The notes under the pieces are model-generated. The model worked only from the letters and a program-made list of their open reading frames with translations, was not told the DNA's origin and made no database searches. Made by a program: the position numbers and the translations under genes. Positions 1 through 64,000 of a DNA stretch of 64,000 nucleotides are shown piece after piece. The stretch is from Roseovarius sp. (GTDB lineage: Bacteria; Pseudomonadota; Alphaproteobacteria; Rhodobacterales; Rhodobacteraceae): assembly GCA_014359765.1 (NCBI GenBank), contig JACIYT010000002.1, forward strand, positions 62,001 through 126,000. The letters run 5' to 3'. Each line of letters begins with the position of its first letter. Position 1 is the stretch's first letter.

Positions 1-1
1 G

Positions 2-139
2 GTTCTGGTCGCCAACCTGCACAACCATGCCGCCAATATCTGCATCGAGGTGGGCCGCCAGAACACGCCCGGCCATAACCGGCCAAGCTTTGACGATCTC
101 GATGAGGCGCTCAGGGCCCTCAGGCAGGAGGTCGCATGA
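2..139 (+). CDS. motA: Flagellar motor stator protein MotA, C-terminal end (partial)
   Basis: The window opens inside a reading frame whose last 45 residues end in IEVGRQNTPGHNRPSFDD followed by an acidic helix. The pattern VE.GR..(P)...RPSF.(E/D)L(E/D)EA.R is the usual C-terminal signature of MotA, the inner-membrane stator subunit that couples proton flow to flagellar rotation. Only the cytoplasmic tail is visible, so the membrane helices cannot be checked. The stop codon overlaps the ATG of the next gene (ATGA), which places it as the upstream member of the plus-strand flagellar operon that continues to flhA-fliR-flhB. The assignment rests on a short motif plus context. Confidence 0.75.
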   Translation, partial: VLVANLHNHAANICIEVGRQNTPGHNRPSFDDLDEALRALRQEVA

Positions 140-2361
140 TCCGCACGGCGCTGTTCGTCCTGTCGCTGCTCTTCACCGCGCCCGTCATGGCGCAGGGCGT
201 GCCCGTTCGCTCGGGGGCGCATGACGGGTTCGACCGGCTGACAATCGATTTGCCCCGCCGGATCGCCTATCGAATCGAGCCGGACGCGGACGGGGCGACA
301 ATCGTCTTCGATGCGCAGGGCCTGCGGTTTGACCTCGGTGCCGTCTTTGCCCGTATCGACCGAAGGCGCCTGCGCGATGTCGTCGCGCCCCCGGGGCAGG
401 GGCGCTTGCGCCTCGAGCTTGCTTGCGATTGTGAACTGCGCCCGTTCTGGCATGGTCGGGCGCTGCTTGTCATCGACATCGCCGAACGGCCGTCTGGCCC
501 GAGGCGCGCGTCCCCCGTGTCGCGGCCTGCCCTGCGTCCCGTGCTCCCCGTGCCGTCCCCCGCCGCCGATGCGCTGGCCGCGCGTCTCGGCCCGCCGCCG
601 GTGCCGGAGATGACCGCCGAATCCCCCCCACCGGCGCCGCCTCCCGATCTCGAGGCGATGCGCGCGGCCTTGCTGAATCAGCTCGGACGCGCCGTGAGCC
701 AGGGCCTTGTCTCGGCTGCGCCGGAGGCGCACCAGCGCGATCTCGTGCCCCCCGCGGCCGAGGCACCCGGCCCTGTTGTGGACGATACCGCGCCATTGCC
801 GCCCGAGCGCCCCGCTGCCCCCGCTGCCCCTGTCTCCCTGCGCGCCCGCACCAGCATGGACCGCGATGTGACGGGGCCGCGCGTTCACGCGGCCCCACCT
901 TCGCCCGCGCCGGACTGTCCTGCAACAGAGCTCCTCGACGTTCCGTCCTGGGGTGGCCCCGAGGGTCTGCCGGCCGATATGGGGCGCCTTTACCGCGCTC
1001 TTTTCGGCGAGTTTGATGTGGTTGACCCGAAAGCGGCACAGGCGCTTGCGCGGCTCTACATTCATCACGGCTTTGGCGCCGAGGCGCGCCAGGTTCTCGG
1101 CCTTGCGGGGCGGGCTGATAGCGAGGTCAGGTTGCTCGGGGAACTCGCGCTTCTCGTCGATCAGGAGCTTCTGCCCGGCGACTCCGTGTTGCGCCGGTCC
1201 ATCGACTGTGGCGAGCCGGCGGTGTTCTGGGCGCTGCTGGCGCTCGGGTCAGTTGACGAGGCGCTGGTCTTCGACCATGCGGCGCTGAGGCGCAGTTTCG
1301 CCGCCCTGCCTGCCGGGTTGCGCAACCGTCTTGGCCCGGGGCTCGTGCGCCGCCTGGTGGCGGTCGGCCATTTCGACACGGCCCGACATCTCCAGCGCAT
1401 GATCGACCGGGTTGCCGAACCGGGAGAGCCTGAAATCGGGCTCGCGCGCGCCGATCTGGCCGAACATGCGGCACAACCGGACGCGCAGGCGCTGGCCGAG
1501 GTCAGTCGCACCAACTCTGCCCAGGCCGCCGAGGCGCTTGCCCGCGAAATCGAAGGCGCCCTTGCGCGGGGTGTGCCGGTAACCATGGACAAGGCACAGC
1601 TGGCCGGGGCCTATGCGCTCGAGTTGCGCGACACGCCGATCGGCGGGCGGCTGGCGGTGGCTCATGTCTCGGCGCTGGCAGCATCCGGGGCCTTTGACGA
1701 GGCCGCGACCGAGTTCGACCGCCTCGCTCCCGATCCGGCGCATCCCGTCGCGCGGGCCATGGGCGCGAATGTCCTGAGGGAGATCACCCGTTCCGCCGAC
1801 GATCTCACCTTCCTGCGATATGTGCTCGGCGACCGTTTCCTGCCTCCCGGGGCCATGCCCGAATCGCTTGCCGCGGCGATTGCCCGCCGCCTGCTGGATA
1901 CCGGCTTTGCCGAGGCGGCCGATCGCATCCTGCAGCCGGGGGCGACGGATCCGGCCCTGCGCCTCCTGCGCGCCGAGAGCGCCCTGATGCAGCAGCGTCC
2001 GGGCGAGGCCGAGCTTGCGCTTCTGGGTCTCGATGGGCCGGAAGCGGACCTGCTGCGCGCGCGCGCGCGCAGCCTGCGGGGCGATCATGCGACCGCGCAG
2101 GGCCTCTTTGCGGCGACTGATCTGCCCCCCGAGGCCGACCGGGCCGCGCTCCATTCGCGCGACCCCGAGGCGCTCTCGCGCGCCTCCGATCCGCTTTTGC
2201 GCAGGCTGGGAGATCTCCTGCGAGACCCGCCCGGGCCCGCAGACGATGCCGGGGCCGCGATCGATCGGACAGAGGCCCTTCTGGCGGAGACCGAGATCGC
2301 CCGCGCAACGCTTGCGCGGCTTCTCGACGAGTTCCCTCCGCCATCAGTTGATGCGCAATGA
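136..2361 (+). CDS. Secreted helical-repeat (TPR-like) protein of the flagellar cluster
   Basis: A 741-residue protein with a clear signal peptide (MIRTALFVLSLLFTAPVMAQG), so it is predicted to be periplasmic. Residues about 22-115 form a beta-rich N-terminal domain ending in a hydrophobic strand (ALLVIDIAE). Residues about 120-260 are a low-complexity Pro/Ala linker. The rest is Ala/Leu-rich alpha-helical repeat sequence of TPR or Sel1 flavour. It overlaps motA by an ATGA junction and precedes a transglycosylase and flhA. That position is, as I recall, shared by uncharacterised proteins in other roseobacter flagellar loci. A role in motor or stator assembly is inference from context only; no catalytic motif is visible. 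Confidence 0.8.
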   Translation: MIRTALFVLSLLFTAPVMAQGVPVRSGAHDGFDRLTIDLPRRIAYRIEPDADGATIVFDAQGLRFDLGAVFARIDRRRLRDVVAPPGQGRLRLELACDCELRPFWHGRALLVIDIAERPSGPRRASPVSRPALRPVLPVPSPAADALAARLGPPPVPEMTAESPPPAPPPDLEAMRAALLNQLGRAVSQGLVSAAPEAHQRDLVPPAAEAPGPVVDDTAPLPPERPAAPAAPVSLRARTSMDRDVTGPRVHAAPPSPAPDCPATELLDVPSWGGPEGLPADMGRLYRALFGEFDVVDPKAAQALARLYIHHGFGAEARQVLGLAGRADSEVRLLGELALLVDQELLPGDSVLRRSIDCGEPAVFWALLALGSVDEALVFDHAALRRSFAALPAGLRNRLGPGLVRRLVAVGHFDTARHLQRMIDRVAEPGEPEIGLARADLAEHAAQPDAQALAEVSRTNSAQAAEALAREIEGALARGVPVTMDKAQLAGAYALELRDTPIGGRLAVAHVSALAASGAFDEAATEFDRLAPDPAHPVARAMGANVLREITRSADDLTFLRYVLGDRFLPPGAMPESLAAAIARRLLDTGFAEAADRILQPGATDPALRLLRAESALMQQRPGEAELALLGLDGPEADLLRARARSLRGDHATAQGLFAATDLPPEADRAALHSRDPEALSRASDPLLRRLGDLLRDPPGPADDAGAAIDRTEALLAETEIARATLARLLDEFPPPSVDAQ

Positions 2362-2439
2362 TCTGTCGCGCGCTTACCGAATCTCAACCTGTCGCTGGCA
2401 TGTTGAGGCAGGACAATCACGTCGCAGCCCCGTTGTGGA

Positions 2440-3171
2440 ATGGACGATCCCTTGCAGAAAACTCTCCTTTCATGCGTCTTCATGCTGATGCTTCTGGGCG
2501 CCGCGCTGCCTGTGCCCCGGGCCATGGCCCGAGCCGAGCTTTGCGATGCGGCGGCGCAACATGCGGCGCGGCGGACCGGGGTGCCACTGCCGGTCATGCA
2601 AGCGATCACGCGTGTCGAAACGGGCCGCGCACGAGGCCGCGGCCTCGAACCCTGGCCGTGGACCGTCAACATGGAGGGCAAGGGCTACTGGTTCGAGACC
2701 CGCGCCGAGGCGGAGGCCTTTGTCGCGCGGGCCGTGAAACAGGGCGCCCGCAGCTTCGATATTGGCTGTTTCCAGATCAATCACCGCTGGCACGGCGCGG
2801 CCTTCCGGTCACCCGCCGAGATGTTCGATCCGCACAGCAATGCCGCCTATGCGGCGCGTTTTCTCAGGGAACTCCATGAGGAAAGCGGGAACTGGTCGAT
2901 CGCGGCTGGCTGGTTCCATTCCCGCACACCCGCGCGCGCGCAAACCTATCAGGCCCGTTTCGAGCGTGTGCGCGCCGCGCTCGAAGCGGGTCCCGCTCCC
3001 GCGACAGCGGCCCTGCCGCGCAAGGGGCCGTCCGGAGGGGATCCCGCGCCCAACAGCTTTCCGCTGCTGGCCGGCGGTGCCTCGGGGGCGGCGCCCGGAT
3101 CGCTTGTGGGGCTCGCTCGTCCCGTGCGCGGGCCGCTCCTGCCGGCGCTCTTTGCCGCCCGAGGCTCCTGA
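2440..3171 (+). CDS. Lytic transglycosylase, SLT-domain, flagellum-associated
   Basis: A 243-residue exported protein with a short N-terminal extension followed by a hydrophobic signal segment (residues about 8-29). The SLT-like fold contains the family signatures ITRVETG, with the Glu as likely catalytic acid, FDIGCFQINHRWH, and a NAAYAARFLREL/SIAAGWFHSR tail. Such enzymes cleave the peptidoglycan glycan strand in the periplasm and often open a passage for the flagellar rod. The C-terminal 70 residues are Pro/Gly-rich. The gene sits 78 bp after the helical-repeat protein and 3 bp before flhA, consistent with one operon. The ribosome-binding site at the chosen ATG is weak; downstream Met codons fall within the signal peptide. 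Confidence 0.82.
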   Translation: MDDPLQKTLLSCVFMLMLLGAALPVPRAMARAELCDAAAQHAARRTGVPLPVMQAITRVETGRARGRGLEPWPWTVNMEGKGYWFETRAEAEAFVARAVKQGARSFDIGCFQINHRWHGAAFRSPAEMFDPHSNAAYAARFLRELHEESGNWSIAAGWFHSRTPARAQTYQARFERVRAALEAGPAPATAALPRKGPSGGDPAPNSFPLLAGGASGAAPGSLVGLARPVRGPLLPALFAARGS

Positions 3172-3174
3172 ACC

Positions 3175-5256
3175 ATGCCGCGCCTGACCCCCGGCCAGCT
3201 CTTTCAGCCGACCGTGCTCCTTGCGCTCGCGCTCATGGCGATCATCACGATGATGATCCTGCCGATGCCGGCCTTTGTCCTCGATGTGGGGCTCGCGGCC
3301 TCCTTTGCGCTCGCCATCCTGATCTTTACCATCACGCTGTTCATCGAACGCCCGCTCGATTTCTCCTCCTTCCCGTCGATTCTGCTCGCGTCGCTCATGT
3401 TGCGGCTTTCGCTCAACGTCTCTTCGACGAAGCTGATCATCGGGCAGGGCCATACCGGCACCTCGGCCGCCGGCAATGTGATCGAGGGCTTTGCCAATTT
3501 CGTCATGGCGGGCAGTGTCTTTCTCGGGCTGGTGGTCTTTGGCGTGCTTCTCATCGTCAATTTTCTCGTCATCACGAAGGGGGCCGCGCGCATGGCAGAG
3601 GTCGGCGCGCGCTTTGCCCTTGACGCCATGCCGGGCAAGCAGCTTGCCATTGACAGCGACATGTCCGCGGGCGCCATCACCCATGAGGAGGCGCGTGAGC
3701 GCCGCGCCCGCGAACAGCAGGAAACGACCTTCTTCGGATCGCTCGACGGGGCATCGAAATTCGTCAAGGGCGATGCCGTCGCGGGCCTGCTGATCACGCT
3801 TCTCAACCTGGTCATGGGTCTTGTCATGGGCACGGTCGTGCATGACATGCCGCTCGGCCGCGCCTTCGAAACCTATGCCATCCTCACCGTTGGCGACGGG
3901 TTGGTCACGCAGATCCCGGCGGTGGTCATTTCGATTGCGACAGCGCTCCTGCTCGCACGTGGCGGAACGCTCGGCGCGACCGATGCGGCCATGGCCGCCC
4001 AGATCGGGCGCCACCCGGCGGCGCTTGCCACGGTGGCGGTGCTGATGGGGCTCTTTGCGCTGGTGCCGGGGCTGCCCTTCGTGCCATTCCTCATTGGCGG
4101 GCTCGTGCTCGGGGCTCTGGCGTTCACGGGGCACCGGCGCCGGTCGCGAGCCGCACCGGCCGGGGCGATGGCCATGCCCGCCCCCGCGCCCGAGCCGTCG
4201 ATGGGCGATGTTCTGGACCTCGACGATATTCACGTGGAATTCGCCCCCGATCTCGTCAACATGGTGCTCGATCCGGGCGAGGGGCTCGATGCCCGCATTG
4301 CCAACATGCGGCGCCATATCGCTACCCGATATGGCCTCATCCTGCCCGAGATCCGGCTCACCGATGATGCGGGCCTGCCCTCCGGAAGCTATGTCATCCG
4401 GGTGCACGGGGTGGAGCAGGCCAGGGCCGCGCTGCGCCCTGACAACCTGCTCGCGCTCGATCCCGAGAGCCATCCCGCCCTGCCGGCGGGCGAGATGGTG
4501 CGCGAGCCGGTCTATGGCGCGCCGGCCCGCTGGATCCCTTCGGCGGCGCGCGATACGGCGGCGCTCGACGGGGCGACGCTGGTGACCCCGACGGAGGTGC
4601 TGGCCACCCACCTTCTCGAGGTGATTCGCCGTAACCTGAGCCGCCTGTTGACCATGAAGGCAATGCGGCGCCTGCTCGACGAGATGGTAAACCTCTCCGA
4701 TCGTGCCCGCGCCGATGCCAATCGCAAGCTGCTCGAAGACATGATCCCCGATCGCATCGCCCCGGACCTGCTGCATGCGGTGCTCCGGCTGCTGCTGGCC
4801 GAACAGGTGTCGATCCGCAACCTGCCGCTGATCATCGAGGCCGCAGCCGAGGGGCGTCAGGGCGGCGCCTCCCCCGAGGCGGTGTGCGAGCATGTCCGGC
4901 AGCGCCTCGGCTTTCAGCTCGTGGCCGAGCTGACCCGCCCGGACGGCACCCTGCCGCTCATCCAGCTCGCCCCCGAATGGGAGGACCGATTTGCCACCTA
5001 CCAGATCGAGGCCGAGCGCGGCAGGCTGGACGTGGCCCTCCCGCCCGAGCTGTTCAACGCGCTCACCGCCGCAGCCGCCGAGGCGGTGAACGCGGCCCAG
5101 GAAAAGGGCATCGCGCCAGCCATCGTCACCTCGACGCCGCGGCGACGATTCCTGCGCACGGCGCTCGCCGCGCGGCAGATCAGCGCGCCGGTCCTCTCGT
5201 TCGAGGAAATCGGGACCGAAGCGAGGCCCGCCCTCGTCGGCACGGTGGCGGCATGA
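3175..5256 (+). CDS. flhA: Flagellar type III export gate protein FlhA
   Basis: A 693-residue protein of normal FlhA length. The N-terminal 320 residues contain about eight hydrophobic segments, with the family signature LDFSSFPSILLASLMLRLSL at about 60-80 and the conserved cytoplasmic loop containing ALDAMPGKQLAIDSD and EARERRAREQQE. The C-terminal 350 residues are the soluble cytoplasmic domain that docks export chaperones. FlhA forms the nonameric ring of the flagellar secretion gate and couples export to the proton gradient. The stop codon overlaps the fliR start (ATGA), so the two are translationally coupled. Confidence 0.97.
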   Translation: MPRLTPGQLFQPTVLLALALMAIITMMILPMPAFVLDVGLAASFALAILIFTITLFIERPLDFSSFPSILLASLMLRLSLNVSSTKLIIGQGHTGTSAAGNVIEGFANFVMAGSVFLGLVVFGVLLIVNFLVITKGAARMAEVGARFALDAMPGKQLAIDSDMSAGAITHEEARERRAREQQETTFFGSLDGASKFVKGDAVAGLLITLLNLVMGLVMGTVVHDMPLGRAFETYAILTVGDGLVTQIPAVVISIATALLLARGGTLGATDAAMAAQIGRHPAALATVAVLMGLFALVPGLPFVPFLIGGLVLGALAFTGHRRRSRAAPAGAMAMPAPAPEPSMGDVLDLDDIHVEFAPDLVNMVLDPGEGLDARIANMRRHIATRYGLILPEIRLTDDAGLPSGSYVIRVHGVEQARAALRPDNLLALDPESHPALPAGEMVREPVYGAPARWIPSAARDTAALDGATLVTPTEVLATHLLEVIRRNLSRLLTMKAMRRLLDEMVNLSDRARADANRKLLEDMIPDRIAPDLLHAVLRLLLAEQVSIRNLPLIIEAAAEGRQGGASPEAVCEHVRQRLGFQLVAELTRPDGTLPLIQLAPEWEDRFATYQIEAERGRLDVALPPELFNALTAAAAEAVNAAQEKGIAPAIVTSTPRRRFLRTALAARQISAPVLSFEEIGTEARPALVGTVAA

Positions 5257-6026
5257 CGGGGCTGGCGGGGCTCCTGCCGCTCGTGCAGGATCTGCTTTGG
5301 CTCCATGCCCTCGTGTTTCTCAGGGTTGCGCCGCTCGTCGCGCTTTTCCCCGGCTTCGGGGAGAGCACGGTGCCCATGCGCATCAAGCTTGGCCTCGCGC
5401 TCGGTCTCGCGGCGATCGTCACCCCCGCCGTCGCGCCCGAGATCATCGCCGCGCTGCCCCGTGACGTGCCGTTCCTGCGGATTGTCCTGACCGAGACCGG
5501 CATCGGCCTGATGCTCGGGATCGGTATCCGGCTTTTCGTGCTGGCCCTTCAGACCGCGGGGGCGATGGCCGCGCAGTCCACCTCGCTGTCGCAGATCCTC
5601 GGCACGGCGGGGGCCACGCCGATGCCCGCCATCGGGCATCTGCTCGTGACCGGGGCGCTGGCGCTTGCGATGATGCTGGGGCTGCATCTTCGCATCGCCG
5701 AACTCGTGGTCGGCAGCTACCGCCTTCTGCCACTCGGGTTGCCGCCGCTCGCGGCGACCGTGACCGAATGGGGTATCGCCCGGGTGGCCCATGCCTTCGG
5801 CTTTGCCTTCACGCTGGCCGCGCCCTTTGTCATCGCCTCCACGCTCTACAACCTCACGCTCGGCATCATCAACCGCGCCATGCCGCAGCTCATGGTGGTC
5901 TTTGTCGGTGCGCCTGCGATCACGGGGGCGGGGCTGGTCCTCCTGATGCTGCTCGCGCCGGCGATGCTCGGCCTGTGGGCGGAGGCGCTTGGTGATTTCC
6001 TCGCCGATCCGATCGGGGCGCGCTGA
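5253..6026 (+). CDS. fliR: Flagellar biosynthetic protein FliR
   Basis: A 257-residue integral membrane protein with six or more hydrophobic stretches. It contains LFPGFGESTVPMRIKLGLAL near the N-terminus, the usual position of the FliR signature, and INRAMPQLMVVFVGAPA near the C-terminus, which matches the conserved N-x-x-MPQ-x motif. FliR builds the export-gate core with FliP and FliQ. I chose the ATG at 5253 because it overlaps the flhA stop; a longer in-frame ORF reaches back into flhA but lacks hydrophobic character there. The stop overlaps the flhB start by one base. fliQ lies in the opposite operon and fliP is not in the window. Confidence 0.95.
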   Translation: MTGLAGLLPLVQDLLWLHALVFLRVAPLVALFPGFGESTVPMRIKLGLALGLAAIVTPAVAPEIIAALPRDVPFLRIVLTETGIGLMLGIGIRLFVLALQTAGAMAAQSTSLSQILGTAGATPMPAIGHLLVTGALALAMMLGLHLRIAELVVGSYRLLPLGLPPLAATVTEWGIARVAHAFGFAFTLAAPFVIASTLYNLTLGIINRAMPQLMVVFVGAPAITGAGLVLLMLLAPAMLGLWAEALGDFLADPIGAR

Positions 6027-7123
6027 TGGCCGAGGGGCAGGAAGAGGGCGAAAAGACCCACGAGGCGACGCCGCAAAAGCTTGAAAAGGCGCGTGAAAAG
6101 GGCGAGATCGCGCGCTCGGCCGATCTCTATACCGCAGGTTCCTATGCGGGTTTCGTGCTGGCGGCGCTGGCGCTTGGCGCGGGGTCGGTCATGGAGGCCG
6201 GATCGCTGCTGATGCGCCTGCTCGATCAGCCGGACCGGCTGGCCGAAGTGATTTTCGCGGGCAGGGGCGGGGGTGCGGGCGGGGCGGCGCTTGGCGGGCT
6301 GACAGCGGGGATCGTGCTGGCCCTCGCGATCTGGTTCGTGTTGCCCGGGACGGGGGCGCTTCTGTCCGTGATCGCGCAGCGTAGCCTCATCTTCACGCCA
6401 TCGAAGCTCGCGCCGAAACTCTCGCGCATCAATCCGGTCCAGAACGCGCGGAACAAATACGGCCCCGGCGGGCTCTTCGAATTTGCCAAGAGCGCGGTCA
6501 AGCTCGCGGCCTATTGCCTGCTTCTGGGCATCTACCTGAGCGGCCAGTTGCCGCGTCTCGCGGCCACGCTCCATGCCACGCCGGGGCAGATCGGCGCGGT
6601 GATGGCGGATATGGTGGTGGAATTTCTCGGTGTCGTCCTGCTCCTGGCGCTGGCCATCGGTGCGGTCGATTTCCTCTGGCAGCGCTTCGATCATGCCCGC
6701 CGCCAGCGAATGTCGCACAAGGAAATCCGTGACGAGCACAAGGAGAGCGAGGGCGATCCTCACATGAAGCAGCAGCGCCGCCAGAAGGGTATGGACATCG
6801 CCGCGCGGCAGATGATGGCCGAGGTGCCGAAGGCCGATGTGGTGATCGTCAACCCCACCCATTACGCGGTGGCGCTCAAATGGAGCCGCAGGCCCGGCGC
6901 GGCGCCGGTTTGTGTTGCCAAGGGGGTCGATCACATGGCCCGCACGATCCGCGAGACGGCCCATGAACACGGCGTGCCGATCCACAGCGATCCGCCCGCC
7001 GCCCGCGCGCTCCATGCCGAGACGGCGATCGGACAGGAAATCGACCCACGCCATTACCGCGCCGTCGCCGCCGCGATCCGCTTTGCCGATGCCATGCGCC
7101 GCAAGGCGAGGTCCTTTGGATGA
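6026..7123 (+). CDS. flhB: Flagellar export switch protein FlhB
   Basis: A 365-residue protein starting MAEGQEEGEKTHEATPQKLEKAREKGE, the standard FlhB N-terminus, followed by four membrane segments between about residues 30 and 215. The cytoplasmic tail contains the autocleavage motif NPTHYAVAL, where FlhB cuts itself between Asn and Pro to switch export from rod/hook to filament substrates. The start overlaps the fliR stop (TGATG) and the end overlaps the next gene (ATGA), so this is a tightly coupled operon. No unusual residue is visible at the cleavage site. Confidence 0.97.
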   Translation: MAEGQEEGEKTHEATPQKLEKAREKGEIARSADLYTAGSYAGFVLAALALGAGSVMEAGSLLMRLLDQPDRLAEVIFAGRGGGAGGAALGGLTAGIVLALAIWFVLPGTGALLSVIAQRSLIFTPSKLAPKLSRINPVQNARNKYGPGGLFEFAKSAVKLAAYCLLLGIYLSGQLPRLAATLHATPGQIGAVMADMVVEFLGVVLLLALAIGAVDFLWQRFDHARRQRMSHKEIRDEHKESEGDPHMKQQRRQKGMDIAARQMMAEVPKADVVIVNPTHYAVALKWSRRPGAAPVCVAKGVDHMARTIRETAHEHGVPIHSDPPAARALHAETAIGQEIDPRHYRAVAAAIRFADAMRRKARSFG

Positions 7124-7557
7124 GGGCGGGTGACGATCTCCGCGCGCTGGTCGCGCTGACGGCTGCGAAGCGCGATCGCGAGACGGCGCAGCTGCGTGAG
7201 ATCCAGGCCGAGGAGGCGCGGCTGCGTGCGGCGCTCGCGCGGCTCGACGCGCAGGCGGCCGAGGCCCGCGTGCTTCCCGAGGCGGCAATCGCGGGGTTGC
7301 GCGAAATCGGTGCGGATCTTTCCTGGCAGGGGTGGGTGGCGCGGCAGCGCGCTGCGCTCAATGCCGAGCTTTCGCTCGTCCTTGCACGCCGGGAAAAGGC
7401 CCTGCCGCCGCTGCGTCTCGCCTTTGGCAAGGCCGAGGCCGCAGAGATGCTCGCGGCGCGTCAGCTTGGCCTGGTCCGGGTGAGAACGACAGAACGCGAG
7501 GCGCGCGCCCTCGAGGAACTCGGGCTCATGGCGCGCGCGCGGGATCAGACGTCCTGA
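7120..7557 (+). CDS. Coiled-coil protein downstream of flhB (FliJ-like candidate)
   Basis: A 145-residue, almost wholly alpha-helical protein rich in Ala, Arg, Glu and Leu, with long heptad-like stretches at about residues 5-50 and 70-140 and no signal peptide or membrane segment. Its ATG overlaps the flhB stop, so it is co-translated with the export apparatus. Its size and two-helix coiled-coil character resemble FliJ, the export escort that sits with FliI. FliJ proteins are too divergent to confirm by eye, so this is a candidate only. Its last 13 bases overlap the 3' end of fliL, which runs on the other strand. Confidence 0.7.
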   Translation: MRAGDDLRALVALTAAKRDRETAQLREIQAEEARLRAALARLDAQAAEARVLPEAAIAGLREIGADLSWQGWVARQRAALNAELSLVLARREKALPPLRLAFGKAEAAEMLAARQLGLVRVRTTEREARALEELGLMARARDQTS

Positions 7558-8042
7558 CGGGCGATCTCGGTGATCAGGACGCTGTGCACATCCGTGCCGA
7601 GCAGCGTGCGCGCCTCCTCGAGCAGCATCCGGCGCAGCACGTCCATGCTGTTGGAATCGGTAAAGGCGCCGTCGAACCCGCCGCGATTGGCGTGGTCGAA
7701 CATCACCTGAAGAAAGGCGTCGCGCAGTTTCGGTTCGCGGGCAAAGACATCTTCGGACGCACCTTGCCGGACCTCGATGCTGAGCGACAGGATCACCATG
7801 GCCGTGACCCGCTCCCGCGCCACGATCGGCACGACGAACTGGTTGTTGAGGCGCACGAATTCCGTCCGCGCATTGCCCGGCGCATCGCCCTGTCCGTCCG
7901 CCGCGTCGTCCTTCCCGAGCGCGCTCTGCCCGGGGGCGGCGGCGCCCTCCTCGGGGGCGGGGGGGGCGAGCATGATCCCCGCCCCGATTCCCGCGCCAAG
8001 CCCCAGAAGCAGGAGGCCCGCCGGCATGAGAAGCCGCTTCAT
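7545..8042 (-). CDS. fliL: Flagellar basal-body-associated protein FliL
   Basis: A 165-residue protein with a single N-terminal membrane anchor (residues about 4-27), a Pro/Ala-rich linker, and a periplasmic domain beginning near residue 60. The domain carries the FliL-type pattern of strands followed by LRDAFLQVMF and a closing VLITEIARQ strand. FliL surrounds the stator and supports torque. It is the last gene of the nine-gene minus-strand operon that begins at flgB, 15 bp after flgH. Its 3' end overlaps the convergent coiled-coil gene by 13 bp, so the two flagellar operons end tail to tail without a separate terminator. Confidence 0.85.
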   Translation of the reverse strand: MKRLLMPAGLLLLGLGAGIGAGIMLAPPAPEEGAAAPGQSALGKDDAADGQGDAPGNARTEFVRLNNQFVVPIVARERVTAMVILSLSIEVRQGASEDVFAREPKLRDAFLQVMFDHANRGGFDGAFTDSNSMDVLRRMLLEEARTLLGTDVHSVLITEIARQDV

Positions 8043-8057
8043 CGCGCTGTCCCCCGC

Positions 8058-8780
8058 TCAGAATGGCAGGATCGCATCCAGCACCTGCTGGCCGATCCGC
8101 GGTTGCTGGACATCGGTGATCTGACCGCGCCCGCCGTAGGAAATGCGCGCGGCGGCGATCTTGTCATAGGTGATCTCGTTCTGCCGCGAGATGTCCTCGG
8201 GCCGGACGAATCCCGTGACCAGCAGCTCGCGCAGTTCGAAATTCACGCGGACCTCCTGCGAGCCCTGGATTTCCAGGACCCCGTTGGGCAGCACCTGCAT
8301 CACCGTCGCCGCAACGCGCAGCGTCAGTTCCTCGCTCCGCTTCACCGATCCATCGCCGCCGGATCGGCTGGAGGAATCGATGCCCACGGCTGGATCGAGG
8401 CTGGCACCCTCGGGCAGGCGTTTGTTGATGCGCTGTGGCAGGCCGAACAGATCCGGTATGGCAAGGTTTTCCGATCCCGTCCGCGCGCGCTCGGTCGAGT
8501 TGGAGATCTCTGCCTCCTCGTCGATCTCGACCACCACGGTCAGGATATCGCCGCGCCGCGCCGCCCGACGGTCCCCCAGCAGCGACTTTCGCCCGCCACT
8601 CCAGAGCGAGGATTGCTGCACCGGCACGCGCACGACGCCCTCCAGCGGCAGGCCGGGATCGAGCATGGCGAGTTTTTCGGTGGCGTTCATGGTCGGGGTG
8701 AAGCTCGGCGGCTTGCCGATGTGATCCATGCGCCCGCAACCTGCGAGCGCGACCATCAGCACCAGGGTCGTTCTCATCAT
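8058..8780 (-). CDS. flgH: Flagellar L-ring lipoprotein FlgH
   Basis: A 240-residue lipoprotein with signal peptide and lipobox LAGC at about residues 12-15, so it is predicted to be anchored in the outer membrane. The body contains the FlgH hallmarks SLWSGGRKSLLGDRRAARRGD, then DILTVVVEIDE and the C-terminal GFVRPEDISRQNEI segment. FlgH forms the L ring around the rod. The gene is 7 bp downstream of flgA and 15 bp upstream of fliL in the minus operon. Length is in the normal range. Confidence 0.95.
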   Translation of the reverse strand: MMRTTLVLMVALAGCGRMDHIGKPPSFTPTMNATEKLAMLDPGLPLEGVVRVPVQQSSLWSGGRKSLLGDRRAARRGDILTVVVEIDEEAEISNSTERARTGSENLAIPDLFGLPQRINKRLPEGASLDPAVGIDSSSRSGGDGSVKRSEELTLRVAATVMQVLPNGVLEIQGSQEVRVNFELRELLVTGFVRPEDISRQNEITYDKIAAARISYGGRGQITDVQQPRIGQQVLDAILPF

Positions 8781-8787
8781 CGCTCTC

Positions 8788-9201
8788 CTATCGTGACACC
8801 TCGATGCGCCCGTCGTCGGTCACGCGGCCCGTGACCGTGACGCGCGAGGACAGGTTCATCACCCGCAGGTATTCGCCCGGCCCGGCGCGGCCGAGCGCGC
8901 GCCCCTCGGTCTCGATCCGCAAGCCGCCCTGGCTATAGATCAGCGGCACCAACTGGTTGCGTTCGATGCTGGCGGGCGGGCCGATATCGCCCGGACGGAT
9001 CGCGCGGCCCGGATAGAGCGCGACGCGCGCCTCCTGCCCGATGATCGCCGCGAGCCCCGGCAGACCAGAGCCGCCCCCGTCCCGCAGGATCACGTCCTCG
9101 GGGGCGATGATTTCCTGCGGATGGATCACGCGCACCGGCTCGACCCGGTCGGCGAGCGCGGGCGCCGCCATCAGGACAAGGATCGCGGCCAGCCCCCGCA
9201 T
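8788..9201 (-). CDS. flgA: Flagellar P-ring assembly chaperone FlgA
   Basis: A 137-residue exported protein with a signal peptide (residues 1-17), then an SAF-type domain. The segments VRVIHPQEIIAPEDV, LYPGRAIRPGDIG and a C-terminal VTVTGRVTDDGRIEV match FlgA, which chaperones P-ring assembly in the periplasm. It is short compared with enteric FlgA (about 220 residues): the N-terminal domain is missing, which I believe is common in alphaproteobacteria. The start codon overlaps the flgG stop by one base. flgI itself is not in the window. Confidence 0.9.
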   Translation of the reverse strand: MRGLAAILVLMAAPALADRVEPVRVIHPQEIIAPEDVILRDGGGSGLPGLAAIIGQEARVALYPGRAIRPGDIGPPASIERNQLVPLIYSQGGLRIETEGRALGRAGPGEYLRVMNLSSRVTVTGRVTDDGRIEVSR

Positions 9202-9986
9202 CAGCGCACCTGCGTCGTGGCCGCGAGCATCTGGTCGGCGGCGGTGATTACCTTGGCGTTGAGCTCGTAGCCGCGCTGCGCCTCGATCAATTCGGTGATC
9301 TCGCGCACGGGATCGACGGAGCTGTCCTCGAGAAACCCGTGGCGCAGCGTGCCGAGCCCGTCCTGCCCCGCGGTGGTCACATTGGGCGGGCCCGAGGCCT
9401 CGGTCTCGAGAAACAGGTTGCCGCCGATCGCCTCCAGCCCCTTGGCATTGGCAAAGCCCACGAGGTTGAGCTGGCCCAGCAACTGCGCCTCCACCGTGTC
9501 GTTGAAAAAGGCAAAGACCTCGCCCTCGGCATTGATCGCGAGGCTGCGCGCGTCGTCGGGAATGGTGATTTCGGGCACCACCGGAAAGCCCTCGGAGGTG
9601 ACGATCACCCCCTCGCCCGAGCGTTTCAGCCCGCCATCGCGGGTATAGGCCGACTGCCCCGAGGGCAGCGTCACCTCGAGATAGCCCAGCCCGTCGATCG
9701 CCACGTCGAGATCGCCTCCCGTGGCGCGCAGCGAGCCTTGCGAGAGCTCCACCGTCACGGCGGCGGGGCGCACGCCGAGGCCAAGCTGCACCCCCGTGGG
9801 CAGAACCGATCCGTCGGAGGCCGAGATCGTGCCGGGCCGCGTCACCTGCTGATAATGCAGATCGGCGAATTCGGCACGGCGCGCGTTGTAGCCGGTGGTG
9901 GACATGTTGGCGAGGTTGTTGGAAATGGTCTCGACGCGCATCTGCTGCGCGGCCATGCCCGTGGCGGCGATCTTGAGAAGTTTCAT
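9201..9986 (-). CDS. flgG: Flagellar distal rod protein FlgG
   Basis: A 261-residue rod protein. It starts with the typical N-terminal helix MKLLKIAATGMAAQQ and the signature QMRVETISNNLANMSTTGY, contains the central DVAIDGLGYLEV motif, and ends in the conserved C-terminal helix EITELIEAQRGYELNAKV. Length and motifs match FlgG, the distal rod subunit that crosses the periplasm to the P and L rings. It lies 15 bp after flgF and overlaps flgA by one base. Confidence 0.97.
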   Translation of the reverse strand: MKLLKIAATGMAAQQMRVETISNNLANMSTTGYNARRAEFADLHYQQVTRPGTISASDGSVLPTGVQLGLGVRPAAVTVELSQGSLRATGGDLDVAIDGLGYLEVTLPSGQSAYTRDGGLKRSGEGVIVTSEGFPVVPEITIPDDARSLAINAEGEVFAFFNDTVEAQLLGQLNLVGFANAKGLEAIGGNLFLETEASGPPNVTTAGQDGLGTLRHGFLEDSSVDPVREITELIEAQRGYELNAKVITAADQMLAATTQVR

Positions 9987-10001
9987 GGCCTGGCGGCTCC
10001 C

Positions 10002-10715
10002 CTAGCGTGTGAAGGTATCGAGCGCGCGGCGGATGCGCTCGTGTTCGGCCTCGAGAAAGCTCTGGCCCATTTCATAGGCGCGCTGCACCGCGATCATCCG
10101 CGCCACCTCGCTCAGCGGTGCGACGTTGGATCCCTCGCGGAATCCCTGGAGGATCCGGCCTTCCTCGACCGGCTCGATGCCGTCGGGGCTCTCGAAGAGG
10201 TTGTTGCCCACCCGGATGAGCGCCGCGTTCCCGGGCGGGCGGAAGAGGCCGAGCTGGGCCAGCGGCCGGCCATCGGCGCTCAGCGTGCCGTCGGCGCCAA
10301 GCCCGGGAGGGCCGGCGTCGGGCGGGAGAAAGACCGGCGCGCCGCCCGCGTCGAGCACGCGAAACCCGTCCATCGTCACCAGATCGCCCGCGCCCGAAAG
10401 CGCAAAGACCCCGTTGCGCGTCAGCCGCTCGCCCTCGGGCGTCTCCACCAGAAAGAATCCCTCGCCTTCGATGGCGAAATCGAGGCTGCCGCCGGTGGCC
10501 TCCATCGCCCCCTGCATCGTCGAGAACACCGGCGTGTTGCCGCGCGCCATCGACAGGGACGGCCCCCCCTCGGTGCGGGCGATGAACTCCGAAAAGACCA
10601 TCCCCTCGGCGCGAAAGCCCGTGGTCCCCGCATTGGCGATGTTGTTGGCGATCATCTGCATTTCGCGCATGAGCCCGCTCTGGCGGGTGAGCGTGACATA
10701 TCCTCCGGCTTCCAT
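10002..10715 (-). CDS. flgF: Flagellar proximal rod protein FlgF
   Basis: A 237-residue rod protein with the N-terminal motif MQMIANNIANAGTTGFRAEG, the central DFAIEGEGFFLVETPEG motif and the C-terminal EVARMIAVQRAYEMGQSFLE helix. It is shorter than FlgG and placed directly upstream of it, the usual FlgF-FlgG arrangement. FlgF forms part of the proximal rod. It begins 3 bp after the end of fliQ, so it is in the same transcript. Confidence 0.95.
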   Translation of the reverse strand: MEAGGYVTLTRQSGLMREMQMIANNIANAGTTGFRAEGMVFSEFIARTEGGPSLSMARGNTPVFSTMQGAMEATGGSLDFAIEGEGFFLVETPEGERLTRNGVFALSGAGDLVTMDGFRVLDAGGAPVFLPPDAGPPGLGADGTLSADGRPLAQLGLFRPPGNAALIRVGNNLFESPDGIEPVEEGRILQGFREGSNVAPLSEVARMIAVQRAYEMGQSFLEAEHERIRRALDTFTR

Positions 10716-10718
10716 CCT

Positions 10719-10988
10719 TCAGCCTCCGATGATGAGCGGCACGATCCGGTCCTGGAAAAACGCCACCAGCGTGTGGGTCATGAACCCCATGCTGAGCCAG
10801 AACACGATCAGGATCGCCCCGAGTTTCGGCACGAAGGTGAGCGTCATTTCCTGGATCGAGGTCAGCGCCTGAAACAGCCCGACGATCAGCCCGCCCACCA
10901 GCGCCACCGTGAGGATCGGCATCGCGATCATCACCGCGACCCAGAGCCCCTCGCGCAGCGTGTCATAGAAGAGGATTTCCTCGCGCAT
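10719..10988 (-). CDS. fliQ: Flagellar export gate protein FliQ
   Basis: An 89-residue protein with two hydrophobic helices separated by a short loop containing [15 protein letters not shown], which is the FliQ signature. FliQ forms the type III export-gate core with FliP and FliR. Its position between fliE and flgF, away from fliR in the opposite operon, shows that the gate genes are split across both strands. Spacing is 4 bp to fliE and 3 bp to flgF. Confidence 0.96.
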
Positions 10989-10992
10989 GGCC

Positions 10993-11280
10993 CTAGACCG
11001 GCATCCTGAGGATTTCCTGATAGGCCTCGACCACGCGATCGCGCACCGTCACCGCCGCCTCCACGGCGAGTTCGGTCTGCGCCAGCGCCTGCACCAGCGC
11101 GTGCGGATCGGCGTCGCCGGTCACTGCGGCCCTGGCCATTTCCTCGCCCTCGCGCAGCGTCGCGGCAAAGTCCCGCGCCAGCGCCTGAAACGCGCCCGCA
11201 GCGCCGGTGCCGGCCTCGGGTTCGGTGGCCGGGCGCAGGCTGGCATAGCCCCGCGCGGCGGAAATTGCACTCATGTCCAT
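10993..11280 (-). CDS. fliE: Flagellar MS-ring/rod junction protein FliE
   Basis: A 95-residue helical protein of the usual FliE size. The segment from [20 protein letters not shown] to the C-terminal [20 protein letters not shown] matches FliE, which joins the MS ring to the proximal rod. It follows flgC by 25 bp and precedes fliQ by 4 bp, the flgB-flgC-fliE order common to many flagellar operons. Confidence 0.93.
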
Positions 11281-11305
11281 TGCAGCTCTCCTTTTCGTTG
11301 TGGGG

Positions 11306-11695
11306 TCAGCGGCGCAAGAGGTCCATCAGGCGCGACGACATCTGGCGCGCCTGCTCGAACATCTTGAGATTCGCCTCGTAACTGCGCTGCGCCTCGCGCG
11401 CGTCGGCCATCTCGATCATCAGATCGACATTGGAGCCCTGGTAATACCCGCTCTCGTCGGCGAGCGGATGCGCCGGCTCATAGACCTGCCGGAGCGGGCT
11501 CCGGTCGAGGCGCACCGGCCCGGTCTCGACCCGGCCGCTCGCCTCCGCGCCGCGTTCGGGGCGAAAGGCCACGGTCTTGCGCCGGAAGCCCGGCGTGTCG
11601 GCATTGGCGATGTTCTCGGCCAGATGCCGAAGCCGCTGCGACTGCGCCTTCAGCCCGCTTGCCGAGGCACCGAGCGCGTTGGAAAAATCGCTCAT
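11306..11695 (-). CDS. flgC: Flagellar proximal rod protein FlgC
   Basis: A 129-residue rod protein starting MSDFSNALGASASGLKAQSQ, with the NIANADTPGFRRKTVAF motif and a C-terminal helix containing EAQRSYEANLKMFEQ. This matches FlgC of the proximal rod. The ATG at 11695 is preceded by a good ribosome-binding site (AGGAGGG) and begins the recognisable protein. A longer in-frame ORF extends into flgB and has no FlgC character, so I rejected it. Confidence 0.96.
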   Translation of the reverse strand: MSDFSNALGASASGLKAQSQRLRHLAENIANADTPGFRRKTVAFRPERGAEASGRVETGPVRLDRSPLRQVYEPAHPLADESGYYQGSNVDLMIEMADAREAQRSYEANLKMFEQARQMSSRLMDLLRR

Positions 11696-11706
11696 CCCCG
11701 GCCCTC

Positions 11707-12087
11707 CTAGCTGCGCGAGATGGCCGTGCGCAGCACGGTCATCCCGGAACGGTAGATGGCCAGCGCGCGATCGTGGTCGCGGGCGAGATCGACCGCGCGC
11801 AGCATCTCGGTCTCCAGCGAGACCGAGTTGCCATTGGGATCGCGCGTGGCGCCGCGCTCGGTGCGCGCCTCGAAGCGCGGTGTGTCGCCCTGCCCGAAGA
11901 GATGGCCGGGCCGGGTCGCGCGCATCCCGGGCGCTGCGTCCACAAACGCCGCGAAAGGCGCGATCTCGCGCGCGGCATAGCCGGGCGTATCGGCATTGGC
12001 CATGTTCTGCGCCACCACCGCCTGCCGTGCCCCGGCATGGCGCGCCAGCGCGTGCGACAGACGAAAGACGTCCAGATTTTCGAACAT
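11707..12087 (-). CDS. flgB: Flagellar proximal rod protein FlgB
   Basis: A 126-residue rod protein beginning MFENLDVFRLSHALARHAGA with the motif VVAQNMANADTPGYAAREI, typical of FlgB. It is the first gene of the minus-strand flagellar operon flgB-flgC-fliE-fliQ-flgF-flgG-flgA-flgH-fliL. The ATG at 12087 has a GAGGGAG ribosome-binding site. A longer frame runs back into fliI antisense and is discarded. The 97-bp gap to the divergent fliI start must hold the promoters of both units. Confidence 0.95.
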   Translation of the reverse strand: MFENLDVFRLSHALARHAGARQAVVAQNMANADTPGYAAREIAPFAAFVDAAPGMRATRPGHLFGQGDTPRFEARTERGATRDPNGNSVSLETEMLRAVDLARDHDRALAIYRSGMTVLRTAISRS

Positions 12088-12119
12088 CGGGGTTTCTCCC
12101 TCGATTTGCTTCAACCGCT

Positions 12120-12134
12120 TCAACCAAGGTTTAA
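12120..12134. promoter_or_regulatory. Candidate CtrA box in the flgB/fliI divergent promoter region
   Basis: The 15-base sequence TCAA-CCAAGGT-TTAA differs by one base from the alphaproteobacterial CtrA consensus TTAA-N7-TTAA. It lies in the 97-bp gap between divergent flgB and fliI, where a master flagellar regulator would act. Short sites like this also occur by chance, although an AT-rich motif is less expected in DNA this GC-rich. No strong promoter was otherwise recognised here. Confidence 0.35.
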
Positions 12135-12184
12135 CTCTGATTCGTTTAGAAATCGTTCTCAGGCGATCTTGCGGGAGCGATACG

Positions 12185-13537
12185 ATGACACAGACGGCAC
12201 TGGCAGGCCTGCGGGCGGAAATCTCGGGGCTCTCGGCCGCGCATCCGGTGGGAAGGGTGATCTCGGTGGCGGGCGGGCTGCTGCGGGTGAGCGGGCTTTC
12301 GGCGGTGGCGCGGCTCGGTGACCGGGTGCGCGTGGCCACGGCACGCGGTCCGCTCTCGGGAGAGGTGTTGCAGATGGAGGCGGCGGCGCTGCTGATCCTG
12401 CCCGACGAGGCCGCCGAGGGCGTGGCGCTCGGCGACCGGGTGCGTCTTCTCGGGCCGTCGGAGATCGCCCCCTCGGATGACTGGATCGGCCGGGTGATCG
12501 ACCCGTTCGGCGCGCCGCTCGATGATCGCCCGCTGCTGCGCGGGGCGCGGGCGCGGGCCTTGCGCGCGGGGCCGCCGGCCCCCGCCCGTCGCCGCCCGCT
12601 CGGGGCGCGGCTGGAAACCGGCATGACGGTCTTCAACACGCTCCTGCCGATCGTGCGGGGGCAGCGGATGGGGCTTTTCGCGGGGTCCGGCGTGGGCAAG
12701 TCGATGCTGCTCGGTCATCTGGCGCGGCACATGCAGGCCGATGTGGTCGTCGTGGCGCTCATCGGCGAGCGCGGGCGCGAGCTGGGCGAGTTCATCCGCC
12801 ATGTTCTCGGCCCCGAGGGCATGGCGCGCACGGTGATCGTGACGGCCACCTCGGATCGCTCGGCGCTGGTGCGGCGGCGCTGCGCGCTTACCGCCATGGC
12901 GGTGGCCGAGCATTTCCGCGATGCCGGGCGGCATGTGCTGCTGCTCGCCGATTCGATCACCCGCTTTGCCGAGGCGCATCGCGAGGTGGCCATCGCCGCG
13001 GGCGAATTGCCCGCGCTGCGCGGCTTTCCGCCCTCGACCGCCCACGCGATCATGGCGCTGTGCGAGCGGGCCGGGCCGGGCGAGGGGGGGCAGGGCGATA
13101 TCACCGCGCTCTTTACCGTGCTGGTCGCGGGATCGGACATGGAGGAACCCGTGGCCGATATCCTGCGCGGCGTGCTCGACGGGCATGTGGTGCTCGACCG
13201 CGAGATCGCCGAGCGCGGGCGCTACCCGGCCATCGACCTCATGCGCTCGGTCTCGCGCAGCCTGCCTCATGCCGCGAGCGAGGCGGAAAACCGGCTCATC
13301 GCGCAGGCGCGCCAGCTGCTCGGAACCTATGCGCGCTCCGAGACCATGGTGCGCGCCGGGCTCTATGCCGAGGGCAGCGATCCGGCGCTCGACCAGGCGA
13401 TTCGCATCTGGCCCGAGCTCGACGGCTTTCTCGCCGAGCGCGAGCCGGCAGATGCCGCCAACAGTTTTGCGCGGCTCGGCCTCATCCTGCGTCGCGCCGG
13501 GGCCGGCGGCGGCGAGCGGATGCCCGCCCCGCGGTGA
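12185..13537 (+). CDS. fliI: Flagellar export ATPase FliI
   Basis: A 450-residue member of the F1/V1-like ATPase family. It has an N-terminal beta-barrel domain (residues about 1-95), the P-loop GLFAGSGVGKSMLLGHLARH, the ALIGERGRELGEF motif, Walker B VLLLADSITRFAEAHRE and RGFPPSTAHA. These are hallmarks of FliI, which unfolds and releases export substrates at the flagellar type III apparatus. The ATG at 12185 follows a GGGAG ribosome-binding site; a longer frame extends into the flgB region and is rejected. It is transcribed divergently from flgB. Its last 56 bases overlap the convergent hydrolase-like frame. Confidence 0.96.
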   Translation: MTQTALAGLRAEISGLSAAHPVGRVISVAGGLLRVSGLSAVARLGDRVRVATARGPLSGEVLQMEAAALLILPDEAAEGVALGDRVRLLGPSEIAPSDDWIGRVIDPFGAPLDDRPLLRGARARALRAGPPAPARRRPLGARLETGMTVFNTLLPIVRGQRMGLFAGSGVGKSMLLGHLARHMQADVVVVALIGERGRELGEFIRHVLGPEGMARTVIVTATSDRSALVRRRCALTAMAVAEHFRDAGRHVLLLADSITRFAEAHREVAIAAGELPALRGFPPSTAHAIMALCERAGPGEGGQGDITALFTVLVAGSDMEEPVADILRGVLDGHVVLDREIAERGRYPAIDLMRSVSRSLPHAASEAENRLIAQARQLLGTYARSETMVRAGLYAEGSDPALDQAIRIWPELDGFLAEREPADAANSFARLGLILRRAGAGGGERMPAPR

Positions 13538-14186
13538 CCGCCTCGCCCGCCTGCGCGCGCCTCCCGGTCGCATAGGTGGTGCGGAACACGCCGCCCTGCA
13601 CCTTCAGCAGGCGGCAGACACGCGGCACACGCCCCTCGATCGCCGCCCGCACCAGCGACTTGAGCACTCCGCGCGCCTTGAGCGTCATGGCAAGCCGATG
13701 GTCAAAGCCGGGCAGGATGAGATGCGCCACCCCGCGCAGTTGCGGAAAGCGCAGCGCATGGGCGAGTTCGCCCGGTCCGTCGCCATGCACGATCACGTAA
13801 CGGGTGCGCTCCGGGTGCAGCGTGTCGATCCGCTCGAATCGAAACGCGCTGATCCGGTTGCGGAAATACCGCCAGCGTCGTTCCTCCGGCACCACGGTCG
13901 GTTGGACCGAATATTGCGGTGTCAGCGCCAGAACCGTCTCGAATTCGACCATCGTGGAGAGATGCAGCGCCATGCTGCCCCCCATCGAATTGCCGATGGC
14001 CACGATCCGCCTGACCCCGAGCCGCGCCGCCACCGCGCGGATTTCCGCGACGATCCGTTCGGCCATGCCCGGCGCGTTGAGCCAGCTGCGGCTCTCATCG
14101 GTGATGAAGAGCGCCGGATAACGCCCGTGCACTGTCGCCGAGCCGGCCATTTCGATGGCAGGCGGCGCATGGCGAACCGTGCCCAC
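13482..14186 (-). CDS. Alpha/beta hydrolase-like protein, apparently frameshifted near its 5' end
   Basis: The frame encodes a 234-residue alpha/beta hydrolase-like product with a nucleophile-elbow motif IVAIGNSMGGSMALH, an upstream SRSWLNAPG segment and a late LPGFDHRLA with the likely catalytic His. The only in-frame start is a GTG inside what should be the first core strand; upstream the frame continues without a start as DVLVVCFSGVG. A different frame starting at the ATG at 14284 encodes MAPALETIVTEPPLRIHFSAGGG and joins at the run of 11 C (14215-14225). One extra base, or two fewer, in that run would give one continuous protein of about 267 residues. The gene is either broken, phase-variable or affected by a sequencing error. 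The C-terminal Arg-rich tail overlaps fliI. Substrate unknown. Confidence 0.6.
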   Translation of the reverse strand: MGTVRHAPPAIEMAGSATVHGRYPALFITDESRSWLNAPGMAERIVAEIRAVAARLGVRRIVAIGNSMGGSMALHLSTMVEFETVLALTPQYSVQPTVVPEERRWRYFRNRISAFRFERIDTLHPERTRYVIVHGDGPGELAHALRFPQLRGVAHLILPGFDHRLAMTLKARGVLKSLVRAAIEGRVPRVCRLLKVQGGVFRTTYATGRRAQAGEAVTAGRASARRRRPRRDAG

Positions 14187-14214
14187 GCCGGAAAAGCAGA
14201 CGACCAGAACATCG

Positions 14215-14225
14215 CCCCCCCCCCC
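14215..14225. repeat. Homopolymer of 11 C (11 G on the coding strand)
   Basis: Eleven consecutive C residues sit exactly where the reading frame of the hydrolase-like gene has to change by one base. The tract is the likely site of slippage, real or artefactual. Confidence 0.9.
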
Positions 14226-14356
14226 GCAGAGAAATGGATCCGCAGGGGCGGTTCTGTGACGATTGTTTCGAGTGCCGGGGCCATGGCCGGGTCTCCGGGT
14301 TGTGCTGCCTCCAGTCTAACCTGGAGAGGCCGAACAGGCCACCGCCCCCTGCCGCC

Positions 14357-17300
14357 TCACTCTGCCGGGATCGCCGCCGGCGTCATCCCGAGCGGATGTG
14401 CCAGCTTGTCGAGCATCTCCTTCGGGCAGAGCTGCACGAAACGGGGCAATTCGCGGTCCCAGTAGCGCAGGATCTCCTGTGCACGGCGGCTGCCGGTCTC
14501 GGCCAGGTGGCGCTCGACGAGATCCCTCAGCTGCGCCTCCCAATGGGCCTCCGCGACCTTGCAGGCGACCAGCGTCTCGCCGTTCACCAGTGTGGCCGCG
14601 CGGCCCTCGGGATCGTGGATATAGGCCATGCCCCCGGTCATGCCGGCACCGAAATTGGGGCCGATCGCGCCGAGGATCACCGCCACGCCGCCGGTCATGT
14701 ATTCGCACCCGTTCGAGCCGCAGCCCTCGACCACCACCTTTGCGCCCGAGTTGCGCACCGCGAACCGCTCGCCCGCGCGGCCTGCGGCAAAGAGATAGCC
14801 ATCGGTCGCGCCATAGAGCACGGTGTTGCCGATGATCGTGTTCTCATGCGCCACCAGCGGGCTCGCCATCGGCGGGCGCACCACGATGGTGGCGCCGCTC
14901 AGGCCCTTGCCCACATAGTCGTTGGCATCGCCCGAGACCTCGATCTTCAGCCCCGGCGCGGCAAAGGCCCCGAGGCTCTGGCCCGCGCTTCCCGTCAGCT
15001 TCACCGTCAGGTGATCGGGTTGCAGGGCGTTGCGCATCCCGAAGCGGCGCACGATATGGCTGCTGACGCGCGTGCCGACCGAACGGTGCGTGTTCTGCAC
15101 CGTGTATTGCAGCTGCATCTTCTCGCCATCGTTGAGGAACCGCGCCGCATCGCGCACGATTTCCGCGTCGAGCGTGTCGGGCACCTCGTTGCGCGGGCGG
15201 TTGCGCTCAAAGCGCGTCGCGCCCGCGCGGCCCACGGTGATCAGCATCGGGTTCAGGTCGAGATCATCGAGATGCGCCGAGCCGCGGCTCACCTGCGTCA
15301 AGAGATCCGCCCGCCCGATCACCTCGTCGAGCGACCGCGCGCCGATGCTCGCCAGCACCTCGCGCACCTCCTGCGCGTAGAAGGTGATGAGGTTGACCAC
15401 CTTCTCCGCCGTGCCGGTGAATTTCCGGCGCAACGCCTCGTCCTGGGTGCAGACGCCCACGGGGCAGGTATTGCTCTGGCATTGCCGCACCATCAGACAG
15501 CCCATGGCAATCAGCGCCGCCGTGCCGATGCCGAATTCCTCGGCCCCCATCATCGCCGCCATGACGATATCGCGGCCGGTGCGCAGGCCCCCGTCGGTCC
15601 TGAGCGTCACCCGCTCGCGCAGGTTGTTCATGCTCAGCACCTGATGCGCCTCGGTGAGGCCCATCTCCCAGGGCAGCCCGGCATATTTGATGCTCGTCGC
15701 GGGCGAGGCCCCGGTGCCGCCATTATGCCCCGAGATCAGGATCACATCCGCCTTGGCCTTGGCCACCCCGGCGGCGATCGTGCCGACGCCCGATTGCGCC
15801 ACCAGCTTGACGCAGACCTTCACCTCGGGGTTGATCTGCTTGAGGTCGTAAATGAGCTGCGCCAGGTCCTCGATGGAATAGATGTCGTGATGCGGCGGGG
15901 GCGAGATGAGCGTCACGCCCGGCGTCGAATGGCGCAGCCGCGCAATCAGCTTGGTCACCTTCATCCCCGGCAATTGCCCGCCCTCGCCGGGCTTGGCGCC
16001 CTGGGCCACCTTGATTTCCAGCTCCTCGCAATGGTTGAGATATTCCGCCGTCACGCCAAACCGGCCCGAGGCCACCTGCTTGATCTTGGCCGACGGGTTG
16101 TCGCCATTGGGCTCGGGCGTGAAATGCGCCGGGTCCTCGCCGCCCTCGCCGCTGTCGCTGCGCGCGCCGATCCGGTTCATCGCCACGTTGAGCGTCTTGT
16201 GCGCCTCCGGGCTGAGCGCGCCGAGGCTCATCCCCGGCGTGACGAACCGCTTGCGGATCGCGGTCACGCTTTCGACCTCTTCCAGCGGCACCGCCTCGCC
16301 CATCGGCTTGATCGCCATCAGGTCGCGCAGATGAATGGGCGGATTGGCCTGCATCGCCGCCGAATACCGCTTCCACAGCGCGTAGCTCGCCCTGTCGCAG
16401 GCCGTCTGCAGCAAGTGCATGGTCTGCGCGCCCCAGGCATGGGTCTCGCCCGATTTGCGCGCCTTGTAGAAACCGCCGATCGGCAGGATATCCTGCCCGC
16501 CCCGGAAGGCGCGGCCATGCACCTCCTCGGTCTTGGCCTGAATCCCCGACACCCCGATGCCGCTGATCCGGCTCGTCAGCCCCGGAAAATACTCGGCACA
16601 AAGCGCCCGGCTGAGGCCGACCGCCTCGAAATTCAGGCCGCCGCGATAGGAGGAGATGACCGAAATGCCCATCTTCGACATGATCTTCAGAAGGCCCTGG
16701 TCGATCGCCGCGCGATAGCGCGCCATGGCCTCGGTGAGGCTGCCCTCGATCAGCCCGCGCGCGATCCGGTCGGCGATGGTGTCCTCGGCCAGATAGGCGT
16801 TCACGGTGGTCGCGCCCGCGCCGATCAGCACCGCGAAATAATGCGGGTCGATACACTCGGCCGAGCGCACGTTGAGGCTGCAAAATGTCCGCAGCCCCTT
16901 GCGCGTCAGGTGGCTGTGCACCGCGCTCGTGGCGAGGATCATCGGCATCCCCACGCGGGCCTCGCCCAGACCATGATCGCTCAGCACGATATTGGCGATG
17001 CCCGAGCGCACCGCATCCTCCGCCTCGGCGCGGATCCGTTCCAGCCCGTCCTGCAATGTCGTGCCGCCGGGCGCGAAGGTGCAGTCGATCGCGGCCACGT
17101 CCTCGCCGAACTGGCGGATCAGCTCGTCCCATTGCGCATTGGCCAGAAACGGGCTTTCCAGCGTGATGATCTCGGTCTGGGCGCCGCTCTCGTCGAGCAC
17201 GTTCTTGAGATTGCCGAACCGGGTCTTGAGGCTCATCACCCGGAATTCGCGCAAGCTGTCAATCGCGGGGTTGGTCACCTGGCTGAAATTCTGGCGGAAA

Positions 17301-18889
17301 TAATGGCTGAGCGGGCGATATTGCCGCGACAGCACCGCCGCCGGCGTGTCGTCGCCCATGCTGGCCAGCGCCTCCTTGCCATCCTCGGCCATGGGGGCGA
17401 GGATCTGCTCGATCTCCTCGATCGTGTAGCCCGCCGCGATCTGCCGCCGCCGAAGCTCCGCCCCGGTAAAGAGCGGCCTCTCCGTCACCCCGGCCAGCAC
17501 CTCGTCCAGCTCGTTGATCTTGCCCACCCATTCGGCATAGGGCTGGGCATGGGCCAGCTTGTCCTTGATTTCCGCGTCGTGATAGAGGCGGCCCTCGGCG
17601 GTATCGACGGCCAGCATCTGACCGGGACCGAGCGCGCCCTTTTCCTTCACCGATGCCTCATCGACCGGCACCATCCCCGCCTCCGATCCCGCGATCACCA
17701 GCCCGTCGCCCGTCACCACATAGCGCATCGGCCTGAGCCCGTTGCGATCGAGCCCCGCACAGACCCAGCGGCCATCGGTCATGGCGAGTGCTGCGGGCCC
17801 GTCCCAGGGCTCCATCACCGCGTTGCAATAGGAATACATGTCGCGCCAGGCCGCGGGCAGTTCCTCGGCCTGTTTCGACCAGGCCTCGGGCACCAGCACT
17901 GTCTTGGCCATCGGCGCGCTGCGCCCGGCGCGCACCAGCAGCTCGAACACCGCGTCGAGCGCGCCGCTGTCGCTCGATCCCTGCGGGATGATCGGCTTGA
18001 TATCTTCTGCCAGCTCGCCAAAGGCCCCGCTCGCCATGCGGATTTCGTGGCTCTTCATCCAGTTGATGTTGCCCTTGAGCGTGTTGATCTCGCCGTTATG
18101 CGCCAGCATCCGGAACGGCTGTGCCAGCCACCATTGCGGGAAGGTGTTGGTGGAATAGCGCTGGTGATAGATCGCAAAGGCGCTGGCGAAACGGTCATCC
18201 TGCAAATCCGGGTAGAACACCGCCACCTGCTCGGCCAGCATCATGCCCTTGTAGATGATGCTCCGGCAGGACAGGCTGGCGATATAGAGCCCGCTGATCC
18301 CGGCCTGCGTCACCGCCTTCTCGATGCGGCGGCGAATCACGTAGAGCTCGCGCTCGAACGCCTCCTCGTCGAGGCCCTTGGCGTCGGAAATCAGGATCTG
18401 CTCGATCTCGGGCCGGGTGGCATTGGCCTTCTCGCCCAGGCAGGAGATATCGACCGGCACATGCCGCCAGCCGTAGATCGTGTGCCCCATGCGCAGCACT
18501 TCGGTCTCGACGATGGTCCGGCAGCGTTCCTGCGCGCCGAAATCGGTGCGCGGCAGAAAGACCTGCCCGACCGCGATCAGGCGGTGCGCGCAGGGCTCGT
18601 GCCCGGTGCGCCGGATCTGGTCATAGAAGAACGGCACCGGGATCTGCACATGGATGCCCGCGCCGTCGCCGGTCTTGCCATCGGCATCGACCGCACCGCG
18701 ATGCCAGATCGCCTTGAGCGCGTCGATGCCGGCCTGCACCACCTTGCGCGAGGGCTTGCCGTCGATTGACACCACGAGGCCCACCCCGCAGGAGGAACGT
18801 TCCTCGTCCTCGGCATACATCCCGTTCGCGGCCAGCCACTTGCGCCTGGCCTCTTCCGCCGCGGCCCAGTCCTGATCGAATGTCGTCAT
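14357..18889 (-). CDS. gltB: Glutamate synthase (NADPH) large subunit GltB
   Basis: A 1510-residue glutamate synthase alpha subunit. The N-terminal glutaminase domain begins at SSCGVGLV, with the Cys as the amidotransferase nucleophile. The central and FMN-binding domains follow, including HNGEINTLKGN, GEGGEDPAHF, the FMN-site region ISPPPHHDIYSIEDLAQL and the Fe-S segment CLMVRQCQSNTCPVGVC. The C-terminal GXGXG beta-helix domain closes the protein. With GltD it makes glutamate from 2-oxoglutarate and glutamine. I chose the ATG at 18889 (MTTFDQDW), which gives the usual alphaproteobacterial N-terminus; the longer ORF runs into the 3' end of gltD. It lies 77 bp downstream of gltD, so the order is gltD-gltB. 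Confidence 0.97.
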   Translation of the reverse strand: MTTFDQDWAAAEEARRKWLAANGMYAEDEERSSCGVGLVVSIDGKPSRKVVQAGIDALKAIWHRGAVDADGKTGDGAGIHVQIPVPFFYDQIRRTGHEPCAHRLIAVGQVFLPRTDFGAQERCRTIVETEVLRMGHTIYGWRHVPVDISCLGEKANATRPEIEQILISDAKGLDEEAFERELYVIRRRIEKAVTQAGISGLYIASLSCRSIIYKGMMLAEQVAVFYPDLQDDRFASAFAIYHQRYSTNTFPQWWLAQPFRMLAHNGEINTLKGNINWMKSHEIRMASGAFGELAEDIKPIIPQGSSDSGALDAVFELLVRAGRSAPMAKTVLVPEAWSKQAEELPAAWRDMYSYCNAVMEPWDGPAALAMTDGRWVCAGLDRNGLRPMRYVVTGDGLVIAGSEAGMVPVDEASVKEKGALGPGQMLAVDTAEGRLYHDAEIKDKLAHAQPYAEWVGKINELDEVLAGVTERPLFTGAELRRRQIAAGYTIEEIEQILAPMAEDGKEALASMGDDTPAAVLSRQYRPLSHYFRQNFSQVTNPAIDSLREFRVMSLKTRFGNLKNVLDESGAQTEIITLESPFLANAQWDELIRQFGEDVAAIDCTFAPGGTTLQDGLERIRAEAEDAVRSGIANIVLSDHGLGEARVGMPMILATSAVHSHLTRKGLRTFCSLNVRSAECIDPHYFAVLIGAGATTVNAYLAEDTIADRIARGLIEGSLTEAMARYRAAIDQGLLKIMSKMGISVISSYRGGLNFEAVGLSRALCAEYFPGLTSRISGIGVSGIQAKTEEVHGRAFRGGQDILPIGGFYKARKSGETHAWGAQTMHLLQTACDRASYALWKRYSAAMQANPPIHLRDLMAIKPMGEAVPLEEVESVTAIRKRFVTPGMSLGALSPEAHKTLNVAMNRIGARSDSGEGGEDPAHFTPEPNGDNPSAKIKQVASGRFGVTAEYLNHCEELEIKVAQGAKPGEGGQLPGMKVTKLIARLRHSTPGVTLISPPPHHDIYSIEDLAQLIYDLKQINPEVKVCVKLVAQSGVGTIAAGVAKAKADVILISGHNGGTGASPATSIKYAGLPWEMGLTEAHQVLSMNNLRERVTLRTDGGLRTGRDIVMAAMMGAEEFGIGTAALIAMGCLMVRQCQSNTCPVGVCTQDEALRRKFTGTAEKVVNLITFYAQEVREVLASIGARSLDEVIGRADLLTQVSRGSAHLDDLDLNPMLITVGRAGATRFERNRPRNEVPDTLDAEIVRDAARFLNDGEKMQLQYTVQNTHRSVGTRVSSHIVRRFGMRNALQPDHLTVKLTGSAGQSLGAFAAPGLKIEVSGDANDYVGKGLSGATIVVRPPMASPLVAHENTIIGNTVLYGATDGYLFAAGRAGERFAVRNSGAKVVVEGCGSNGCEYMTGGVAVILGAIGPNFGAGMTGGMAYIHDPEGRAATLVNGETLVACKVAEAHWEAQLRDLVERHLAETGSRRAQEILRYWDRELPRFVQLCPKEMLDKLAHPLGMTPAAIPAE

Positions 18890-18966
18890 CGGTCCTTGCC
18901 CTTCCTTTGCCGGGGCCGGATGGCGCGCCCGGTGGGTCAGATATACTGTCGTTCTTGCGGCCGCCG

Positions 18967-20400
18967 CTACTCGGCGGCGATGGCCTGCGCCGTGTCCAGA
19001 TCGCCGAGGATCGCCGCCGCCGCGTCGCGCCCGTCGCGGATCGCCCAGACCACGAGAGAGGCGCCGCGCACGATGTCGCCAACGGCGTAAACGCCGGGCA
19101 GCGCGGTGCGGCCGGTGGTGAATTCGGCCTTGATCGTGCCCCAGCGGGTCACTTCCAATTCCTCTTGATCCCAAAGGCGTGGCAGGTCTTCCGGCTCGAA
19201 CCCGAGCGCCTTGATCACCAGGTCTGCGGGCGCATCCTCGATCGCGCCCTCGATCGGCTCAGGGCTTTGGCGCCCCGTCGCGTCCGGCGCGCCAAGGCGC
19301 ATCTTCTGCACCCTGACCGCCGTCACCGGGTCGCCCACGAACCCCACAGGCGCGCTCAGCCATTCAAAGACAACGCCTTCTTCCTCGGCATTGGCCACCT
19401 CGCGCTGGCTGCCGGGCATGTTCTCACGGTCGCGCCGATAGAGGCAGGTCACGCTTGCCGCGCCCTGCCGGATCGCCGTGCGGACGCAATCCATTGCGGT
19501 GTCGCCGCCGCCGACCACGATCACGCGCTTGCCGCTCGCGTTCAATTCGCCGCTCTCGAATTCCGGCACCCGATCGCCAAAGCCCACGCGATTGGACGCC
19601 GTCAGATAGTCGATGGCCCGCACGATGCCGGACGCGCCCGCGCCCGGCCCGTCAAGCTCTCGGCTCTTGTAGACCCCGGTTGCGATCAATATCGCATTAT
19701 GCCGGTCGCGAATTTCCTCAAAGCTGATATCCGTGCCCACGTCGCAGTTCAGCACGAATTCCACGCCGCCCGCCTCCAGCTGCGCGATGCGGCGCATCAC
19801 CACGTCCTTCTCCAGCTTGAAGCCGGGGATCCCGTAGGTCAGCAGCCCGCCGGCGCGGTCGTAGCGGTCATAGATCGTGACCTGCACCCCCGCCCGCCGC
19901 AGCACATCAGCAGCGGCCAGGCCACCGGGCCCCGCGCCGATGATCCCGACGGATTCAGCACGTTCCGCCCTGGGCGCGACAGGCGCGACCCAGCCCTTTT
20001 CCCAGGCGGTGTCGGTGATGTATTTCTCCACCGCGCCGATCGTCACCGTGCCATGGCCCGATTGCTCGATCACGCAATTGCCCTCGCAGAGCCGGTCCTG
20101 CGGGCAGATGCGTCCGCAAATCTCGGGGAACGTATTGGTCAACTGGCTGATTTCATAGGCTTCCTTCAGCCGCCCCTCGGCGGTGAGCTTGAGCCAGTCG
20201 GGAATGTTGTTGTGCAGCGGACAGTGGCTCTGACAATAGGGCACGCCGCATTGGCTGCACCGGCTGGCCTGTTCGCGGGCCTTGGCATCGGCGAATTCCG
20301 CGTAGATTTCGGCGAAATCGCGCCGCCGCTCCGCGGCGTCGCGCCTGGCGGGCATCTCGCGCCCCACGGTCACGAATTTCAACATTGCCTGCTGCGCCAT
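18967..20400 (-). CDS. gltD: Glutamate synthase (NADPH) small subunit GltD
   Basis: A 477-residue flavoprotein. The N-terminal domain carries the Fe-S cysteines in CSQCGVPYCQSHCPLHNNIPDW and CGRICPQDRLCEGNCV. An FAD-binding GIIGAGPGGLAAADVLRR and an NADPH-binding VIVVGGGDTAMDC follow, and the C-terminal AVGDIVRGASLVVWAI closes the FAD site. It transfers electrons from NADPH to GltB. It is first in the gltD-gltB pair and divergent from uppP. The 218-bp upstream gap contains two short inverted repeats that could be operators. Confidence 0.97.
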   Translation of the reverse strand: MAQQAMLKFVTVGREMPARRDAAERRRDFAEIYAEFADAKAREQASRCSQCGVPYCQSHCPLHNNIPDWLKLTAEGRLKEAYEISQLTNTFPEICGRICPQDRLCEGNCVIEQSGHGTVTIGAVEKYITDTAWEKGWVAPVAPRAERAESVGIIGAGPGGLAAADVLRRAGVQVTIYDRYDRAGGLLTYGIPGFKLEKDVVMRRIAQLEAGGVEFVLNCDVGTDISFEEIRDRHNAILIATGVYKSRELDGPGAGASGIVRAIDYLTASNRVGFGDRVPEFESGELNASGKRVIVVGGGDTAMDCVRTAIRQGAASVTCLYRRDRENMPGSQREVANAEEEGVVFEWLSAPVGFVGDPVTAVRVQKMRLGAPDATGRQSPEPIEGAIEDAPADLVIKALGFEPEDLPRLWDQEELEVTRWGTIKAEFTTGRTALPGVYAVGDIVRGASLVVWAIRDGRDAAAAILGDLDTAQAIAAE

Positions 20401-20520
20401 GCGGCATCCTCCCGAGTCTGGCTGCGCTCAGCCTATAGACGCGGCGGGCGGGAATGAAAAGACAGAAATAGTGACCTATATGGACCTTTGGGCATGAATT
20501 CGCGAAGAGGTGCCGAAAAA

Positions 20521-20537
20521 TCATGACAAAGTCATGA
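20521..20537. promoter_or_regulatory. Perfect inverted repeat TCATGAC-AAA-GTCATGA
   Basis: This 17-base dyad with 7-bp arms lies in the gltD/uppP divergent intergenic region, 121 bp from the gltD start and 82 bp from the uppP start. It could be an operator for either gene. The cognate factor is unknown. Confidence 0.4.
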
Positions 20538-20542
20538 CCGAA

Positions 20543-20558
20543 TCGGACGTATATCCGA
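20543..20558. promoter_or_regulatory. Inverted repeat TCGGA-CGTATA-TCCGA
   Basis: A second short dyad (5-bp arms, 6-base spacer) starts 5 bases after the first one in the gltD/uppP gap. The pairing of two dyads suggests a regulated divergent promoter, but neither matches a motif I recognise. Confidence 0.3.
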
Positions 20559-20618
20559 AATTGCCCTTCCCCGGGATTCCGGTCTAGAAGCGCGCAGAGC
20601 CGTGCAGGAACGCCCGAA

Positions 20619-21422
20619 ATGCCGATTTTCCAGATATTCATGGTCGCCGTGATCCAGGGGATCACCGAATTCCTGCCGATCTCTTCCTCGGGGCACCTGA
20701 TTCTCCTGCCGGCCCTCACTGGCATGGCCGATCAGGGGCAGGCGATCGACGTGGCGGTGCATGTCGGCACGCTCGCGGCGGTCATGCTCTTTTTCCGCGC
20801 CGATGTCGGCCCGGCGCTGGCCGGTCTGCCGCGGCTGATGCGCGGACGCGCTGACACGCAGGGCGCGCGCCTCGCATTGCTGCTCGTCGTCGCGACGATC
20901 CCGGTCATCCTCGCGGGGCTCATGCTCAAGCTCACGGGCCTCGACGATGCGTTGCGCTCGATCACCGTGATCGCCTGGGCGACGATCTTCTTCGGCCTTC
21001 TGCTCTGGTGGGCGGATCAGCGCGGCGCCATCGAGAAGACCGCCCGCGACTGGACCCTGCGCGAGGCGATCACCCTCGGCCTGTGGCAGGCGGTGGCGCT
21101 CATTCCCGGCACTTCGCGCTCGGGGATCACCATCACCGGCGCGCGCATTCTCGGCTATCAGCGGCACGATGCCGCGCGCCTCTCCATGCTCATGTCGATC
21201 CCGACGATCATGGCGAGCGGCGCGTTGCTGGGGCTCGAGGTAGCGATGGAGGCCGATACAGCGCTCCTGCGCGACGGTGCGATTGCCGCCGCTTTCGCCT
21301 TTGTCGCGGCGCTGTTCGCGCTCAGCCTGATGATGCGGCTGCTGCGCAGCGTCAGCTTCACGCCCTATGTGATCTATCGCCTCGGGCTCGGGCTGGCGCT
21401 GCTCTGGTATGCCTGGGGGTGA
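20619..21422 (+). CDS. uppP: Undecaprenyl-diphosphatase UppP (BacA family)
   Basis: A 267-residue integral membrane protein with about eight hydrophobic helices. It contains the two family motifs: VIQGITEFLPISSSGHL near the N-terminus and IPGTSRSGITITGARILGY near residue 165, with the Glu and Arg/Ser residues needed for activity. It dephosphorylates undecaprenyl pyrophosphate to recycle the lipid carrier for peptidoglycan synthesis. The gene is monocistronic, divergent from gltD, and ends 13 bp before the convergent NDUFA9-like gene. Confidence 0.96.
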   Translation: MPIFQIFMVAVIQGITEFLPISSSGHLILLPALTGMADQGQAIDVAVHVGTLAAVMLFFRADVGPALAGLPRLMRGRADTQGARLALLLVVATIPVILAGLMLKLTGLDDALRSITVIAWATIFFGLLLWWADQRGAIEKTARDWTLREAITLGLWQAVALIPGTSRSGITITGARILGYQRHDAARLSMLMSIPTIMASGALLGLEVAMEADTALLRDGAIAAAFAFVAALFALSLMMRLLRSVSFTPYVIYRLGLGLALLWYAWG

Positions 21423-21435
21423 GGCGGGGTGAGGC

Positions 21436-22416
21436 TCAGGCGCGCAGGTTGCGCGCCGATTCGCGGATCGCCTCGAACTGCCCGGTCGGACGGAACCGCC
21501 AGAGATAGTCAGGCAGCACCGCCTCGGGCGCGACCGGCGTGATCCCGAGCTCGGCGAATCCCCGCGCGCCCTCGTGCACCACATTGTCCACCCGCAGGCT
21601 GCGCACCTGGTCGCGGGTGATCTGCGGCGGCACGAGGCCGAGCGTGAGCGTCTCGACAAGCTCCATCACACCGGCCGTGAGCGCGGCCACCGGGAAGGGA
21701 ATGTTCACGATCAGCCGCCGCCGCCGGATCACCCGCAGCATCAGCGCCATGAGCTCGCGGAACGTCGCCACCTCGGGGCCGCCCAGCTCGAGGATCCCCG
21801 GCTCTGCCGCGCCGGTCACGCCGAGAACGGCGGCCTGCGCCACATCGTCCACATAAACCGGCTGAAACCGCGTGCCGGCCCCCACCACCGGCAGGATCGG
21901 GCTACAGCGCGCCATCGCCGCGAAACGGTTGAAGAACCGGTCCTCTGCCCCGAAGATCACCGAGGGGCGCAGGATCATCGCCTGCGGCATATGGGCCAGC
22001 ACACCCGCCTCGCCGGCGGCCTTGGTGCGGGCATAAATGCTCGTGGCACCCGCATCGGCACCGATGGCCGAGATATGGACCATGCGCGCCACGCCCTCTT
22101 CGGCGGCGATGCGCGCGATTCGGGTTGCACCCTCGGCCTGCACGGCCTCGAAATTGTTGCGCCCCTTGCGGTCGAAGGTGCCGACGCAGTTGACCACCGC
22201 ATCGGCGCCAGGCATCACCGCGCGCACGCTGGCGTCGTCGCGAATGTTGCACAATACCGGCTCCACCTGGCCCGGCACACCATAGGGCCGGACATGGAGC
22301 GCCTCGTTGGGCCGCCGCACCGCGACGCGCACCCGCCAGCCTGCCGCCGCAAGCCGCCGCGTGATATAGCGACCGACGAAACCTGATCCGCCATAGATGG
22401 TGACGAGCTGGGACAT
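21436..22416 (-). CDS. NDUFA9-like NAD(P)H-binding protein of complex I
   Basis: A 326-residue atypical short-chain dehydrogenase. The N-terminal VTIYGGSGFVGRYITRRLA is a Rossmann dinucleotide-binding motif, followed by VNCVGTFD and a region (YARTKAAGE) with a Tyr-x-x-x-Lys pair. This organisation matches the complex I NDUFA9 subunit family, an accessory component that binds NADPH and stabilises the respiratory NADH dehydrogenase in alphaproteobacteria and mitochondria. It is a single gene convergent with uppP. Other NAD-dependent epimerase-like functions cannot be excluded. Confidence 0.85.
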   Translation of the reverse strand: MSQLVTIYGGSGFVGRYITRRLAAAGWRVRVAVRRPNEALHVRPYGVPGQVEPVLCNIRDDASVRAVMPGADAVVNCVGTFDRKGRNNFEAVQAEGATRIARIAAEEGVARMVHISAIGADAGATSIYARTKAAGEAGVLAHMPQAMILRPSVIFGAEDRFFNRFAAMARCSPILPVVGAGTRFQPVYVDDVAQAAVLGVTGAAEPGILELGGPEVATFRELMALMLRVIRRRRLIVNIPFPVAALTAGVMELVETLTLGLVPPQITRDQVRSLRVDNVVHEGARGFAELGITPVAPEAVLPDYLWRFRPTGQFEAIRESARNLRA

Positions 22417-22560
22417 GGGGGCCTCCGGGCTGCGATGACGCTCCCCTTCCTAGCGCCGTCCTCTCCGCACGACAAGGCGTTACGCCGCCTGCGACAGATC
22501 GCGCGAAATCGCCGTTGACACGCCCCCGGGCAGGGTCTAAACGCCAGCGTCACGACACCT

Positions 22561-22647
<87 letters not shown>

Positions 22648-22805
22648 TATTCTCCTGGCATAATTCTCCTGGCATGCCGATTTGTATCCGGACACCGCGC
22701 GAGCGGTTTTCGCCTGGCCTCGCGATTGTTTACCCTTCGCTCGTTGATGGACGGGCGGTCCATGTCAGCCCCGGCACATGCTGCAAGCCCTGCGGCCCCG
22801 GTCTG

Positions 22806-22825
22806 GCCCGGTTTTCGTGCCGGGC
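22806..22825 (-). terminator. Possible hairpin downstream of upp
   Basis: GCCCGG and CCGGGC flank an 8-base loop 24 bases past the upp stop codon on the minus strand. The stem is short, so this is a weak terminator candidate. Confidence 0.3.
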
Positions 22826-22848
22826 AAGCGGGGCAGGCGGCGCCGGAG

Positions 22849-23481
22849 CTATTTCGTGCCGAACATGCGGTCGCCGGCATCACCCAGACCGGGCAGGATA
22901 TAGCCCTTGTCATCGAGCCGTTCGTCGAGCGCGGCGGTGACGATCGGCACATCGGGATGCGCCTCGCGCATCCGCGCGACGCCCTCGGGCGCGGCCAGAA
23001 GACACAGGAATCGCAGATCGCGCGCGCCTGCCTCCTTGAGCATCGTGATGGCGGCGGCCGAGGAATTGCCCGTGGCCAGCATCGGATCGACCACGATCGA
23101 CAGGCGCTGTTCGAGCATGTCGGGAACCTTGAAATAGTATCGGACCGGTTGCAGCGTCGCCTCGTCCCGGTAAAGCCCGATGAACCCCACCCGCGCCGAG
23201 GGGATCAGCTCCAGCATCCCGTCCAGAAGGCCGTTGCCCGCGCGCAGGATCGAGATCAGCGCCAGCTTGCGCCCCGCGAGCACCGGCGCATCCATCTCCG
23301 TCAGCGGGGTCTCGATCGGGCGCGTGGTCATCGGCAGGCTGCGCGTGACCTCGTAGGCGAGAAACTGGCTGATCTCGCGCAGAAGCTGGCGGAAGACGGC
23401 GGTCGAGGTCTCCTTCTGCCGCATCAGCGTCAGCTTGTGCTGGACGAGCGGGTGTTCGACGATGGTCAGGTGCTGGGTCAC
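22849..23481 (-). CDS. upp: Uracil phosphoribosyltransferase Upp
   Basis: A 210-residue phosphoribosyltransferase. Residues [12 protein letters not shown] open the protein and [14 protein letters not shown] is the PRPP-binding loop. The closing [16 protein letters not shown] is the conserved uracil-binding C-terminus. It salvages uracil to UMP. The start is a GTG at 23481 preceded by GGAGG five bases away; a longer ORF to 23643 has no family character and covers the maeB leader. It is divergent from maeB, separated by a 191-bp region that contains G-rich tandem repeats. Confidence 0.95.
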
Positions 23482-23620
23482 GGGGCCTCCGGCGCTCGGG
23501 TCGTTTCGTGATTTCAGAAATTTCCCGCCCTGGCAACGCCGGGATTGCCGGGCGGCACGCGACGGTGCAAGTTGCCTCCATGCGCCGCGTGGCGGCCATC
23601 GGCGCGCAAAAGCGGTTTTG

Positions 23621-23650
23621 GCACCGGGGGGCACCGGGGGCACCGGGGGG
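23621..23650. repeat. Three tandem copies of a CACCGGGGG unit in the maeB leader
   Basis: The sequence reads as two copies of GCACCGGGGG followed by CACCGGGGGG, directly upstream of the maeB ribosome-binding site (GGGAGG near 23660). The G runs of five and six bases are prone to slippage. A role in the leader is possible but not shown. Confidence 0.7.
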
Positions 23651-23672
23651 CAAAGGGCAGGGAGGCACGGAA

Positions 23673-25952
23673 ATGACGGACAGCCACGGGGATGCGCTGC
23701 GGGAGGCGGCGCTCGATTACCACGAATTTCCCAAGCCCGGCAAACTGGAGATCCGCGCCACCAAGCCGATGGCGAACGGGCGAGACCTCGCGCGCGCCTA
23801 CAGCCCCGGCGTGGCCGAGGCCTGTCTGGAGATCAGGGACGATCCGTCGAGCGCGCGCCGCTTTACCGCGCGCGGCAATCTGGTGGCGGTGGTCACCAAC
23901 GGCACCGCCGTGCTGGGGCTTGGCAATATCGGCGCGCTGGCGTCCAAGCCGGTGATGGAGGGCAAGGCGGTGCTCTTCAAGAAATTCGCCCATATCGACT
24001 GTTTCGACATCGAGCTGAACGAGACCGACCCCGAGAAACTCGCCGAGATCGTCTGCGCGCTGGAGCCGACATTCGGCGCGGTCAACCTTGAGGACATAAA
24101 GGCGCCCGATTGTTTCATCGTCGAACGGATCTGCCGCGAGCGGATGAACATCCCCGTCTTTCACGACGATCAGCACGGCACGGCGATCGTCGTGGGCGCG
24201 GCGGCGGTCAATGCGCTGCATGTCGCGGACAAGCGGTTCGACGAGATCAAGGTCGTCTCGACGGGCGGCGGCGCGGCGGGGATCGCCTGTCTCAACATGC
24301 TGCTGAAACTGGGTGCAAAGCCCGAGAACGTATGGCTGTGCGATATTCACGGGCTGGTCCACGAGGGCCGCGAGGTGGACATGAACCCCGAAAAGGCGGC
24401 CTTTGCGCAGGCCACCGATCTGCGCACGCTCGACGATGTGATCGAGGGGGCCGACCTCTTTCTGGGGCTTTCGGGGCCTGGCGTTCTGACCGCTGATCGG
24501 GTGCGCCGCATGGCCGCGCGCCCGATCATCTTTGCGCTGGCCAATCCCACCCCCGAGATCATGCCCGACGTGGCGCGCGCCGCCGCGCCGGATGCGATCA
24601 TCGCCACGGGGCGATCGGATTTTCCCAACCAGGTCAATAACGTGCTGTGTTTCCCGTTCATCTTCCGGGGCGCGCTCGATGTGGGCGCGACCGAGATCAA
24701 CGACGCGATGGAACTGGCCTGCGTGCAAGGCATCGCCGCGCTGGCCCGCGCCACCACGAGCGCCGAGGCGGCGGCGGCCTATGCCGGCGAGCAGATGACA
24801 TTCGGCCCCGATTACCTCATCCCCAAGCCGTTCGATCCGCGCCTCTCGGGCGTCGTCGCGACCGCCGTGGCGCGCGCCGCGATGGAGACGGGCGTGGCGA
24901 CACGCCCGATCGAGGACATGGCGCGATACAAGGCCGATCTCGATGCCGGGCAATTCAGGTCGGCGCTGCTCATGCGGCCGGTCTTCGAGGCCGCGCGCAG
25001 CGCCTCGCGGCGGATCGTCTTTGCCGAAGGCGAGGACGAGCGCGTGCTGCGCGCGGCGCAGGCGATCCTCGAGGAGACCACCGAACAGCCGATCCTGATC
25101 GGCCGCCCCGAGGTCATCGCGCGGCGCTGCGAGCGGGCGGGCCTCGCCATCCGCCCCGAGCGCGACCTGACCATCGTCAATCCCGAGAACGATCCGCGCT
25201 ACCGCGATTACTGGGAGAGCTATCACGCGATCATGGCGCGGCGCGGCGTCACACCCGATATCGCCCGCGCGGTGATGCGCACCAACACCACCGCCATCGG
25301 CGCGGTCATGGTGCATCGTGGCGATGCCGACAGCCTCATCTGCGGCACTTTCGGGGAATTCCGCTGGCATCTCAATTACGTGACGCAGGTGCTGGCCGAT
25401 GCGGATCACCACCCCCATGGCGCGCTCAGCCTGATGATCCTCGAGGACGGGCCGCTCTTTGTCGCCGATACCCATGTCTATTCGCTGCCCACGCCCGAGA
25501 ACCTCGCCGAGATCGCCATCGGCGCGGCGCGCCACGTCCGGCGCTTCGGGCTCACGCCCAAGGTGGCGTTCTGCTCGCAGTCGCAATTCGGCAACCAGGC
25601 CGAGGGCTCGGGGCGGCGGCTGCGCGAGGCGATCGCCATTCTCGACCGCGCGCCGCGCGATTTCGCCTATGAGGGCGAAATGAACGTGGATGTCGCACTC
25701 GATGCCGACCTGCGCGAGCGGCTGCTGCCCGGCAACCGGCTGGAGGGGGCGGCAAACGTGCTGGTCTTTGGCCATGCCGATGCGGCCTCGGCGGTGCGCA
25801 ACATCCTCAAGATGAAGGCGGGCGGGCTCGAGGTGGGGCCGATCCTGATGGGCATGGGCAATCGCGCGCATGTGGTCTCGCCCGGGATCACCGCGCGCGG
25901 GCTGCTCAACATGGCCGCCATCGCCGGCACGCCGGTGGCGCATTACGGCTGA
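23673..25952 (+). CDS. maeB: NADP-dependent malic enzyme MaeB with phosphotransacetylase-like C-terminal domain
   Basis: A 759-residue two-domain protein. Residues 1 to about 430 are malic enzyme: [24 protein letters not shown] (metal and substrate site), [15 protein letters not shown] (cofactor fold) and [20 protein letters not shown]. From about 430 on the sequence is phosphate-acetyltransferase-like ([15 protein letters not shown], then FGEFRWHL), which in this family is regulatory rather than catalytic. The enzyme decarboxylates malate to pyruvate and gives NADPH. I chose the ATG at 23673 because homology to the family starts there. Its stop codon abuts the stop of the convergent gene. 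Confidence 0.95.
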
Positions 25953-26903
25953 TCAGTTTCCAGGTGCGCGCGCGAGGGCGCCATCGCGCCAGATCAGGCG
26001 TTGGCGGCACGGACCGGCCGCGCCTGTCTGGTTGCAGCTGCTGCCGTGCACTTCGAGCAGGAGGCCCGGCGGATCGGCGGTCGGCGTGACCGAATAGGCG
26101 GTGAAATAGGTCCCGCCGTCCCATCCGCCGCCGGGCAGGCCGCGATGCACCTTCCAGCCGCAGCCGCCGCTGCCGCAATACATGGTGGGCGCCGCGGCGC
26201 ATTGCACCGCCGCGTAGGAAATGAGGATGTCGGCGACCCCGTCCGCGTCAAGATCGCCGCTGCCGGCAAAGCCCGGATCGAATGTCGTGTCCGGGCCGCA
26301 TTCCGACAGGATCTCCGCCTGGGCCTGCGCAACCGGGGAGGGCAGGGCTGTCGGCGCGGTCGGGTTGGGCGCGGTCGCGGGCGGTGCGGTGACGCCCACA
26401 AGCTCGGCCCTGACGCGGGGCGCACAGCCCTGCAGGGCCGTGGCGATCGCCGGCCCCGCCCCCCCGAGCAGGATCGGCTGGCCGAGCTTCTCGCCGGCAG
26501 GGTCGAGGATCAGCAGGGCAAGCTGCCCCGTCTGCAGGGCCGCGAGCAGGCCGCCATGCACCGCCGGGTCATGCGGCGCGCGAAATTCGAGATAATCGGT
26601 GCGGGCGGTGCGCTGGAACGCGAGCGGCGCGAAGGTGCGGCCATGGACGGCGAAAACGCCAAAAAAGGCGTCGCCCGACGGTCCGCCCCCGGCAATGCTT
26701 ACGGTTATTCCGAGCGCCCCGTCGGCCGCGCATCCCAGAAGCACGCAATAGAAATGCCCGGTTTCGTCGCTGTCCATCGGGCAGGTCGCGGCCACGGGGT
26801 GCCCGGCCTCGGTGTCGGTGGCAACCTGCCAGCTCTCGCTGGCGAGAGCGAATGGCGGCACGAGTGCGATGGCGGCGGCAACCAGCACGAACAGGGATCG
26901 CAT
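25953..26903 (-). CDS. Secreted protein of unknown function
   Basis: A 316-residue protein with a signal peptide (MRSLFVLVAAAIALVPPFALA), so predicted periplasmic or secreted. An N-terminal beta-rich domain contains two or more Cys (TCPMDS, HFYCVLLGC). A Pro/Ala/Thr linker near residues 170-195 separates it from a C-terminal domain with DLDADGVADILISY, a calcium-loop-like DxDxDG motif of the kind seen in FG-GAP/VCBS repeats, followed by a Cys-rich segment (QCAAAPTMYCGSGGCGW). I do not recognise the family. It is a single gene, tail to tail with maeB. Confidence 0.75.
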   Translation of the reverse strand: MRSLFVLVAAAIALVPPFALASESWQVATDTEAGHPVAATCPMDSDETGHFYCVLLGCAADGALGITVSIAGGGPSGDAFFGVFAVHGRTFAPLAFQRTARTDYLEFRAPHDPAVHGGLLAALQTGQLALLILDPAGEKLGQPILLGGAGPAIATALQGCAPRVRAELVGVTAPPATAPNPTAPTALPSPVAQAQAEILSECGPDTTFDPGFAGSGDLDADGVADILISYAAVQCAAAPTMYCGSGGCGWKVHRGLPGGGWDGGTYFTAYSVTPTADPPGLLLEVHGSSCNQTGAAGPCRQRLIWRDGALARAPGN

Positions 26904-27192
26904 TTCGAATCCTCCGATCTTGAAATGACTGTCGCGCGTCCATCAGCGACAGCCAAAGGTTCCGGGGAATCGCCCCGCGAATCAAGTGATTTGCCCGCGC
27001 TCGCGGCGAATTCCGCAATCCTTGTGACCAAGGGCCCGACCGGGCGCTGGCAGGGGCTTTGGCGGGCGCGGGCAGGGTCCGTGCGCGATTTCGGCCGGTT
27101 TCTCGCGGCCTTCTGCCACGCCGGACGCCTGCGGGCTTGCCGCTCGGGCGGGGGGCTCGTAACAGGATGGCAACGGATTGGAGGAGACTACG

Positions 27193-29085
27193 ATGGGATA
27201 CAAGGAGATCTATGAGCGCTCGCTGGCAGACCCGGAAGGTTTCTGGATGGAGCAGGCCGAGAGCATCGACTGGGTAAGGAAACCCTCGAAGGCGCTTTTC
27301 GACGATAACGCTCCGATCTACGAGTGGTTCTCCGATGGGCTGGTGAATACCTGCTGGAACGCGGTCGATCGCCATGTCGAGGCCGGGCGCGGCGCGCAGG
27401 CGGCGATCATCCATGACAGCCCGGTGACCGGCACCAAGCACCGCATCAGCTATGCGCAACTGCGCTCGCGCGTCGCCCGTCTGGCGGGGGCGCTGCGCGC
27501 GCGCGGCGTCGAAAAGGGCGACCGCGTCATCATCTACATGCCGATGGTGCCCGAGGCGCTCGAGGCGATGCTCGCCTGCGCGCGCATCGGCGCGGTGCAT
27601 TCGGTCGTCTTCGGCGGCTTTGCCGCGCATGAGCTGGCGGTGCGGATCGACGATTGCGCGCCCAAATGCATCATCGCCGCCTCCTGCGGGATCGAGCCGG
27701 GGCGCGTGGTGCATTACAAGCCGCTCCTCGACGGGGCCATCGAACAGGCCGCGCACAAGCCCGAATTCTGCGTCATCTTCCAGCGCGAGGAAGAGGTGGC
27801 CAGGCTCATCGAGGGGCGCGACCATGACTGGCACGCCTTCCAGTATGGGGTGGAGCCGGCGGATTGTCTGCCGGTCGAGGGCAACCATCCGGCCTATATC
27901 CTCTACACCTCCGGCACGACCGGCCAGCCCAAGGGCGTGGTGCGCGCCACGGCCGGGCATCTCGTGGCGCTCAACTGGTCGATGAAGAACATCTACAACG
28001 TCAACCCCGGCGAGGTGTTCTGGGCCGCCTCGGACGTGGGCTGGGTCGTCGGTCACAGCTATATCTGCTACGGCCCGCTCATTCATGGCAACACCACCAT
28101 CGTGTTCGAGGGCAAGCCCGTGGGCACGCCCGATGCGGGCACGTTCTGGCGGGTGATCTCCGAGCACAATGTCAGGAGCTTCTTCACCGCCCCGACCGCT
28201 CTGCGCGCGATCAAGCGCGAGGATCCGGAGGCGAAGGAACTGGCGAAATATGACATCTCGAACCTGCGCGCGCTCTATCTCGCGGGCGAGCGGGCCGATC
28301 CCGACACGATCCAGTGGGCGCAGCGGGTCATGGGCGTGCCGGTCTATGATCACTGGTGGCAGACCGAGACCGGCTGGACCATCGCCGGCAACCCGGCCGG
28401 GCTCGAGGCGCTGCCCGTCAAGATCGGCTCGCCCACGGTGGCCATGCCGGGCTATGACGTGCGCATCCTCGACGAGGGCGGGCACGAGGTGCCGCCCGGC
28501 ACGCTCGGGGCGATTGCGATCCGCCTGCCGCTGCCGCCGGGGACGCTGCCGACGCTGTGGAATGCCGAGGATCGCTATCGCAAGTCCTACCTCACCACCT
28601 TCCCCGGCTATTACGAGACGGGCGATGCCGGGATGAAGGACGAGGACGGCTATCTCTGGATCATGGCGCGCACCGATGACGTGATCAACGTCGCCGGCCA
28701 CCGGCTCTCGACCGGCGCGATGGAGGAGGTCCTCGCCAGCCACCCGGACGTCGCCGAATGCGCCGTGATCGGCGCGGCGGACGAGCTGAAGGGCCAGATC
28801 CCGGTCGGATTTCTCTGTCTCAGCAAGGGGGTCAACCGCCCCCATGCCGAGATCGCCGCGGAATGCGTGAAGCTGGTACGCGAGCAGATCGGCCCGGTGG
28901 CGGCGTTCCGGCAGGCGGTGGTGGTGGACCGGCTGCCCAAGACCCGCTCGGGCAAGATCCTGCGCGCGATCATGGTCAGGATCGCCGACGGGCAGGATTT
29001 CAAGATGCCCGCCACGATCGACGATCCGGCGATTCTCGACGAGATCCGCGAGGCGCTCCGCGGGATCGGGCTGGCCCGGGGCTGA
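27193..29085 (+). CDS. prpE: Propionate-CoA ligase PrpE
   Basis: A 630-residue acetyl-CoA-synthetase-type enzyme. It starts MGYKEIYERSLADPEGFW, has the AMP-binding P-loop ILYTSGTTGQPKGVV, the VGWVVGHSYICYGPL segment, VYDHWWQTETGW, and the C-terminal catalytic-lysine motif PKTRSGKILRA. These, and the NTCWNAVDRHVE region, match PrpE, which activates propionate to propionyl-CoA. The ATG at 27193 follows a GGAGGAG ribosome-binding site; a TTG 15 bases upstream is less likely. No methylcitrate or propionyl-CoA carboxylase genes are adjacent. The 289-bp gap upstream shows no other gene and must contain its promoter. Confidence 0.93.
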   Translation: MGYKEIYERSLADPEGFWMEQAESIDWVRKPSKALFDDNAPIYEWFSDGLVNTCWNAVDRHVEAGRGAQAAIIHDSPVTGTKHRISYAQLRSRVARLAGALRARGVEKGDRVIIYMPMVPEALEAMLACARIGAVHSVVFGGFAAHELAVRIDDCAPKCIIAASCGIEPGRVVHYKPLLDGAIEQAAHKPEFCVIFQREEEVARLIEGRDHDWHAFQYGVEPADCLPVEGNHPAYILYTSGTTGQPKGVVRATAGHLVALNWSMKNIYNVNPGEVFWAASDVGWVVGHSYICYGPLIHGNTTIVFEGKPVGTPDAGTFWRVISEHNVRSFFTAPTALRAIKREDPEAKELAKYDISNLRALYLAGERADPDTIQWAQRVMGVPVYDHWWQTETGWTIAGNPAGLEALPVKIGSPTVAMPGYDVRILDEGGHEVPPGTLGAIAIRLPLPPGTLPTLWNAEDRYRKSYLTTFPGYYETGDAGMKDEDGYLWIMARTDDVINVAGHRLSTGAMEEVLASHPDVAECAVIGAADELKGQIPVGFLCLSKGVNRPHAEIAAECVKLVREQIGPVAAFRQAVVVDRLPKTRSGKILRAIMVRIADGQDFKMPATIDDPAILDEIREALRGIGLARG

Positions 29086-29112
29086 CCCTTTCGCCGCGGG
29101 ATGCGGGATGCG

Positions 29113-29143
29113 GGAACGGCCGGGCGCGCAGCCCGGCCGTTCC
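29113..29143. terminator. Bidirectional hairpin between prpE and the CoA-transferase operon
   Basis: GGAACGGCCGGGC and GCCCGGCCGTTCC form a perfect 13-bp stem with a 5-base loop in the 69-bp gap between convergent prpE and the CoA-transferase beta subunit gene. There is no long U run, but the position and stem support a terminator for both directions. Confidence 0.7.
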
Positions 29144-29154
29144 GTCAGAAGGGC

Positions 29155-29784
29155 TCAGTTGACGATGGTCGCCTCGGTGGCGGCGCGCAGCTCTGCCTCG
29201 CTCACGCCGTCGGCGGTCTCGACGATCTTGAGGCCGCCCTCGACCACGTCGAGAACGCCGAGATTGGTGATGATCCGATCGACCACGCCCTTGCCGGTCA
29301 GCGGCAGGGTGCAGGCGCGCAGCACCTTCGATTCGCCCGCCTTGTTGGTGTGATCCATGACCACCACCACGCGGCGCACACCGGCCACGAGGTCCATCGC
29401 GCCGCCCATGCCCTTGACCAGCTTGCCGGGGATCATCCAGTTCGCCAGGTCGCCATTCTCGGCCACCTCCATCGCGCCGAGGATCGCCATGGCGATCTTG
29501 CCGCCCCGGATCATGGCAAAGGATGTGGCGCTGTCGAAATAGGCAGTGTGGGGCAGTTCGGTGATGGTCTGCTTGCCGGCGTTGATCAGGTCCGGATCCT
29601 CCTCGCCCTCGAACGGAAAGGGCCCCATCCCGAGCATCCCGTTCTCCGATTGCAGCGTCACCGTCACCCCTTCGGGGATGTAGTTGGAAACGAGCGTCGG
29701 AATTCCGATACCGAGATTGACATAGGTGCCATCCTCGAGCTCCTGCGCGGCGCGTGCCGCCATCTGGTTGCGATCCCAGGCCAT
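29155..29784 (-). CDS. scoB: 3-oxoacid CoA-transferase subunit B
   Basis: A 209-residue CoA-transferase family I beta subunit. It begins [19 protein letters not shown], contains [19 protein letters not shown], and has the catalytic-Glu motif [14 protein letters not shown]. It works with the alpha subunit encoded upstream to move CoA from succinyl-CoA to acetoacetate or a similar 3-oxoacid. The gene begins at the last base of the small unknown gene that separates it from scoA, so the three are in one operon. Confidence 0.92.
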
Positions 29785-30095
29785 TACCGTTTTCCTTTTC
29801 CGCGCGATTTGGGTGCTTTTGCGGTCATGCGCATCTCTTCCTCAAGCGCCGCGTCCTCCATGGCCGCCGAGAGCATCTCGGAGAGACCGCTGCCCTGCAT
29901 CTGCGCCGCGGCTGTCATGAAGGCGCCAAGATTGCTGGCGCAGGCCTGGATGTATCCGGCCACCAGCGCCGGGTTTGCCTGCGCATGGCCCGCGCCGAAC
30001 ACGGCATCTATCCTGGCCACGGCGGCATCGAGGAACTCGTCGGTATAGGACACGGCGGTTTCGGCGGCGCTCATGTCATCATCATCGAGGAACAT
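29784..30095 (-). CDS. Small acidic protein of unknown function between CoA-transferase subunits
   Basis: A 103-residue protein starting [20 protein letters not shown]. The N-terminus is acidic, the middle is helical ([27 protein letters not shown]), and the end is basic ([11 protein letters not shown]). There is no signal peptide or clear membrane segment. The reading frame overlaps both neighbours by one base, so it is translationally coupled to scoA and scoB, which argues that it is real. I do not recognise a family. A role in assembly or regulation of the CoA-transferase is inference from position. Confidence 0.7.
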
Positions 30096-30817
30096 CAGGC
30101 CGCCTCCCTCTTGCGCACCGTGCGATGTTCGATGCGATTCTCGTGCTCACCCTGGATCAACCGGTGCACATAGATCCCCGGCAGGTGGACATGATCGGGA
30201 TCGAACGTGCCCGGCTCGACGATCTCCTCCACCTCCATCACGCAGACACGCCCGCACATGGCCGCCGGCGGGTTGAAATTGCGCGCCGTCTTGCGAAAGA
30301 TCGCATTTCCGGTGGTATCGGCCTTCCATGCCTTGACGATGGCGAGATCGGCAAAGATGCCCTGCTCGAGAATGTAGGTCTCGGGCGCGCCGCCGGGGCC
30401 GGTGGGGAATTCCTTGTGCTCCTTGCCCTCGGCGATGACGGTGCCGACGCCGGTTTTGGTGTAGAAGCCCGGAATGCCCGCGCCGCCCGCGCGCATCCGC
30501 TCGGCCAGCGTGCCCTGCGGGTTGAATTCGAGCTCGAGCTCGCCCGAGAGATACTGGCGCATGAATTCGGCATTCTCGCCCACATAGGACGAGATCATCT
30601 TCTTTACCTGCCGGGTCTGCAGCAGGATGCCGATGCCGAAATCGTCGATGCCTGCGTTGTTGCTCGCGAAGGTCAGGTTCTTTACCCCCGAATCGCGGAT
30701 CGCCGCGAGCAGCAGCTCGGGGATCCCGCAGAGGCCGAAGCCCCCGGCGGCAATCAGCATGTCGTCGCGCAAGAGCCCGTCGAGCGCCTCGGCCGCCGAG
30801 CCGTAAACCTTGTTCAT
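30095..30817 (-). CDS. scoA: 3-oxoacid CoA-transferase subunit A
   Basis: A 240-residue CoA-transferase family I alpha subunit. It starts MNKVYGSAAEALDGLLRDD and contains the IAAGGFGLCGIPELLL glycine-rich motif, then FASNNAGIDDFGIGILLQ and GTLAERMRAGGAGIPGFYT, all typical of the succinyl-CoA:3-ketoacid CoA-transferase alpha chain. The ATG at 30817 has a GGGAG ribosome-binding site; the longer ORF to 30877 adds residues without family character. It is the first gene of a three-gene operon. Confidence 0.92.
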   Translation of the reverse strand: MNKVYGSAAEALDGLLRDDMLIAAGGFGLCGIPELLLAAIRDSGVKNLTFASNNAGIDDFGIGILLQTRQVKKMISSYVGENAEFMRQYLSGELELEFNPQGTLAERMRAGGAGIPGFYTKTGVGTVIAEGKEHKEFPTGPGGAPETYILEQGIFADLAIVKAWKADTTGNAIFRKTARNFNPPAAMCGRVCVMEVEEIVEPGTFDPDHVHLPGIYVHRLIQGEHENRIEHRTVRKREAA

Positions 30818-30926
30818 TGCAAAACTCCCTTTGAACCCCGTCGGCCCTGGTATGGGCATGGCAGGGCCGCGAGTCAACGCACGGGCGCCCGTATCGAGGG
30901 CGACCGGCGGTCATCCCGGCGCGCCG

Positions 30927-30974
30927 CCGCTTTCCCCCAAGGGAAAGCGGACCGAAATCCCGGCGGGATTTCGG
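30927..30974 (-). terminator. Tandem hairpins downstream of topA
   Basis: Two perfect 10-bp stems lie side by side just past the topA stop codon: CCGAAATCCC with GGGATTTCGG (30952-30974, 3-base loop) and CCGCTTTCCC with GGGAAAGCGG (30927-30950, 4-base loop). They separate topA from the CoA-transferase operon on the same strand. A terminator is likely; the double structure may also be a dispersed repeat. Confidence 0.6.
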
Positions 30975-30976
30975 CG

Positions 30977-33622
30977 TCACCCGGCCTTCTTGCCGCTCGC
31001 GGGGCTCGCTGCGCGCCCTTTTGCGGCGGTTTTTCGGGGCGCGGCCTTTTTCCGGGCGCTTGGTTTCCTGGCCTTGGCCGCGATCAGTTCCAGCGCCTCT
31101 TCGCGCGTGATCGTCTCGGGGGTGGTCTCCTTCGGCAGGGTCGCGTTCACCTTGCCCCATTTGACATAGGGCCCATAGCGCCCATCAAACACCTGCACCG
31201 GACCGCCCTCGGGGTGCTCGCCCAGATCGCGCAGCGCCTTGGCCGCCGCCCGCCCGCGCCCGCCCGGATTCGCGCGCTTTTCGGCGAGCAGCTCGACCGC
31301 GCGGTTCATCCCGATCTCGAACACGTCGGCCGGATCCTTGAGGTTGGCATAGACGGGCTTTGCCTCACCGGGCAGCTGGTGCATGAGATAGGGGCCGAAA
31401 CGCCCGAAATTGGCCTTGATCGTGCCGCCCTCGGGATGCTCGCCCACGTCGTGGGGCAGGCTCAGCAGGCTCAGCGCCTTCTCGAGGGTCATCTCCTCGG
31501 GTTTCCAGCCCTTGGGCAGGCTGGCGCGGTCGGGTTTCCTGTTCTCGGCGCTCGCCTCGCCGCGCTGCACATAAGGGCCGAAGCGGCCCGAGCGCAGGGA
31601 AATCTCGTTGCCCTCCGCGTCCTCGCCGAGAATCCGGTCACCGTTTTCCGCGGCCTCCCCCCCGATCGGGCGGGTATAGCGACATTCGGGGTAGTTGCCG
31701 CAGCCGACGAAACCGCCCGAGCGCGAGGTCTTCAGATGCAGCCGCCCGGTGCCGCAGAGCGGGCACTGGCGCGGGTCGGTGCCATCCTCGCGGGGGGGGT
31801 AGAGCGTGGGGGCGAGGGCCTCGTCGAGCACATCGAGCACCTCCGCGATGCGAAGCTCGGAGGTCTCGGCGATGGCGGCGGAGAAATCCCGCCAGAAGCG
31901 GCGCAGCACCTCCTTGTAATCGGCCTCGCCGGCGCTCACCCGATCGAGGTCTTCCTCGAGGTTGGCGGTGAACTCGTAGCTCACGTACTTGCGGAAGAAA
32001 TTGATGAGAAAGACGGTGACGATGCGCCCCTTGTCCTCGGGGATGAGGCGGTTCTGCTCCTTGCGGACATAGTCGCGCTCCTGGATCGTGCCGAGCACGC
32101 TGGCATAGGTCGAGGGGCGGCCGATGCCCAGCTCTTCCATCTTTCTGACCAGCGTCGCCTCGGTATAGCGCGGGGGTGGCTGGGTAAAATGCTGCAGGCC
32201 GAGCACCGCGCCGTTGCCGGAGAGAAGGGCGGCGGGGCTCTCCTTGCCGTCCTGTGCGCGGGCCTGTTCGTCGCGCAGCGCGCCATCGGCGAATGCCAGC
32301 CTGTCGCCCGTCGTGATCTGTGGCAGGCGGCGGTCCTCCTCGTCGGTCACGTCGTCGCGCCCCTCCTCATAGACCTTGAGGAACCCGTCAAAGAGCATCA
32401 CCTGCCCGGTGGCGCGCAGGCCGACCTGGCCATCGTCGCTGCCGATATCGACGGTGGTCCGCTCGAGCCGCGCCGCCTCCATCTGGCAGGCCAGCGTGCG
32501 TTTCCAGATCAGGTCATAGAGGCGGCGCTGATCGGTGTCGGTGAGCCTGAGCTGCGCCGCGTCGCGGCTCATGTCGGTGGGGCGGATGCACTCATGTGCC
32601 TCCTGGGCGTTCTTTGCCTTGTTCTTGTACATGCGCGGCGATCCGGGCAGGTATTCGGCGCCAAAGCGATCCCGGATCGTGTCGCGGACAGCCATCACCG
32701 CCTCGGGGGCCATGTCGATGCCGTCGGTGCGCATATAGGTGATGAGCCCCGCCTCGTAGAGCCGTTGCGCGGCGTTCATGCATTGCCGGGCCCCCATGCC
32801 GAACTTGCGGCTGGCCTCCTGCTGGAGGGTGGAGGTCATGAAGGGGGCCGAAGGGTTGCGCGTGGCGGGCCTGGCCTCGACGCTGGTCACGGTGAGGGCG
32901 CGGGAGGCGACGGCCTGCACCGCAAGCTCGGCCTGGGTGGCGTTGGCGAGGTCGTATTTCTCGAGCTTCCTGCCCGCGAGGGTCACGAGACGGGCCTCGA
33001 ATTCCTGGCCGCGGGGGGTGGCAAGCAGCGCCTTGACCGACCAGTATTCGCGCGGCTTGAAGGCCTCGATCTCCATTTCGCGCTCGACGATGAGGCGCAG
33101 GCAGACCGATTGCACCCGCCCGGCCGAGCGCGCACCGGGCAGCTTGCGCCAGAGCACCGGGGAGAGGTTGAAGCCCACGAGATAGTCGAGCGCGCGCCGC
33201 GCGAGATAGGCCTCGACCAGCGGCGCGTCGATGTCGCGGGGGGCCTTCATTGCCTCGGTCACAGCGGATTTGGTGATGGCGTTGAAGACCACGCGCCGCA
33301 CGGTGGTGTCCTTGCGGATCGCCTTGCGCTTGCGCAGGGTCTCCTCGAGATGCCAGCTGATCGCCTCGCCCTCGCGGTCGGGGTCGGTGGCGAGGATCAG
33401 CGTGTCGTCGTCCTTGAGCGCGTCGGCGATGGCCTTGACGTGCTTGCGACTGTCGGCGCCCACCTCCCAGGTCATGGCGAAATCGTGCTCGGGATCGACC
33501 GAGCCATCCTTTGGCGGCAGGTCGCGGACATGGCCGTAGCTTGCCAGAACGGTATAGTCGCTGCCCAGATACTTGTTGATTGTCTTGGCTTTGGCGGGCG
33601 ATTCGACAACGACGACGGGCAT
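30977..33622 (-). CDS. topA: DNA topoisomerase I TopA
   Basis: An 881-residue type IA topoisomerase. The TOPRIM domain starts at VVVVESPAKAKTINKYLG and includes the metal-binding ATDPDREGEAISWHL. The active-site Tyr lies in GLITYMRTDGIDM. One zinc-ribbon of C4 type (CPLCGTGRLHLKTSRSGGFV followed by CGNYPEC) is followed by three or more degenerate repeats of the FGRYGPYVK(W) type and a Lys/Ala-rich tail. It relaxes negative supercoils. The ATG at 33622 has an AAGGAG ribosome-binding site. It lies about 100 bp after dprA, a common neighbour pair in alphaproteobacteria. Confidence 0.97.
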   Translation of the reverse strand: MPVVVVESPAKAKTINKYLGSDYTVLASYGHVRDLPPKDGSVDPEHDFAMTWEVGADSRKHVKAIADALKDDDTLILATDPDREGEAISWHLEETLRKRKAIRKDTTVRRVVFNAITKSAVTEAMKAPRDIDAPLVEAYLARRALDYLVGFNLSPVLWRKLPGARSAGRVQSVCLRLIVEREMEIEAFKPREYWSVKALLATPRGQEFEARLVTLAGRKLEKYDLANATQAELAVQAVASRALTVTSVEARPATRNPSAPFMTSTLQQEASRKFGMGARQCMNAAQRLYEAGLITYMRTDGIDMAPEAVMAVRDTIRDRFGAEYLPGSPRMYKNKAKNAQEAHECIRPTDMSRDAAQLRLTDTDQRRLYDLIWKRTLACQMEAARLERTTVDIGSDDGQVGLRATGQVMLFDGFLKVYEEGRDDVTDEEDRRLPQITTGDRLAFADGALRDEQARAQDGKESPAALLSGNGAVLGLQHFTQPPPRYTEATLVRKMEELGIGRPSTYASVLGTIQERDYVRKEQNRLIPEDKGRIVTVFLINFFRKYVSYEFTANLEEDLDRVSAGEADYKEVLRRFWRDFSAAIAETSELRIAEVLDVLDEALAPTLYPPREDGTDPRQCPLCGTGRLHLKTSRSGGFVGCGNYPECRYTRPIGGEAAENGDRILGEDAEGNEISLRSGRFGPYVQRGEASAENRKPDRASLPKGWKPEEMTLEKALSLLSLPHDVGEHPEGGTIKANFGRFGPYLMHQLPGEAKPVYANLKDPADVFEIGMNRAVELLAEKRANPGGRGRAAAKALRDLGEHPEGGPVQVFDGRYGPYVKWGKVNATLPKETTPETITREEALELIAAKARKPSARKKAAPRKTAAKGRAASPASGKKAG

Positions 33623-33722
33623 GGACACTCCTTCCGGCTCTGGGGGCCGCTTATGGCGGCGCACCATGTGGGCTGGCAAGGGGAATTGTCAATGACGGGG
33701 CCGGGCGCGCGCGGCGCAGGCC

Positions 33723-34859
33723 TCAGACGCCGAGCGAGACGAGCCCGCCGGGGTGGCGCACGATCCGCCCGTCCAGCTCGAGCGCGACGAGCGCGGGGGC
33801 CACCGCCTGCGCCGGGGAGGCGAGATCGCGGATGAGCTGATCCTCGGCGAGCGGCGAGGGGCCGAGGCGCGCGAGGATCTCGGTGTGCAGCGCCGCGGTC
33901 TCGCGCAGCGGGCGCGGTGGCGGCGCGGGATCGGGCAGGGGGATTTCGGCCTGAACGGGCGTGTCCGCCCGCGGCAGGGCCTCGATCACGTCGGCGGCGC
34001 TGCGCACGAGGATCGCCCCGTCGCGAATCAGCATGTTGCAGCCCGAGGCGCGGGCATCGAGCGGGTGTCCGGGCACGGCCATCACCTCGCGCCCCTGGTC
34101 GAGCGCGGTGCGCGCGGTGATCAGCGAGCCGGATTTCGCCGCCGCCTCGATGACGACCACCGCGCGCGCGAGGCCGCTGATGAGGCGGTTGCGGGTGGGG
34201 AAGTGGCGCGCCTGCGGCACGAGGCCCATGGGCTGCTCCGAGAGGCGCAGGCCGGTGCGCGCGACGTCCTCGGAAAGGCGGGTGTTCTCGGCCGGATAGA
34301 TCACGTCCACCCCGCCCGCCATGACCGCGACGGTGCCCGCCTCGAGGCTGGCCTGATGGGCGGCGGCGTCGATTCCGCGCGCGAGGCCCGAGACCACGGT
34401 AAAGCCTTTCTGCGACAGCTCCGCGGCGAGCGATCTGGCCATGCGCAGCCCGAGCGAGGAGGCGTTGCGCGCCCCGACGAGGGCGATCATGGGATGGCTG
34501 AGGGCCGCGATGTCGCCGATCACCCAGATTATCGGGGGGCAATCGGCCAATTCCCTCAGCGAGGCGGGAAAATCGGCATCCGCACAGGTGAGCATCCGCG
34601 CGCCGGCGGCCCGTGCCGCGCGCAGTTCCGCGCGGGCCACGCCCTCGGGGCAGGGGGTGTAGTCGGTCACGCCGGCTGCGCGGGCGACCTCGGGCAGGGC
34701 GTCCAGCGCCGAGTCGATGCTGTCATGTTCCTGCAAAAGCCGGTGAAATGTCGTCGGACCGACCCGGCGAGAGCGCAAGAGACGAAGCCACGAGACCCGC
34801 TCATCTTCCGTGGTGGGTGGGAGTGGGGGGTGAGTGGAAGGATGTATGACCTTGGGCAT
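33723..34859 (-). CDS. dprA: DNA-processing protein DprA
   Basis: A 378-residue protein of the DprA/Smf family. A Rossmann-like domain has IALVGARNASSLGLRMARSL, then VVSGLARGIDAAAHQASLEAG, the HFPTRNRLISGLARAVVVIE motif and SGSLITARTALDQGREVMAVPG. A C-terminal winged-helix-like segment (residues about 310-378) follows. DprA loads RecA on incoming single-stranded DNA during transformation and is widespread even where competence is unproven. It is transcribed with topA on the minus strand. Confidence 0.95.
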   Translation of the reverse strand: MPKVIHPSTHPPLPPTTEDERVSWLRLLRSRRVGPTTFHRLLQEHDSIDSALDALPEVARAAGVTDYTPCPEGVARAELRAARAAGARMLTCADADFPASLRELADCPPIIWVIGDIAALSHPMIALVGARNASSLGLRMARSLAAELSQKGFTVVSGLARGIDAAAHQASLEAGTVAVMAGGVDVIYPAENTRLSEDVARTGLRLSEQPMGLVPQARHFPTRNRLISGLARAVVVIEAAAKSGSLITARTALDQGREVMAVPGHPLDARASGCNMLIRDGAILVRSAADVIEALPRADTPVQAEIPLPDPAPPPRPLRETAALHTEILARLGPSPLAEDQLIRDLASPAQAVAPALVALELDGRIVRHPGGLVSLGV

Positions 34860-34992
34860 CCCGTGACCTCGCCTGCTTGCACGATCAGGGATACGCGCAG
34901 AGGGTTAACGGACGGTAAACCGAAGACGGGCAAGCCGGGATTTTCCGAATGTTTTTTCCATGTGATTGATATGGAACGATAAATAATTCTCC

Positions 34993-35024
34993 CTCCGGGG
35001 CGATCAGGGCCGCGCCCCGGAGGC
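34993..35024 (-). terminator. Terminator hairpin downstream of the iron-binding protein gene
   Basis: CCTCCGGGGCG and CGCCCCGGAGG form a perfect 11-bp stem with a 10-base loop. On the minus strand the stem is followed by an AT-rich stretch (GAGAATTATTTAT). It lies in the 243-bp gap between the iron-binding protein gene and dprA. Confidence 0.65.
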
Positions 35025-35102
35025 TGCTTTCGCGGCGCAGTGGTGTGGGGGGGTGATTCCGGTCGGTGCCGGGGCCCCCTCGCGCCTCGCGCCTCGCACG
35101 TC

Positions 35103-36119
35103 TCAGTTCCAGCCGACCGCGTTGAAGATCGCCTGCGCCTCGGCTGCGTGCGCGGCAAAGGCGGAAGCGGGGGTCTCGGTGTCGGCCTTGAACGTGCCGA
35201 GCGCCATCACATGCGTGTCCGGCGCGATCCCGGCCAGCACGGGGTATTCGTTGTTGGCCTCGGCGAATTGCTTCTGCGCCGCCTCGCTGACGAGAAATTC
35301 GAGCAGCGCCGTGGCCTCGGCCTTGTGGGGCGCGTTGGCCGCGATGCCCGCCGCCACCAGATTGACATGCGCGCCGCGCCCGTCCTGGTTCGGCCAGACC
35401 CAGCCGATGCCGTCGATCCCGGCGCTCAGCCCGGCGACATCGGAGGCCATGGCGCGGGCGAAATAATATGTGTTGGCCACGGCGATATCGCACTCGCCCG
35501 AGACGAGGCCGCGCAGCTGATCGGTATCGCCGCCCTGCGGCGGGCGCGCCATGTTGGCGACGACGCCCGCGGCCCAGCCCCTCGCGGCCTCGGCCCCGTC
35601 GGCGGCGATGATCGCGGCGAGCAGCGACTGGTTGTAGACATTGCTCGAAGAGCGGATGCAGATCTGGCCCTTGTAGGCCGGATCGGCCAGCGCCTCGTAG
35701 CTCTGCGGCGGGTTGGGCACGCGATCCCTGGCGTAGAAGATGATCCGCGCCCGCTGCGACAGCCCCGTCCAGAGATTGTCGGGATGGCGCAGATGGGCGG
35801 GCACATTGGCCTCGATCACCTCCGATGCGAAGGGCTGGAGCAGCCCCTCGGCCTCGGCACGGGCGATATTGCCCACGTCCACCGTCATGAACACGTCGGC
35901 CGGGCTGTTGGCGCCTTCCGCCTTCATCCGCTGGACCAGCTCGTTGGCGTCGGCCTCGATGCGGTTGACGGTGATGCCGGTCGCCTCGGTGAAGGCGGTG
36001 TAGAGCGCGTCGTCGCTGTCATAGTGGCGGCTGGAATAGAGGTTGACCTCCTGTGCGAGGGCAGGCGCGGCCAGCGCCAGAAGCGCGGTTGCGCCGAGAA
36101 GGGTCTTGATCGGTGTCAT
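35103..36119 (-). CDS. Iron(III) ABC transporter periplasmic binding protein (FbpA/FutA type)
   Basis: A 338-residue exported protein. The signal peptide (MTPIKTLLGATALLALAAPALAQ) is followed by EVNLYSSRHYDSDDALYTAF, the standard opening of ferric-iron binding proteins. The segment ANTYYFARAMAS has the paired Tyr expected of iron ligands, and RSSSNVYNQSL supports the same fold. It captures Fe(III) in the periplasm for import. I chose the ATG at 36119 (GGAG upstream), not the ORF start at 36182, which lies upstream of the signal peptide. No permease or ATPase for iron is adjacent; the flanking znu genes serve zinc. Confidence 0.88.
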   Translation of the reverse strand: MTPIKTLLGATALLALAAPALAQEVNLYSSRHYDSDDALYTAFTEATGITVNRIEADANELVQRMKAEGANSPADVFMTVDVGNIARAEAEGLLQPFASEVIEANVPAHLRHPDNLWTGLSQRARIIFYARDRVPNPPQSYEALADPAYKGQICIRSSSNVYNQSLLAAIIAADGAEAARGWAAGVVANMARPPQGGDTDQLRGLVSGECDIAVANTYYFARAMASDVAGLSAGIDGIGWVWPNQDGRGAHVNLVAAGIAANAPHKAEATALLEFLVSEAAQKQFAEANNEYPVLAGIAPDTHVMALGTFKADTETPASAFAAHAAEAQAIFNAVGWN

Positions 36120-36178
36120 GGACGGCTCCGTTGTCCGAATGCAGTGTGGGGAATGTCTCGCAATTCCGATTAAAAGAG

Positions 36179-36988
36179 TCAATAATTATGTCTGACTATT
36201 TTTGTCAGACCTGTTCCGGCCATGATCCCGGCGAATATCAGCGCCGCCACGCAGACGATCGTCGGCCCCGTCGGTGTGTCGAGCCGGAACGACGCCCCCA
36301 GCCCGCCAAGCGCCGAAACCCCGCCGATCAGTGCCGCCAGCGCCGCCATCTGCTCGGGCGTGGCCGCAAGCGGGCGCGCCGCTGCGGCCGGCACGATCAG
36401 CATGGCGGCGATCAGCAGCACCCCCACCACCTTGATCGCCACCGCCACCACCACCGCCAGCGCCAGCGTCAGCACAAGCTGTTCGCGCCGCGGGTCGATG
36501 CCGCTCGCATGGGCCAGATCGGGGCTGAGCGTCGCGGTCAGAAGCGCCTGCCAGCGCCACGCTAGCAGCCCCAGCACCAGCGCCGCCCCCCCCCAGATCA
36601 CCGCCAGATCGCCCCGGCTGACCGCCAGGATATCCCCGAAGAGCCAGGCCATGAGGTCGATCCGCACCCCCGAGAGGAACGACACCCCCACCAGCCCGAA
36701 GGCGAGCGCCGAATGGGCCATCACGCCCAGCATCGTGTCCATGGCAAAGCCCCGCCCCGAAAGCACCGAGACCGCCGTCGCCATCAGCAGCGACACGACG
36801 AGCGCGCCGGCAAAGACCGACACCGAAAGCCCGAGCGCCAGCGCCACCCCGAGGATCGCCGCGTGCGCCGTGGCATCGCCGAAATAGGCCATGCGCCGCC
36901 AGACGACGAAGCTGCCCAGCGGTGCGGCGGCGAGCGCCACGCCAAAGCCCGCCAGTGCCGCGCGGATCAGGAAATCGTCGAGCATCAT
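36179..36988 (-). CDS. znuB: Zinc ABC transporter permease ZnuB
   Basis: A 269-residue integral membrane protein with about seven to eight hydrophobic helices. It contains FVVWRRMAYFGDATAHAAILGVAL, the signature of metal-type ABC-3 permeases, and LFGDILAVSRGDL. ZnuB forms the zinc channel through the inner membrane with ZnuC and ZnuA. The start overlaps znuC by 4 bp (ATGA), so it is coupled in the zur-znuC-znuB operon. Confidence 0.95.
   Translation of the reverse strand: MMLDDFLIRAALAGFGVALAAAPLGSFVVWRRMAYFGDATAHAAILGVALALGLSVSVFAGALVVSLLMATAVSVLSGRGFAMDTMLGVMAHSALAFGLVGVSFLSGVRIDLMAWLFGDILAVSRGDLAVIWGGAALVLGLLAWRWQALLTATLSPDLAHASGIDPRREQLVLTLALAVVVAVAIKVVGVLLIAAMLIVPAAAARPLAATPEQMAALAALIGGVSALGGLGASFRLDTPTGPTIVCVAALIFAGIMAGTGLTKIVRHNY
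36190..36210 (-). terminator. Dyad GTCTGAC-N7-GTCAGAC at the znuB 3' end
   Basis: A perfect 7-bp stem with a 7-base AT-rich loop lies within the last codons of znuB, followed on the minus strand by an AT-rich run (ATAATTATTGACTCTTTTAA). It could terminate znuCB or act as a control site for the downstream iron-binding protein gene. Confidence 0.35.
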
Positions 36989-37728
36989 TCGGCGGCCTCG
37001 TGGGGCTGGGGGTGGTCATGGTCGTGGCTGTGGCTGTGCTCATGACGGTAGAGCGCCAGCGCGCCATGCGTGCCGGTGCCGAAGAGGGCGCGATATTCCT
37101 CGGCCTGGGCCACGATCTCGGGGTGGCCCTCGCAGCAGACATGCCCGTTGAGGCAGATCACCCGGTCCGAGGCGCTCATCACCACGTGCAATTCGTGGCT
37201 GACCATCAGCACCGCGCAACCCATTTCCTGCCGCACCTCGGCGATGCGCCGGTAGAAGGCGGCCGAGCCGGGCTGATCGAGGCCCTGCGTCGCCTCGTCG
37301 AGAATGAGCAGGTCGGGCCGCTCGAGCAGCGCGCGCGCGAGCAGCACGCGCTGGAACTGCCCGCCCGAGAGATCGGCCATCTGCCGGTCGCGCAGATCGG
37401 GCAGGCCCGCCTCCTCAAGCGCCGCGCGCAGCGCGGCGGCGGGGCGGCGGCGCGGCAGGTTGAGAAAACGCGCCACGCTCATCGGCAGGGTCGGGTCGAT
37501 ATGGAGCTTCTGGGGCACATAGCCGATGCGCAATCCGGCTGCGCGAGTGATGCGTCCGCGCGTGGGGCGCAGCGCACCGATGAGCACCCGCAGCAACGTC
37601 GATTTGCCCGAGCCGTTGGGGCCGACGATGGTGACGATCTCGCCCCGCTCGAGGGTGAGCGAGACATCGTGCAGCACCTCGGTGCCGCCCATCCGCACCG
37701 CGAGGCCCTCGGCCGCGATCAGGCGCAT
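36985..37728 (-). CDS. znuC: Zinc ABC transporter ATP-binding protein ZnuC
   Basis: A 247-residue ABC ATPase. It has Walker A GPNGSGKSTLLRVLIG, the signature LSGGQFQRVLLARALLE, Walker B DLLILDEATQGLD and the switch His in MVSHELHVV. The last 20 residues are His-rich (HEHSHSHDHDHPQPH), a plausible zinc-sensing or zinc-binding tail. It powers zinc import with ZnuB. It overlaps zur by 10 bp and znuB by 4 bp, so zur-znuC-znuB is one transcript. Confidence 0.95.
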   Translation of the reverse strand: MRLIAAEGLAVRMGGTEVLHDVSLTLERGEIVTIVGPNGSGKSTLLRVLIGALRPTRGRITRAAGLRIGYVPQKLHIDPTLPMSVARFLNLPRRRPAAALRAALEEAGLPDLRDRQMADLSGGQFQRVLLARALLERPDLLILDEATQGLDQPGSAAFYRRIAEVRQEMGCAVLMVSHELHVVMSASDRVICLNGHVCCEGHPEIVAQAEEYRALFGTGTHGALALYRHEHSHSHDHDHPQPHEAAE

Positions 37729-38207
37729 GGTGCGGCCTCCGCGCGGCAGCTGGGGCAGCGGCCGATCGCCTCGACCACGGCCTGTTCGATCTCGAAGCCC
37801 GCCTCCTCGGCGGCGCGGCCGAGCATCCCGCGCGTGGGCTCTGCCTGGGCCTCGGCCACGGCATGACAGCCCCGGCAGATCAGGAAGACCGGCGTGTGAT
37901 CCGCCGCGGGATGGGTGCAGGCGATGAAGGCGTTGAGCCGCTCGATCTTGTGGGCGAACCCGTGGCTCACCAGAAAATCGAGCGCCCGATAGGCCACCGG
38001 CGGCTGCGCGCCGAACCCCTCCCTGCGCAGGTGGTCGAGAATGTCATAGGCCCCCATCGCACGGTGGCCCTCAAGCAGCAATTCCAGCACCCGGCGGCGC
38101 ACCGGCGTGAGATTGAGCCGATGGCGCGCGCAATGCGCCTGCGCCGCCTTGAGCGCGGTCGCCACGCAGCGGCGGTGGTCGTGTTGCGCGAAGCCGAGCG
38201 GGTCCAT
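37719..38207 (-). CDS. zur: Zinc uptake regulator Zur (Fur family)
   Basis: A 162-residue Fur-family repressor. The N-terminal winged helix includes LTPVRRRVLELLLEGHRAMGAYDILDHLRREGF. The dimer and metal domain holds FLICRGCHAVAEAQ (CxxC) and a C-terminal GRCPSCR motif (CxxC), the structural zinc site. The gene is upstream of and overlapping znuC, and divergent from znuA with a Zur box in between, so it is expected to repress all znu genes when zinc is sufficient. Confidence 0.93.
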   Translation of the reverse strand: MDPLGFAQHDHRRCVATALKAAQAHCARHRLNLTPVRRRVLELLLEGHRAMGAYDILDHLRREGFGAQPPVAYRALDFLVSHGFAHKIERLNAFIACTHPAADHTPVFLICRGCHAVAEAQAEPTRGMLGRAAEEAGFEIEQAVVEAIGRCPSCRAEAAPCA

Positions 38208-38240
38208 GGGCGGGCTCCTTTGGTGGATCGGATCTTGATA

Positions 38241-38255
38241 TGTTATATGGTTACG
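38241..38255. promoter_or_regulatory. Weak second Zur-like half-site region
   Basis: TGTTATATGGTTACG matches the left half of the Zur consensus (TGTTATA) well but the right half poorly. It lies closest to the zur start and sits inside a longer dyad TTGATA-N17-TATCAA (38235-38263). It could serve the zur-znuCB promoter. Confidence 0.35.
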
Positions 38256-38274
38256 ATTATCAAGGGGCCGCGAC

Positions 38275-38289
38275 TGTTACAACATAACA
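38275..38289. promoter_or_regulatory. znuA: Zur box upstream of znuA
   Basis: TGTTACA-A-CATAACA matches the Zur consensus TGTTATA-N-TATAACA at all but one base in each arm, and is embedded in a longer perfect dyad ACTGTTA-N5-TAACAGT (38273-38291). It lies 27 bp upstream of the znuA ATG in the 110-bp zur/znuA divergent gap. Confidence 0.8.
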
Positions 38290-38317
38290 GTGATCGCAGG
38301 ATATATGGAGATCCGAC

Positions 38318-39274
38318 ATGCCGTTCCAATTCCTCGCCCCTCTCGGGGTTCTTCTGGGGCTGGCCATCCCCGCGCTGGCCGGCCCGAAAGTGGCCACCGA
38401 TATCGCGCCGGTGCATTCGCTGGTGGCGCAGGTCATGGAAGGGGCGGGAGAGCCCGCGCTCATCGTGCCACCCGGTGCCTCGCCGCATGGCCATGCGATG
38501 CGCCCGTCCGAGGCGGCGGCGCTCGCGCGCGCGGAGGTTGTTTTCTGGATGGGTGAGGGGCTCACGCCCTGGCTGGAAGAGCCGATCGAGACGCTGGCGG
38601 GGGATGCGCATGTGATCGAGCTGATGGGCGCGGGCGGCTCCATGGTGCTGGTGTTCCGCTCGGAGGCGGAGCTTGTGCCGCGACTGGCGGGGCGGGACGG
38701 GGACGGGCATGACGACCACGCCCATGACGACCACGCCCATGCCGACCACGCCCATGACGGCGCCGATCCCCATGCCTGGCTCGACCCGGCCAATGCGCGG
38801 ATCTGGCTCGATGTGATCGCCGGCGAACTGGCCGAACACGACCCGGCAAATGCCGCGCTCTACCGCGCCAATGCCGCGCGCGCGGCGGCGGATCTCGCGG
38901 CGCTCGAGGCGGAGGTGGCCGCGCGGCTCGGGCCGGTCAGGGGCGCGCCCTATCTCGTCTTTCACGACGCCTACCAGTATTTCGAGGCGCGCTTTGGCCT
39001 CGCTCCGGCTGGGGCGCTGTCGCCCGGCGATGCCGCCGATCCCGGCCCCGCGCGCATCGCGGCGCTGCGCGACATGGCGCGCGAACGCGGCATCGCCTGC
39101 GTCTTTTCCGAGCCGCAATTCAGCCCCGCGCGGGTGCAGGCGATCTTTGGCGAGAGCGTCCGCCATGGTGTGCTCGACCCGCTGGGCAGCGCCCACGCCC
39201 CCGGTCCGGACCTCTACCCGGCGCTGATCCGCGACATGGCCGATGCGCTCGTGGACTGTCTCGGGGGATCGTGA
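38318..39274 (+). CDS. znuA: Zinc ABC transporter substrate-binding protein ZnuA
   Basis: A 318-residue exported metal-binding protein of cluster A-I type. After the signal peptide (to about residue 21), TDIAPVHSLVAQVMEG opens the fold. A His/Asp-rich loop at about residues 130-147 carries three DDHAH-type units and is followed by DPHAWLDPANARIW, with metal-ligand His. HDAYQYFEARFGL holds the next His, and the C-terminal LDPLGSA supplies the last Asp. It delivers periplasmic zinc to ZnuBC. It is divergent from zur and preceded by a Zur box. Confidence 0.95.
   Translation: MPFQFLAPLGVLLGLAIPALAGPKVATDIAPVHSLVAQVMEGAGEPALIVPPGASPHGHAMRPSEAAALARAEVVFWMGEGLTPWLEEPIETLAGDAHVIELMGAGGSMVLVFRSEAELVPRLAGRDGDGHDDHAHDDHAHADHAHDGADPHAWLDPANARIWLDVIAGELAEHDPANAALYRANAARAAADLAALEAEVAARLGPVRGAPYLVFHDAYQYFEARFGLAPAGALSPGDAADPGPARIAALRDMARERGIACVFSEPQFSPARVQAIFGESVRHGVLDPLGSAHAPGPDLYPALIRDMADALVDCLGGS
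38711..38755 (+). repeat. znuA: Three tandem 15-bp repeats in znuA encoding the His-rich loop
   Basis: Two identical copies of GACGACCACGCCCAT are followed by a third with one change (GCCGACCACGCCCAT). Each encodes (D/A)DHAH. The repeat is in frame, so copy-number change would lengthen or shorten the metal-binding loop without disrupting the protein. Confidence 0.9.
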
Positions 39275-39388
39275 CACGGCCCCTCAAACGCAGCGTCAAT
39301 CTTGCGCCGCGCGCCTTTCCCGCCCATCTTGGCAACAACGAAGACCCCCGCGCAAGGAGCGAGGCGCGGGCAAAAGGGAGGATAGGCC

Positions 39389-41272
39389 ATGACGTTCACC
39401 TCGCGGCAGGATGCGCTCGCGATCGAGAATGAGATGCCCTGGGAGGCGCGCGACACGCCCGCGACCCTCTATCAGATGCTCAGCCAGACCACGCGCGCCT
39501 TTCCGGATCGCCCCGCGCTCAGCTATCAGCTGCTCTCGGGACCGCAGGACAAGGCCGAGACCCTCACCTGGCAGCAGTTCCACGACAGGTGCTGTCAGGC
39601 CGCCAACCTCTTTCGCAGCCTCAGGATCTCCGAGACGGATACCGTCGCCGTCATCCTGCCCAACACGGTCGAGACGGCCGTGGCCATCGTCGGCGGGGCC
39701 ATTGCCGGGATCGTCAACCCGATCAACCCGCTGCTGGAGCCCGAACAGATCGCGGCCATCCTGCGCGAGACCGGCGCGCGCGTCGTCGTGACGCTCAGGG
39801 CCTTTCCCAAGACCGACATCGCGCAGAAGACTGCCGAGGCGGTGCGCCACGCGCCGCAGGTTCACACCGTGCTCGAGGTGGACCTCAACCGCTATCTCAC
39901 CCCGCCGAAGAGCTGGATCGTGCCGCTGGTGCGCCCCGGGAACCCGACCGGTCATCACGCCGCCGTCACCGATTTCAACAAGGCCATGGCGGCCCAGCCG
40001 AAAACCCTCACCTTTGCCGACAGCGAGGGTGATCGCGTCGCCGCCTATTTCCACACCGGCGGCACCACGGGGATGCCCAAGGTCGCGCAGCACCGCTATT
40101 CGGGGATCATCTATAACGGCTGGATCGGTCACACGCTGCTCTTTTCGGAGCAGGACAACGTCATGTGCCCGCTGCCGCTGTTCCATGTCTTTGCCTGCCA
40201 TGTGATCCTGATGGCCTGCATCAAGTCTGGCGCGCATATCGTGCTGCCGACGCCTGCGGGCTATCGTGGCGAGGGTGTGTTCGACAATTTCTGGAAGCTG
40301 TGCGAGCGCTGGAAGATCACCTTCATCATCACCGTGCCGACCGCCGTCTCGGCGCTCATGCAGCGCAAGGTGGATGCCGATCTCTCGACCGTCAAGAACG
40401 CCTTTTCGGGCTCGGCGCCGATGCCGCTCGAGCTGTTCAACCGCTTCGAGAAGGCCACCGGCATGAAGGTGATCGAGGGCTATGGCCTCACCGAGGCGAC
40501 CTGTCTCGTCTCCTGCAACCCGCCCGAGGGCGAGAAGAAGGTGGGCTCGGTCGGGGTGCCCTTTCCCTACACGGATGTGCGCATCATCAAGGAAACGCCC
40601 TATGGGCCGGTCGATTGCGAGCCCGACGAGGTGGGCGAGATCTGTGTCTCCAATCCCGGCGTCTATGCCGGCAACACCTATACCGAGGCCGACAAGAACA
40701 GGACGCTTTACCACTACGACAAATACCTGCGCACCGGCGATCTGGGGCGGCTCGACGCGGATGGCTATCTCTGGATCACGGGGCGCGCCAAGGATCTGAT
40801 CATCCGCGGCGGCCATAATATCGACCCCGCCGAGATCGAGGAGGCGCTGATGGTGCATCCCGATGTCGCCATGGCGGGCGCGATCGGCCAGCCCGACGCC
40901 CATGCCGGCGAAGTGCCCTGCGCCTATGTGGAGCTGGTGGCGGGCGGCACGGTGACCGCCGAGGAGCTGATCGAGCATTGCAAGATCCATGTCCACGAAC
41001 GCGCCGCGATGCCGAAACATGTCGAGGTGCTGGACGAATTGCCCAAGACCGCCGTCGGAAAGGTGTTCAAGCCCGATCTGCGCAAGCGCGCCATCGCCCG
41101 CGTCTATGATGCCGCGCTGGCGGAGGCGGGGATCGCCGCGCGCGTCGCCTCGGTGGTGGATGACAGGAAGCGCGGGCTCGTGGCGCAGCTCACACGCACC
41201 GGCGAGGTGGACGAAGAGGCGATCGGCCATGTGCTCGGCCAGTTCGTGCGCCCCTGGGAATGGGCGCAGTAG
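39389..41272 (+). CDS. Acyl-CoA synthetase (AMP-forming, FadD-like)
   Basis: A 627-residue adenylate-forming enzyme. It has the nucleotide-binding motif AAYFHTGGTTGMPKVAQH, the VIEGYGLTEATCLVSCNPPEG adenine-site segment, YLRTGDLGRLDADGYLWITGR, and the C-terminal lysine motif LPKTAVGKVFKPDLRKRA. It activates a free carboxylic acid to its CoA thioester at the entrance of a catabolic route; the substrate is not deducible. It has a good ribosome-binding site (GGGAGGA) and is a single plus-strand gene at the edge of the catabolic island. No copy of the island palindrome lies in its 114-bp upstream gap. Confidence 0.9.
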   Translation: MTFTSRQDALAIENEMPWEARDTPATLYQMLSQTTRAFPDRPALSYQLLSGPQDKAETLTWQQFHDRCCQAANLFRSLRISETDTVAVILPNTVETAVAIVGGAIAGIVNPINPLLEPEQIAAILRETGARVVVTLRAFPKTDIAQKTAEAVRHAPQVHTVLEVDLNRYLTPPKSWIVPLVRPGNPTGHHAAVTDFNKAMAAQPKTLTFADSEGDRVAAYFHTGGTTGMPKVAQHRYSGIIYNGWIGHTLLFSEQDNVMCPLPLFHVFACHVILMACIKSGAHIVLPTPAGYRGEGVFDNFWKLCERWKITFIITVPTAVSALMQRKVDADLSTVKNAFSGSAPMPLELFNRFEKATGMKVIEGYGLTEATCLVSCNPPEGEKKVGSVGVPFPYTDVRIIKETPYGPVDCEPDEVGEICVSNPGVYAGNTYTEADKNRTLYHYDKYLRTGDLGRLDADGYLWITGRAKDLIIRGGHNIDPAEIEEALMVHPDVAMAGAIGQPDAHAGEVPCAYVELVAGGTVTAEELIEHCKIHVHERAAMPKHVEVLDELPKTAVGKVFKPDLRKRAIARVYDAALAEAGIAARVASVVDDRKRGLVAQLTRTGEVDEEAIGHVLGQFVRPWEWAQ

Positions 41273-41308
41273 CACCTTGGGCGCAGTCGCACCCGGGCAC
41301 AGTCGCGC

Positions 41309-41330
41309 GGGACGCGCCGGGGCGCGTCCC
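41309..41330. terminator. Hairpin 1 between convergent acyl-CoA synthetase and dehydrogenase genes
   Basis: GGGACGCGCC and GGCGCGTCCC are perfect complements forming a tight stem in the 96-bp gap between two convergent genes. There is no U run. Confidence 0.55.
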
Positions 41331-41334
41331 GTCT

Positions 41335-41357
41335 GACCGCCGGACCTGCCGGCGGTC
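41335..41357. terminator. Hairpin 2 between convergent acyl-CoA synthetase and dehydrogenase genes
   Basis: GACCGCCGG and CCGGCGGTC form a perfect 9-bp stem with a 5-base loop, directly after hairpin 1. The pair probably insulates the two converging transcripts. Confidence 0.55.
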
Positions 41358-41368
41358 GGGGCGCGCTG

Positions 41369-42535
41369 TCACATGCGCTTGGCCACTTCCTCGAGCATGA
41401 CCTCGGTCGCGCCGCCGCCGATCGCCTGCACGCGGGCATCGCGCGACATGCGTTCCACCGGCGTTTCGCGCATGTAGCCCATCCCGCCGTGGAACTGCAC
41501 GCAATCGTAGAGCACCGCGTTCACCAGCTCGCCGCAATAGGCCTTGACCATGGAGACCTCCCTGACGCAATCGCGGCCCGCCGCATCGAGCCGCGCCGCG
41601 TGATAGACGAGCTGCCGCCCGGCCTCGATCCGGGTCTGGCACTCGGCGAGGCGCTGGCGCACCGCCTGCTTGTCCCAGAGCACGCCGCCAAAGGCCTTGC
41701 GCTGCCTGGCATAGGCCACCGTCATGTCGAGCGCGGTCTGCGCCTCGGCACAGGCCATGGCGCCGAGCACGATCCGCTCGTTCTGGAAATTCTTCATCAC
41801 CGCGTAGAAGCCCCGGTTCACCTCGCCCAGCACGTTCCCGGCCGGGACGCGCACATCCTCGAAGATCAGCTCCGCCGTGTCCGAGCACAGCCAGCCGGTC
41901 TTGTCGAGGGCGCGCCCCACCGAGAAGCCGGGCGTGCCCTTCTCGACCGCGAACATGGTGATCCCGCGCGATCCCCTGGCATCCGGGTCGGTTTTCGCGC
42001 CGACGAAATAGAGATCCGCGTGCACGCCGTTGGTGATGAACATCTTGGTGCCGTTGAGCACCCAGTCCGACCCGTCCCGCACCGCCCGGGTGCGCATTCC
42101 CGCCACGTCCGATCCCGCGTCCGGTTCGGTCACGGCAACGGCGGTGATCTTCTCGCCCGAGGTGATCGCGGGCATCCAGCGCGCCTTCTGTTCGGGCGTG
42201 CCGGCATTCTCGAGATGCGGCGAGGCCATGTCGGTATGCACCAGCACCGTGGCCGAGAACCCGCCGAAGGTCGAGCGCCCGACCTCCTCGGCCAGCATCA
42301 CGCTCGCCATCACGTCGAGGCCCGCGCCGCCATGTTCCTCGGCGTAGCGCATCCCCAGCACGCCCAGATCGCCCATCTGGCGCAGCACGTCGCGCGGCAC
42401 CATGCCGTCCTTTTCCCAGGCGTCGGCCCTGGCGGTCACCTCGGTCTCGATGAAGCGGCGCAACTGGGCGCGGATCATCTCGATCTCCTCGCTGAAGGGG
42501 CCGGTGGCCGCGGCGATCGTGTCCTGTCTGGTCAT
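41369..42535 (-). CDS. Acyl-CoA dehydrogenase, isovaleryl/citronellyl-type
   Basis: A 388-residue acyl-CoA dehydrogenase with AVTEPDAGSDVAGMRTRAV and the FAD-binding YMRETPVERMSRDARVQAI region. The position of the usual C-terminal catalytic Glu reads AIGGGATEVM, with no Glu. Instead FQNERIVLGAMA carries a Glu where isovaleryl- and long-chain enzymes have theirs. It therefore probably oxidises a branched acyl-CoA such as isovaleryl-CoA or a terpenoid equivalent. The ATG at 42535 overlaps the stop of the carboxylase alpha gene and has a GGAGG ribosome-binding site. It is the last gene of a minus-strand operon. Confidence 0.9.
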   Translation of the reverse strand: MTRQDTIAAATGPFSEEIEMIRAQLRRFIETEVTARADAWEKDGMVPRDVLRQMGDLGVLGMRYAEEHGGAGLDVMASVMLAEEVGRSTFGGFSATVLVHTDMASPHLENAGTPEQKARWMPAITSGEKITAVAVTEPDAGSDVAGMRTRAVRDGSDWVLNGTKMFITNGVHADLYFVGAKTDPDARGSRGITMFAVEKGTPGFSVGRALDKTGWLCSDTAELIFEDVRVPAGNVLGEVNRGFYAVMKNFQNERIVLGAMACAEAQTALDMTVAYARQRKAFGGVLWDKQAVRQRLAECQTRIEAGRQLVYHAARLDAAGRDCVREVSMVKAYCGELVNAVLYDCVQFHGGMGYMRETPVERMSRDARVQAIGGGATEVMLEEVAKRM

Positions 42536-44535
42536 GTCTGTTCCTCCGGATCGAGCTTGATGAGGGGGGTGTTGCCGGCGACGGTATCGCCCGGCGCGCA
42601 ATAGATTTCGGAGACCACGCCGGTGGTCGGCGCGGGCAGGCTCTGGAGCAGCTTCATCGCCTCGAGCACCACGAGCGTGTCGCCGGCGCTGACGCGGTCG
42701 CCGGGGGCGACGCGGATCTCGGTCACCGCGCCGGGCATCGGTGCCAGGAGCATGTCGGCGCCGGTCGTCGCGCCGGCGCTGCGGACAAGGTGCCGGTCCT
42801 CGAGATCCCGGAGCGCGATGACGGTCATGCCCCCGGGCGTCTGAAGATGCACCTGCCAGTGATCCTGCGCGCGCTCGACATGGGCCGCGCGCGCGAAGGG
42901 GGCGCCGTCGATGCGCCCGCTCAGACATCCGTCCCCGAGTGTGGCGGCCTCGGTGGTGATTTCCGGACCGTCGGGCAACCGCACGGTCAGGCCCGCCCCG
43001 GCATCGCTCACACGGATCGGCGCATCGTCGGACGGCTCCCAGAAGGAGGCCGCGCCGGCCCGTCCGGCGGGCGCGGTCAGACGCCAGGCGCCGAGGCTCT
43101 GCCAGGGCGAGGCCGGCGGCGGTGCCAGGTGGCGGCAGAGCGCGACCGTGGCGAGGGCCATGTCCCGGTCCGCGGGCGCGGGCGGTGTCCAGCCATCGGG
43201 GAACAATTCCGGCAGGCAGGAGGTGTGGTGCCGGCACGCCTGGAAATCCGGATGCGTGAGCAGCGCGCGCTGATAGGAGAGGTTGAGCCGGATCCCCCCG
43301 ACGGCAAAGCGATCGAGCGCGGCGACCGCCTTGCGGATCGCGCCGGCCCGGTCCGGGGCATGAACGATGAGCTTGGCGATCATCGAATCGTAGTGGTGAC
43401 CGATCACCGAGCCCTCCGCCACCCCGCTGTCGAGCCGCACATCGCCCGGCGGCGACCAGAGGGTGATCCGGCCGGTTTCGGGGCGGAAATTCTCGGCCGG
43501 GTTTTCGGCGGCCACGCGGATCTCGATGGCGTGACCGTCAAGGCGGATGTCGGATTGCGCCAGATCGAGCGCCTCGCCCCGCGCGATGCGCAACTGCCAT
43601 TCCACGAGGTCGATGCCGGTGATCGCCTCGGTCACGGGATGCTCCACCTGAAGGCGGGTATTCATCTCGAGAAAGTAATATTCGCCGCGCTCCGGGTCGT
43701 AGAGATATTCCACCGTCCCCGCCGAGCGATAGCCGATCGCACGCGCCAGCCGCACCGCGGCGGCGCGCATGTCGTCGCGCAGGGAAGGGGGCAGGCCGGG
43801 GGCGGGGGCTTCCTCGATCAGCTTCTGGTGGTTGCGCTGGAGCGAACAGTCGCGCTCGCCCAGATGCAGCACCGTGCCATGGCTGTCGCCCAGCACCTGG
43901 ACCTCGACATGGCGGGCGCGCGGCGCGTAGCGTTCGAGGAACACGGTCGGGTCGCCAAAGGCGCCCTGCGCCTCCGCGCGGGCGGCGGCGATCGCCTCGG
44001 GGGCGTCGCGCAGATCGGTGACGAGGCGCATCCCGCGCCCGCCGCCCCCGGCGCTGGCCTTGACCAGAAAGGGCGTGCCGAGAGCCTGCGCCTCGGCCAG
44101 CAGGCGCGCGTCGGACTGATCGTCGCCGCGATAGCCGGGCAGGACCGGCACATCGGCGGCCTCGGCCGCGGCCTTGGCCGCGATCTTCGATCCCATGCGG
44201 GCGATGGCGCGGGGATCCGGCCCGACAAAGACGAGGCCCGCAGCCTCCACCGCCGCGGCGAAACCGGCATTCTCGGAGAGAAACCCGTAGCCCGGATGCA
44301 CCGCCCCCGCGCCGGTGGCGCGGGCCGCCGCCAGAATCGCGGCCGTGTCGAGATAGCTCTCCGCGGCCGCGGCCCCGCCGATGCAGACGGCATGATCGGC
44401 CTCGGCGACGAAGGGCGCATCGCGATCGGCCTCGGAGAACACCGCCACGCTCTCGATCCCCAGCTTGCGACAGGCGCGCTGGATGCGGCGGGCGATCTCG
44501 CCGCGGTTGGCGATCAGGACACGGGCAAGGCTCAT
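42532..44535 (-). CDS. Biotin carboxylase/biotin carrier subunit, methylcrotonyl- or geranyl-CoA carboxylase type
   Basis: A 667-residue alpha subunit. The biotin carboxylase domain (about 1-450) starts VLIANRGEIARRIQRACRKLG, with FLVKASAGGGGRGMRLV (ATP grasp loop), EVQVLGDSHGTVLHLGERDCS, EMNTRLQVEHPVTE and LMIDP-type lid segments. The C-terminal biotinyl domain has VVLEAMKLLQSLPAP with the biotin Lys. The domain order fits MCC/GCC alpha subunits, which carboxylate a 3-methyl-2-enoyl-CoA at the methyl group. It is transcribed with a beta subunit, a LiuC-like hydratase and a dehydrogenase. The choice between leucine and terpenoid substrates is open. Confidence 0.88.
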   Translation of the reverse strand: MSLARVLIANRGEIARRIQRACRKLGIESVAVFSEADRDAPFVAEADHAVCIGGAAAAESYLDTAAILAAARATGAGAVHPGYGFLSENAGFAAAVEAAGLVFVGPDPRAIARMGSKIAAKAAAEAADVPVLPGYRGDDQSDARLLAEAQALGTPFLVKASAGGGGRGMRLVTDLRDAPEAIAAARAEAQGAFGDPTVFLERYAPRARHVEVQVLGDSHGTVLHLGERDCSLQRNHQKLIEEAPAPGLPPSLRDDMRAAAVRLARAIGYRSAGTVEYLYDPERGEYYFLEMNTRLQVEHPVTEAITGIDLVEWQLRIARGEALDLAQSDIRLDGHAIEIRVAAENPAENFRPETGRITLWSPPGDVRLDSGVAEGSVIGHHYDSMIAKLIVHAPDRAGAIRKAVAALDRFAVGGIRLNLSYQRALLTHPDFQACRHHTSCLPELFPDGWTPPAPADRDMALATVALCRHLAPPPASPWQSLGAWRLTAPAGRAGAASFWEPSDDAPIRVSDAGAGLTVRLPDGPEITTEAATLGDGCLSGRIDGAPFARAAHVERAQDHWQVHLQTPGGMTVIALRDLEDRHLVRSAGATTGADMLLAPMPGAVTEIRVAPGDRVSAGDTLVVLEAMKLLQSLPAPTTGVVSEIYCAPGDTVAGNTPLIKLDPEEQT

Positions 44536-45326
44536 TTGATCCGCCAGGAGGGCACGCTCTTGTTGATGAAGCTGTTGATGCCCTCGATCCCCTCGCGGGT
44601 TTCCCAGGCATCGGCCAGCCGGTCGGCGGTATAGGTCATGTTGGTCTCGAGATCATGGGACGCGACATAGGCGATCAGCGCCTTGGTATCGGCAACCGCG
44701 CCAGGCGCTGCCTGAAGATGCGCGTGCACGACCTTTTCCACCGCCTGGTCCAGATCCTCCGGTGCGACGACCTCGGTCAGAAGCCCGATCCGCGCCGCGC
44801 GCGCGCTGTCGAAGAGCGCGCCCGACAGCATGGTTTCGCGCGAATGCACCTTGCCGATGCGGGCCACCACATAGGGCGAGATATTGGCCGGCAAGAGGCC
44901 GAGCCGCACCTCGGTCAGGCCGAACATCGCCCCCTCGGCCCCGATCGTGTAATCGCAGACCGCGATCATGCCGACGCCGCCGCCATAGGCCGGCCCGTTG
45001 ATCCGCCCGATCAGCGGCCTGGGCAGCGTGTCGAGGCACCGCAGGAGCCGGGCCAGCGTGGCGCTCTGTTCGACGCGCTCGGCGCGGGTCTTCTCGACAT
45101 TCGCGGCGAACCAGTGGAAATCGCCCCCCGCGCAGAAGCTCTTGCCGTTGCCGGTCAGCACCACCACGCGCACCCCCGGATCCGAGCCCAGCCGTTCGGC
45201 GGCGTCGGTCAGCTCGGCGATCAGCGCGCCATTGAGCGCATTGTGCCTGTCGGGGCGGTCGAGGGTCACGGTGGCAACGCCGCGGGCGTCGGTTTCGACG
45301 TGGATGGTCGTGTATGTCATGGACAT
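44532..45326 (-). CDS. Enoyl-CoA hydratase, methylglutaconyl-CoA hydratase (LiuC/AtuE) type
   Basis: A 264-residue crotonase. The oxyanion-hole segments are KSFCAGGDFHWF and GPAYGGGVGMIAV. FGLTEVRLGLLPANISPYVV has the catalytic Glu (TEV) and the LLPA-ISPYVV pattern I associate with LiuC-type hydratases, while the first classical Glu is replaced by Gly, as in that group. It would add water to the 3-methylglutaconyl-CoA-like product of the carboxylase. Its stop overlaps the carboxylase alpha start by 4 bp, and it follows the beta subunit by 9 bp. Confidence 0.87.
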   Translation of the reverse strand: MSMTYTTIHVETDARGVATVTLDRPDRHNALNGALIAELTDAAERLGSDPGVRVVVLTGNGKSFCAGGDFHWFAANVEKTRAERVEQSATLARLLRCLDTLPRPLIGRINGPAYGGGVGMIAVCDYTIGAEGAMFGLTEVRLGLLPANISPYVVARIGKVHSRETMLSGALFDSARAARIGLLTEVVAPEDLDQAVEKVVHAHLQAAPGAVADTKALIAYVASHDLETNMTYTADRLADAWETREGIEGINSFINKSVPSWRIK

Positions 45327-45335
45327 TTGCGGGCC

Positions 45336-46934
45336 TCACATTCTGAAAACGGGCGTATGGCGCCCGGCCTCGGGCACCGAAGTGACGATCGCCAGGCACA
45401 GCCCGAGGATGTCGCGGGTCTGGCCCGGCTCGATCAGGCCATCATCCCAGAGCCGCGATGTGGCGTAATAGGGATCGGACTGTTCGCCATACTGGGCGCG
45501 CACCTCGGCCTCGATCCGCGCCAGATCGGCCTGCATCGTGGCCGGGTCGCCGCCCTTCTGGCGGCGCAGTTCCAGCATGACGTTGCTGGCAATGTCGGCG
45601 GACATGGTGGCCAGTTCTGCCGTGGGCCAGGCAAAGAGGAACCGGGGAGCAAAGCCGCGCCCGCACATCCCGTAATTGCCCGCCCCGTAGGACCCGCCCA
45701 GAAGCACCGACAGCCGCGGCACCCGGGCGACCGACATGGCATAGACCAGCTTGGCGCTGTTCTTGGCGATGCCGCCGCGTTCGGCCTCGGTGCCGACCAT
45801 GAAGCCGGAGATGTTGTGCAAGAACAGCAGCGGGATATTGCGCTGGTCGCACATCGAGACGAATTGCGCCCCCTTGAGCGAGCTGTCCGACAGCAGCGCG
45901 CCGTTATTGGCAAGGATGCCGACGCGGTAGCCATGGATGCGCGCCGTGCCGCAGACGAGCGTCTCGCCCCAGCCGGGCTTGAATTCGCGGAATTCGCCGG
46001 CGTCGATCATCCGCAGGAGGACCTCGCGCATGTCATAGGGCTGCTTGCGGTCGGCGCTGACCACGCCGAGCAGCTCGGCGGGATCGTGCGCGGGCGGCGC
46101 GGGGGGCGCGTCGGGCGGCATCGGGCGCGACTGGCCCAGTTCGGCCACGATGTCGCGCATCAGCGCCAGCGCGTGATATTCGTTCTCGGCGAGATGGTCG
46201 GACACCCCCGAGACATGGCAATGCATTTCGGCGCCGCCCAGGGTCTCGCCATCGACCTCCTCGTTGATCGCCACCTTCACGATCGAGGGGCCGCCCAGGT
46301 GGATGCGGGCATTGCCGCGCACCATGATCACCTCATCCGAGAGCGCGGGGATATAGGCGCCCCCGGCGGTGCAGCCGCCGAACACCGCCGAGATCTGCGG
46401 CAGCCCGCTCGCCGACATGTTGGTCTGGCGATAGAAGGAATTGCCGAAATGGCGCGCATCGGGAAAGACCCGGTCCTGTTCGGGCAGGTAGGCGCCGCCG
46501 CAATCCACGAGATACAGGCAGGGCAGCCGGTTCTCGGCCGCGATTTCCTGTGCGCGGATGTGCTTCTGCACGGTCTCATGGTAGAAGGAGCCGCCCTTTA
46601 CCGTGGCGTCATTGGCGATCACCATGCAGGGAAGGCCGTGGACGATGCCGATGCCGGTGACGATGCCCGCGCCGGGCACCTCGCCGCCATACTGGCCCCA
46701 GGCCGCCAGCGATGACAGTTCCAGAAAGGCGGTTCCGGGATCGACCAGCAGGTCGATCCGCTCGCGCACCAGGAGCTTGTCGCGCTTGCGGTGGCGCGCG
46801 ACCATCTCGGGCCGCCCGCCGCCGGTCGCCTCGGCGATGCGCTGGCGCAGGGTCTCGACCCGCGCGCGCTGCGCGGCGTGGTTGCGGGCAAAGGTCTCTG
46901 ACGCGGGGAGCAGCGCGCTTTGCAGACGTGCCAT
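45336..46934 (-). CDS. Carboxyltransferase subunit, methylcrotonyl- or geranyl-CoA carboxylase type
   Basis: A 532-residue carboxyltransferase. Typical segments include CLYLVDCGGAYLPEQDRVFP, FGGCTAGGAYIPALSDEVIM, LGGAEMHCHVSGVSDHLAEN, GSYGAGNYGMCGRGFAPRFL and the closing YYATSRLWDDGLIEP. These match beta subunits of methylcrotonyl/geranyl-CoA carboxylases, which transfer CO2 from biotin to the acyl-CoA. The segment usually reading AGPPLVKAATGE in MCC (from memory) here reads GGPSIVKVAINE, so substrate choice may differ. It lies 65 bp downstream of the SDR gene on the same strand. Confidence 0.88.
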   Translation of the reverse strand: MARLQSALLPASETFARNHAAQRARVETLRQRIAEATGGGRPEMVARHRKRDKLLVRERIDLLVDPGTAFLELSSLAAWGQYGGEVPGAGIVTGIGIVHGLPCMVIANDATVKGGSFYHETVQKHIRAQEIAAENRLPCLYLVDCGGAYLPEQDRVFPDARHFGNSFYRQTNMSASGLPQISAVFGGCTAGGAYIPALSDEVIMVRGNARIHLGGPSIVKVAINEEVDGETLGGAEMHCHVSGVSDHLAENEYHALALMRDIVAELGQSRPMPPDAPPAPPAHDPAELLGVVSADRKQPYDMREVLLRMIDAGEFREFKPGWGETLVCGTARIHGYRVGILANNGALLSDSSLKGAQFVSMCDQRNIPLLFLHNISGFMVGTEAERGGIAKNSAKLVYAMSVARVPRLSVLLGGSYGAGNYGMCGRGFAPRFLFAWPTAELATMSADIASNVMLELRRQKGGDPATMQADLARIEAEVRAQYGEQSDPYYATSRLWDDGLIEPGQTRDILGLCLAIVTSVPEAGRHTPVFRM

Positions 46935-46999
46935 TCAGGCGGTCTCCCGATCCGGAACGCCCCGATCGGGGCCGTGTGGCAACGGTCGCGGGGCCGCGA

Positions 47000-47830
47000 T
47001 CAAATCGTGAAGCCCCCGCCGCAGATGACATATTGTCCCGAGATGAAATTCGACTCGGGCGAACAGAACAGATAGACCGCGCCGGCGGCTTCCTGCGGGG
47101 TGCCCACCCGGCCCAGCGGGATCATGCGTTCCATCTGGGTCAGCAGGTCGGGGTTCACGCCGACCTTGATTTCCCTGTCCTCGACCGTGATCGTGCTGTT
47201 GCCATCGGCGCTGCCCTCGGTCAGCCGGGTGCGGATCGGGCCAAAGGCCACGGCGTTGACGTTGACCTTGTAGCGGCCCCATTCCTTGGCCATCGTGCGG
47301 GTGAGCCCGAGGATCCCGGCCTTGGCCGCGGAATAGTTGATCTGGCCGGCATTGCCGCCCGTCCCCGCGATGGACGAGATATTGACCACCTTGCGAAAGA
47401 CTTCCTGCCCGGCCGCGGCCTCTTCGCGGGCCCGGGCGCTGATCACCGGCTGGGCGGCGCGCAGGATGCGGAAGGGCGCGGTGAGGTGCACGTCGATGAT
47501 CGCCTGCCACTGTGCATCGGTCATCTTCTGAACGACGCTGTCCCAGGTGTAGCCGGCATTGTTCACGATGATGTCGAGCCCGCCGAAGCTGTCCACGCCG
47601 GTCTGCACGAAGCGCTCGGCGAAACCGTCCTCGGTCACGCTGCCGGGGCAGACCGCGGCCTCGGCGCCGGTCGCGCGGATCGCCTCGGCGGTTTCGTTGG
47701 CCGGTTCGGCGTCGAGATCGTTGATCACCACGCGCGCCCCCTCCGAGGCGAGCTTGAGCGCGATTTCGCGGCCGATGCCACGGCCCGCCCCGGAGACCAG
47801 CGCCACGCGCCCGTCGAGTTTTCCCGTCAT
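47000..47830 (-). CDS. SDR family 3-hydroxyacyl-CoA dehydrogenase-like oxidoreductase
   Basis: A 276-residue short-chain dehydrogenase. The cofactor motif is VSGAGRGIGREIALKLA, the NNAG motif is IIVNNAGYTWD, and the catalytic Ser-Tyr-Lys are in VVNISSIAGTGG and INYSAAKAG. FabG- and MFE2-type SDRs of this form oxidise (R)-3-hydroxyacyl-CoA. An insert near residue 200 (SADGNSTITVEDREIK) is unusual and may shape the acyl pocket. The ATG at 47830 has a GGGAGG site. It follows the SCP2 thiolase by 25 bp, so hydroxyacyl oxidation and thiolysis are co-expressed. Confidence 0.88.
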   Translation of the reverse strand: MTGKLDGRVALVSGAGRGIGREIALKLASEGARVVINDLDAEPANETAEAIRATGAEAAVCPGSVTEDGFAERFVQTGVDSFGGLDIIVNNAGYTWDSVVQKMTDAQWQAIIDVHLTAPFRILRAAQPVISARAREEAAAGQEVFRKVVNISSIAGTGGNAGQINYSAAKAGILGLTRTMAKEWGRYKVNVNAVAFGPIRTRLTEGSADGNSTITVEDREIKVGVNPDLLTQMERMIPLGRVGTPQEAAGAVYLFCSPESNFISGQYVICGGGFTI

Positions 47831-47855
47831 GTCGCTTTCCTCCCGCCAGGTTCTG

Positions 47856-49040
47856 TCAGGCCTTTTCGTAGAGCGTGACCACGCAGGCCCCGCCCAGGCC
47901 GAGATTGTGCTGAAGCGCGAGGCGCGCGCCCTCGACCTGCCGCGCATCGGCCTGGCCGCGCAGTTGCTGGACGAGCTCGGTGCATTGCGCAAGCCCGGTC
48001 GCGCCCAGCGGGTGCCCCTTGGACAACAGCCCGCCCGAGGGATTGGTCACATACTTGCCGCCATAGGTATTGTCGCCGTCATCGACGAATTTCCCGCCGT
48101 CGCCGCGGGCGCACAGGCCGAGCGCCTCATAGGTGATCAGCTCGTTCTGGGCAAAACAGTCGTGCAGCTCGACCACGTCCACATCCTCGGGTCCGATGCC
48201 CGCGGCCTCATAGACCTGATCGGCGGCGCGCCGCGCCATCGAGAAGCCGACGACCTCGCGCATGTCATGGGCGTTGAAGGTCTCCGGGCCGTCCGTCGTC
48301 ATCGCCTGCGCCGCGATGCGCACCGAACTGTCGAGCCCGTGCCGGTCGGCGAAATCCTTCGAGCAGACGATCGCCGCCGCCGCGCCGCAGGTCGGCGGGC
48401 AGGCCATGAGCTTCGTCATCACGCCGGGCCAGACAACCTGGGCGGCGAGAACCTCGTCGGCGGTCACTTCCTGCCGGAACAGGGCAACGGGATTGCGGGC
48501 GGCATGGCGGCTGGCCTTGGCGCGGATCTTCGCGAAGGTTTCGAGCGTGGTGCCGAATTCGTCCATATGCGCCTTGCCGGCGCCGCCGAAATACCGCAGC
48601 GCCAGCGGAATTTCCGGGTTGCCCACGAGCGCGTCGGTCTCCTCGTCAAAGGCGGCAAAGGGGCTGACACGGTCGCGGAACATGGCGCCGATCGCACCGG
48701 GCTGCATCTGCTCGAAGCCGAGCGCGAGCGCGCAGTCCACCGCGCCGCTTTCGACCGCCTGGCGCGCGAGAAACAGCGCCGAGGAGCCGGTCGAGCAGTT
48801 GTTGTTCACGTTCACCATCGGAATCCCGGTCATGCCGACCTGGTAGAGCGCGCGCTGCCCGCAGGTGCTGTCGCCATAGACATAGCCGACATAGGCCTGC
48901 TGCACCTTGTCATAGTCGAGCCCCGCATCCGCGAGCGCGCTGCGGGTCGCGGCGGCGGCCATCACGTCGTAGCTCTCCGATTTGCCCGGCTTCTGGAACG
49001 GGACCATTCCCACGCCGGTGATACAGGCCTTGCTGGTCAT
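47856..49040 (-). CDS. SCP2-type thiolase (lipid-transfer-protein thiolase)
   Basis: A 394-residue thiolase of the SCP2/SCPx type. The nucleophile Cys82 is in VNVNNNCSTGSSAL. The second and third sites are VELHDCFAQNE and GLLSKGHPLGATGLAQC, with active-site His. It cleaves a 3-oxoacyl-CoA; SCP2-type thiolases favour 2-methyl-branched chains. A palindrome of the island regulon (49105-49122) lies 65 bp upstream, so this gene probably leads the minus operon through the SDR and perhaps the carboxylase genes. Confidence 0.9.
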   Translation of the reverse strand: MTSKACITGVGMVPFQKPGKSESYDVMAAAATRSALADAGLDYDKVQQAYVGYVYGDSTCGQRALYQVGMTGIPMVNVNNNCSTGSSALFLARQAVESGAVDCALALGFEQMQPGAIGAMFRDRVSPFAAFDEETDALVGNPEIPLALRYFGGAGKAHMDEFGTTLETFAKIRAKASRHAARNPVALFRQEVTADEVLAAQVVWPGVMTKLMACPPTCGAAAAIVCSKDFADRHGLDSSVRIAAQAMTTDGPETFNAHDMREVVGFSMARRAADQVYEAAGIGPEDVDVVELHDCFAQNELITYEALGLCARGDGGKFVDDGDNTYGGKYVTNPSGGLLSKGHPLGATGLAQCTELVQQLRGQADARQVEGARLALQHNLGLGGACVVTLYEKA

Positions 49041-49104
49041 TCTCTCTTTCCTCCCTCCCGGCGCTCGCCATTGCCGGATCCGGCGCGAATCGCGCCCTGC
49101 CGTT

Positions 49105-49122
49105 TTCTACCACTTGTTAGAT
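49105..49122. promoter_or_regulatory. Island palindrome, site 1 (thiolase operon promoter)
   Basis: TTCTACCA-CT-TGTTAGAT matches the consensus TTCTAACA-NN-TGTTAGAA with two mismatches. On the minus strand a TTGACA (49151 to 49146) lies upstream, so the operator would fall at or just after the start of the thiolase transcript. Confidence 0.7.
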
Positions 49123-49244
49123 TTTTGCATCCCGAGGCAGAGCCATGTCAACACACATGCGCCGCGCATTCGCGGATTTGCCGGTTTCCCGCCTGCCGCT
49201 TCCGCCCCCGGCATGGCCGGCATGGCCGGCGGGGGCAGGCGCGA

Positions 49245-50411
49245 TCATTCCTCCGGCTTGCCCAGGATCTCGTCGGTATGTTCGCCCAGCCGGGGGGCGG
49301 GGCGGTGATCGGCGCGGGCCGGCGTGGCGGAAAAGCGCACGGGCGGGCGCGTCGTCCAGATCTCTCCCTCGGTCGGATGCGCGAGCCGCTGAAAGAAGCC
49401 CGTCGCCGCCAGGTGCGGGTCGTCGGGCAGCTCGGGAAGGGAGCGCACCGGCATGGCGGGGATGTCGGCCTCTGCCATCAGGTCCAGCCATTCCTGCGTC
49501 GGGCGGGTCAGCGCGATCTGCGCCACGATGTCGTAGAACGCGCCGATATTCCGACTGCGCAGGCGCATGTCCGTGACCCAGGGATGTTCGGCCATGTCGT
49601 CGCGCCCCACCGCCCGAAAGAACCGTTCCCATTGCGCATCGGTATAGGGCAGGATCGTGATGTAGCCATCGGCGGTGCGCAACGGGCGACGGTGCGGCAC
49701 CAGCATGCGCGCATAGCCGAAATCCTGCGGCCGGTCCTCGAACGTGGCACCGTCCAGATGTTCGACCAGAAGGAAGGCGGTCAGCGTCTCGAACATCGGC
49801 ACCTCGACATGCTGCGCCTCGCCGGTGCGCTGGCGGTGAAACAGCGCCGCCATGATGGCATAGGCGGCCGTCACCCCGCCCAGCTTGTCGGCGATGATCG
49901 TCGGGGCATAGTCGGGCGCGGCCTCGGGGTCGCGCATGGTGGCAAGGCTGGCGAATCCCGATGCGGACTGCACGATGTCATCGAAGGCGGGCTTGGCGGC
50001 ATATGGGCCGTCCTGGCCGAAACCCGTGGCCGACACGGTGATCAGCTTCGGGTTCTCGCAGCGCAGCGAATCCGGGTCGAGCGAAAGGCGGGCGAGCGCG
50101 GCGGGCCGGATGCTCGAGATCATCACGTCGGCCGTGGAAAGGAGCTTGCGCAGCTGGGCGCGCCCGGTCTCCGACTTGAGGTCGAGCACGATGCTGCGCT
50201 TGTTGCGGTTGGTGTTGAGGAAGGCCGCGCCCATGCCGGGATTGCGCGCCGGCTGGATTTCCCGCAGGAGATCGCCCTCCGGCCGCTCGACCTTGATCAC
50301 ATCCGCCCCCAGATCGCCGAGCATCTGCGTGGCGAGCGGGCCGAAGGCGACCGAGGTCATGTCGATGATCCTGACGCCATCGAGTATCGCGGCTCCGGGG
50401 CTCGTGGTCAT
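49245..50411 (-). CDS. CaiB/BaiF family (class III) CoA-transferase
   Basis: A 388-residue family III CoA-transferase. It starts with the typical LDGVRIIDMTSVAFGPLATQMLGD, then GADVIKVERPEGDLLRE and NKRSIVLDLKSETG. The active-site region reads PAFDDIVQSASGFASL, with Asp as expected for a true transferase; the racemase GHD motif is absent. It would exchange CoA between acids in the pathway. The ATG at 50411 has an AAGGA ribosome-binding site; 42 bases of upstream frame were rejected. It is divergent from the DUF35 gene and shares operator site 2 with it. Confidence 0.9.
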   Translation of the reverse strand: MTTSPGAAILDGVRIIDMTSVAFGPLATQMLGDLGADVIKVERPEGDLLREIQPARNPGMGAAFLNTNRNKRSIVLDLKSETGRAQLRKLLSTADVMISSIRPAALARLSLDPDSLRCENPKLITVSATGFGQDGPYAAKPAFDDIVQSASGFASLATMRDPEAAPDYAPTIIADKLGGVTAAYAIMAALFHRQRTGEAQHVEVPMFETLTAFLLVEHLDGATFEDRPQDFGYARMLVPHRRPLRTADGYITILPYTDAQWERFFRAVGRDDMAEHPWVTDMRLRSRNIGAFYDIVAQIALTRPTQEWLDLMAEADIPAMPVRSLPELPDDPHLAATGFFQRLAHPTEGEIWTTRPPVRFSATPARADHRPAPRLGEHTDEILGKPEE

Positions 50412-50522
50412 GCGCAATCCTTTCGAGACATTGCAGGCAATCATTTCAGGCAATCATTGCTTTCGCAATGGGGCGGGCGAGGGGCAGGGCGTCGCGGGCG
50501 GGACCGATGGCGCCGAGTGGGG

Positions 50523-50558
50523 TTGACATTTTCTAACATCTGTTAGGAAAATGCGCAA
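50523..50558. promoter_or_regulatory. Overlapping divergent promoters with island palindrome, site 2
   Basis: TTCTAACA-TC-TGTTAGGA (50531-50548) has one mismatch to the consensus. Facing plus, TTGACA at 50523-50528 is a perfect -35. Facing minus, TTGCGC (50558 to 50553) and TAGAAA (50535 to 50530) are 17 bases apart. One bound protein would block both the CaiB and DUF35 transcripts. Confidence 0.8.
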
Positions 50559-50626
50559 CACCCAGCGGAGCGCGACCGGACGACTCGCGGCCCGACGATG
50601 GGAAGGCAATTGGAAAGGGAGGCCAG

Positions 50627-51010
50627 ATGACCGATACCGATACCGCCGGGCCTGACGCGACGTTCCGAAAGGGGCTCGAGAACGGGGAGATCCTGCTGCC
50701 CCGCTGCGACGATTGCGGGGCGTTTCACTTCTTTCCCCGCATCCTGTGCCCGCATTGCCATGGCAGCGCGCTCACCTGGCACCGCGCGAGCGGCCGGGGC
50801 CGGGTCCACACCACGACGGTCGTGCGCCAGAAGCCGGAGCGCGGCGGCAACTACAATATCTGCATGGTGGAACTCGAGGAGGGCGTGCGCATGATGAGCC
50901 GGGTCGAGGGAATCGCCCCCGAGGATGTCGCCATCGACATGCCGGTGACCGCCTTCGTGGGCGAGGCCGACGGGAACCGGATCGTGCTCTGCAAGCCGGG
51001 GAGGGACTGA
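50627..51010 (+). CDS. DUF35 OB-fold/zinc-ribbon partner of a thiolase-fold enzyme
   Basis: A 127-residue protein. The zinc ribbon is CDDCGAFHFFPRILCPHC, two CxxC pairs. The remainder is an OB-fold with a Lys/Arg-rich first strand and the typical YNICMVELEEGVRMMSRVEG. DUF35 proteins bind next to a thiolase-fold protein and accept or hold the acyl-CoA. It is followed after 3 bp by a Cys-less thiolase homologue, the arrangement known from Ltp2-ChsH2 of steroid side-chain degradation and from archaeal thiolase/HMGCS complexes. First gene of the operator site 2 plus operon, with a good AGGGAGG ribosome-binding site. Confidence 0.88.
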   Translation: MTDTDTAGPDATFRKGLENGEILLPRCDDCGAFHFFPRILCPHCHGSALTWHRASGRGRVHTTTVVRQKPERGGNYNICMVELEEGVRMMSRVEGIAPEDVAIDMPVTAFVGEADGNRIVLCKPGRD

Positions 51011-51013
51011 GCC

Positions 51014-52165
51014 ATGAGCCGTGATCTGCGAGGAAAATCCGCCATTGTCGGCACCGGGCACGCGGGCTTTGGCGAGGCGCATGGGCTGACGGCCTATGAC
51101 ATCATGGCGCAGGCCGCGCAGGCCGCGCTGGCGGATGCCGGGCTGAAACTCGGCGATGTGGACGGGCTGTTCTGCACCATGATGGAGGACAGCATGCCCG
51201 CGCTGATGGCCGCGGAATATCTCGGCATCACGCCGCGGTTCATTGACGGCACCATGACCGGCGGTTCGTCTTTCGTGAACTACCTGACCTCCGCCACCCT
51301 GGCGCTGGAGGCGGGGCTGTGCGATGTCGCGCTGATCGTCTATGGCTCCAACCAGCGCACCGCCTCGGGCAAGCTGGTGACGGCCTCGCGCCCGCCGGCC
51401 TATGAGGCCCCCTACAACCCGCGCTATCCGATTTCCGCCTATGCGATGGCGGCGGCGCGGCACATGCATGTTTATGGCACCACGCGCGAACAGCTTGCCG
51501 ATGTGGCGGTGGCGGCGCGCGCCTGGGCGCAGCACAATCCCGAAGCCTTCGAGCGCGGCCCGCTGAGCCGGGAGGATGTGATGGGTGCGCGCATGGTGAA
51601 CGACCCGCTGAGCGTGCGCGACTGCTGCCTGGTGACCGATGGCGGCGGCGCCATCGTGATGGTCCGCGCCGAGCGCGCGCGCGACTTTCCCAAGGCGCCG
51701 GTCTATGTGCTGGGCAGCGCGGCCGAAAGCTCGCACCGGCAGATTTCGCAGATGAAGGATTTCACCGTGACGGCGGCGCGCGAGTCGGGCCGGCGCGCCC
51801 TTGCCGCGGCCGGTGTCGCTGCCGCCGATATCCAGGTGGTCGAGCTTTACGATGCCTTCACCATCAACACGATCCTGTTTCTGGAGGATCTCGGTTTCTG
51901 CGCCAAGGGCGAGGGCGGCGCCTTTGTCGAGGGTGGGCGCATCGCGCCGGGCGGCGCCCTGCCGGTGAATACCAATGGCGGCGGCCTGTCCTGCGTGCAT
52001 CCGGGCATGTATGGCATCTTTACCGTCATCGAGGCGGCGCGCCAGATCCGCGGCGATGCGCCCGGCATCCAGCTGAAGAACGTGGACCTCGCGCTTGCCC
52101 ATGGCAATGGCGGTGTGTTGTCCAGCCAGGTCACCGCGATCCTCGGATCGCAGGCCACCGTCTGA
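51014..52165 (+). CDS. Thiolase-fold protein lacking the nucleophile Cys, Ltp2-like retro-aldolase candidate
   Basis: A 383-residue thiolase-fold protein. Where SCP2 thiolases have NNNCSTGSS this reads IDGTMTGGSSFVN, with Met81 in place of the nucleophilic Cys. The HDCF motif is replaced by VELYDAFTINT (Tyr279), and the C-terminal GHPLGATG by SCVHPGMYGIF. Tyr in place of Cys is what is known of the steroid aldolase Ltp2, which works with a DUF35 partner to split a 3-hydroxyacyl-CoA into a ketone or aldehyde plus acyl-CoA. The DUF35 gene is immediately upstream. A retro-aldolase role is therefore the best inference; a non-decarboxylating scaffold is the alternative. Confidence 0.8.
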   Translation: MSRDLRGKSAIVGTGHAGFGEAHGLTAYDIMAQAAQAALADAGLKLGDVDGLFCTMMEDSMPALMAAEYLGITPRFIDGTMTGGSSFVNYLTSATLALEAGLCDVALIVYGSNQRTASGKLVTASRPPAYEAPYNPRYPISAYAMAAARHMHVYGTTREQLADVAVAARAWAQHNPEAFERGPLSREDVMGARMVNDPLSVRDCCLVTDGGGAIVMVRAERARDFPKAPVYVLGSAAESSHRQISQMKDFTVTAARESGRRALAAAGVAAADIQVVELYDAFTINTILFLEDLGFCAKGEGGAFVEGGRIAPGGALPVNTNGGGLSCVHPGMYGIFTVIEAARQIRGDAPGIQLKNVDLALAHGNGGVLSSQVTAILGSQATV

Positions 52166-52188
52166 GGGCGATCAGGGGAGGAAAGATC

Positions 52189-53046
52189 ATGCCACTGGAT
52201 TTCGACGCATTGTCCAACTGGGAATTCGAGGAGATCACGCAGACGCTGACCGAGCGCGACACGATCCTCTACGCGCTCGGCCTCGGCTTTGGCGCGGATC
52301 CCACCGACCGGCGGGAGCTGGCCTTCGTTTACGAGGACGGCCTCAGGGCGGTGCCCTCGATGGCGGTCACCATGGGCTATCCCGGCTTCTGGCTGCGCGA
52401 TCCCCGGACCGGGGTCAACTGGCAGAAGGTGCTGCATGGCGAGCAATGGCTCGATATCTACCGGCCGCTGCCGGTCAAGGGCAGGATCATCGGCCGCACC
52501 CGGATCGACTTCATCTCCGACAAGGGCGCGGGCAAGGGCGCGGTCATCTATCAGAGCCGCGACATCATCGACGCCGACAGCGGCGAGAAACTGGCGCGGG
52601 TCGCGATGTCGGCCTTCTGCCGGGGCGATGGCGGGTTCGGCGGCGAGAACCGGCCCGGCCCGGCGCCCGCCGCGCTGCCCGAGCGCGCGCCCGATCACGT
52701 CTGTGATATCGCCACCCTGCCGCAGCAGGCGCTCATCTATCGGCTCAGCGGCGATTACAACCCGCTTCATGCCGATCCCGATGTGGCCCGTTCGGTGGGC
52801 TTCGAGCGTCCGATCCTGCACGGCCTCGCGACCTACGGGCTGGCGGCGCGCGCGATCCTCCAGAGCCTGCTGGACTACGACGCGGCCCGTCTCGTCGGGC
52901 TGGACGTGCGGTTCTCGGCGCCGGTCTATCCCGGCGAAACCGTGCGCTTCGAGATCTGGGACGAGGACGGCGAGGCGCGGTTTCGCGCGCTGATCCCGGC
53001 CCGGGACGCGGTGGTTCTGAACAACGGCGCCGCGCGCTTCGCGTGA
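52189..53046 (+). CDS. (R)-specific enoyl-CoA hydratase, MaoC/hydratase-2 type, double hotdog
   Basis: A 285-residue protein consisting of two hotdog folds, as in eukaryotic MFE2 hydratase 2. The C-terminal half holds the hydratase 2 signature YRLSGDYNPLHADPDVAR followed by GFERPILHGLATYG; the Asp and His are the catalytic dyad. It hydrates a trans-2-enoyl-CoA to the (R)-3-hydroxyacyl-CoA. The ATG is preceded by GGGGAGGAAAG. It is between the Ltp2-like gene and the racemase in one plus operon. Confidence 0.9.
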   Translation: MPLDFDALSNWEFEEITQTLTERDTILYALGLGFGADPTDRRELAFVYEDGLRAVPSMAVTMGYPGFWLRDPRTGVNWQKVLHGEQWLDIYRPLPVKGRIIGRTRIDFISDKGAGKGAVIYQSRDIIDADSGEKLARVAMSAFCRGDGGFGGENRPGPAPAALPERAPDHVCDIATLPQQALIYRLSGDYNPLHADPDVARSVGFERPILHGLATYGLAARAILQSLLDYDAARLVGLDVRFSAPVYPGETVRFEIWDEDGEARFRALIPARDAVVLNNGAARFA

Positions 53047-53068
53047 GGCGGGAGAGGAGACGAGAAAG

Positions 53069-54190
53069 ATGGCCCAGCCCCTCAAGGACATCCTCGTGCT
53101 GGATTTCAGCACGCTTCTGCCCGGCCCGATGGCCACGCTCATGCTGTCGCAGGCCGGCGCCGAGGTGATCAAGTTCGAGCGCCCCGGAACCGGCGAGGAT
53201 GCCCGCCTCACCGAGCCCGGCTTTGACGGCGAGAGCATCGGCTTTGCCGTGCTGAACCATGGCAAGCAATCCGTGGCGCTCGACCTGAAGTCGCCACAGG
53301 CGATGCAGGTCCTGCGCCCGCTGATCGAGAAGGCCGACGTTCTGGTGGAACAGTTCCGCCCCGGGGTCATGGACCGGCTCGGCCTGGGATACGAGGCGCT
53401 GCGCGCGATCAATCCGGGGCTCATCTACTGTTCGATCACGGGCTATGGTCAGGACGGGCCCAAGGCCGCCGTCGCCGGGCATGACCTGAATTATGTCGGC
53501 GATGCGGGGATCCTCTCGCTGAGCCGCGGACCGGATGCGAACCCGACGATGCCCTTCGGCCTCATTGCCGATATCGGCGGCGGCACCTATCCCGCGGTGG
53601 TCAACATCCTGCTCGCGCTGATGGCGCGCCAGCAGAGCGGCGAGGGCACGCATCTCGATATCGCGATGGCCGAGGGGGCCTTTGCCTTCGCCTACTGGGC
53701 CCATGCCGAGGGCGTGATCGCCGGGCAGGAGATCGCCAACGCGGACAGCCGCCTGACCGGCCGTCTGGCGCGCTACCGTCTCTACACCGCCGCCGATGGG
53801 CGGCAGATCGCGGTCGGCGCGCTCGAGGAGAAATTCTGGCAGGCCTTCTGCGACGTGATCGGTCAGCCCGCCGGGCTGCGCGATGACTGGCGCGACCCGG
53901 AGCCCTGCATCGCCGAGGTCGCGCGCCGCCTGGCGAGCCAGCCCTCGACCCACTGGGAGCCCCTGCTGGCCGCGGCGGATTGCTGTTGCAGCGTGGTGCG
54001 AACCCCCGCCGAGGCGGCAAGGGATCCGCATTTCGCGGCGCGGGGTGTCTTCGATCGCAAGATCGACATCGCGGGCCGGATCGCCCCGGCGCTGCCATTG
54101 CCGATCGCGCCGCAATTCCGCCCCCCGCAGACCGAGGTCGGCCGGGCCGCGAAACTGGGCGCGGACAATCGCCGATACGGCGCGCAATAG
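53069..54190 (+). CDS. Alpha-methylacyl-CoA racemase (CaiB family)
   Basis: A 373-residue family III protein with the racemase active-site set: His138 in AGHDLNYVG, Asp168 in GLIADIGGG and Glu253 in VGALEEKFW. In the mycobacterial racemase MCR the residues are His126, Asp156 and Glu241, so all three are offset by exactly 12. It epimerises the 2-methyl carbon of (R)- and (S)-2-methylacyl-CoA so that stereospecific dehydrogenases can act. That implies a 2-methyl-branched substrate. It is the last gene of the operon that begins with the DUF35 gene. Confidence 0.88.
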   Translation: MAQPLKDILVLDFSTLLPGPMATLMLSQAGAEVIKFERPGTGEDARLTEPGFDGESIGFAVLNHGKQSVALDLKSPQAMQVLRPLIEKADVLVEQFRPGVMDRLGLGYEALRAINPGLIYCSITGYGQDGPKAAVAGHDLNYVGDAGILSLSRGPDANPTMPFGLIADIGGGTYPAVVNILLALMARQQSGEGTHLDIAMAEGAFAFAYWAHAEGVIAGQEIANADSRLTGRLARYRLYTAADGRQIAVGALEEKFWQAFCDVIGQPAGLRDDWRDPEPCIAEVARRLASQPSTHWEPLLAAADCCCSVVRTPAEAARDPHFAARGVFDRKIDIAGRIAPALPLPIAPQFRPPQTEVGRAAKLGADNRRYGAQ

Positions 54191-54211
54191 CCGGCAGGCG
54201 GGTGAATCCGG

Positions 54212-54254
54212 TTGACGGGCCGACTGCGCCCAAGTATTCTAACAAGTGTTAGAA
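54212..54254 (+). promoter_or_regulatory. Promoter with perfect island palindrome, site 3
   Basis: TTGACG (54212-54217) and TATTCT (54235-54240) are separated by 17 bases. The perfect palindrome TTCTAACA-AG-TGTTAGAA (54237-54254) overlaps the -10 and the expected start point. A protein bound there would block transcription of the six-gene operon downstream. Confidence 0.85.
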
Positions 54255-54260
54255 ATGGTC

Positions 54261-54290
54261 ATGGAGGGCCAGATCATGGAGGGCCAGATG
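54261..54290 (+). repeat. Tandem 15-bp duplication carrying ribosome-binding site and ATG
   Basis: ATGGAGGGCCAGATC is followed by ATGGAGGGCCAGATG. Each copy carries a GGAGGG ribosome-binding site just before the next ATG, so it creates alternative starts for the transglutaminase-like gene (54276 and 54288). Confidence 0.8.
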
Positions 54291-55007
54291 CCAGAGGCAC
54301 GCCATATCCTGCCGAAGGAGGCCGAGCGATTCGTGATGCCTTCGCGTTTCGTTGACAGCGACAGCCCCGAAGTGCAGGAATTCGCCGCCGCAGCATTGCG
54401 CGACCTGCCGCCCGGCGCCTCCAGCCGCGACAAGGCGATCCGCCTGTTCGACGCGGTGCGCGACGGTATCCGCTACGATCCCTACTGCTTTGCCCTCGAC
54501 GAGGACTCCTACCGCGCGAGTCGCATCGCCGGACAGGAGGCGGCGTTCTGCGTTCCCAAGGCGATCCTGCTGGCGGCCTGCCTGCGGGCGGCGGGCATTC
54601 CCGCCGCGCTCGGCTTTGCCGATGTGCGCAACCACCTCAATACCCCCAAGCTCCAGGAGCTGATGGGCACGGACCTGTTCATCTATCACGGCTATGTGCA
54701 GCTGTGGCTGGACGGTGCGCCCTTCAAGGTCACCCCCGCCTTCAACATCGAGCTGTGCGAACGCTTCGGGGTCAAGCCGCTGGTCTTCGACGGCCATCAC
54801 GACGCGCTGTTCCACGAATACGACGAGAAGAACCACCGCCACATGGAATATGTGAATGACCGGGGTCTTTTTTTCGATGCGCCGATGGACGCGTTCCTCA
54901 AGGCCTTCAGCGAGACCTACCCGGCGCTGCGGGAGTTCAACCGCAAGCGCATCGCCGGCGAGATCGCCGTCAACGATGCCGGGTTTGCGAAGGATCCCGC
55001 CTCATGA
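54288..55007 (+). CDS. Transglutaminase-like cysteine protein in the catabolic operon
   Basis: A 239-residue protein of the transglutaminase-like fold. The catalytic Cys is in GQEAAFCVPKAILLAACLRA, followed by GIPAALGFADVRNHL, and the His in YHGYVQLWLDGAPF. The third position, usually Asp, reads KVTPAFN. No signal peptide is present, so it should be cytosolic, where it could act on an acyl-CoA or a peptide bond. I chose the ATG at 54288 because operator site 3 and the predicted start point end at 54254, and the GGAGGG site sits just before it; 54276 is an alternative. It leads the second plus operon and overlaps the MaoC gene by 4 bp. Function in the pathway is unknown. Confidence 0.82.
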   Translation: MPEARHILPKEAERFVMPSRFVDSDSPEVQEFAAAALRDLPPGASSRDKAIRLFDAVRDGIRYDPYCFALDEDSYRASRIAGQEAAFCVPKAILLAACLRAAGIPAALGFADVRNHLNTPKLQELMGTDLFIYHGYVQLWLDGAPFKVTPAFNIELCERFGVKPLVFDGHHDALFHEYDEKNHRHMEYVNDRGLFFDAPMDAFLKAFSETYPALREFNRKRIAGEIAVNDAGFAKDPAS

Positions 55008-55453
55008 AGTATCTCGAGGATTTTCAGCCGGGCGAGGTCTTTCGCTTTCACACCGCCCCGATCAGCGCCGAATCGATCAAGGCGTTTGCCCGGGAATGGG
55101 ATCCGCAGCGGCTCCATACCGACGAGGAATATGCGACGGCCATCCATGGCAGCCTGATCGCCTCGGGCTTTCAGACCATCCTCGAGGTGTTCCGGCCGAT
55201 CATGTCCGAATTCATGGTCAATCTCGCGAATATCGGCGGCATGGGCCTCGACAACCTGCGCTGGCTCAAGCCCGTCCGCCCCGACGAGGCACTGAGTGTC
55301 GAGATCACGATCAATTCGATCACCCCCTCGAAGAGCAAGCCCGACAGGGGCGTGCTCCACTATACGCTGCGCGCGATGAACCCCGAGGGCGAGGTCGTCT
55401 TCACGACCGACACGCCCGTGATGATGAAGAGAAGACCCGATGACAACGACTGA
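55004..55453 (+). CDS. MaoC-like hotdog dehydratase/hydratase
   Basis: A 149-residue single hotdog protein. DFQPGEVFRFHTAPISAESI opens the domain; FAREWDPQRLHTDEEYA corresponds to the MaoC hydratase region but with Asp-Pro-Gln-Arg-Leu-His rather than the full G-D-x-N-P-x-H. IHGSLIASGF follows. It may be a 2-enoyl-CoA hydratase or a thioesterase-like relative. It overlaps the transglutaminase-like gene (ATGA) and the next dehydrogenase by 14 bp, so it is tightly coupled to both. Confidence 0.85.
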   Translation: MKYLEDFQPGEVFRFHTAPISAESIKAFAREWDPQRLHTDEEYATAIHGSLIASGFQTILEVFRPIMSEFMVNLANIGGMGLDNLRWLKPVRPDEALSVEITINSITPSKSKPDRGVLHYTLRAMNPEGEVVFTTDTPVMMKRRPDDND

Positions 55454-56564
55454 CATGGATACAAGCGATCAGAATGATCTTCGCCTGCTGCGCGAAAGCG
55501 TCCGGACGCTCTTTGAGCGGGCCGGCGGGAGCGGGCGGGCGCGCAAGCTGCGCGATGCCGGCGGCGGCTGGGATCCCGAGATGGTGCGCGAACTGGCCGG
55601 CGCCGGCGTGTTCGGCGTGGCGGTGCCCGAGGATCTGGGCGGGCTGGGCATGGGGCTCGGCGCGGGTGGGGTGATCGCCGAGGAGGCCGGGCGCGTACTC
55701 GCGCCGGAGCCGGTCAACCTCACGATCGGGCTGAGCCTCGGGCTTCTGCGGCGGCTCTGTCCGGAACATCCCAGGCTCGCCGAGCTGATCGAGGGCGAGA
55801 CGGTGCTGGCGGTGGCCTGGCAGGAGCGGGGGGCCAATGGCGGACCCGGTGAGGCGACCTGCGGCTATGCCGATGGCAGGCTCGACGGGCGCAAGGCTTG
55901 GGTCGCGGGCGCGGCCGGGGCGCAGGGTTTTCTGGTCGTGGCCAATGGCGAGAGCGGTCCCGTGCTGGCGCTGGCCGAGGCCGGAGCGGACGGGCTGGCG
56001 ATCGAGAACCGCAGGCAGGCCGACGGCAGCGCGCTCGGCGAGCTGTCCTTCGCGAAGACCCCGGCCGAACAGCTGGCCGCCGGTCCACAGGTGGGCGATG
56101 CGCTGGCCGAGGCGGTGAGCGACACCACCGCGCTGGTCGCCGCCGAGCTCGTGGGCCTGAGCGGGCGCGCCCTGGAGATCACGCTGGACTATATCCGCAC
56201 GCGCGAGCAGTTCGACAAGCCGATCGGCGCGTTTCAGGTGCTCCAGCACCGCGCCGTCGATCTGCATGTGATGTGCGAGGTCGCCCAGGCCGGTGTGCGC
56301 GATGCGCTGGCACGGATGGAGGGCACGACCGATGCCCGCCTCCGCGCCCGGCAGGCCAGCCGCGCCAAGGCGCGGGCGGTGACCGCCGCGAAGCGGATCA
56401 CGCGCGAGGCCATCCAGATGCACGGGGCGGTCGGCTATACCGACGAATACGAGGTCGGGCTCTACCTGAACCGGGCGCTGGTGCTGTCGGCCTGGCTGGG
56501 TGACGACGCCTGGCACCGGCGGCTCTGGCTCGAGGCGCGCGAAGAGGAGGGAGCCGCACAATGA
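55440..56564 (+). CDS. Acyl-CoA dehydrogenase subunit, probably non-catalytic partner
   Basis: A 374-residue acyl-CoA dehydrogenase homologue. The FAD-binding C-terminal domain is recognisable (YIRTREQFDKPIGAFQVLQH and QMHGAVGYTDEYEVGLYL). The middle beta-domain is degenerate and lacks the usual (S/T)EP.AGSD motif. No Glu is found at either of the two known catalytic positions: the region reads TALVAAELVGLSG, and the C-terminus has no YEGT-like motif. It is followed by a second dehydrogenase that does carry the motifs. This pair resembles the alpha2beta2 dehydrogenases of steroid degradation, in which only one chain is catalytic. It overlaps the next gene by 4 bp. Confidence 0.85.
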   Translation: MTTTDMDTSDQNDLRLLRESVRTLFERAGGSGRARKLRDAGGGWDPEMVRELAGAGVFGVAVPEDLGGLGMGLGAGGVIAEEAGRVLAPEPVNLTIGLSLGLLRRLCPEHPRLAELIEGETVLAVAWQERGANGGPGEATCGYADGRLDGRKAWVAGAAGAQGFLVVANGESGPVLALAEAGADGLAIENRRQADGSALGELSFAKTPAEQLAAGPQVGDALAEAVSDTTALVAAELVGLSGRALEITLDYIRTREQFDKPIGAFQVLQHRAVDLHVMCEVAQAGVRDALARMEGTTDARLRARQASRAKARAVTAAKRITREAIQMHGAVGYTDEYEVGLYLNRALVLSAWLGDDAWHRRLWLEAREEEGAAQ

Positions 56565-57712
56565 CCGACTGGAACGCCATGAGCGATGCCGAATTCCGCA
56601 AGGAAGTGCGCGCATTCTTCGAGACGGAATATCCCGAAGAGCTGCGCAACCTGTCGCATCGCCCGAAATTCGCCGAGATTGCCCATTGGCACCGCAAGCT
56701 GCACGCAAAGGGCTGGGTCGCGCCGGCCTGGCCCACCGAATATGGCGGGATGGGGCTGAACGCGGCCAAGCTGCTGATCTTCTACGAGGAACAGCAACGC
56801 TGGGGCGTCAATCGCGGGCGCGACATGGGCGTGCAGATGGTCGGACCGCTGATCATCAAGTTCGGCACCCAGAAACAGAAGGATTACTGGCTGCCGCGCA
56901 TCCTCAGCTGCGAGCATATCTGGTGTCAGGGCTATTCGGAACCCGGCGCCGGATCGGATCTGGCCAACCTGCGCACCCGCGCCGATATCGACGGCGACGA
57001 TTTCGTGATCAACGGGCAGAAGATCTGGACCACGATGGCGCATGACGCCACCCATATCTTCATGCTGGTGCGCACCGATCCGAACGCGCCGAAAAAGCAG
57101 CAGGGCATCAGCTTTGTTCTGGCGCCGATGGATCAGCCCGGAATCGAGGTGCGCACGATCACGACCCTCTCGGGCGAGACCGAGTTCTGCGAGGTGTTCT
57201 TCGACGATGCCCGCACCCCGCGCGAGAACCTCGTGGGCGAGCTCAACAAGGGCTGGACGATGGCCAAGGCGCTGCTGAGCTTCGAGCGCATCTTCATCGG
57301 CGCGCCCAACCTCGCGCAGAACGCGCTCGGCCAGCTCGAGAGCTTTGCCCGTGGGCGCGGCGCCTTCGACGATCCGGTGTTCCGCGACCGCTTTGCGCAG
57401 GCGGCGCTCGATGTCGAGGATCACGCGGCGCTTTACGCGCGCTTCGCCGATCAGCTCAAGCGCGGCGAAACCCTCGGCGCCGATGTCTCGATGCTCAAGA
57501 TCTGGGTCACCGAGTGCTTTCAGCGGATCACCGAACTGATGATCGAGGCCGCCGGCCCCGATGGCGGCACGATCGGCCCGCTGCAGGTCGGCAATGTCGG
57601 CGTGGATGTGCTGTCGAGCTTCTACAAGGCGCGTCCCACCACGATCTACGGTGGATCGAACGAGATCCAGCGCAACATCCTGTCCAAGGCCGTTCTCGGA
57701 CTGCCTGGCTGA
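56561..57712 (+). CDS. Acyl-CoA dehydrogenase subunit, catalytic partner
   Basis: A 383-residue acyl-CoA dehydrogenase. It has the substrate-side motif CQGYSEPGAGSDLANLRTRA, the FAD/CoA region IWTTMAHDATHIFMLVRT, and the C-terminal RPTTIYGGSNEIQRNIL. The likely catalytic Glu is in LLSFERIFIGAPN, the position used by isovaleryl-type enzymes. The start overlaps the upstream, apparently non-catalytic homologue by 4 bp, so a heteromeric enzyme is likely. It would introduce the 2,3-double bond in a bulky acyl-CoA. Confidence 0.9.
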   Translation: MTDWNAMSDAEFRKEVRAFFETEYPEELRNLSHRPKFAEIAHWHRKLHAKGWVAPAWPTEYGGMGLNAAKLLIFYEEQQRWGVNRGRDMGVQMVGPLIIKFGTQKQKDYWLPRILSCEHIWCQGYSEPGAGSDLANLRTRADIDGDDFVINGQKIWTTMAHDATHIFMLVRTDPNAPKKQQGISFVLAPMDQPGIEVRTITTLSGETEFCEVFFDDARTPRENLVGELNKGWTMAKALLSFERIFIGAPNLAQNALGQLESFARGRGAFDDPVFRDRFAQAALDVEDHAALYARFADQLKRGETLGADVSMLKIWVTECFQRITELMIEAAGPDGGTIGPLQVGNVGVDVLSSFYKARPTTIYGGSNEIQRNILSKAVLGLPG

Positions 57713-57742
57713 ACCAGCATCATCTTCAAGGGAGGAACCCAG

Positions 57743-58552
57743 ATGTCAGACCGTTATGCAAAATACAACAAGCTGAAATTCGACTATCCGGCCGATCGCG
57801 TCCTGCGCATCACCTTCGACCGCCCCGAGACCTTCAACTCGGTCGATGCCGAAACGCACACGCAGATGACGGATATGTGGATCGACATCGACCGCGACCC
57901 CGATATCAACGCGGTGATCGTGACCGGTGCAGGCAAGGCATTCTCGGCCGGCGGCGATTTCAGCCTGATCGAAAGCATGATGGGCAATTCCTACGAGATC
58001 ATGAAGACCTGGAAAGAGGCCAAGGATCTCGTTTACAACATCATCAACTGCAACAAGCCGATCATTTCCGCGATCAACGGGCCGGCGGCGGGTGCGGGCC
58101 TCGTGGTGGCGATCCTCGCCGACATCTCGATCGCCGGCAAGCGGGCCAAGATCGTCGATGGCCACCCGCGCCTCGGCGTTGCCGCGGGCGATGTCGCGGC
58201 GATCATCTGGCCGTTGCTGACCTCGATGGCCAAGGCGAAATACTACCTGATGACCTGCAAGCCCGTCTCGGGCGAGGAGGCAGAGCGCATCGGCCTCGTG
58301 TCGATGTGCGTCGAGGATGACGAATTGCAGCAGATCGCGCTCGACACCGCGGTGGAACTGGCCAATGCGTCGCAAAGCGCGGTCCGCTGGACGAAGTATT
58401 CGCTCAACAACTGGCTGCGCCAGGCGGGGCCGATCTTCGACGCCTCCACCGCGCTCGAGATGCTCGGCTTCATGGGCGAGGACGTGAAGGAGGGTGTGCT
58501 CTCGCACCGCGAGAAGCGCGCGCCGAACTTCCGCAAGGACTGCCCGCTCTGA
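57743..58552 (+). CDS. Crotonase-fold protein lacking both classical catalytic glutamates
   Basis: A 269-residue crotonase. The oxyanion-hole segments are [17 protein letters not shown] and [20 protein letters not shown]. In enoyl-CoA hydratase the two catalytic Glu lie in GGGCELAM and GxPExxLG; here the aligned regions read GAGLVVAI and [12 protein letters not shown], so both are absent and an Asp occurs in AAGD. It is therefore probably an isomerase, hydrolase or ring-opening enzyme rather than a standard hydratase. It is 30 bp downstream of the dehydrogenase pair with a GGGAGGAA ribosome-binding site. Confidence 0.88.
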
Positions 58553-58572
58553 TCCGACCAAGGCCGGGAGAC

Positions 58573-59775
58573 ATGCTCATGCCTGACGACATCTACAGGG
58601 ACATCGCGCAACGCTACGCCGATGCGGCCCGAAAGGCGACGGGCCTGAACAGACGATTCGTGGCGGCCGGTTTCGACCCGGCCGCCATCACATCGCTGGC
58701 GGATCTGACGCGTCTGCCGGTGATGAAGAAGGAAGAACTCATGCAGATTCAGCGCGAGACCCCGCCCTTCGGCGGCTTTCTCGCGGGGGATATGAAGGAT
58801 ATCGCGCGCATCTATGTCTCGCCCGGCCCGATCTTCGAGCCGGCCCTGGGCGGCGGCGGCGGCCATGGGCTCGACCTGCTGTTTCGCGCGGCCCGCGTGG
58901 GCGCGGGGGATATCGTCCTGAACACGTGGATGTATCATCTCGTGCCGGCGGGGCTGCTCTTTGACGAGGCGGCGCGGGCGGCTGGCGCCACGGTGATTCC
59001 GGGCGGTGTGGGCAACACCGATTTGCAGGCGCAGATCATCGTCGAGACCGGCGTGACCGCGATCGCCGCCTCGACCGCCTTCTTCCTGACGCTCGCCGAC
59101 AAGGTGATCGCGACATACGGTCGCGACGCATGGAAGGTGAAGACCGCCTTTCTGGGCGGCGAGATGGGCGACTGGATGGCCAAGCGCCGGCATATCGAGG
59201 CGGAATACGGGGTCTCGACCTGGGCGGCCTATGCCACGGCCGATCTCGGGATGGTGGCCTATGAGGACGGCGGCGAGGGCTACCGGGTGCATCCCGACCG
59301 GGTGGTGCAGATCTGCGACCCGCTCAGCGGCGCGCCGATGCCGCACGGTGAGCCCGGTGAGGTCGTCGTGACCACGCGCGACGCGACCTGGCCGATGATC
59401 CGGTTCGGCACCGGCGACAGCGCCTTTGCGCTGGAAAGCAACCCGGACGGCAGCGTGAGCCGCCTGTCGGCCCTCCAGGGGCGGGTTGGCGCCGCCGTCA
59501 AGGTGCGCGAGATCTTCGTCTATCCGCGCGCGATCGAGGAGGTCATCATCGCCACGCCGGGCGCGCGGGCCGCGCAGGCCATCGTCACCCGCGAGAACGA
59601 TCGCGACATGATCCGCCTGTCGCTCGTGCTCGCGAAAGGGGCGGATGCCGCCGCCGCCGAGGCGGCCGCAGCCGAGGCCTTTCGGCAGCACGCGCGGATC
59701 CGTGCGGATGCCGTTGCCATTGTCGGCGACCTTCCCGAGGACGCGCCGCTGATCGTCAACCGCAAGGACGGCTGA
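58573..59775 (+). CDS. PaaK-like AMP-binding protein with altered P-loop
   Basis: A 400-residue protein of the phenylacetate-CoA ligase family. Family features include IRFGTGDSAF and the C-terminal LPEDAPLIVNRKDG with the expected Lys. Where PaaK has an SSGTTG-type P-loop, this protein reads YVSPGPIFEPALGGGGG. It may still form an acyl-AMP, or may have lost that step. A second Met at 58579 is better spaced from the GGGAG ribosome-binding site (8 bases against 2) and could be the true start. It is the last gene of the operon, and a terminator follows at 59792. Confidence 0.85.
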   Translation: MLMPDDIYRDIAQRYADAARKATGLNRRFVAAGFDPAAITSLADLTRLPVMKKEELMQIQRETPPFGGFLAGDMKDIARIYVSPGPIFEPALGGGGGHGLDLLFRAARVGAGDIVLNTWMYHLVPAGLLFDEAARAAGATVIPGGVGNTDLQAQIIVETGVTAIAASTAFFLTLADKVIATYGRDAWKVKTAFLGGEMGDWMAKRRHIEAEYGVSTWAAYATADLGMVAYEDGGEGYRVHPDRVVQICDPLSGAPMPHGEPGEVVVTTRDATWPMIRFGTGDSAFALESNPDGSVSRLSALQGRVGAAVKVREIFVYPRAIEEVIIATPGARAAQAIVTRENDRDMIRLSLVLAKGADAAAAEAAAAEAFRQHARIRADAVAIVGDLPEDAPLIVNRKDG

Positions 59776-59791
59776 GCGACCGCCCCTCGCA

Positions 59792-59819
59792 GGCCGCCCG
59801 CGATGGCCGGCGGCCTTTT
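59792..59819 (+). terminator. Intrinsic terminator of the transglutaminase-to-ligase operon
   Basis: GGCCGCC and GGCGGCC pair around a 10-base loop and are followed by TTTT on the plus strand, 16 bp after the ligase stop codon. Confidence 0.75.
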
Positions 59820-59839
59820 CTCCCGGCGCGGCGGGGGCG

Positions 59840-61153
59840 TCAACTGGCGGCGATTGCCCGGGCGGCGGCGCGCTCACCCCGTTCGCAGATGCCCTCGAGC
59901 AGCAGGCTGATCAGCATTTCCGAGAACGCCTCCAGCGACAGGCTGTCGGGCTGGCCGTCCCTTGTCGGGTCGAACCATTCGACCGTCCAGTTGAGCGCGC
60001 CGAGCATCACCTGCCGCAGGGGCACGATCTTGATGTCCGAGCGGATCGCCCCGGCTTGCTGTGCCTCGCGCAGGATCCCGTCCCAGAGCGTCGCGTATTC
60101 GTAACGGATGTCGCGGTGCCGCTTGCGGAGCTCCCTGGGCAACATGCCGTAGCTGCGGATGTTCGCCGAGGTGAATTCGCTCGCCATGAACAGGAATTGC
60201 ATATGCGCCCAGATGGCGGTGGCGATACGCGCATGGTGATCATGGGGCCGGTCAAGGGCAGCGATGGCCGATCTGACCCCGGTCACGAGGTCGCGCAGCC
60301 CTGCGTTCAGAACCTCATCCACGATCGCGTCCTTGGACTTGAAGTGATAATAGACGCTCCCCGCCTGCATATGCGCCTCCTCGGCGATGCGCCGCAGGGT
60401 TGTCGCCCGGTAGCCGGCATCGCGCAGAACCCGCGCCGCCGCGCGCAGGATCTCGGCGCGTGTGGTCGCGGCCTTGCCGGGGGGGGGCGGGGGAGGCGCG
60501 GGCATGGCCATGACGGTTCGCAGCCCGCGGGTTTCGGCCCGGCGATCGGTGCACATGCCGTCGAGGATGAGCTTGCTCATGCGCCGGGCGAGCACGCTCA
60601 CGGGGTAGCGTTTCACGTCATACCATTCGACCGTCCAGTTCATCGCGCCAAGCACGAACTGACGGATGGCCGAAACCGAGATGTCGGCCCGCAGCAGCCC
60701 GGCGCGCTTGGCGTCCTTCAGGAAATCGTTCCAGAGCTGCGCATAGGCCGCGCGCAATTCCCGATGCGGGGTGCGGGCCTCTTCGGTCAGCATCGGATAG
60801 TTGCGGATATTCGCCGATGTGAAATCGCTGCTGGTGAGAAGGAATGTCAGATGTGTCTCGACGAGCACGGCAAAGGTGGCGCGGAAATCCGTCGCCCCGC
60901 TGTGCGCGGCGCGGACGATGGCGCTGACCTCGCCATGGAGATCGCGCACGCCGATATCGAGGACCTCGTTGAGGATATGCTCCTTGGAGGCGAAGTGGTA
61001 ATAGATGCTGCCGGCTTCGATCCCGGCTTCGCGCGCGATGTCGCGCATGGTTGTCGCATAGTAGCCGTCATGGCGGAACAGGCGCGCCGCGGCGGACAGG
61101 ATCTCGCCCCGCGTTCGTTCCGATTTGCTCTGTTCTTCGTCTGCTTGTGTCAT
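59840..61153 (-). CDS. Tandem double-TetR transcriptional regulator (single-chain pseudo-dimer)
   Basis: A 437-residue protein that contains two complete TetR-family units. Unit 1 has a DNA-binding domain at about residues 14-64 (ATTMRDIAREAGIEAGSIYY) and an effector domain to about 200. A linker of about 28 residues, Pro-rich at 218-226, follows. Unit 2 repeats the domain at about 231-282 (ATTLRRIAEEAHMQAGSVYY) and an effector domain to about 425. TRxEIL, FTSANIR and NWTVEW recur at a constant offset of 217 residues, so the copies are colinear without gaps over at least 165 residues, and the DNA-binding parts are about 60 % identical by eye. Normal TetR proteins are about 200 residues and dimerise. 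The ATG at 61153 is chosen because the longer ORF would run through operator site 4. It likely represses itself and the island. Confidence 0.93.
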   Translation of the reverse strand: MTQADEEQSKSERTRGEILSAAARLFRHDGYYATTMRDIAREAGIEAGSIYYHFASKEHILNEVLDIGVRDLHGEVSAIVRAAHSGATDFRATFAVLVETHLTFLLTSSDFTSANIRNYPMLTEEARTPHRELRAAYAQLWNDFLKDAKRAGLLRADISVSAIRQFVLGAMNWTVEWYDVKRYPVSVLARRMSKLILDGMCTDRRAETRGLRTVMAMPAPPPPPPGKAATTRAEILRAAARVLRDAGYRATTLRRIAEEAHMQAGSVYYHFKSKDAIVDEVLNAGLRDLVTGVRSAIAALDRPHDHHARIATAIWAHMQFLFMASEFTSANIRSYGMLPRELRKRHRDIRYEYATLWDGILREAQQAGAIRSDIKIVPLRQVMLGALNWTVEWFDPTRDGQPDSLSLEAFSEMLISLLLEGICERGERAAARAIAAS

Positions 61154-61208
61154 GCCTCGACCGACCGTGCTGCGTCTGGAAGGTGGGCGACGGGGCCGCG
61201 ACTGTCCA

Positions 61209-61236
61209 TTGCAATAAATCGAACAGTTGTTAGAAT
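61209..61236. promoter_or_regulatory. Island palindrome, site 4, and promoter in the TetR/SDR divergent gap
   Basis: ATCGAACA-GT-TGTTAGAA (61218-61235) has a perfect right half and two mismatches in the left. Facing plus, TTGCAA (61209-61214) and TAGAAT (61231-61236) are 16 bases apart and overlap the site, so it should control the SDR gene and, by position, the regulator gene itself. Confidence 0.7.
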
Positions 61237-61310
61237 AGCTGCGGAGGCGCGTCGAATCAAGATCTTGATCGCGGCGCCAGGGAACAGCATGAACACGGAA
61301 GGAGAGCCGG

Positions 61311-62072
61311 ATGCGGGGATTGAACGGAAAGCGCGTGATCGTGACAGGCGGCGGGAGCGGCATCGGTCGCGCGATCTGTCAGCGGTTTGGCGAGGAGGGC
61401 TCCGAGGTCGCCATCTTCGACATGAACGAGGAGGGCGCGAAGGAAACCGCGCGGCTGATCGAGGCGGCCGGCGGCAAGGCCCGGGCCTTCAAGGTGGACA
61501 TCACCGACCGCGCCCAGGTGGACAAGGCGGTTGCCGATTTCGAGGCCGGCGGCCCGATCGACGTTCTGGTGAACAATGCCGGCTGGGACGTGATCAAGCC
61601 CTTCCTCGACACCGATCCCGAGATCTGGAAAAAGGTCATCGACATCAATCTCTACGGCCCGCTGCACATGCATCACGCAGTGCTTCCGGGGATGGTGCGC
61701 AATGGCAGCGGTCGCGTGGTCAACATCGCCTCGGATGCCGGGCGCGTCGGCTCCTCGGGTGAGGCGGTCTATTCCGCCTGCAAGGGCGGGATCATCTCCT
61801 TCACCAAGACCGTGGCGCGCGAACTGGCGCGCAAGGGCATCCAGTTGAACGCCGTTGCGCCGGGGCCGACCGACACGCCGCTCTTTGCCCAGGTGGCCGA
61901 GGGCGAGGCCGGTGCCAAGATCGCCGAGGGGCTCAAGCGGGCCATCCCGATGAAGCGCCTCGCCCAGCCGGGCGACTATCCGGGGATCGTCTGCTTCCTG
62001 TCGTCGGATGACGCGGGCTTCATCACCGGGCAGGTCATTTCCGTCTCGGGTGGCCTGTCGATGCACGGCTGA
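61311..62072 (+). CDS. SDR dehydrogenase, BadH-like (2-hydroxycyclohexanecarboxyl-CoA dehydrogenase type)
   Basis: A 253-residue short-chain dehydrogenase. It has VTGGGSGIGRAICQRFGEEG, VLVNNAGWDVIKPFLDTDPE, LHMHHAVLPGM, VVNIASDAGRVGSSGEAVYS, with Ser-Tyr-Lys in place, and FITGQVISVSGGLSMHG. The LHMHHAVLPGM and NNAGWD segments and the C-terminus match what I recall of BadH, which oxidises 2-hydroxycyclohexanecarboxyl-CoA in alicyclic acid degradation. The true substrate could be another cyclic or branched 3-hydroxyacyl-CoA. It is divergent from the double-TetR gene, shares operator site 4 with it, and ends in a strong terminator. Confidence 0.88.
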   Translation: MRGLNGKRVIVTGGGSGIGRAICQRFGEEGSEVAIFDMNEEGAKETARLIEAAGGKARAFKVDITDRAQVDKAVADFEAGGPIDVLVNNAGWDVIKPFLDTDPEIWKKVIDINLYGPLHMHHAVLPGMVRNGSGRVVNIASDAGRVGSSGEAVYSACKGGIISFTKTVARELARKGIQLNAVAPGPTDTPLFAQVAEGEAGAKIAEGLKRAIPMKRLAQPGDYPGIVCFLSSDDAGFITGQVISVSGGLSMHG

Positions 62073-62109
62073 GCCGTGCCTGCGGGTGTTCAGGGTTACC
62101 TCCCCAACT

Positions 62110-62134
62110 GGCCGCGCTGCATGCGCGGCCTTTT
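62110..62134 (+). terminator. Intrinsic terminator downstream of the BadH-like gene
   Basis: GGCCGCGC-TGCAT-GCGCGGCC forms a perfect 8-bp stem with a 5-base loop and is followed by TTTT. Confidence 0.85.
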
Positions 62135-62179
62135 CTGCCGGGGGGATTTCTGCAAGGCTGCAAACAGGAGGGGGAACGC

Positions 62180-64000
62180 ATGTTTCATCCCGCGCCCGAC
62201 ATTCAGCGCACCAGCACGCTGGCCGCATTCCTGAGCGATTGCGGCGCTGACAGCTACGAGGATCTCGACGCCCGCGCCAATGCCGATCCGGAGTGGTTCT
62301 GGGAGCGGATCATCGCGCTTGCCGGTATCCGTTTTGCGCGCCCCTATACCCGGCTGCGCGACAGTTCCGCGGGGCCGGAAGCGATCCGCTGGGCGATCGG
62401 CGGGGCGCTGAACCTGACGGAGACCTGCCTAGATGCGCGCATCGCCGAGGGGCTGGGCGACAAGACCGCGATCGACTGGGTCGGCGAGGACGGGAGCCGG
62501 CGCCGCTGGAGCTATGCCGAGCTGGGCGCCGAGGCGGCGCGCGTGGCCTCCGCCCTTGCCCGGCGCGGCGTCCGGCCCGGAGAGGCGGTGGGGATCTACA
62601 TGCCCATGATCCCCGAGATCCAGGCGGCGCTGCTTGGCATTGCGCGGCTGGGGGCCATCGCGGTGCCGCTGTTCTCGGGCTTTGCCGGGCCCGCCATCAT
62701 CAGCCGGCTCAACGATGCCCGCGCCGTGGCGGTGCTCACGGCGGATGCGACCCCCCGGCGGGGCAAGCCGGTCTGGATGGAGGCCACCCTTGCCGAGGCG
62801 CTGGCCGAGGTGCCCTCGGTGCACACGGTGCTCAGCCTGCGGCGCTTTGGCGGGGCGGTGGCCGATCCGGCCCGCGATCTCGACTGGCAGGAGACCGTGG
62901 CCGGCGCGGATACCGATTTCCCCGCCCATCCCGTGGCGACGGATGCGCCGCTTCTCATTGCCTACACATCGGGCACCACCGGCAGGCCGAAGGGCGTGGT
63001 GCACACCCATCTCGGCGTTCAGGCCAAGGCCACGGCCGATTTCCTGCTCTGCCTCGATCTCAAGCGCGAGGATCGCCACCTGTGGATGACCGACATGGGC
63101 TGGGTCATGGGGCCGCTCACGGTCCTGTCGGTGCTGCTCGCGGGGGCGACGCTGGTTCTGGCCGAGGGGGCGCCCTCGATGCCGGGGGATCCCTTCCGGC
63201 TCCTGCGGCTGGCTGACAGTATGGAGGTCACGCATATGGGGATCGCCCCGACCCTCGTGCGCCAGTTCATGACCCAGGATCCCGCGCCGCTCGGGGGCTT
63301 TGATCTCTCGCGGCTGCGCGTCGTCGCCGCCACTGGCGAGCCGTGGACCGACGATGCCTGGCTCTGGCATCTTGCGCATGTCTGCCGCCATCGCGCCGTG
63401 CCGCTCAACATTTCGGGGGGGACCGAGCTTTTCGGCGCGATCCTGACCTCGACCGTCCTGCACGAGATCAAGCCCTGCGGCTTCTCGGCGCAGGCGCTCG
63501 GTGTGGGTGCGAAAGTGCTGCGCGCCGACGGCACCGAGGCGGCGCCCGGCGAGGTGGGCGAGCTGGTCGTGACCCAGCCGCCGCCTGGCCTTGCCCGGAC
63601 GATCTGGGGCGATCACGAGCGGTATCTCGAGACCTACTGGTCCACCTTTCCCGGGGTCTGGCGGCATGGCGACTGGGTCCGCCGCGATCCCGACGGCACA
63701 TGGTATATCCTTGGCCGCTCGGACGATACGCTCAACATCGCAGGCAAGCGCATCGGCCCCCCCGAGATCGAGGCCGCCCTGACCGCAACCGGCGAGGTGG
63801 TGGATGCCGCGGCGATCGCCGCCCCCGATGAGATCAAGGGCGTGGCCGTGGTCTGCATCTGCGTGGCGGCGCCGGGTGTTGTGCCCGACGCGGCGCTGAT
63901 CGCGCGCCTCAAGGACCGGGTGGGCGAGATCGTGTCGAAACCGTTCCGCCCGCGCGAGATCCATTTCGTCGAGGCGCTGCCCAAGACGCGCAGCATGAAA
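62180..64000 (+). CDS. AMP-forming acyl-CoA synthetase, acetyl-CoA synthetase-like (3' end outside window)
   Basis: The frame opens at an ATG at 62180 after a good AGGAGGGGG ribosome-binding site and stays open to the end of the window (607 codons). An N-terminal region of about 90 residues (FHPAPDIQRTSTLAAFL, then DPEWFWERII) resembles acetyl-CoA-synthetase-type enzymes. The P-loop is LIAYTSGTTGRPKGVVH, with LWMTDMGWVMGPL, VPLNISGGTELFGA, RHGDWVRRDPDGTWYILGR and the final LPKTRSMK, whose last Lys is probably the adenylation lysine. It activates a carboxylic acid to its CoA ester; the substrate is unknown. It is separated from the BadH-like gene by a terminator and shows no island palindrome in its leader. 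Confidence 0.9.
   Translation, partial: MFHPAPDIQRTSTLAAFLSDCGADSYEDLDARANADPEWFWERIIALAGIRFARPYTRLRDSSAGPEAIRWAIGGALNLTETCLDARIAEGLGDKTAIDWVGEDGSRRRWSYAELGAEAARVASALARRGVRPGEAVGIYMPMIPEIQAALLGIARLGAIAVPLFSGFAGPAIISRLNDARAVAVLTADATPRRGKPVWMEATLAEALAEVPSVHTVLSLRRFGGAVADPARDLDWQETVAGADTDFPAHPVATDAPLLIAYTSGTTGRPKGVVHTHLGVQAKATADFLLCLDLKREDRHLWMTDMGWVMGPLTVLSVLLAGATLVLAEGAPSMPGDPFRLLRLADSMEVTHMGIAPTLVRQFMTQDPAPLGGFDLSRLRVVAATGEPWTDDAWLWHLAHVCRHRAVPLNISGGTELFGAILTSTVLHEIKPCGFSAQALGVGAKVLRADGTEAAPGEVGELVVTQPPPGLARTIWGDHERYLETYWSTFPGVWRHGDWVRRDPDGTWYILGRSDDTLNIAGKRIGPPEIEAALTATGEVVDAAAIAAPDEIKGVAVVCICVAAPGVVPDAALIARLKDRVGEIVSKPFRPREIHFVEALPKTRSMK

Follow-up and report, generated by a model that had tools for sequence, protein, structure and literature searches.

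TetR proteins normally act as homodimers of chains of about 200 residues. How, then, would a natural chain that already carries two TetR units read its operator: alone on one palindrome, or together with a second chain? The question is raised by a Roseovarius gene on the minus strand at 59840..61153 of the window (the whole 64,000-nucleotide stretch of DNA analysed), for which an initial annotation had proposed two full TetR units in a single chain that should bind one palindrome. Translation of the window gave a single open reading frame of 437 aa, which runs from the ATG at 61153, with GAGG immediately 5′ of it, to the stop codon at 59840 without any internal stop. Pfam comparison found two TetR_N domains (PF00440, 126.5 bits against a cut-off of 24) and two TetR_C_24 domains (PF17932, 105 bits against a cut-off of 26.4). 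The chain thus has the TetR_N helix-turn-helix (HTH) plus helical effector domain of the TetR/AcrR family, and carries two complete TetR family regulator (TFR) units in one polypeptide, as had been proposed.

The HTH of unit 1 (residues 18-64, 60962..61102) and that of unit 2 (residues 235-281, 60311..60451) both match PF00440. The effector/dimerisation domain of unit 1 extends over about residues 69-201 (60551..60949; TetR_C_24 match at 92-199) and that of unit 2 over about residues 286-422 (59888..60298; second TetR_C_24 stretch and alignment), both with approximate limits; alignment of the units places the linker at about residues 202-226 (60476..60550). Between the two units, 94 of 204 aligned positions are identical (46%), and 35 of 59 (59%) in the DNA-binding parts, close to the 60% estimated by eye in the initial annotation, and both effector-pocket motifs quoted there were found in the translation. 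The constant offset of 217 residues that it described holds for the DNA-binding part but not elsewhere: the core is shifted by 216 residues and the last helix by 222. Likewise, the linker is indeed Pro-rich in the Roseovarius copy, with 7 prolines, but this is mostly peculiar to that copy, 37 aligned relatives having 1 to 6; its length of 24-27 residues is conserved in them. Among 38 doubles, the HTHs of the N and C units have 12-17 of 22 residues in common, the recognition helices of both units take the form xxAGS(I/V)YYHF. When charge complementarity of the interface helices was examined in these doubles, the net charge of the last helix averaged +0.13 in N and -1.5 in C, with wide ranges. 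The chain also scores 155.9 bits with the ScbR-type autoregulator receptor model NF041196 (cut-off 150), a score which adds two units on a one-unit model, and its gene neighbours are acyl-CoA catabolic.

Fused double TetRs as a kind are already known from other bacteria. The double TetR Mce3R (Rv1963c, PDB 9b7y) occurs naturally in M. tuberculosis, and its structure on DNA has been determined by cryo-EM; the same report cites 204 double TFRs predicted in actinomycetes (PMC11667970). The initial annotation's statement that no characterised natural example was known is therefore not supported, its own proviso that such fusions might prove well described is largely borne out for the kind, and the Roseovarius protein is not the first known natural double TetR. 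According to that report, Mce3R offers a precedent for the single-chain fold, and it resembles the Roseovarius protein in having two complete TetR units in a chain of about 400 aa and in being a divergent, autoregulated regulator of lipid or steroid-type catabolism (PMC11667970), autoregulation being predicted for Roseovarius. A PDB sequence search scored Mce3R at 47.8 bits, below many single TetRs (93.4 bits for 4mxm). Engineered sc-rtTA and its kin also join two TetR moieties head to tail through a peptide linker (PMC1797012); they are artificial, with identical units and an added activation domain, whereas the Roseovarius double is natural and its units have diverged. A search of the open-access literature, which leaves out most subscription journals, brought up no description of a double TetR from Alphaproteobacteria.

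The gene lies in a cluster of acyl-CoA catabolic genes. Divergent from it on the plus strand is a BadH-like SDR gene (61311..62072; 371 bits, below the 431-bit BadH cut-off). On its other side, also on the plus strand, are a homolog of PaaK-like CoA ligases (58573..59775; without a Pfam match and scoring about 100 bits with PaaK models, below their cut-off), an enoyl-CoA hydratase/isomerase gene (57743..58552) and a pair of acyl-CoA dehydrogenase genes (55440-56564 and 56561-57712). A transglutaminase-like gene (about 54261-55007) stands at the head of the acyl-CoA dehydrogenase genes, and further genes encode an OB-fold protein, a thiolase, a MaoC dehydratase and a class III CoA-transferase (50627..54190, plus strand), followed on the minus strand by a class III CoA-transferase (49245-50411) and a thiolase (47856-49040). 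Past the window end, genes for an AMP-dependent ligase, a FadH/OYE-type reductase, acyl-CoA dehydrogenases, biotin-dependent carboxylase subunits and an HMG-CoA-lyase-like protein were found, and plasmid relatives of the cluster carry biotin-dependent carboxylase genes and, in a Sulfitobacter relative (L133), an AtuA-family gene. The carboxylase and lyase genes and the AtuA-family gene suggest branched, alicyclic or terpene-type acids as the substrate. Given the protein family and these neighbours, the inducer is expected to be an acyl-CoA or a related intermediate. AtuR of P. aeruginosa is a single-unit TetR repressor adjoining acyl-CoA catabolic genes. By description, it is likened to the Roseovarius double through such neighbours and through the AtuA-family and biotin-dependent carboxylase genes of the plasmid relatives (AtuR is mentioned in PMC3511530).

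To find relatives, one genome per species was scanned with the full-length chain as query, which biases the list towards doubles; 138 had a relative, of which the best 80 were retained. In 77 of these best 80 of 138 loci, the SDR gene lies next to the regulator gene and is divergent from it. From the 77 loci, the window and three further loci (L124, L133 and L134), 56 distinct intergenic sequences were aligned, and a single strongly conserved inverted repeat was revealed. The palindrome TCTAAC-N4-GTTAGA occurs with at most one mismatch in all 56 regulator/SDR intergenic regions and exactly in 41, and only a 4-base spacer fits these arms. With the arms extended to 7 bases, 70 of the kept loci (at least 12 kb long, among the best 80 of 138) contain 137 sites at up to one mismatch and 148 at up to two, counts that include orthologous sites repeatedly; the wider set comprises 64 distinct sites. 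Sixty permuted palindromes gave no site at up to one mismatch in the same 70 loci and, at up to two, a mean of 0.75 and a maximum of 17. In the annotated Sulfitobacter relative the sites fall within divergent gene pairs.

The predicted operator between the Roseovarius regulator and SDR genes lies at 61219..61234 and reads TCTAACAACTGTTCGA on the minus strand. It is spanned by a sigma-70-like promoter directed towards the SDR gene (TTGCAA-16-TAGAAT, 61209..61236, plus strand), recognised by consensus match. Other predicted operators were found just 5′ of the transglutaminase-like gene (54238..54253), between the divergent CoA-transferase and OB-fold/thiolase genes (50532..50547, one mismatch), 66 bp 5′ of the thiolase gene (49106..49121, one mismatch) and at contig position 130279, which is 4.3 kb past the window and still within the cluster. 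At up to three mismatches the window has 8 matches against a shuffle mean of 1.7, and one of 100 shuffles reached as high. The whole genome has 8 positions at up to one mismatch, of which 5 lie inside a 19.2-kb stretch of its acyl-CoA cluster, and two permuted palindromes had none; at two mismatches the 31 rows obtained are hardly above the 27 of a reversed-pattern control. Of the three sites outside the cluster, one is followed 45 bp downstream by the start of an acyl-CoA dehydrogenase gene (C24), one lies between CoA-transferase and CoA-ligase-like genes (C40) and one about 200 bp 5′ of a GCV_H-like gene (C34).

Does this palindrome belong to the fusion, or is it older? The closest single-unit relatives are 38-51% identical, of the TetR_C_24 type and about 205-240 aa long (for example L095/L145, L101, L105 and L112). 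They share with the double the fold family and the recognition-helix form, and differ in having one unit; following the rule for TetR proteins, they are expected to be homodimers. The region from -200 to +60 of the start was searched in 41 distinct singles, whose sequences had not been used in motif discovery. TCTAAC-N4-GTTAGA was present in 4, 8 and 25 of the 41 at zero, up to one and up to two mismatches, whereas 60 permuted arms averaged 0, 0 and 0.37 and reached at most 0, 0 and 7. Singles at least 37% identical to the query carry it in 24 of 31 cases and those below 37% in 1 of 10, a split chosen post hoc. It is absent from all six singles whose recognition helix has PGS instead of AGS, and 16 of the 41, including a Polaromonas single near the doubles (L135), have no palindrome within two mismatches. 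A spacer of 8 also scores (0, 4 and 13 of 41 at zero, one and two mismatches), and these matches probably represent overlapping CTAAC repeats. The predicted site of the single L145, for example, is TCTAACGTGTGTTAGA, on which a homodimer is assumed. As the singles appear to use a palindromic operator with identical spacing, an assembly of two HTHs of the same geometry would predate the fusion, and the fused chain would bring both HTHs itself. These comparative data agree with the view of the initial annotation that one palindrome serves the two HTHs of the chain; most likely, the double chain replaces the homodimer on a single palindrome, unlike Mce3R.

The tree built to examine the origin of the fusion has 105 rows: 41 singles, and 32 N and 32 C units, all from alphaproteobacterial doubles save those of one Rhodococcus double. 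The 31 alphaproteobacterial N units form one clade (97/92) and the 31 C units another (100/99). The two clades are sisters with support of 88/66, which is not strong, and have long branches; the singles L095 and L144 branch just outside them. The remaining double, from plasmid pDK3 of Rhodococcus sp. DK180 (L132:7971-9293), also has two TetR units in one chain and adjoins acyl-CoA dehydrogenase, MaoC and CoA-transferase genes, but apparently formed separately. Its own N and C units group as sisters (100/94) away from the alphaproteobacterial ones, which implies that tandem duplication and fusion occurred at least twice, and forcing its N unit into the alphaproteobacterial N clade was rejected (AU p 2.4e-5), so that a shared origin is rejected for the N units. 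No TCTAAC-N4-GTTAGA-type palindrome was found at the Rhodococcus locus at up to two mismatches. Within the limits of the 88/66 support, the alphaproteobacterial units thus appear to be sisters that were copied from a single ordinary TetR, separately from the Rhodococcus double. Those of Mce3R, in contrast, belong to distinct TFR subgroups (PMC11667970), and in this narrow sense the Roseovarius protein is not a double of the Mce3R type.

From the observed fusion, its conservation, the duplication seen in the tree and the palindrome recurring at doubles and singles alike, we consider the following course of events likely. In Alphaproteobacteria, tandem duplication and fusion of an ordinary single-unit TetR from an acyl-CoA-catabolism regulator family would have produced the double. 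Connected by about 25 linker residues, its N and C units would pair with each other inside the chain, in imperfect imitation of a TetR homodimer, and place their near-identical recognition helices on the two arms of TCTAACA-N2-TGTT(A/C/T)GA. From the promoter-overlapping site the protein would repress both the gene that encodes it and the divergent SDR gene, and through the four further sites other operons of the surrounding acyl-CoA cluster, which would degrade branched, aromatic or terpene-type acids, until released by an acyl-CoA or a related intermediate. A more tentative version, which we find possible but rather doubtful, holds that this near-symmetric single-chain TetR of independent origin kept the ancestral palindrome while the covalent link allowed its pockets to diverge, so that the monomer integrates two acyl-CoA signals, such as an early and a late intermediate.

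A palindrome by itself does not distinguish pairing within a chain from pairing between chains. Two chains might cooperate, either by holding one palindrome jointly through N-N, C-C or exchanged pairing, the last being compatible with the palindrome alone, or as an Mce3R-like dimer that bridges or loops operators. Mce3R was mostly seen as two single chains dimerised over two DNA duplexes, a C2 dimer in which each chain has its own duplex making up 63% of the particles (PMC11667970), and the Roseovarius cluster offers several predicted operators spaced 1.4 to 7 kb. However, the singles' palindrome is equal to it in size and spacing, which indicates that one HTH pair is enough, the conserved linker length argues against two chains, and engineered TetR chains whose moieties are linked by a peptide fold intramolecularly (PMC1797012). 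We therefore regard cooperation of two chains as unlikely, and pairing within one chain as the better account.

It is more improbable still that one unit is passive, with a single functional HTH or pocket and the other unit retained for folding. Such an arrangement would suit the 30 of 64 distinct sites that have one exact and one variant arm, never both variant at that position. Yet both arms are intact at the other 34, some of the variant arms stem from one orthologous site counted many times, and the two units are conserved equally, at 76% in both DNA-binding parts and 66% in both effector parts. For the first two of these reasons we do not claim arm asymmetry as proof of two different HTHs. 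Nor does the variant arm make the operator nonpalindromic in the narrow sense of Mce3R, whose site is described as nonpalindromic and 25 bp long (PMC11667970), whereas that of Roseovarius is a predicted palindrome.

An artefact of sequencing or assembly that merged two neighbouring genes, for example through slippage at the linker's G run (60480-60500), can practically be dismissed, because both units are in one frame at all 80 loci (best 80 of 138) and the relatives' linkers have no such run; the initial annotation had set a hidden stop between the units as a test beforehand, and none was found. The G run encodes the proline stretch of the Roseovarius linker and is a slippage-prone spot between the units. 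One of the best 80 (L068) lacks its first 66 residues at a contig end.

Taken together, the Roseovarius double TetR is real, conserved and functional-looking, judging by comparative evidence. The combination of sister units, a palindrome common to singles and an origin apart from the Rhodococcus double seems to be undescribed in the open-access literature searched. Doubles with sister units and living singles sharing their operator form a before-and-after pair for the fusion of a homodimeric repressor, which opens questions of stoichiometry, arm preference and separate tuning of the two pockets; with the actinomycete doubles, they indicate natural TetR fusion more than once. They may also provide natural parts for orthogonal repressors without subunit mixing.

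The best 80 of 138 relatives come mainly from Rhodobacterales, with some from Rhizobiales-type bacteria, Hyphomonas and Acidocella and one from Marinobacter. Doubles proved rare in whole-genome searches: they were found in 3 of 385 genomes of the class, with up to four candidates scored per genome (the Roseovarius genome itself, G265, and G342 with two copies), in 4 of 24 genomes of the genus and, in the phylum (n=398), in the Roseovarius genome only. A copy with 60-80% identity is present on 36 plasmid records. This patchy spread and plasmid carriage suggest that the cluster is accessory and moving. Roseobacter plasmids of about 140-450 kb carry the whole regulon (L133 13904, 2336 and 20338, and other plasmid records), and one of those inspected, L134 with a 55% relative, was typed conjugative. 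Phage records gave four weak partial matches (25-26% identity), none of them double. One of the two doubles of G342, on its contig 5 (L143:7135-8470), is fast-diverging and 39-40% identical; no TCTAAC-N4-GTTAGA-type palindrome was found at its locus at up to two mismatches.

Single TetRs also accompany the doubles. A distant single of one family branch lies directly 3′ of the double in seven loci (L079:9443, L080:9445, L082:9444, L083:2751, L084:3862, L085:2965 and L087:9363), with no such palindrome nearby in the four distinct ones examined. A separate single of the same wider family as the double is present in L079:13699, L080:13701, L086:9586, L087:13560, L025:13188 and L068:4289, and these singles have palindromes CCTAAC-N4-GTTAG(G/T) before their starts; cross-talk between double and single, or their use as paired regulators, is possible.
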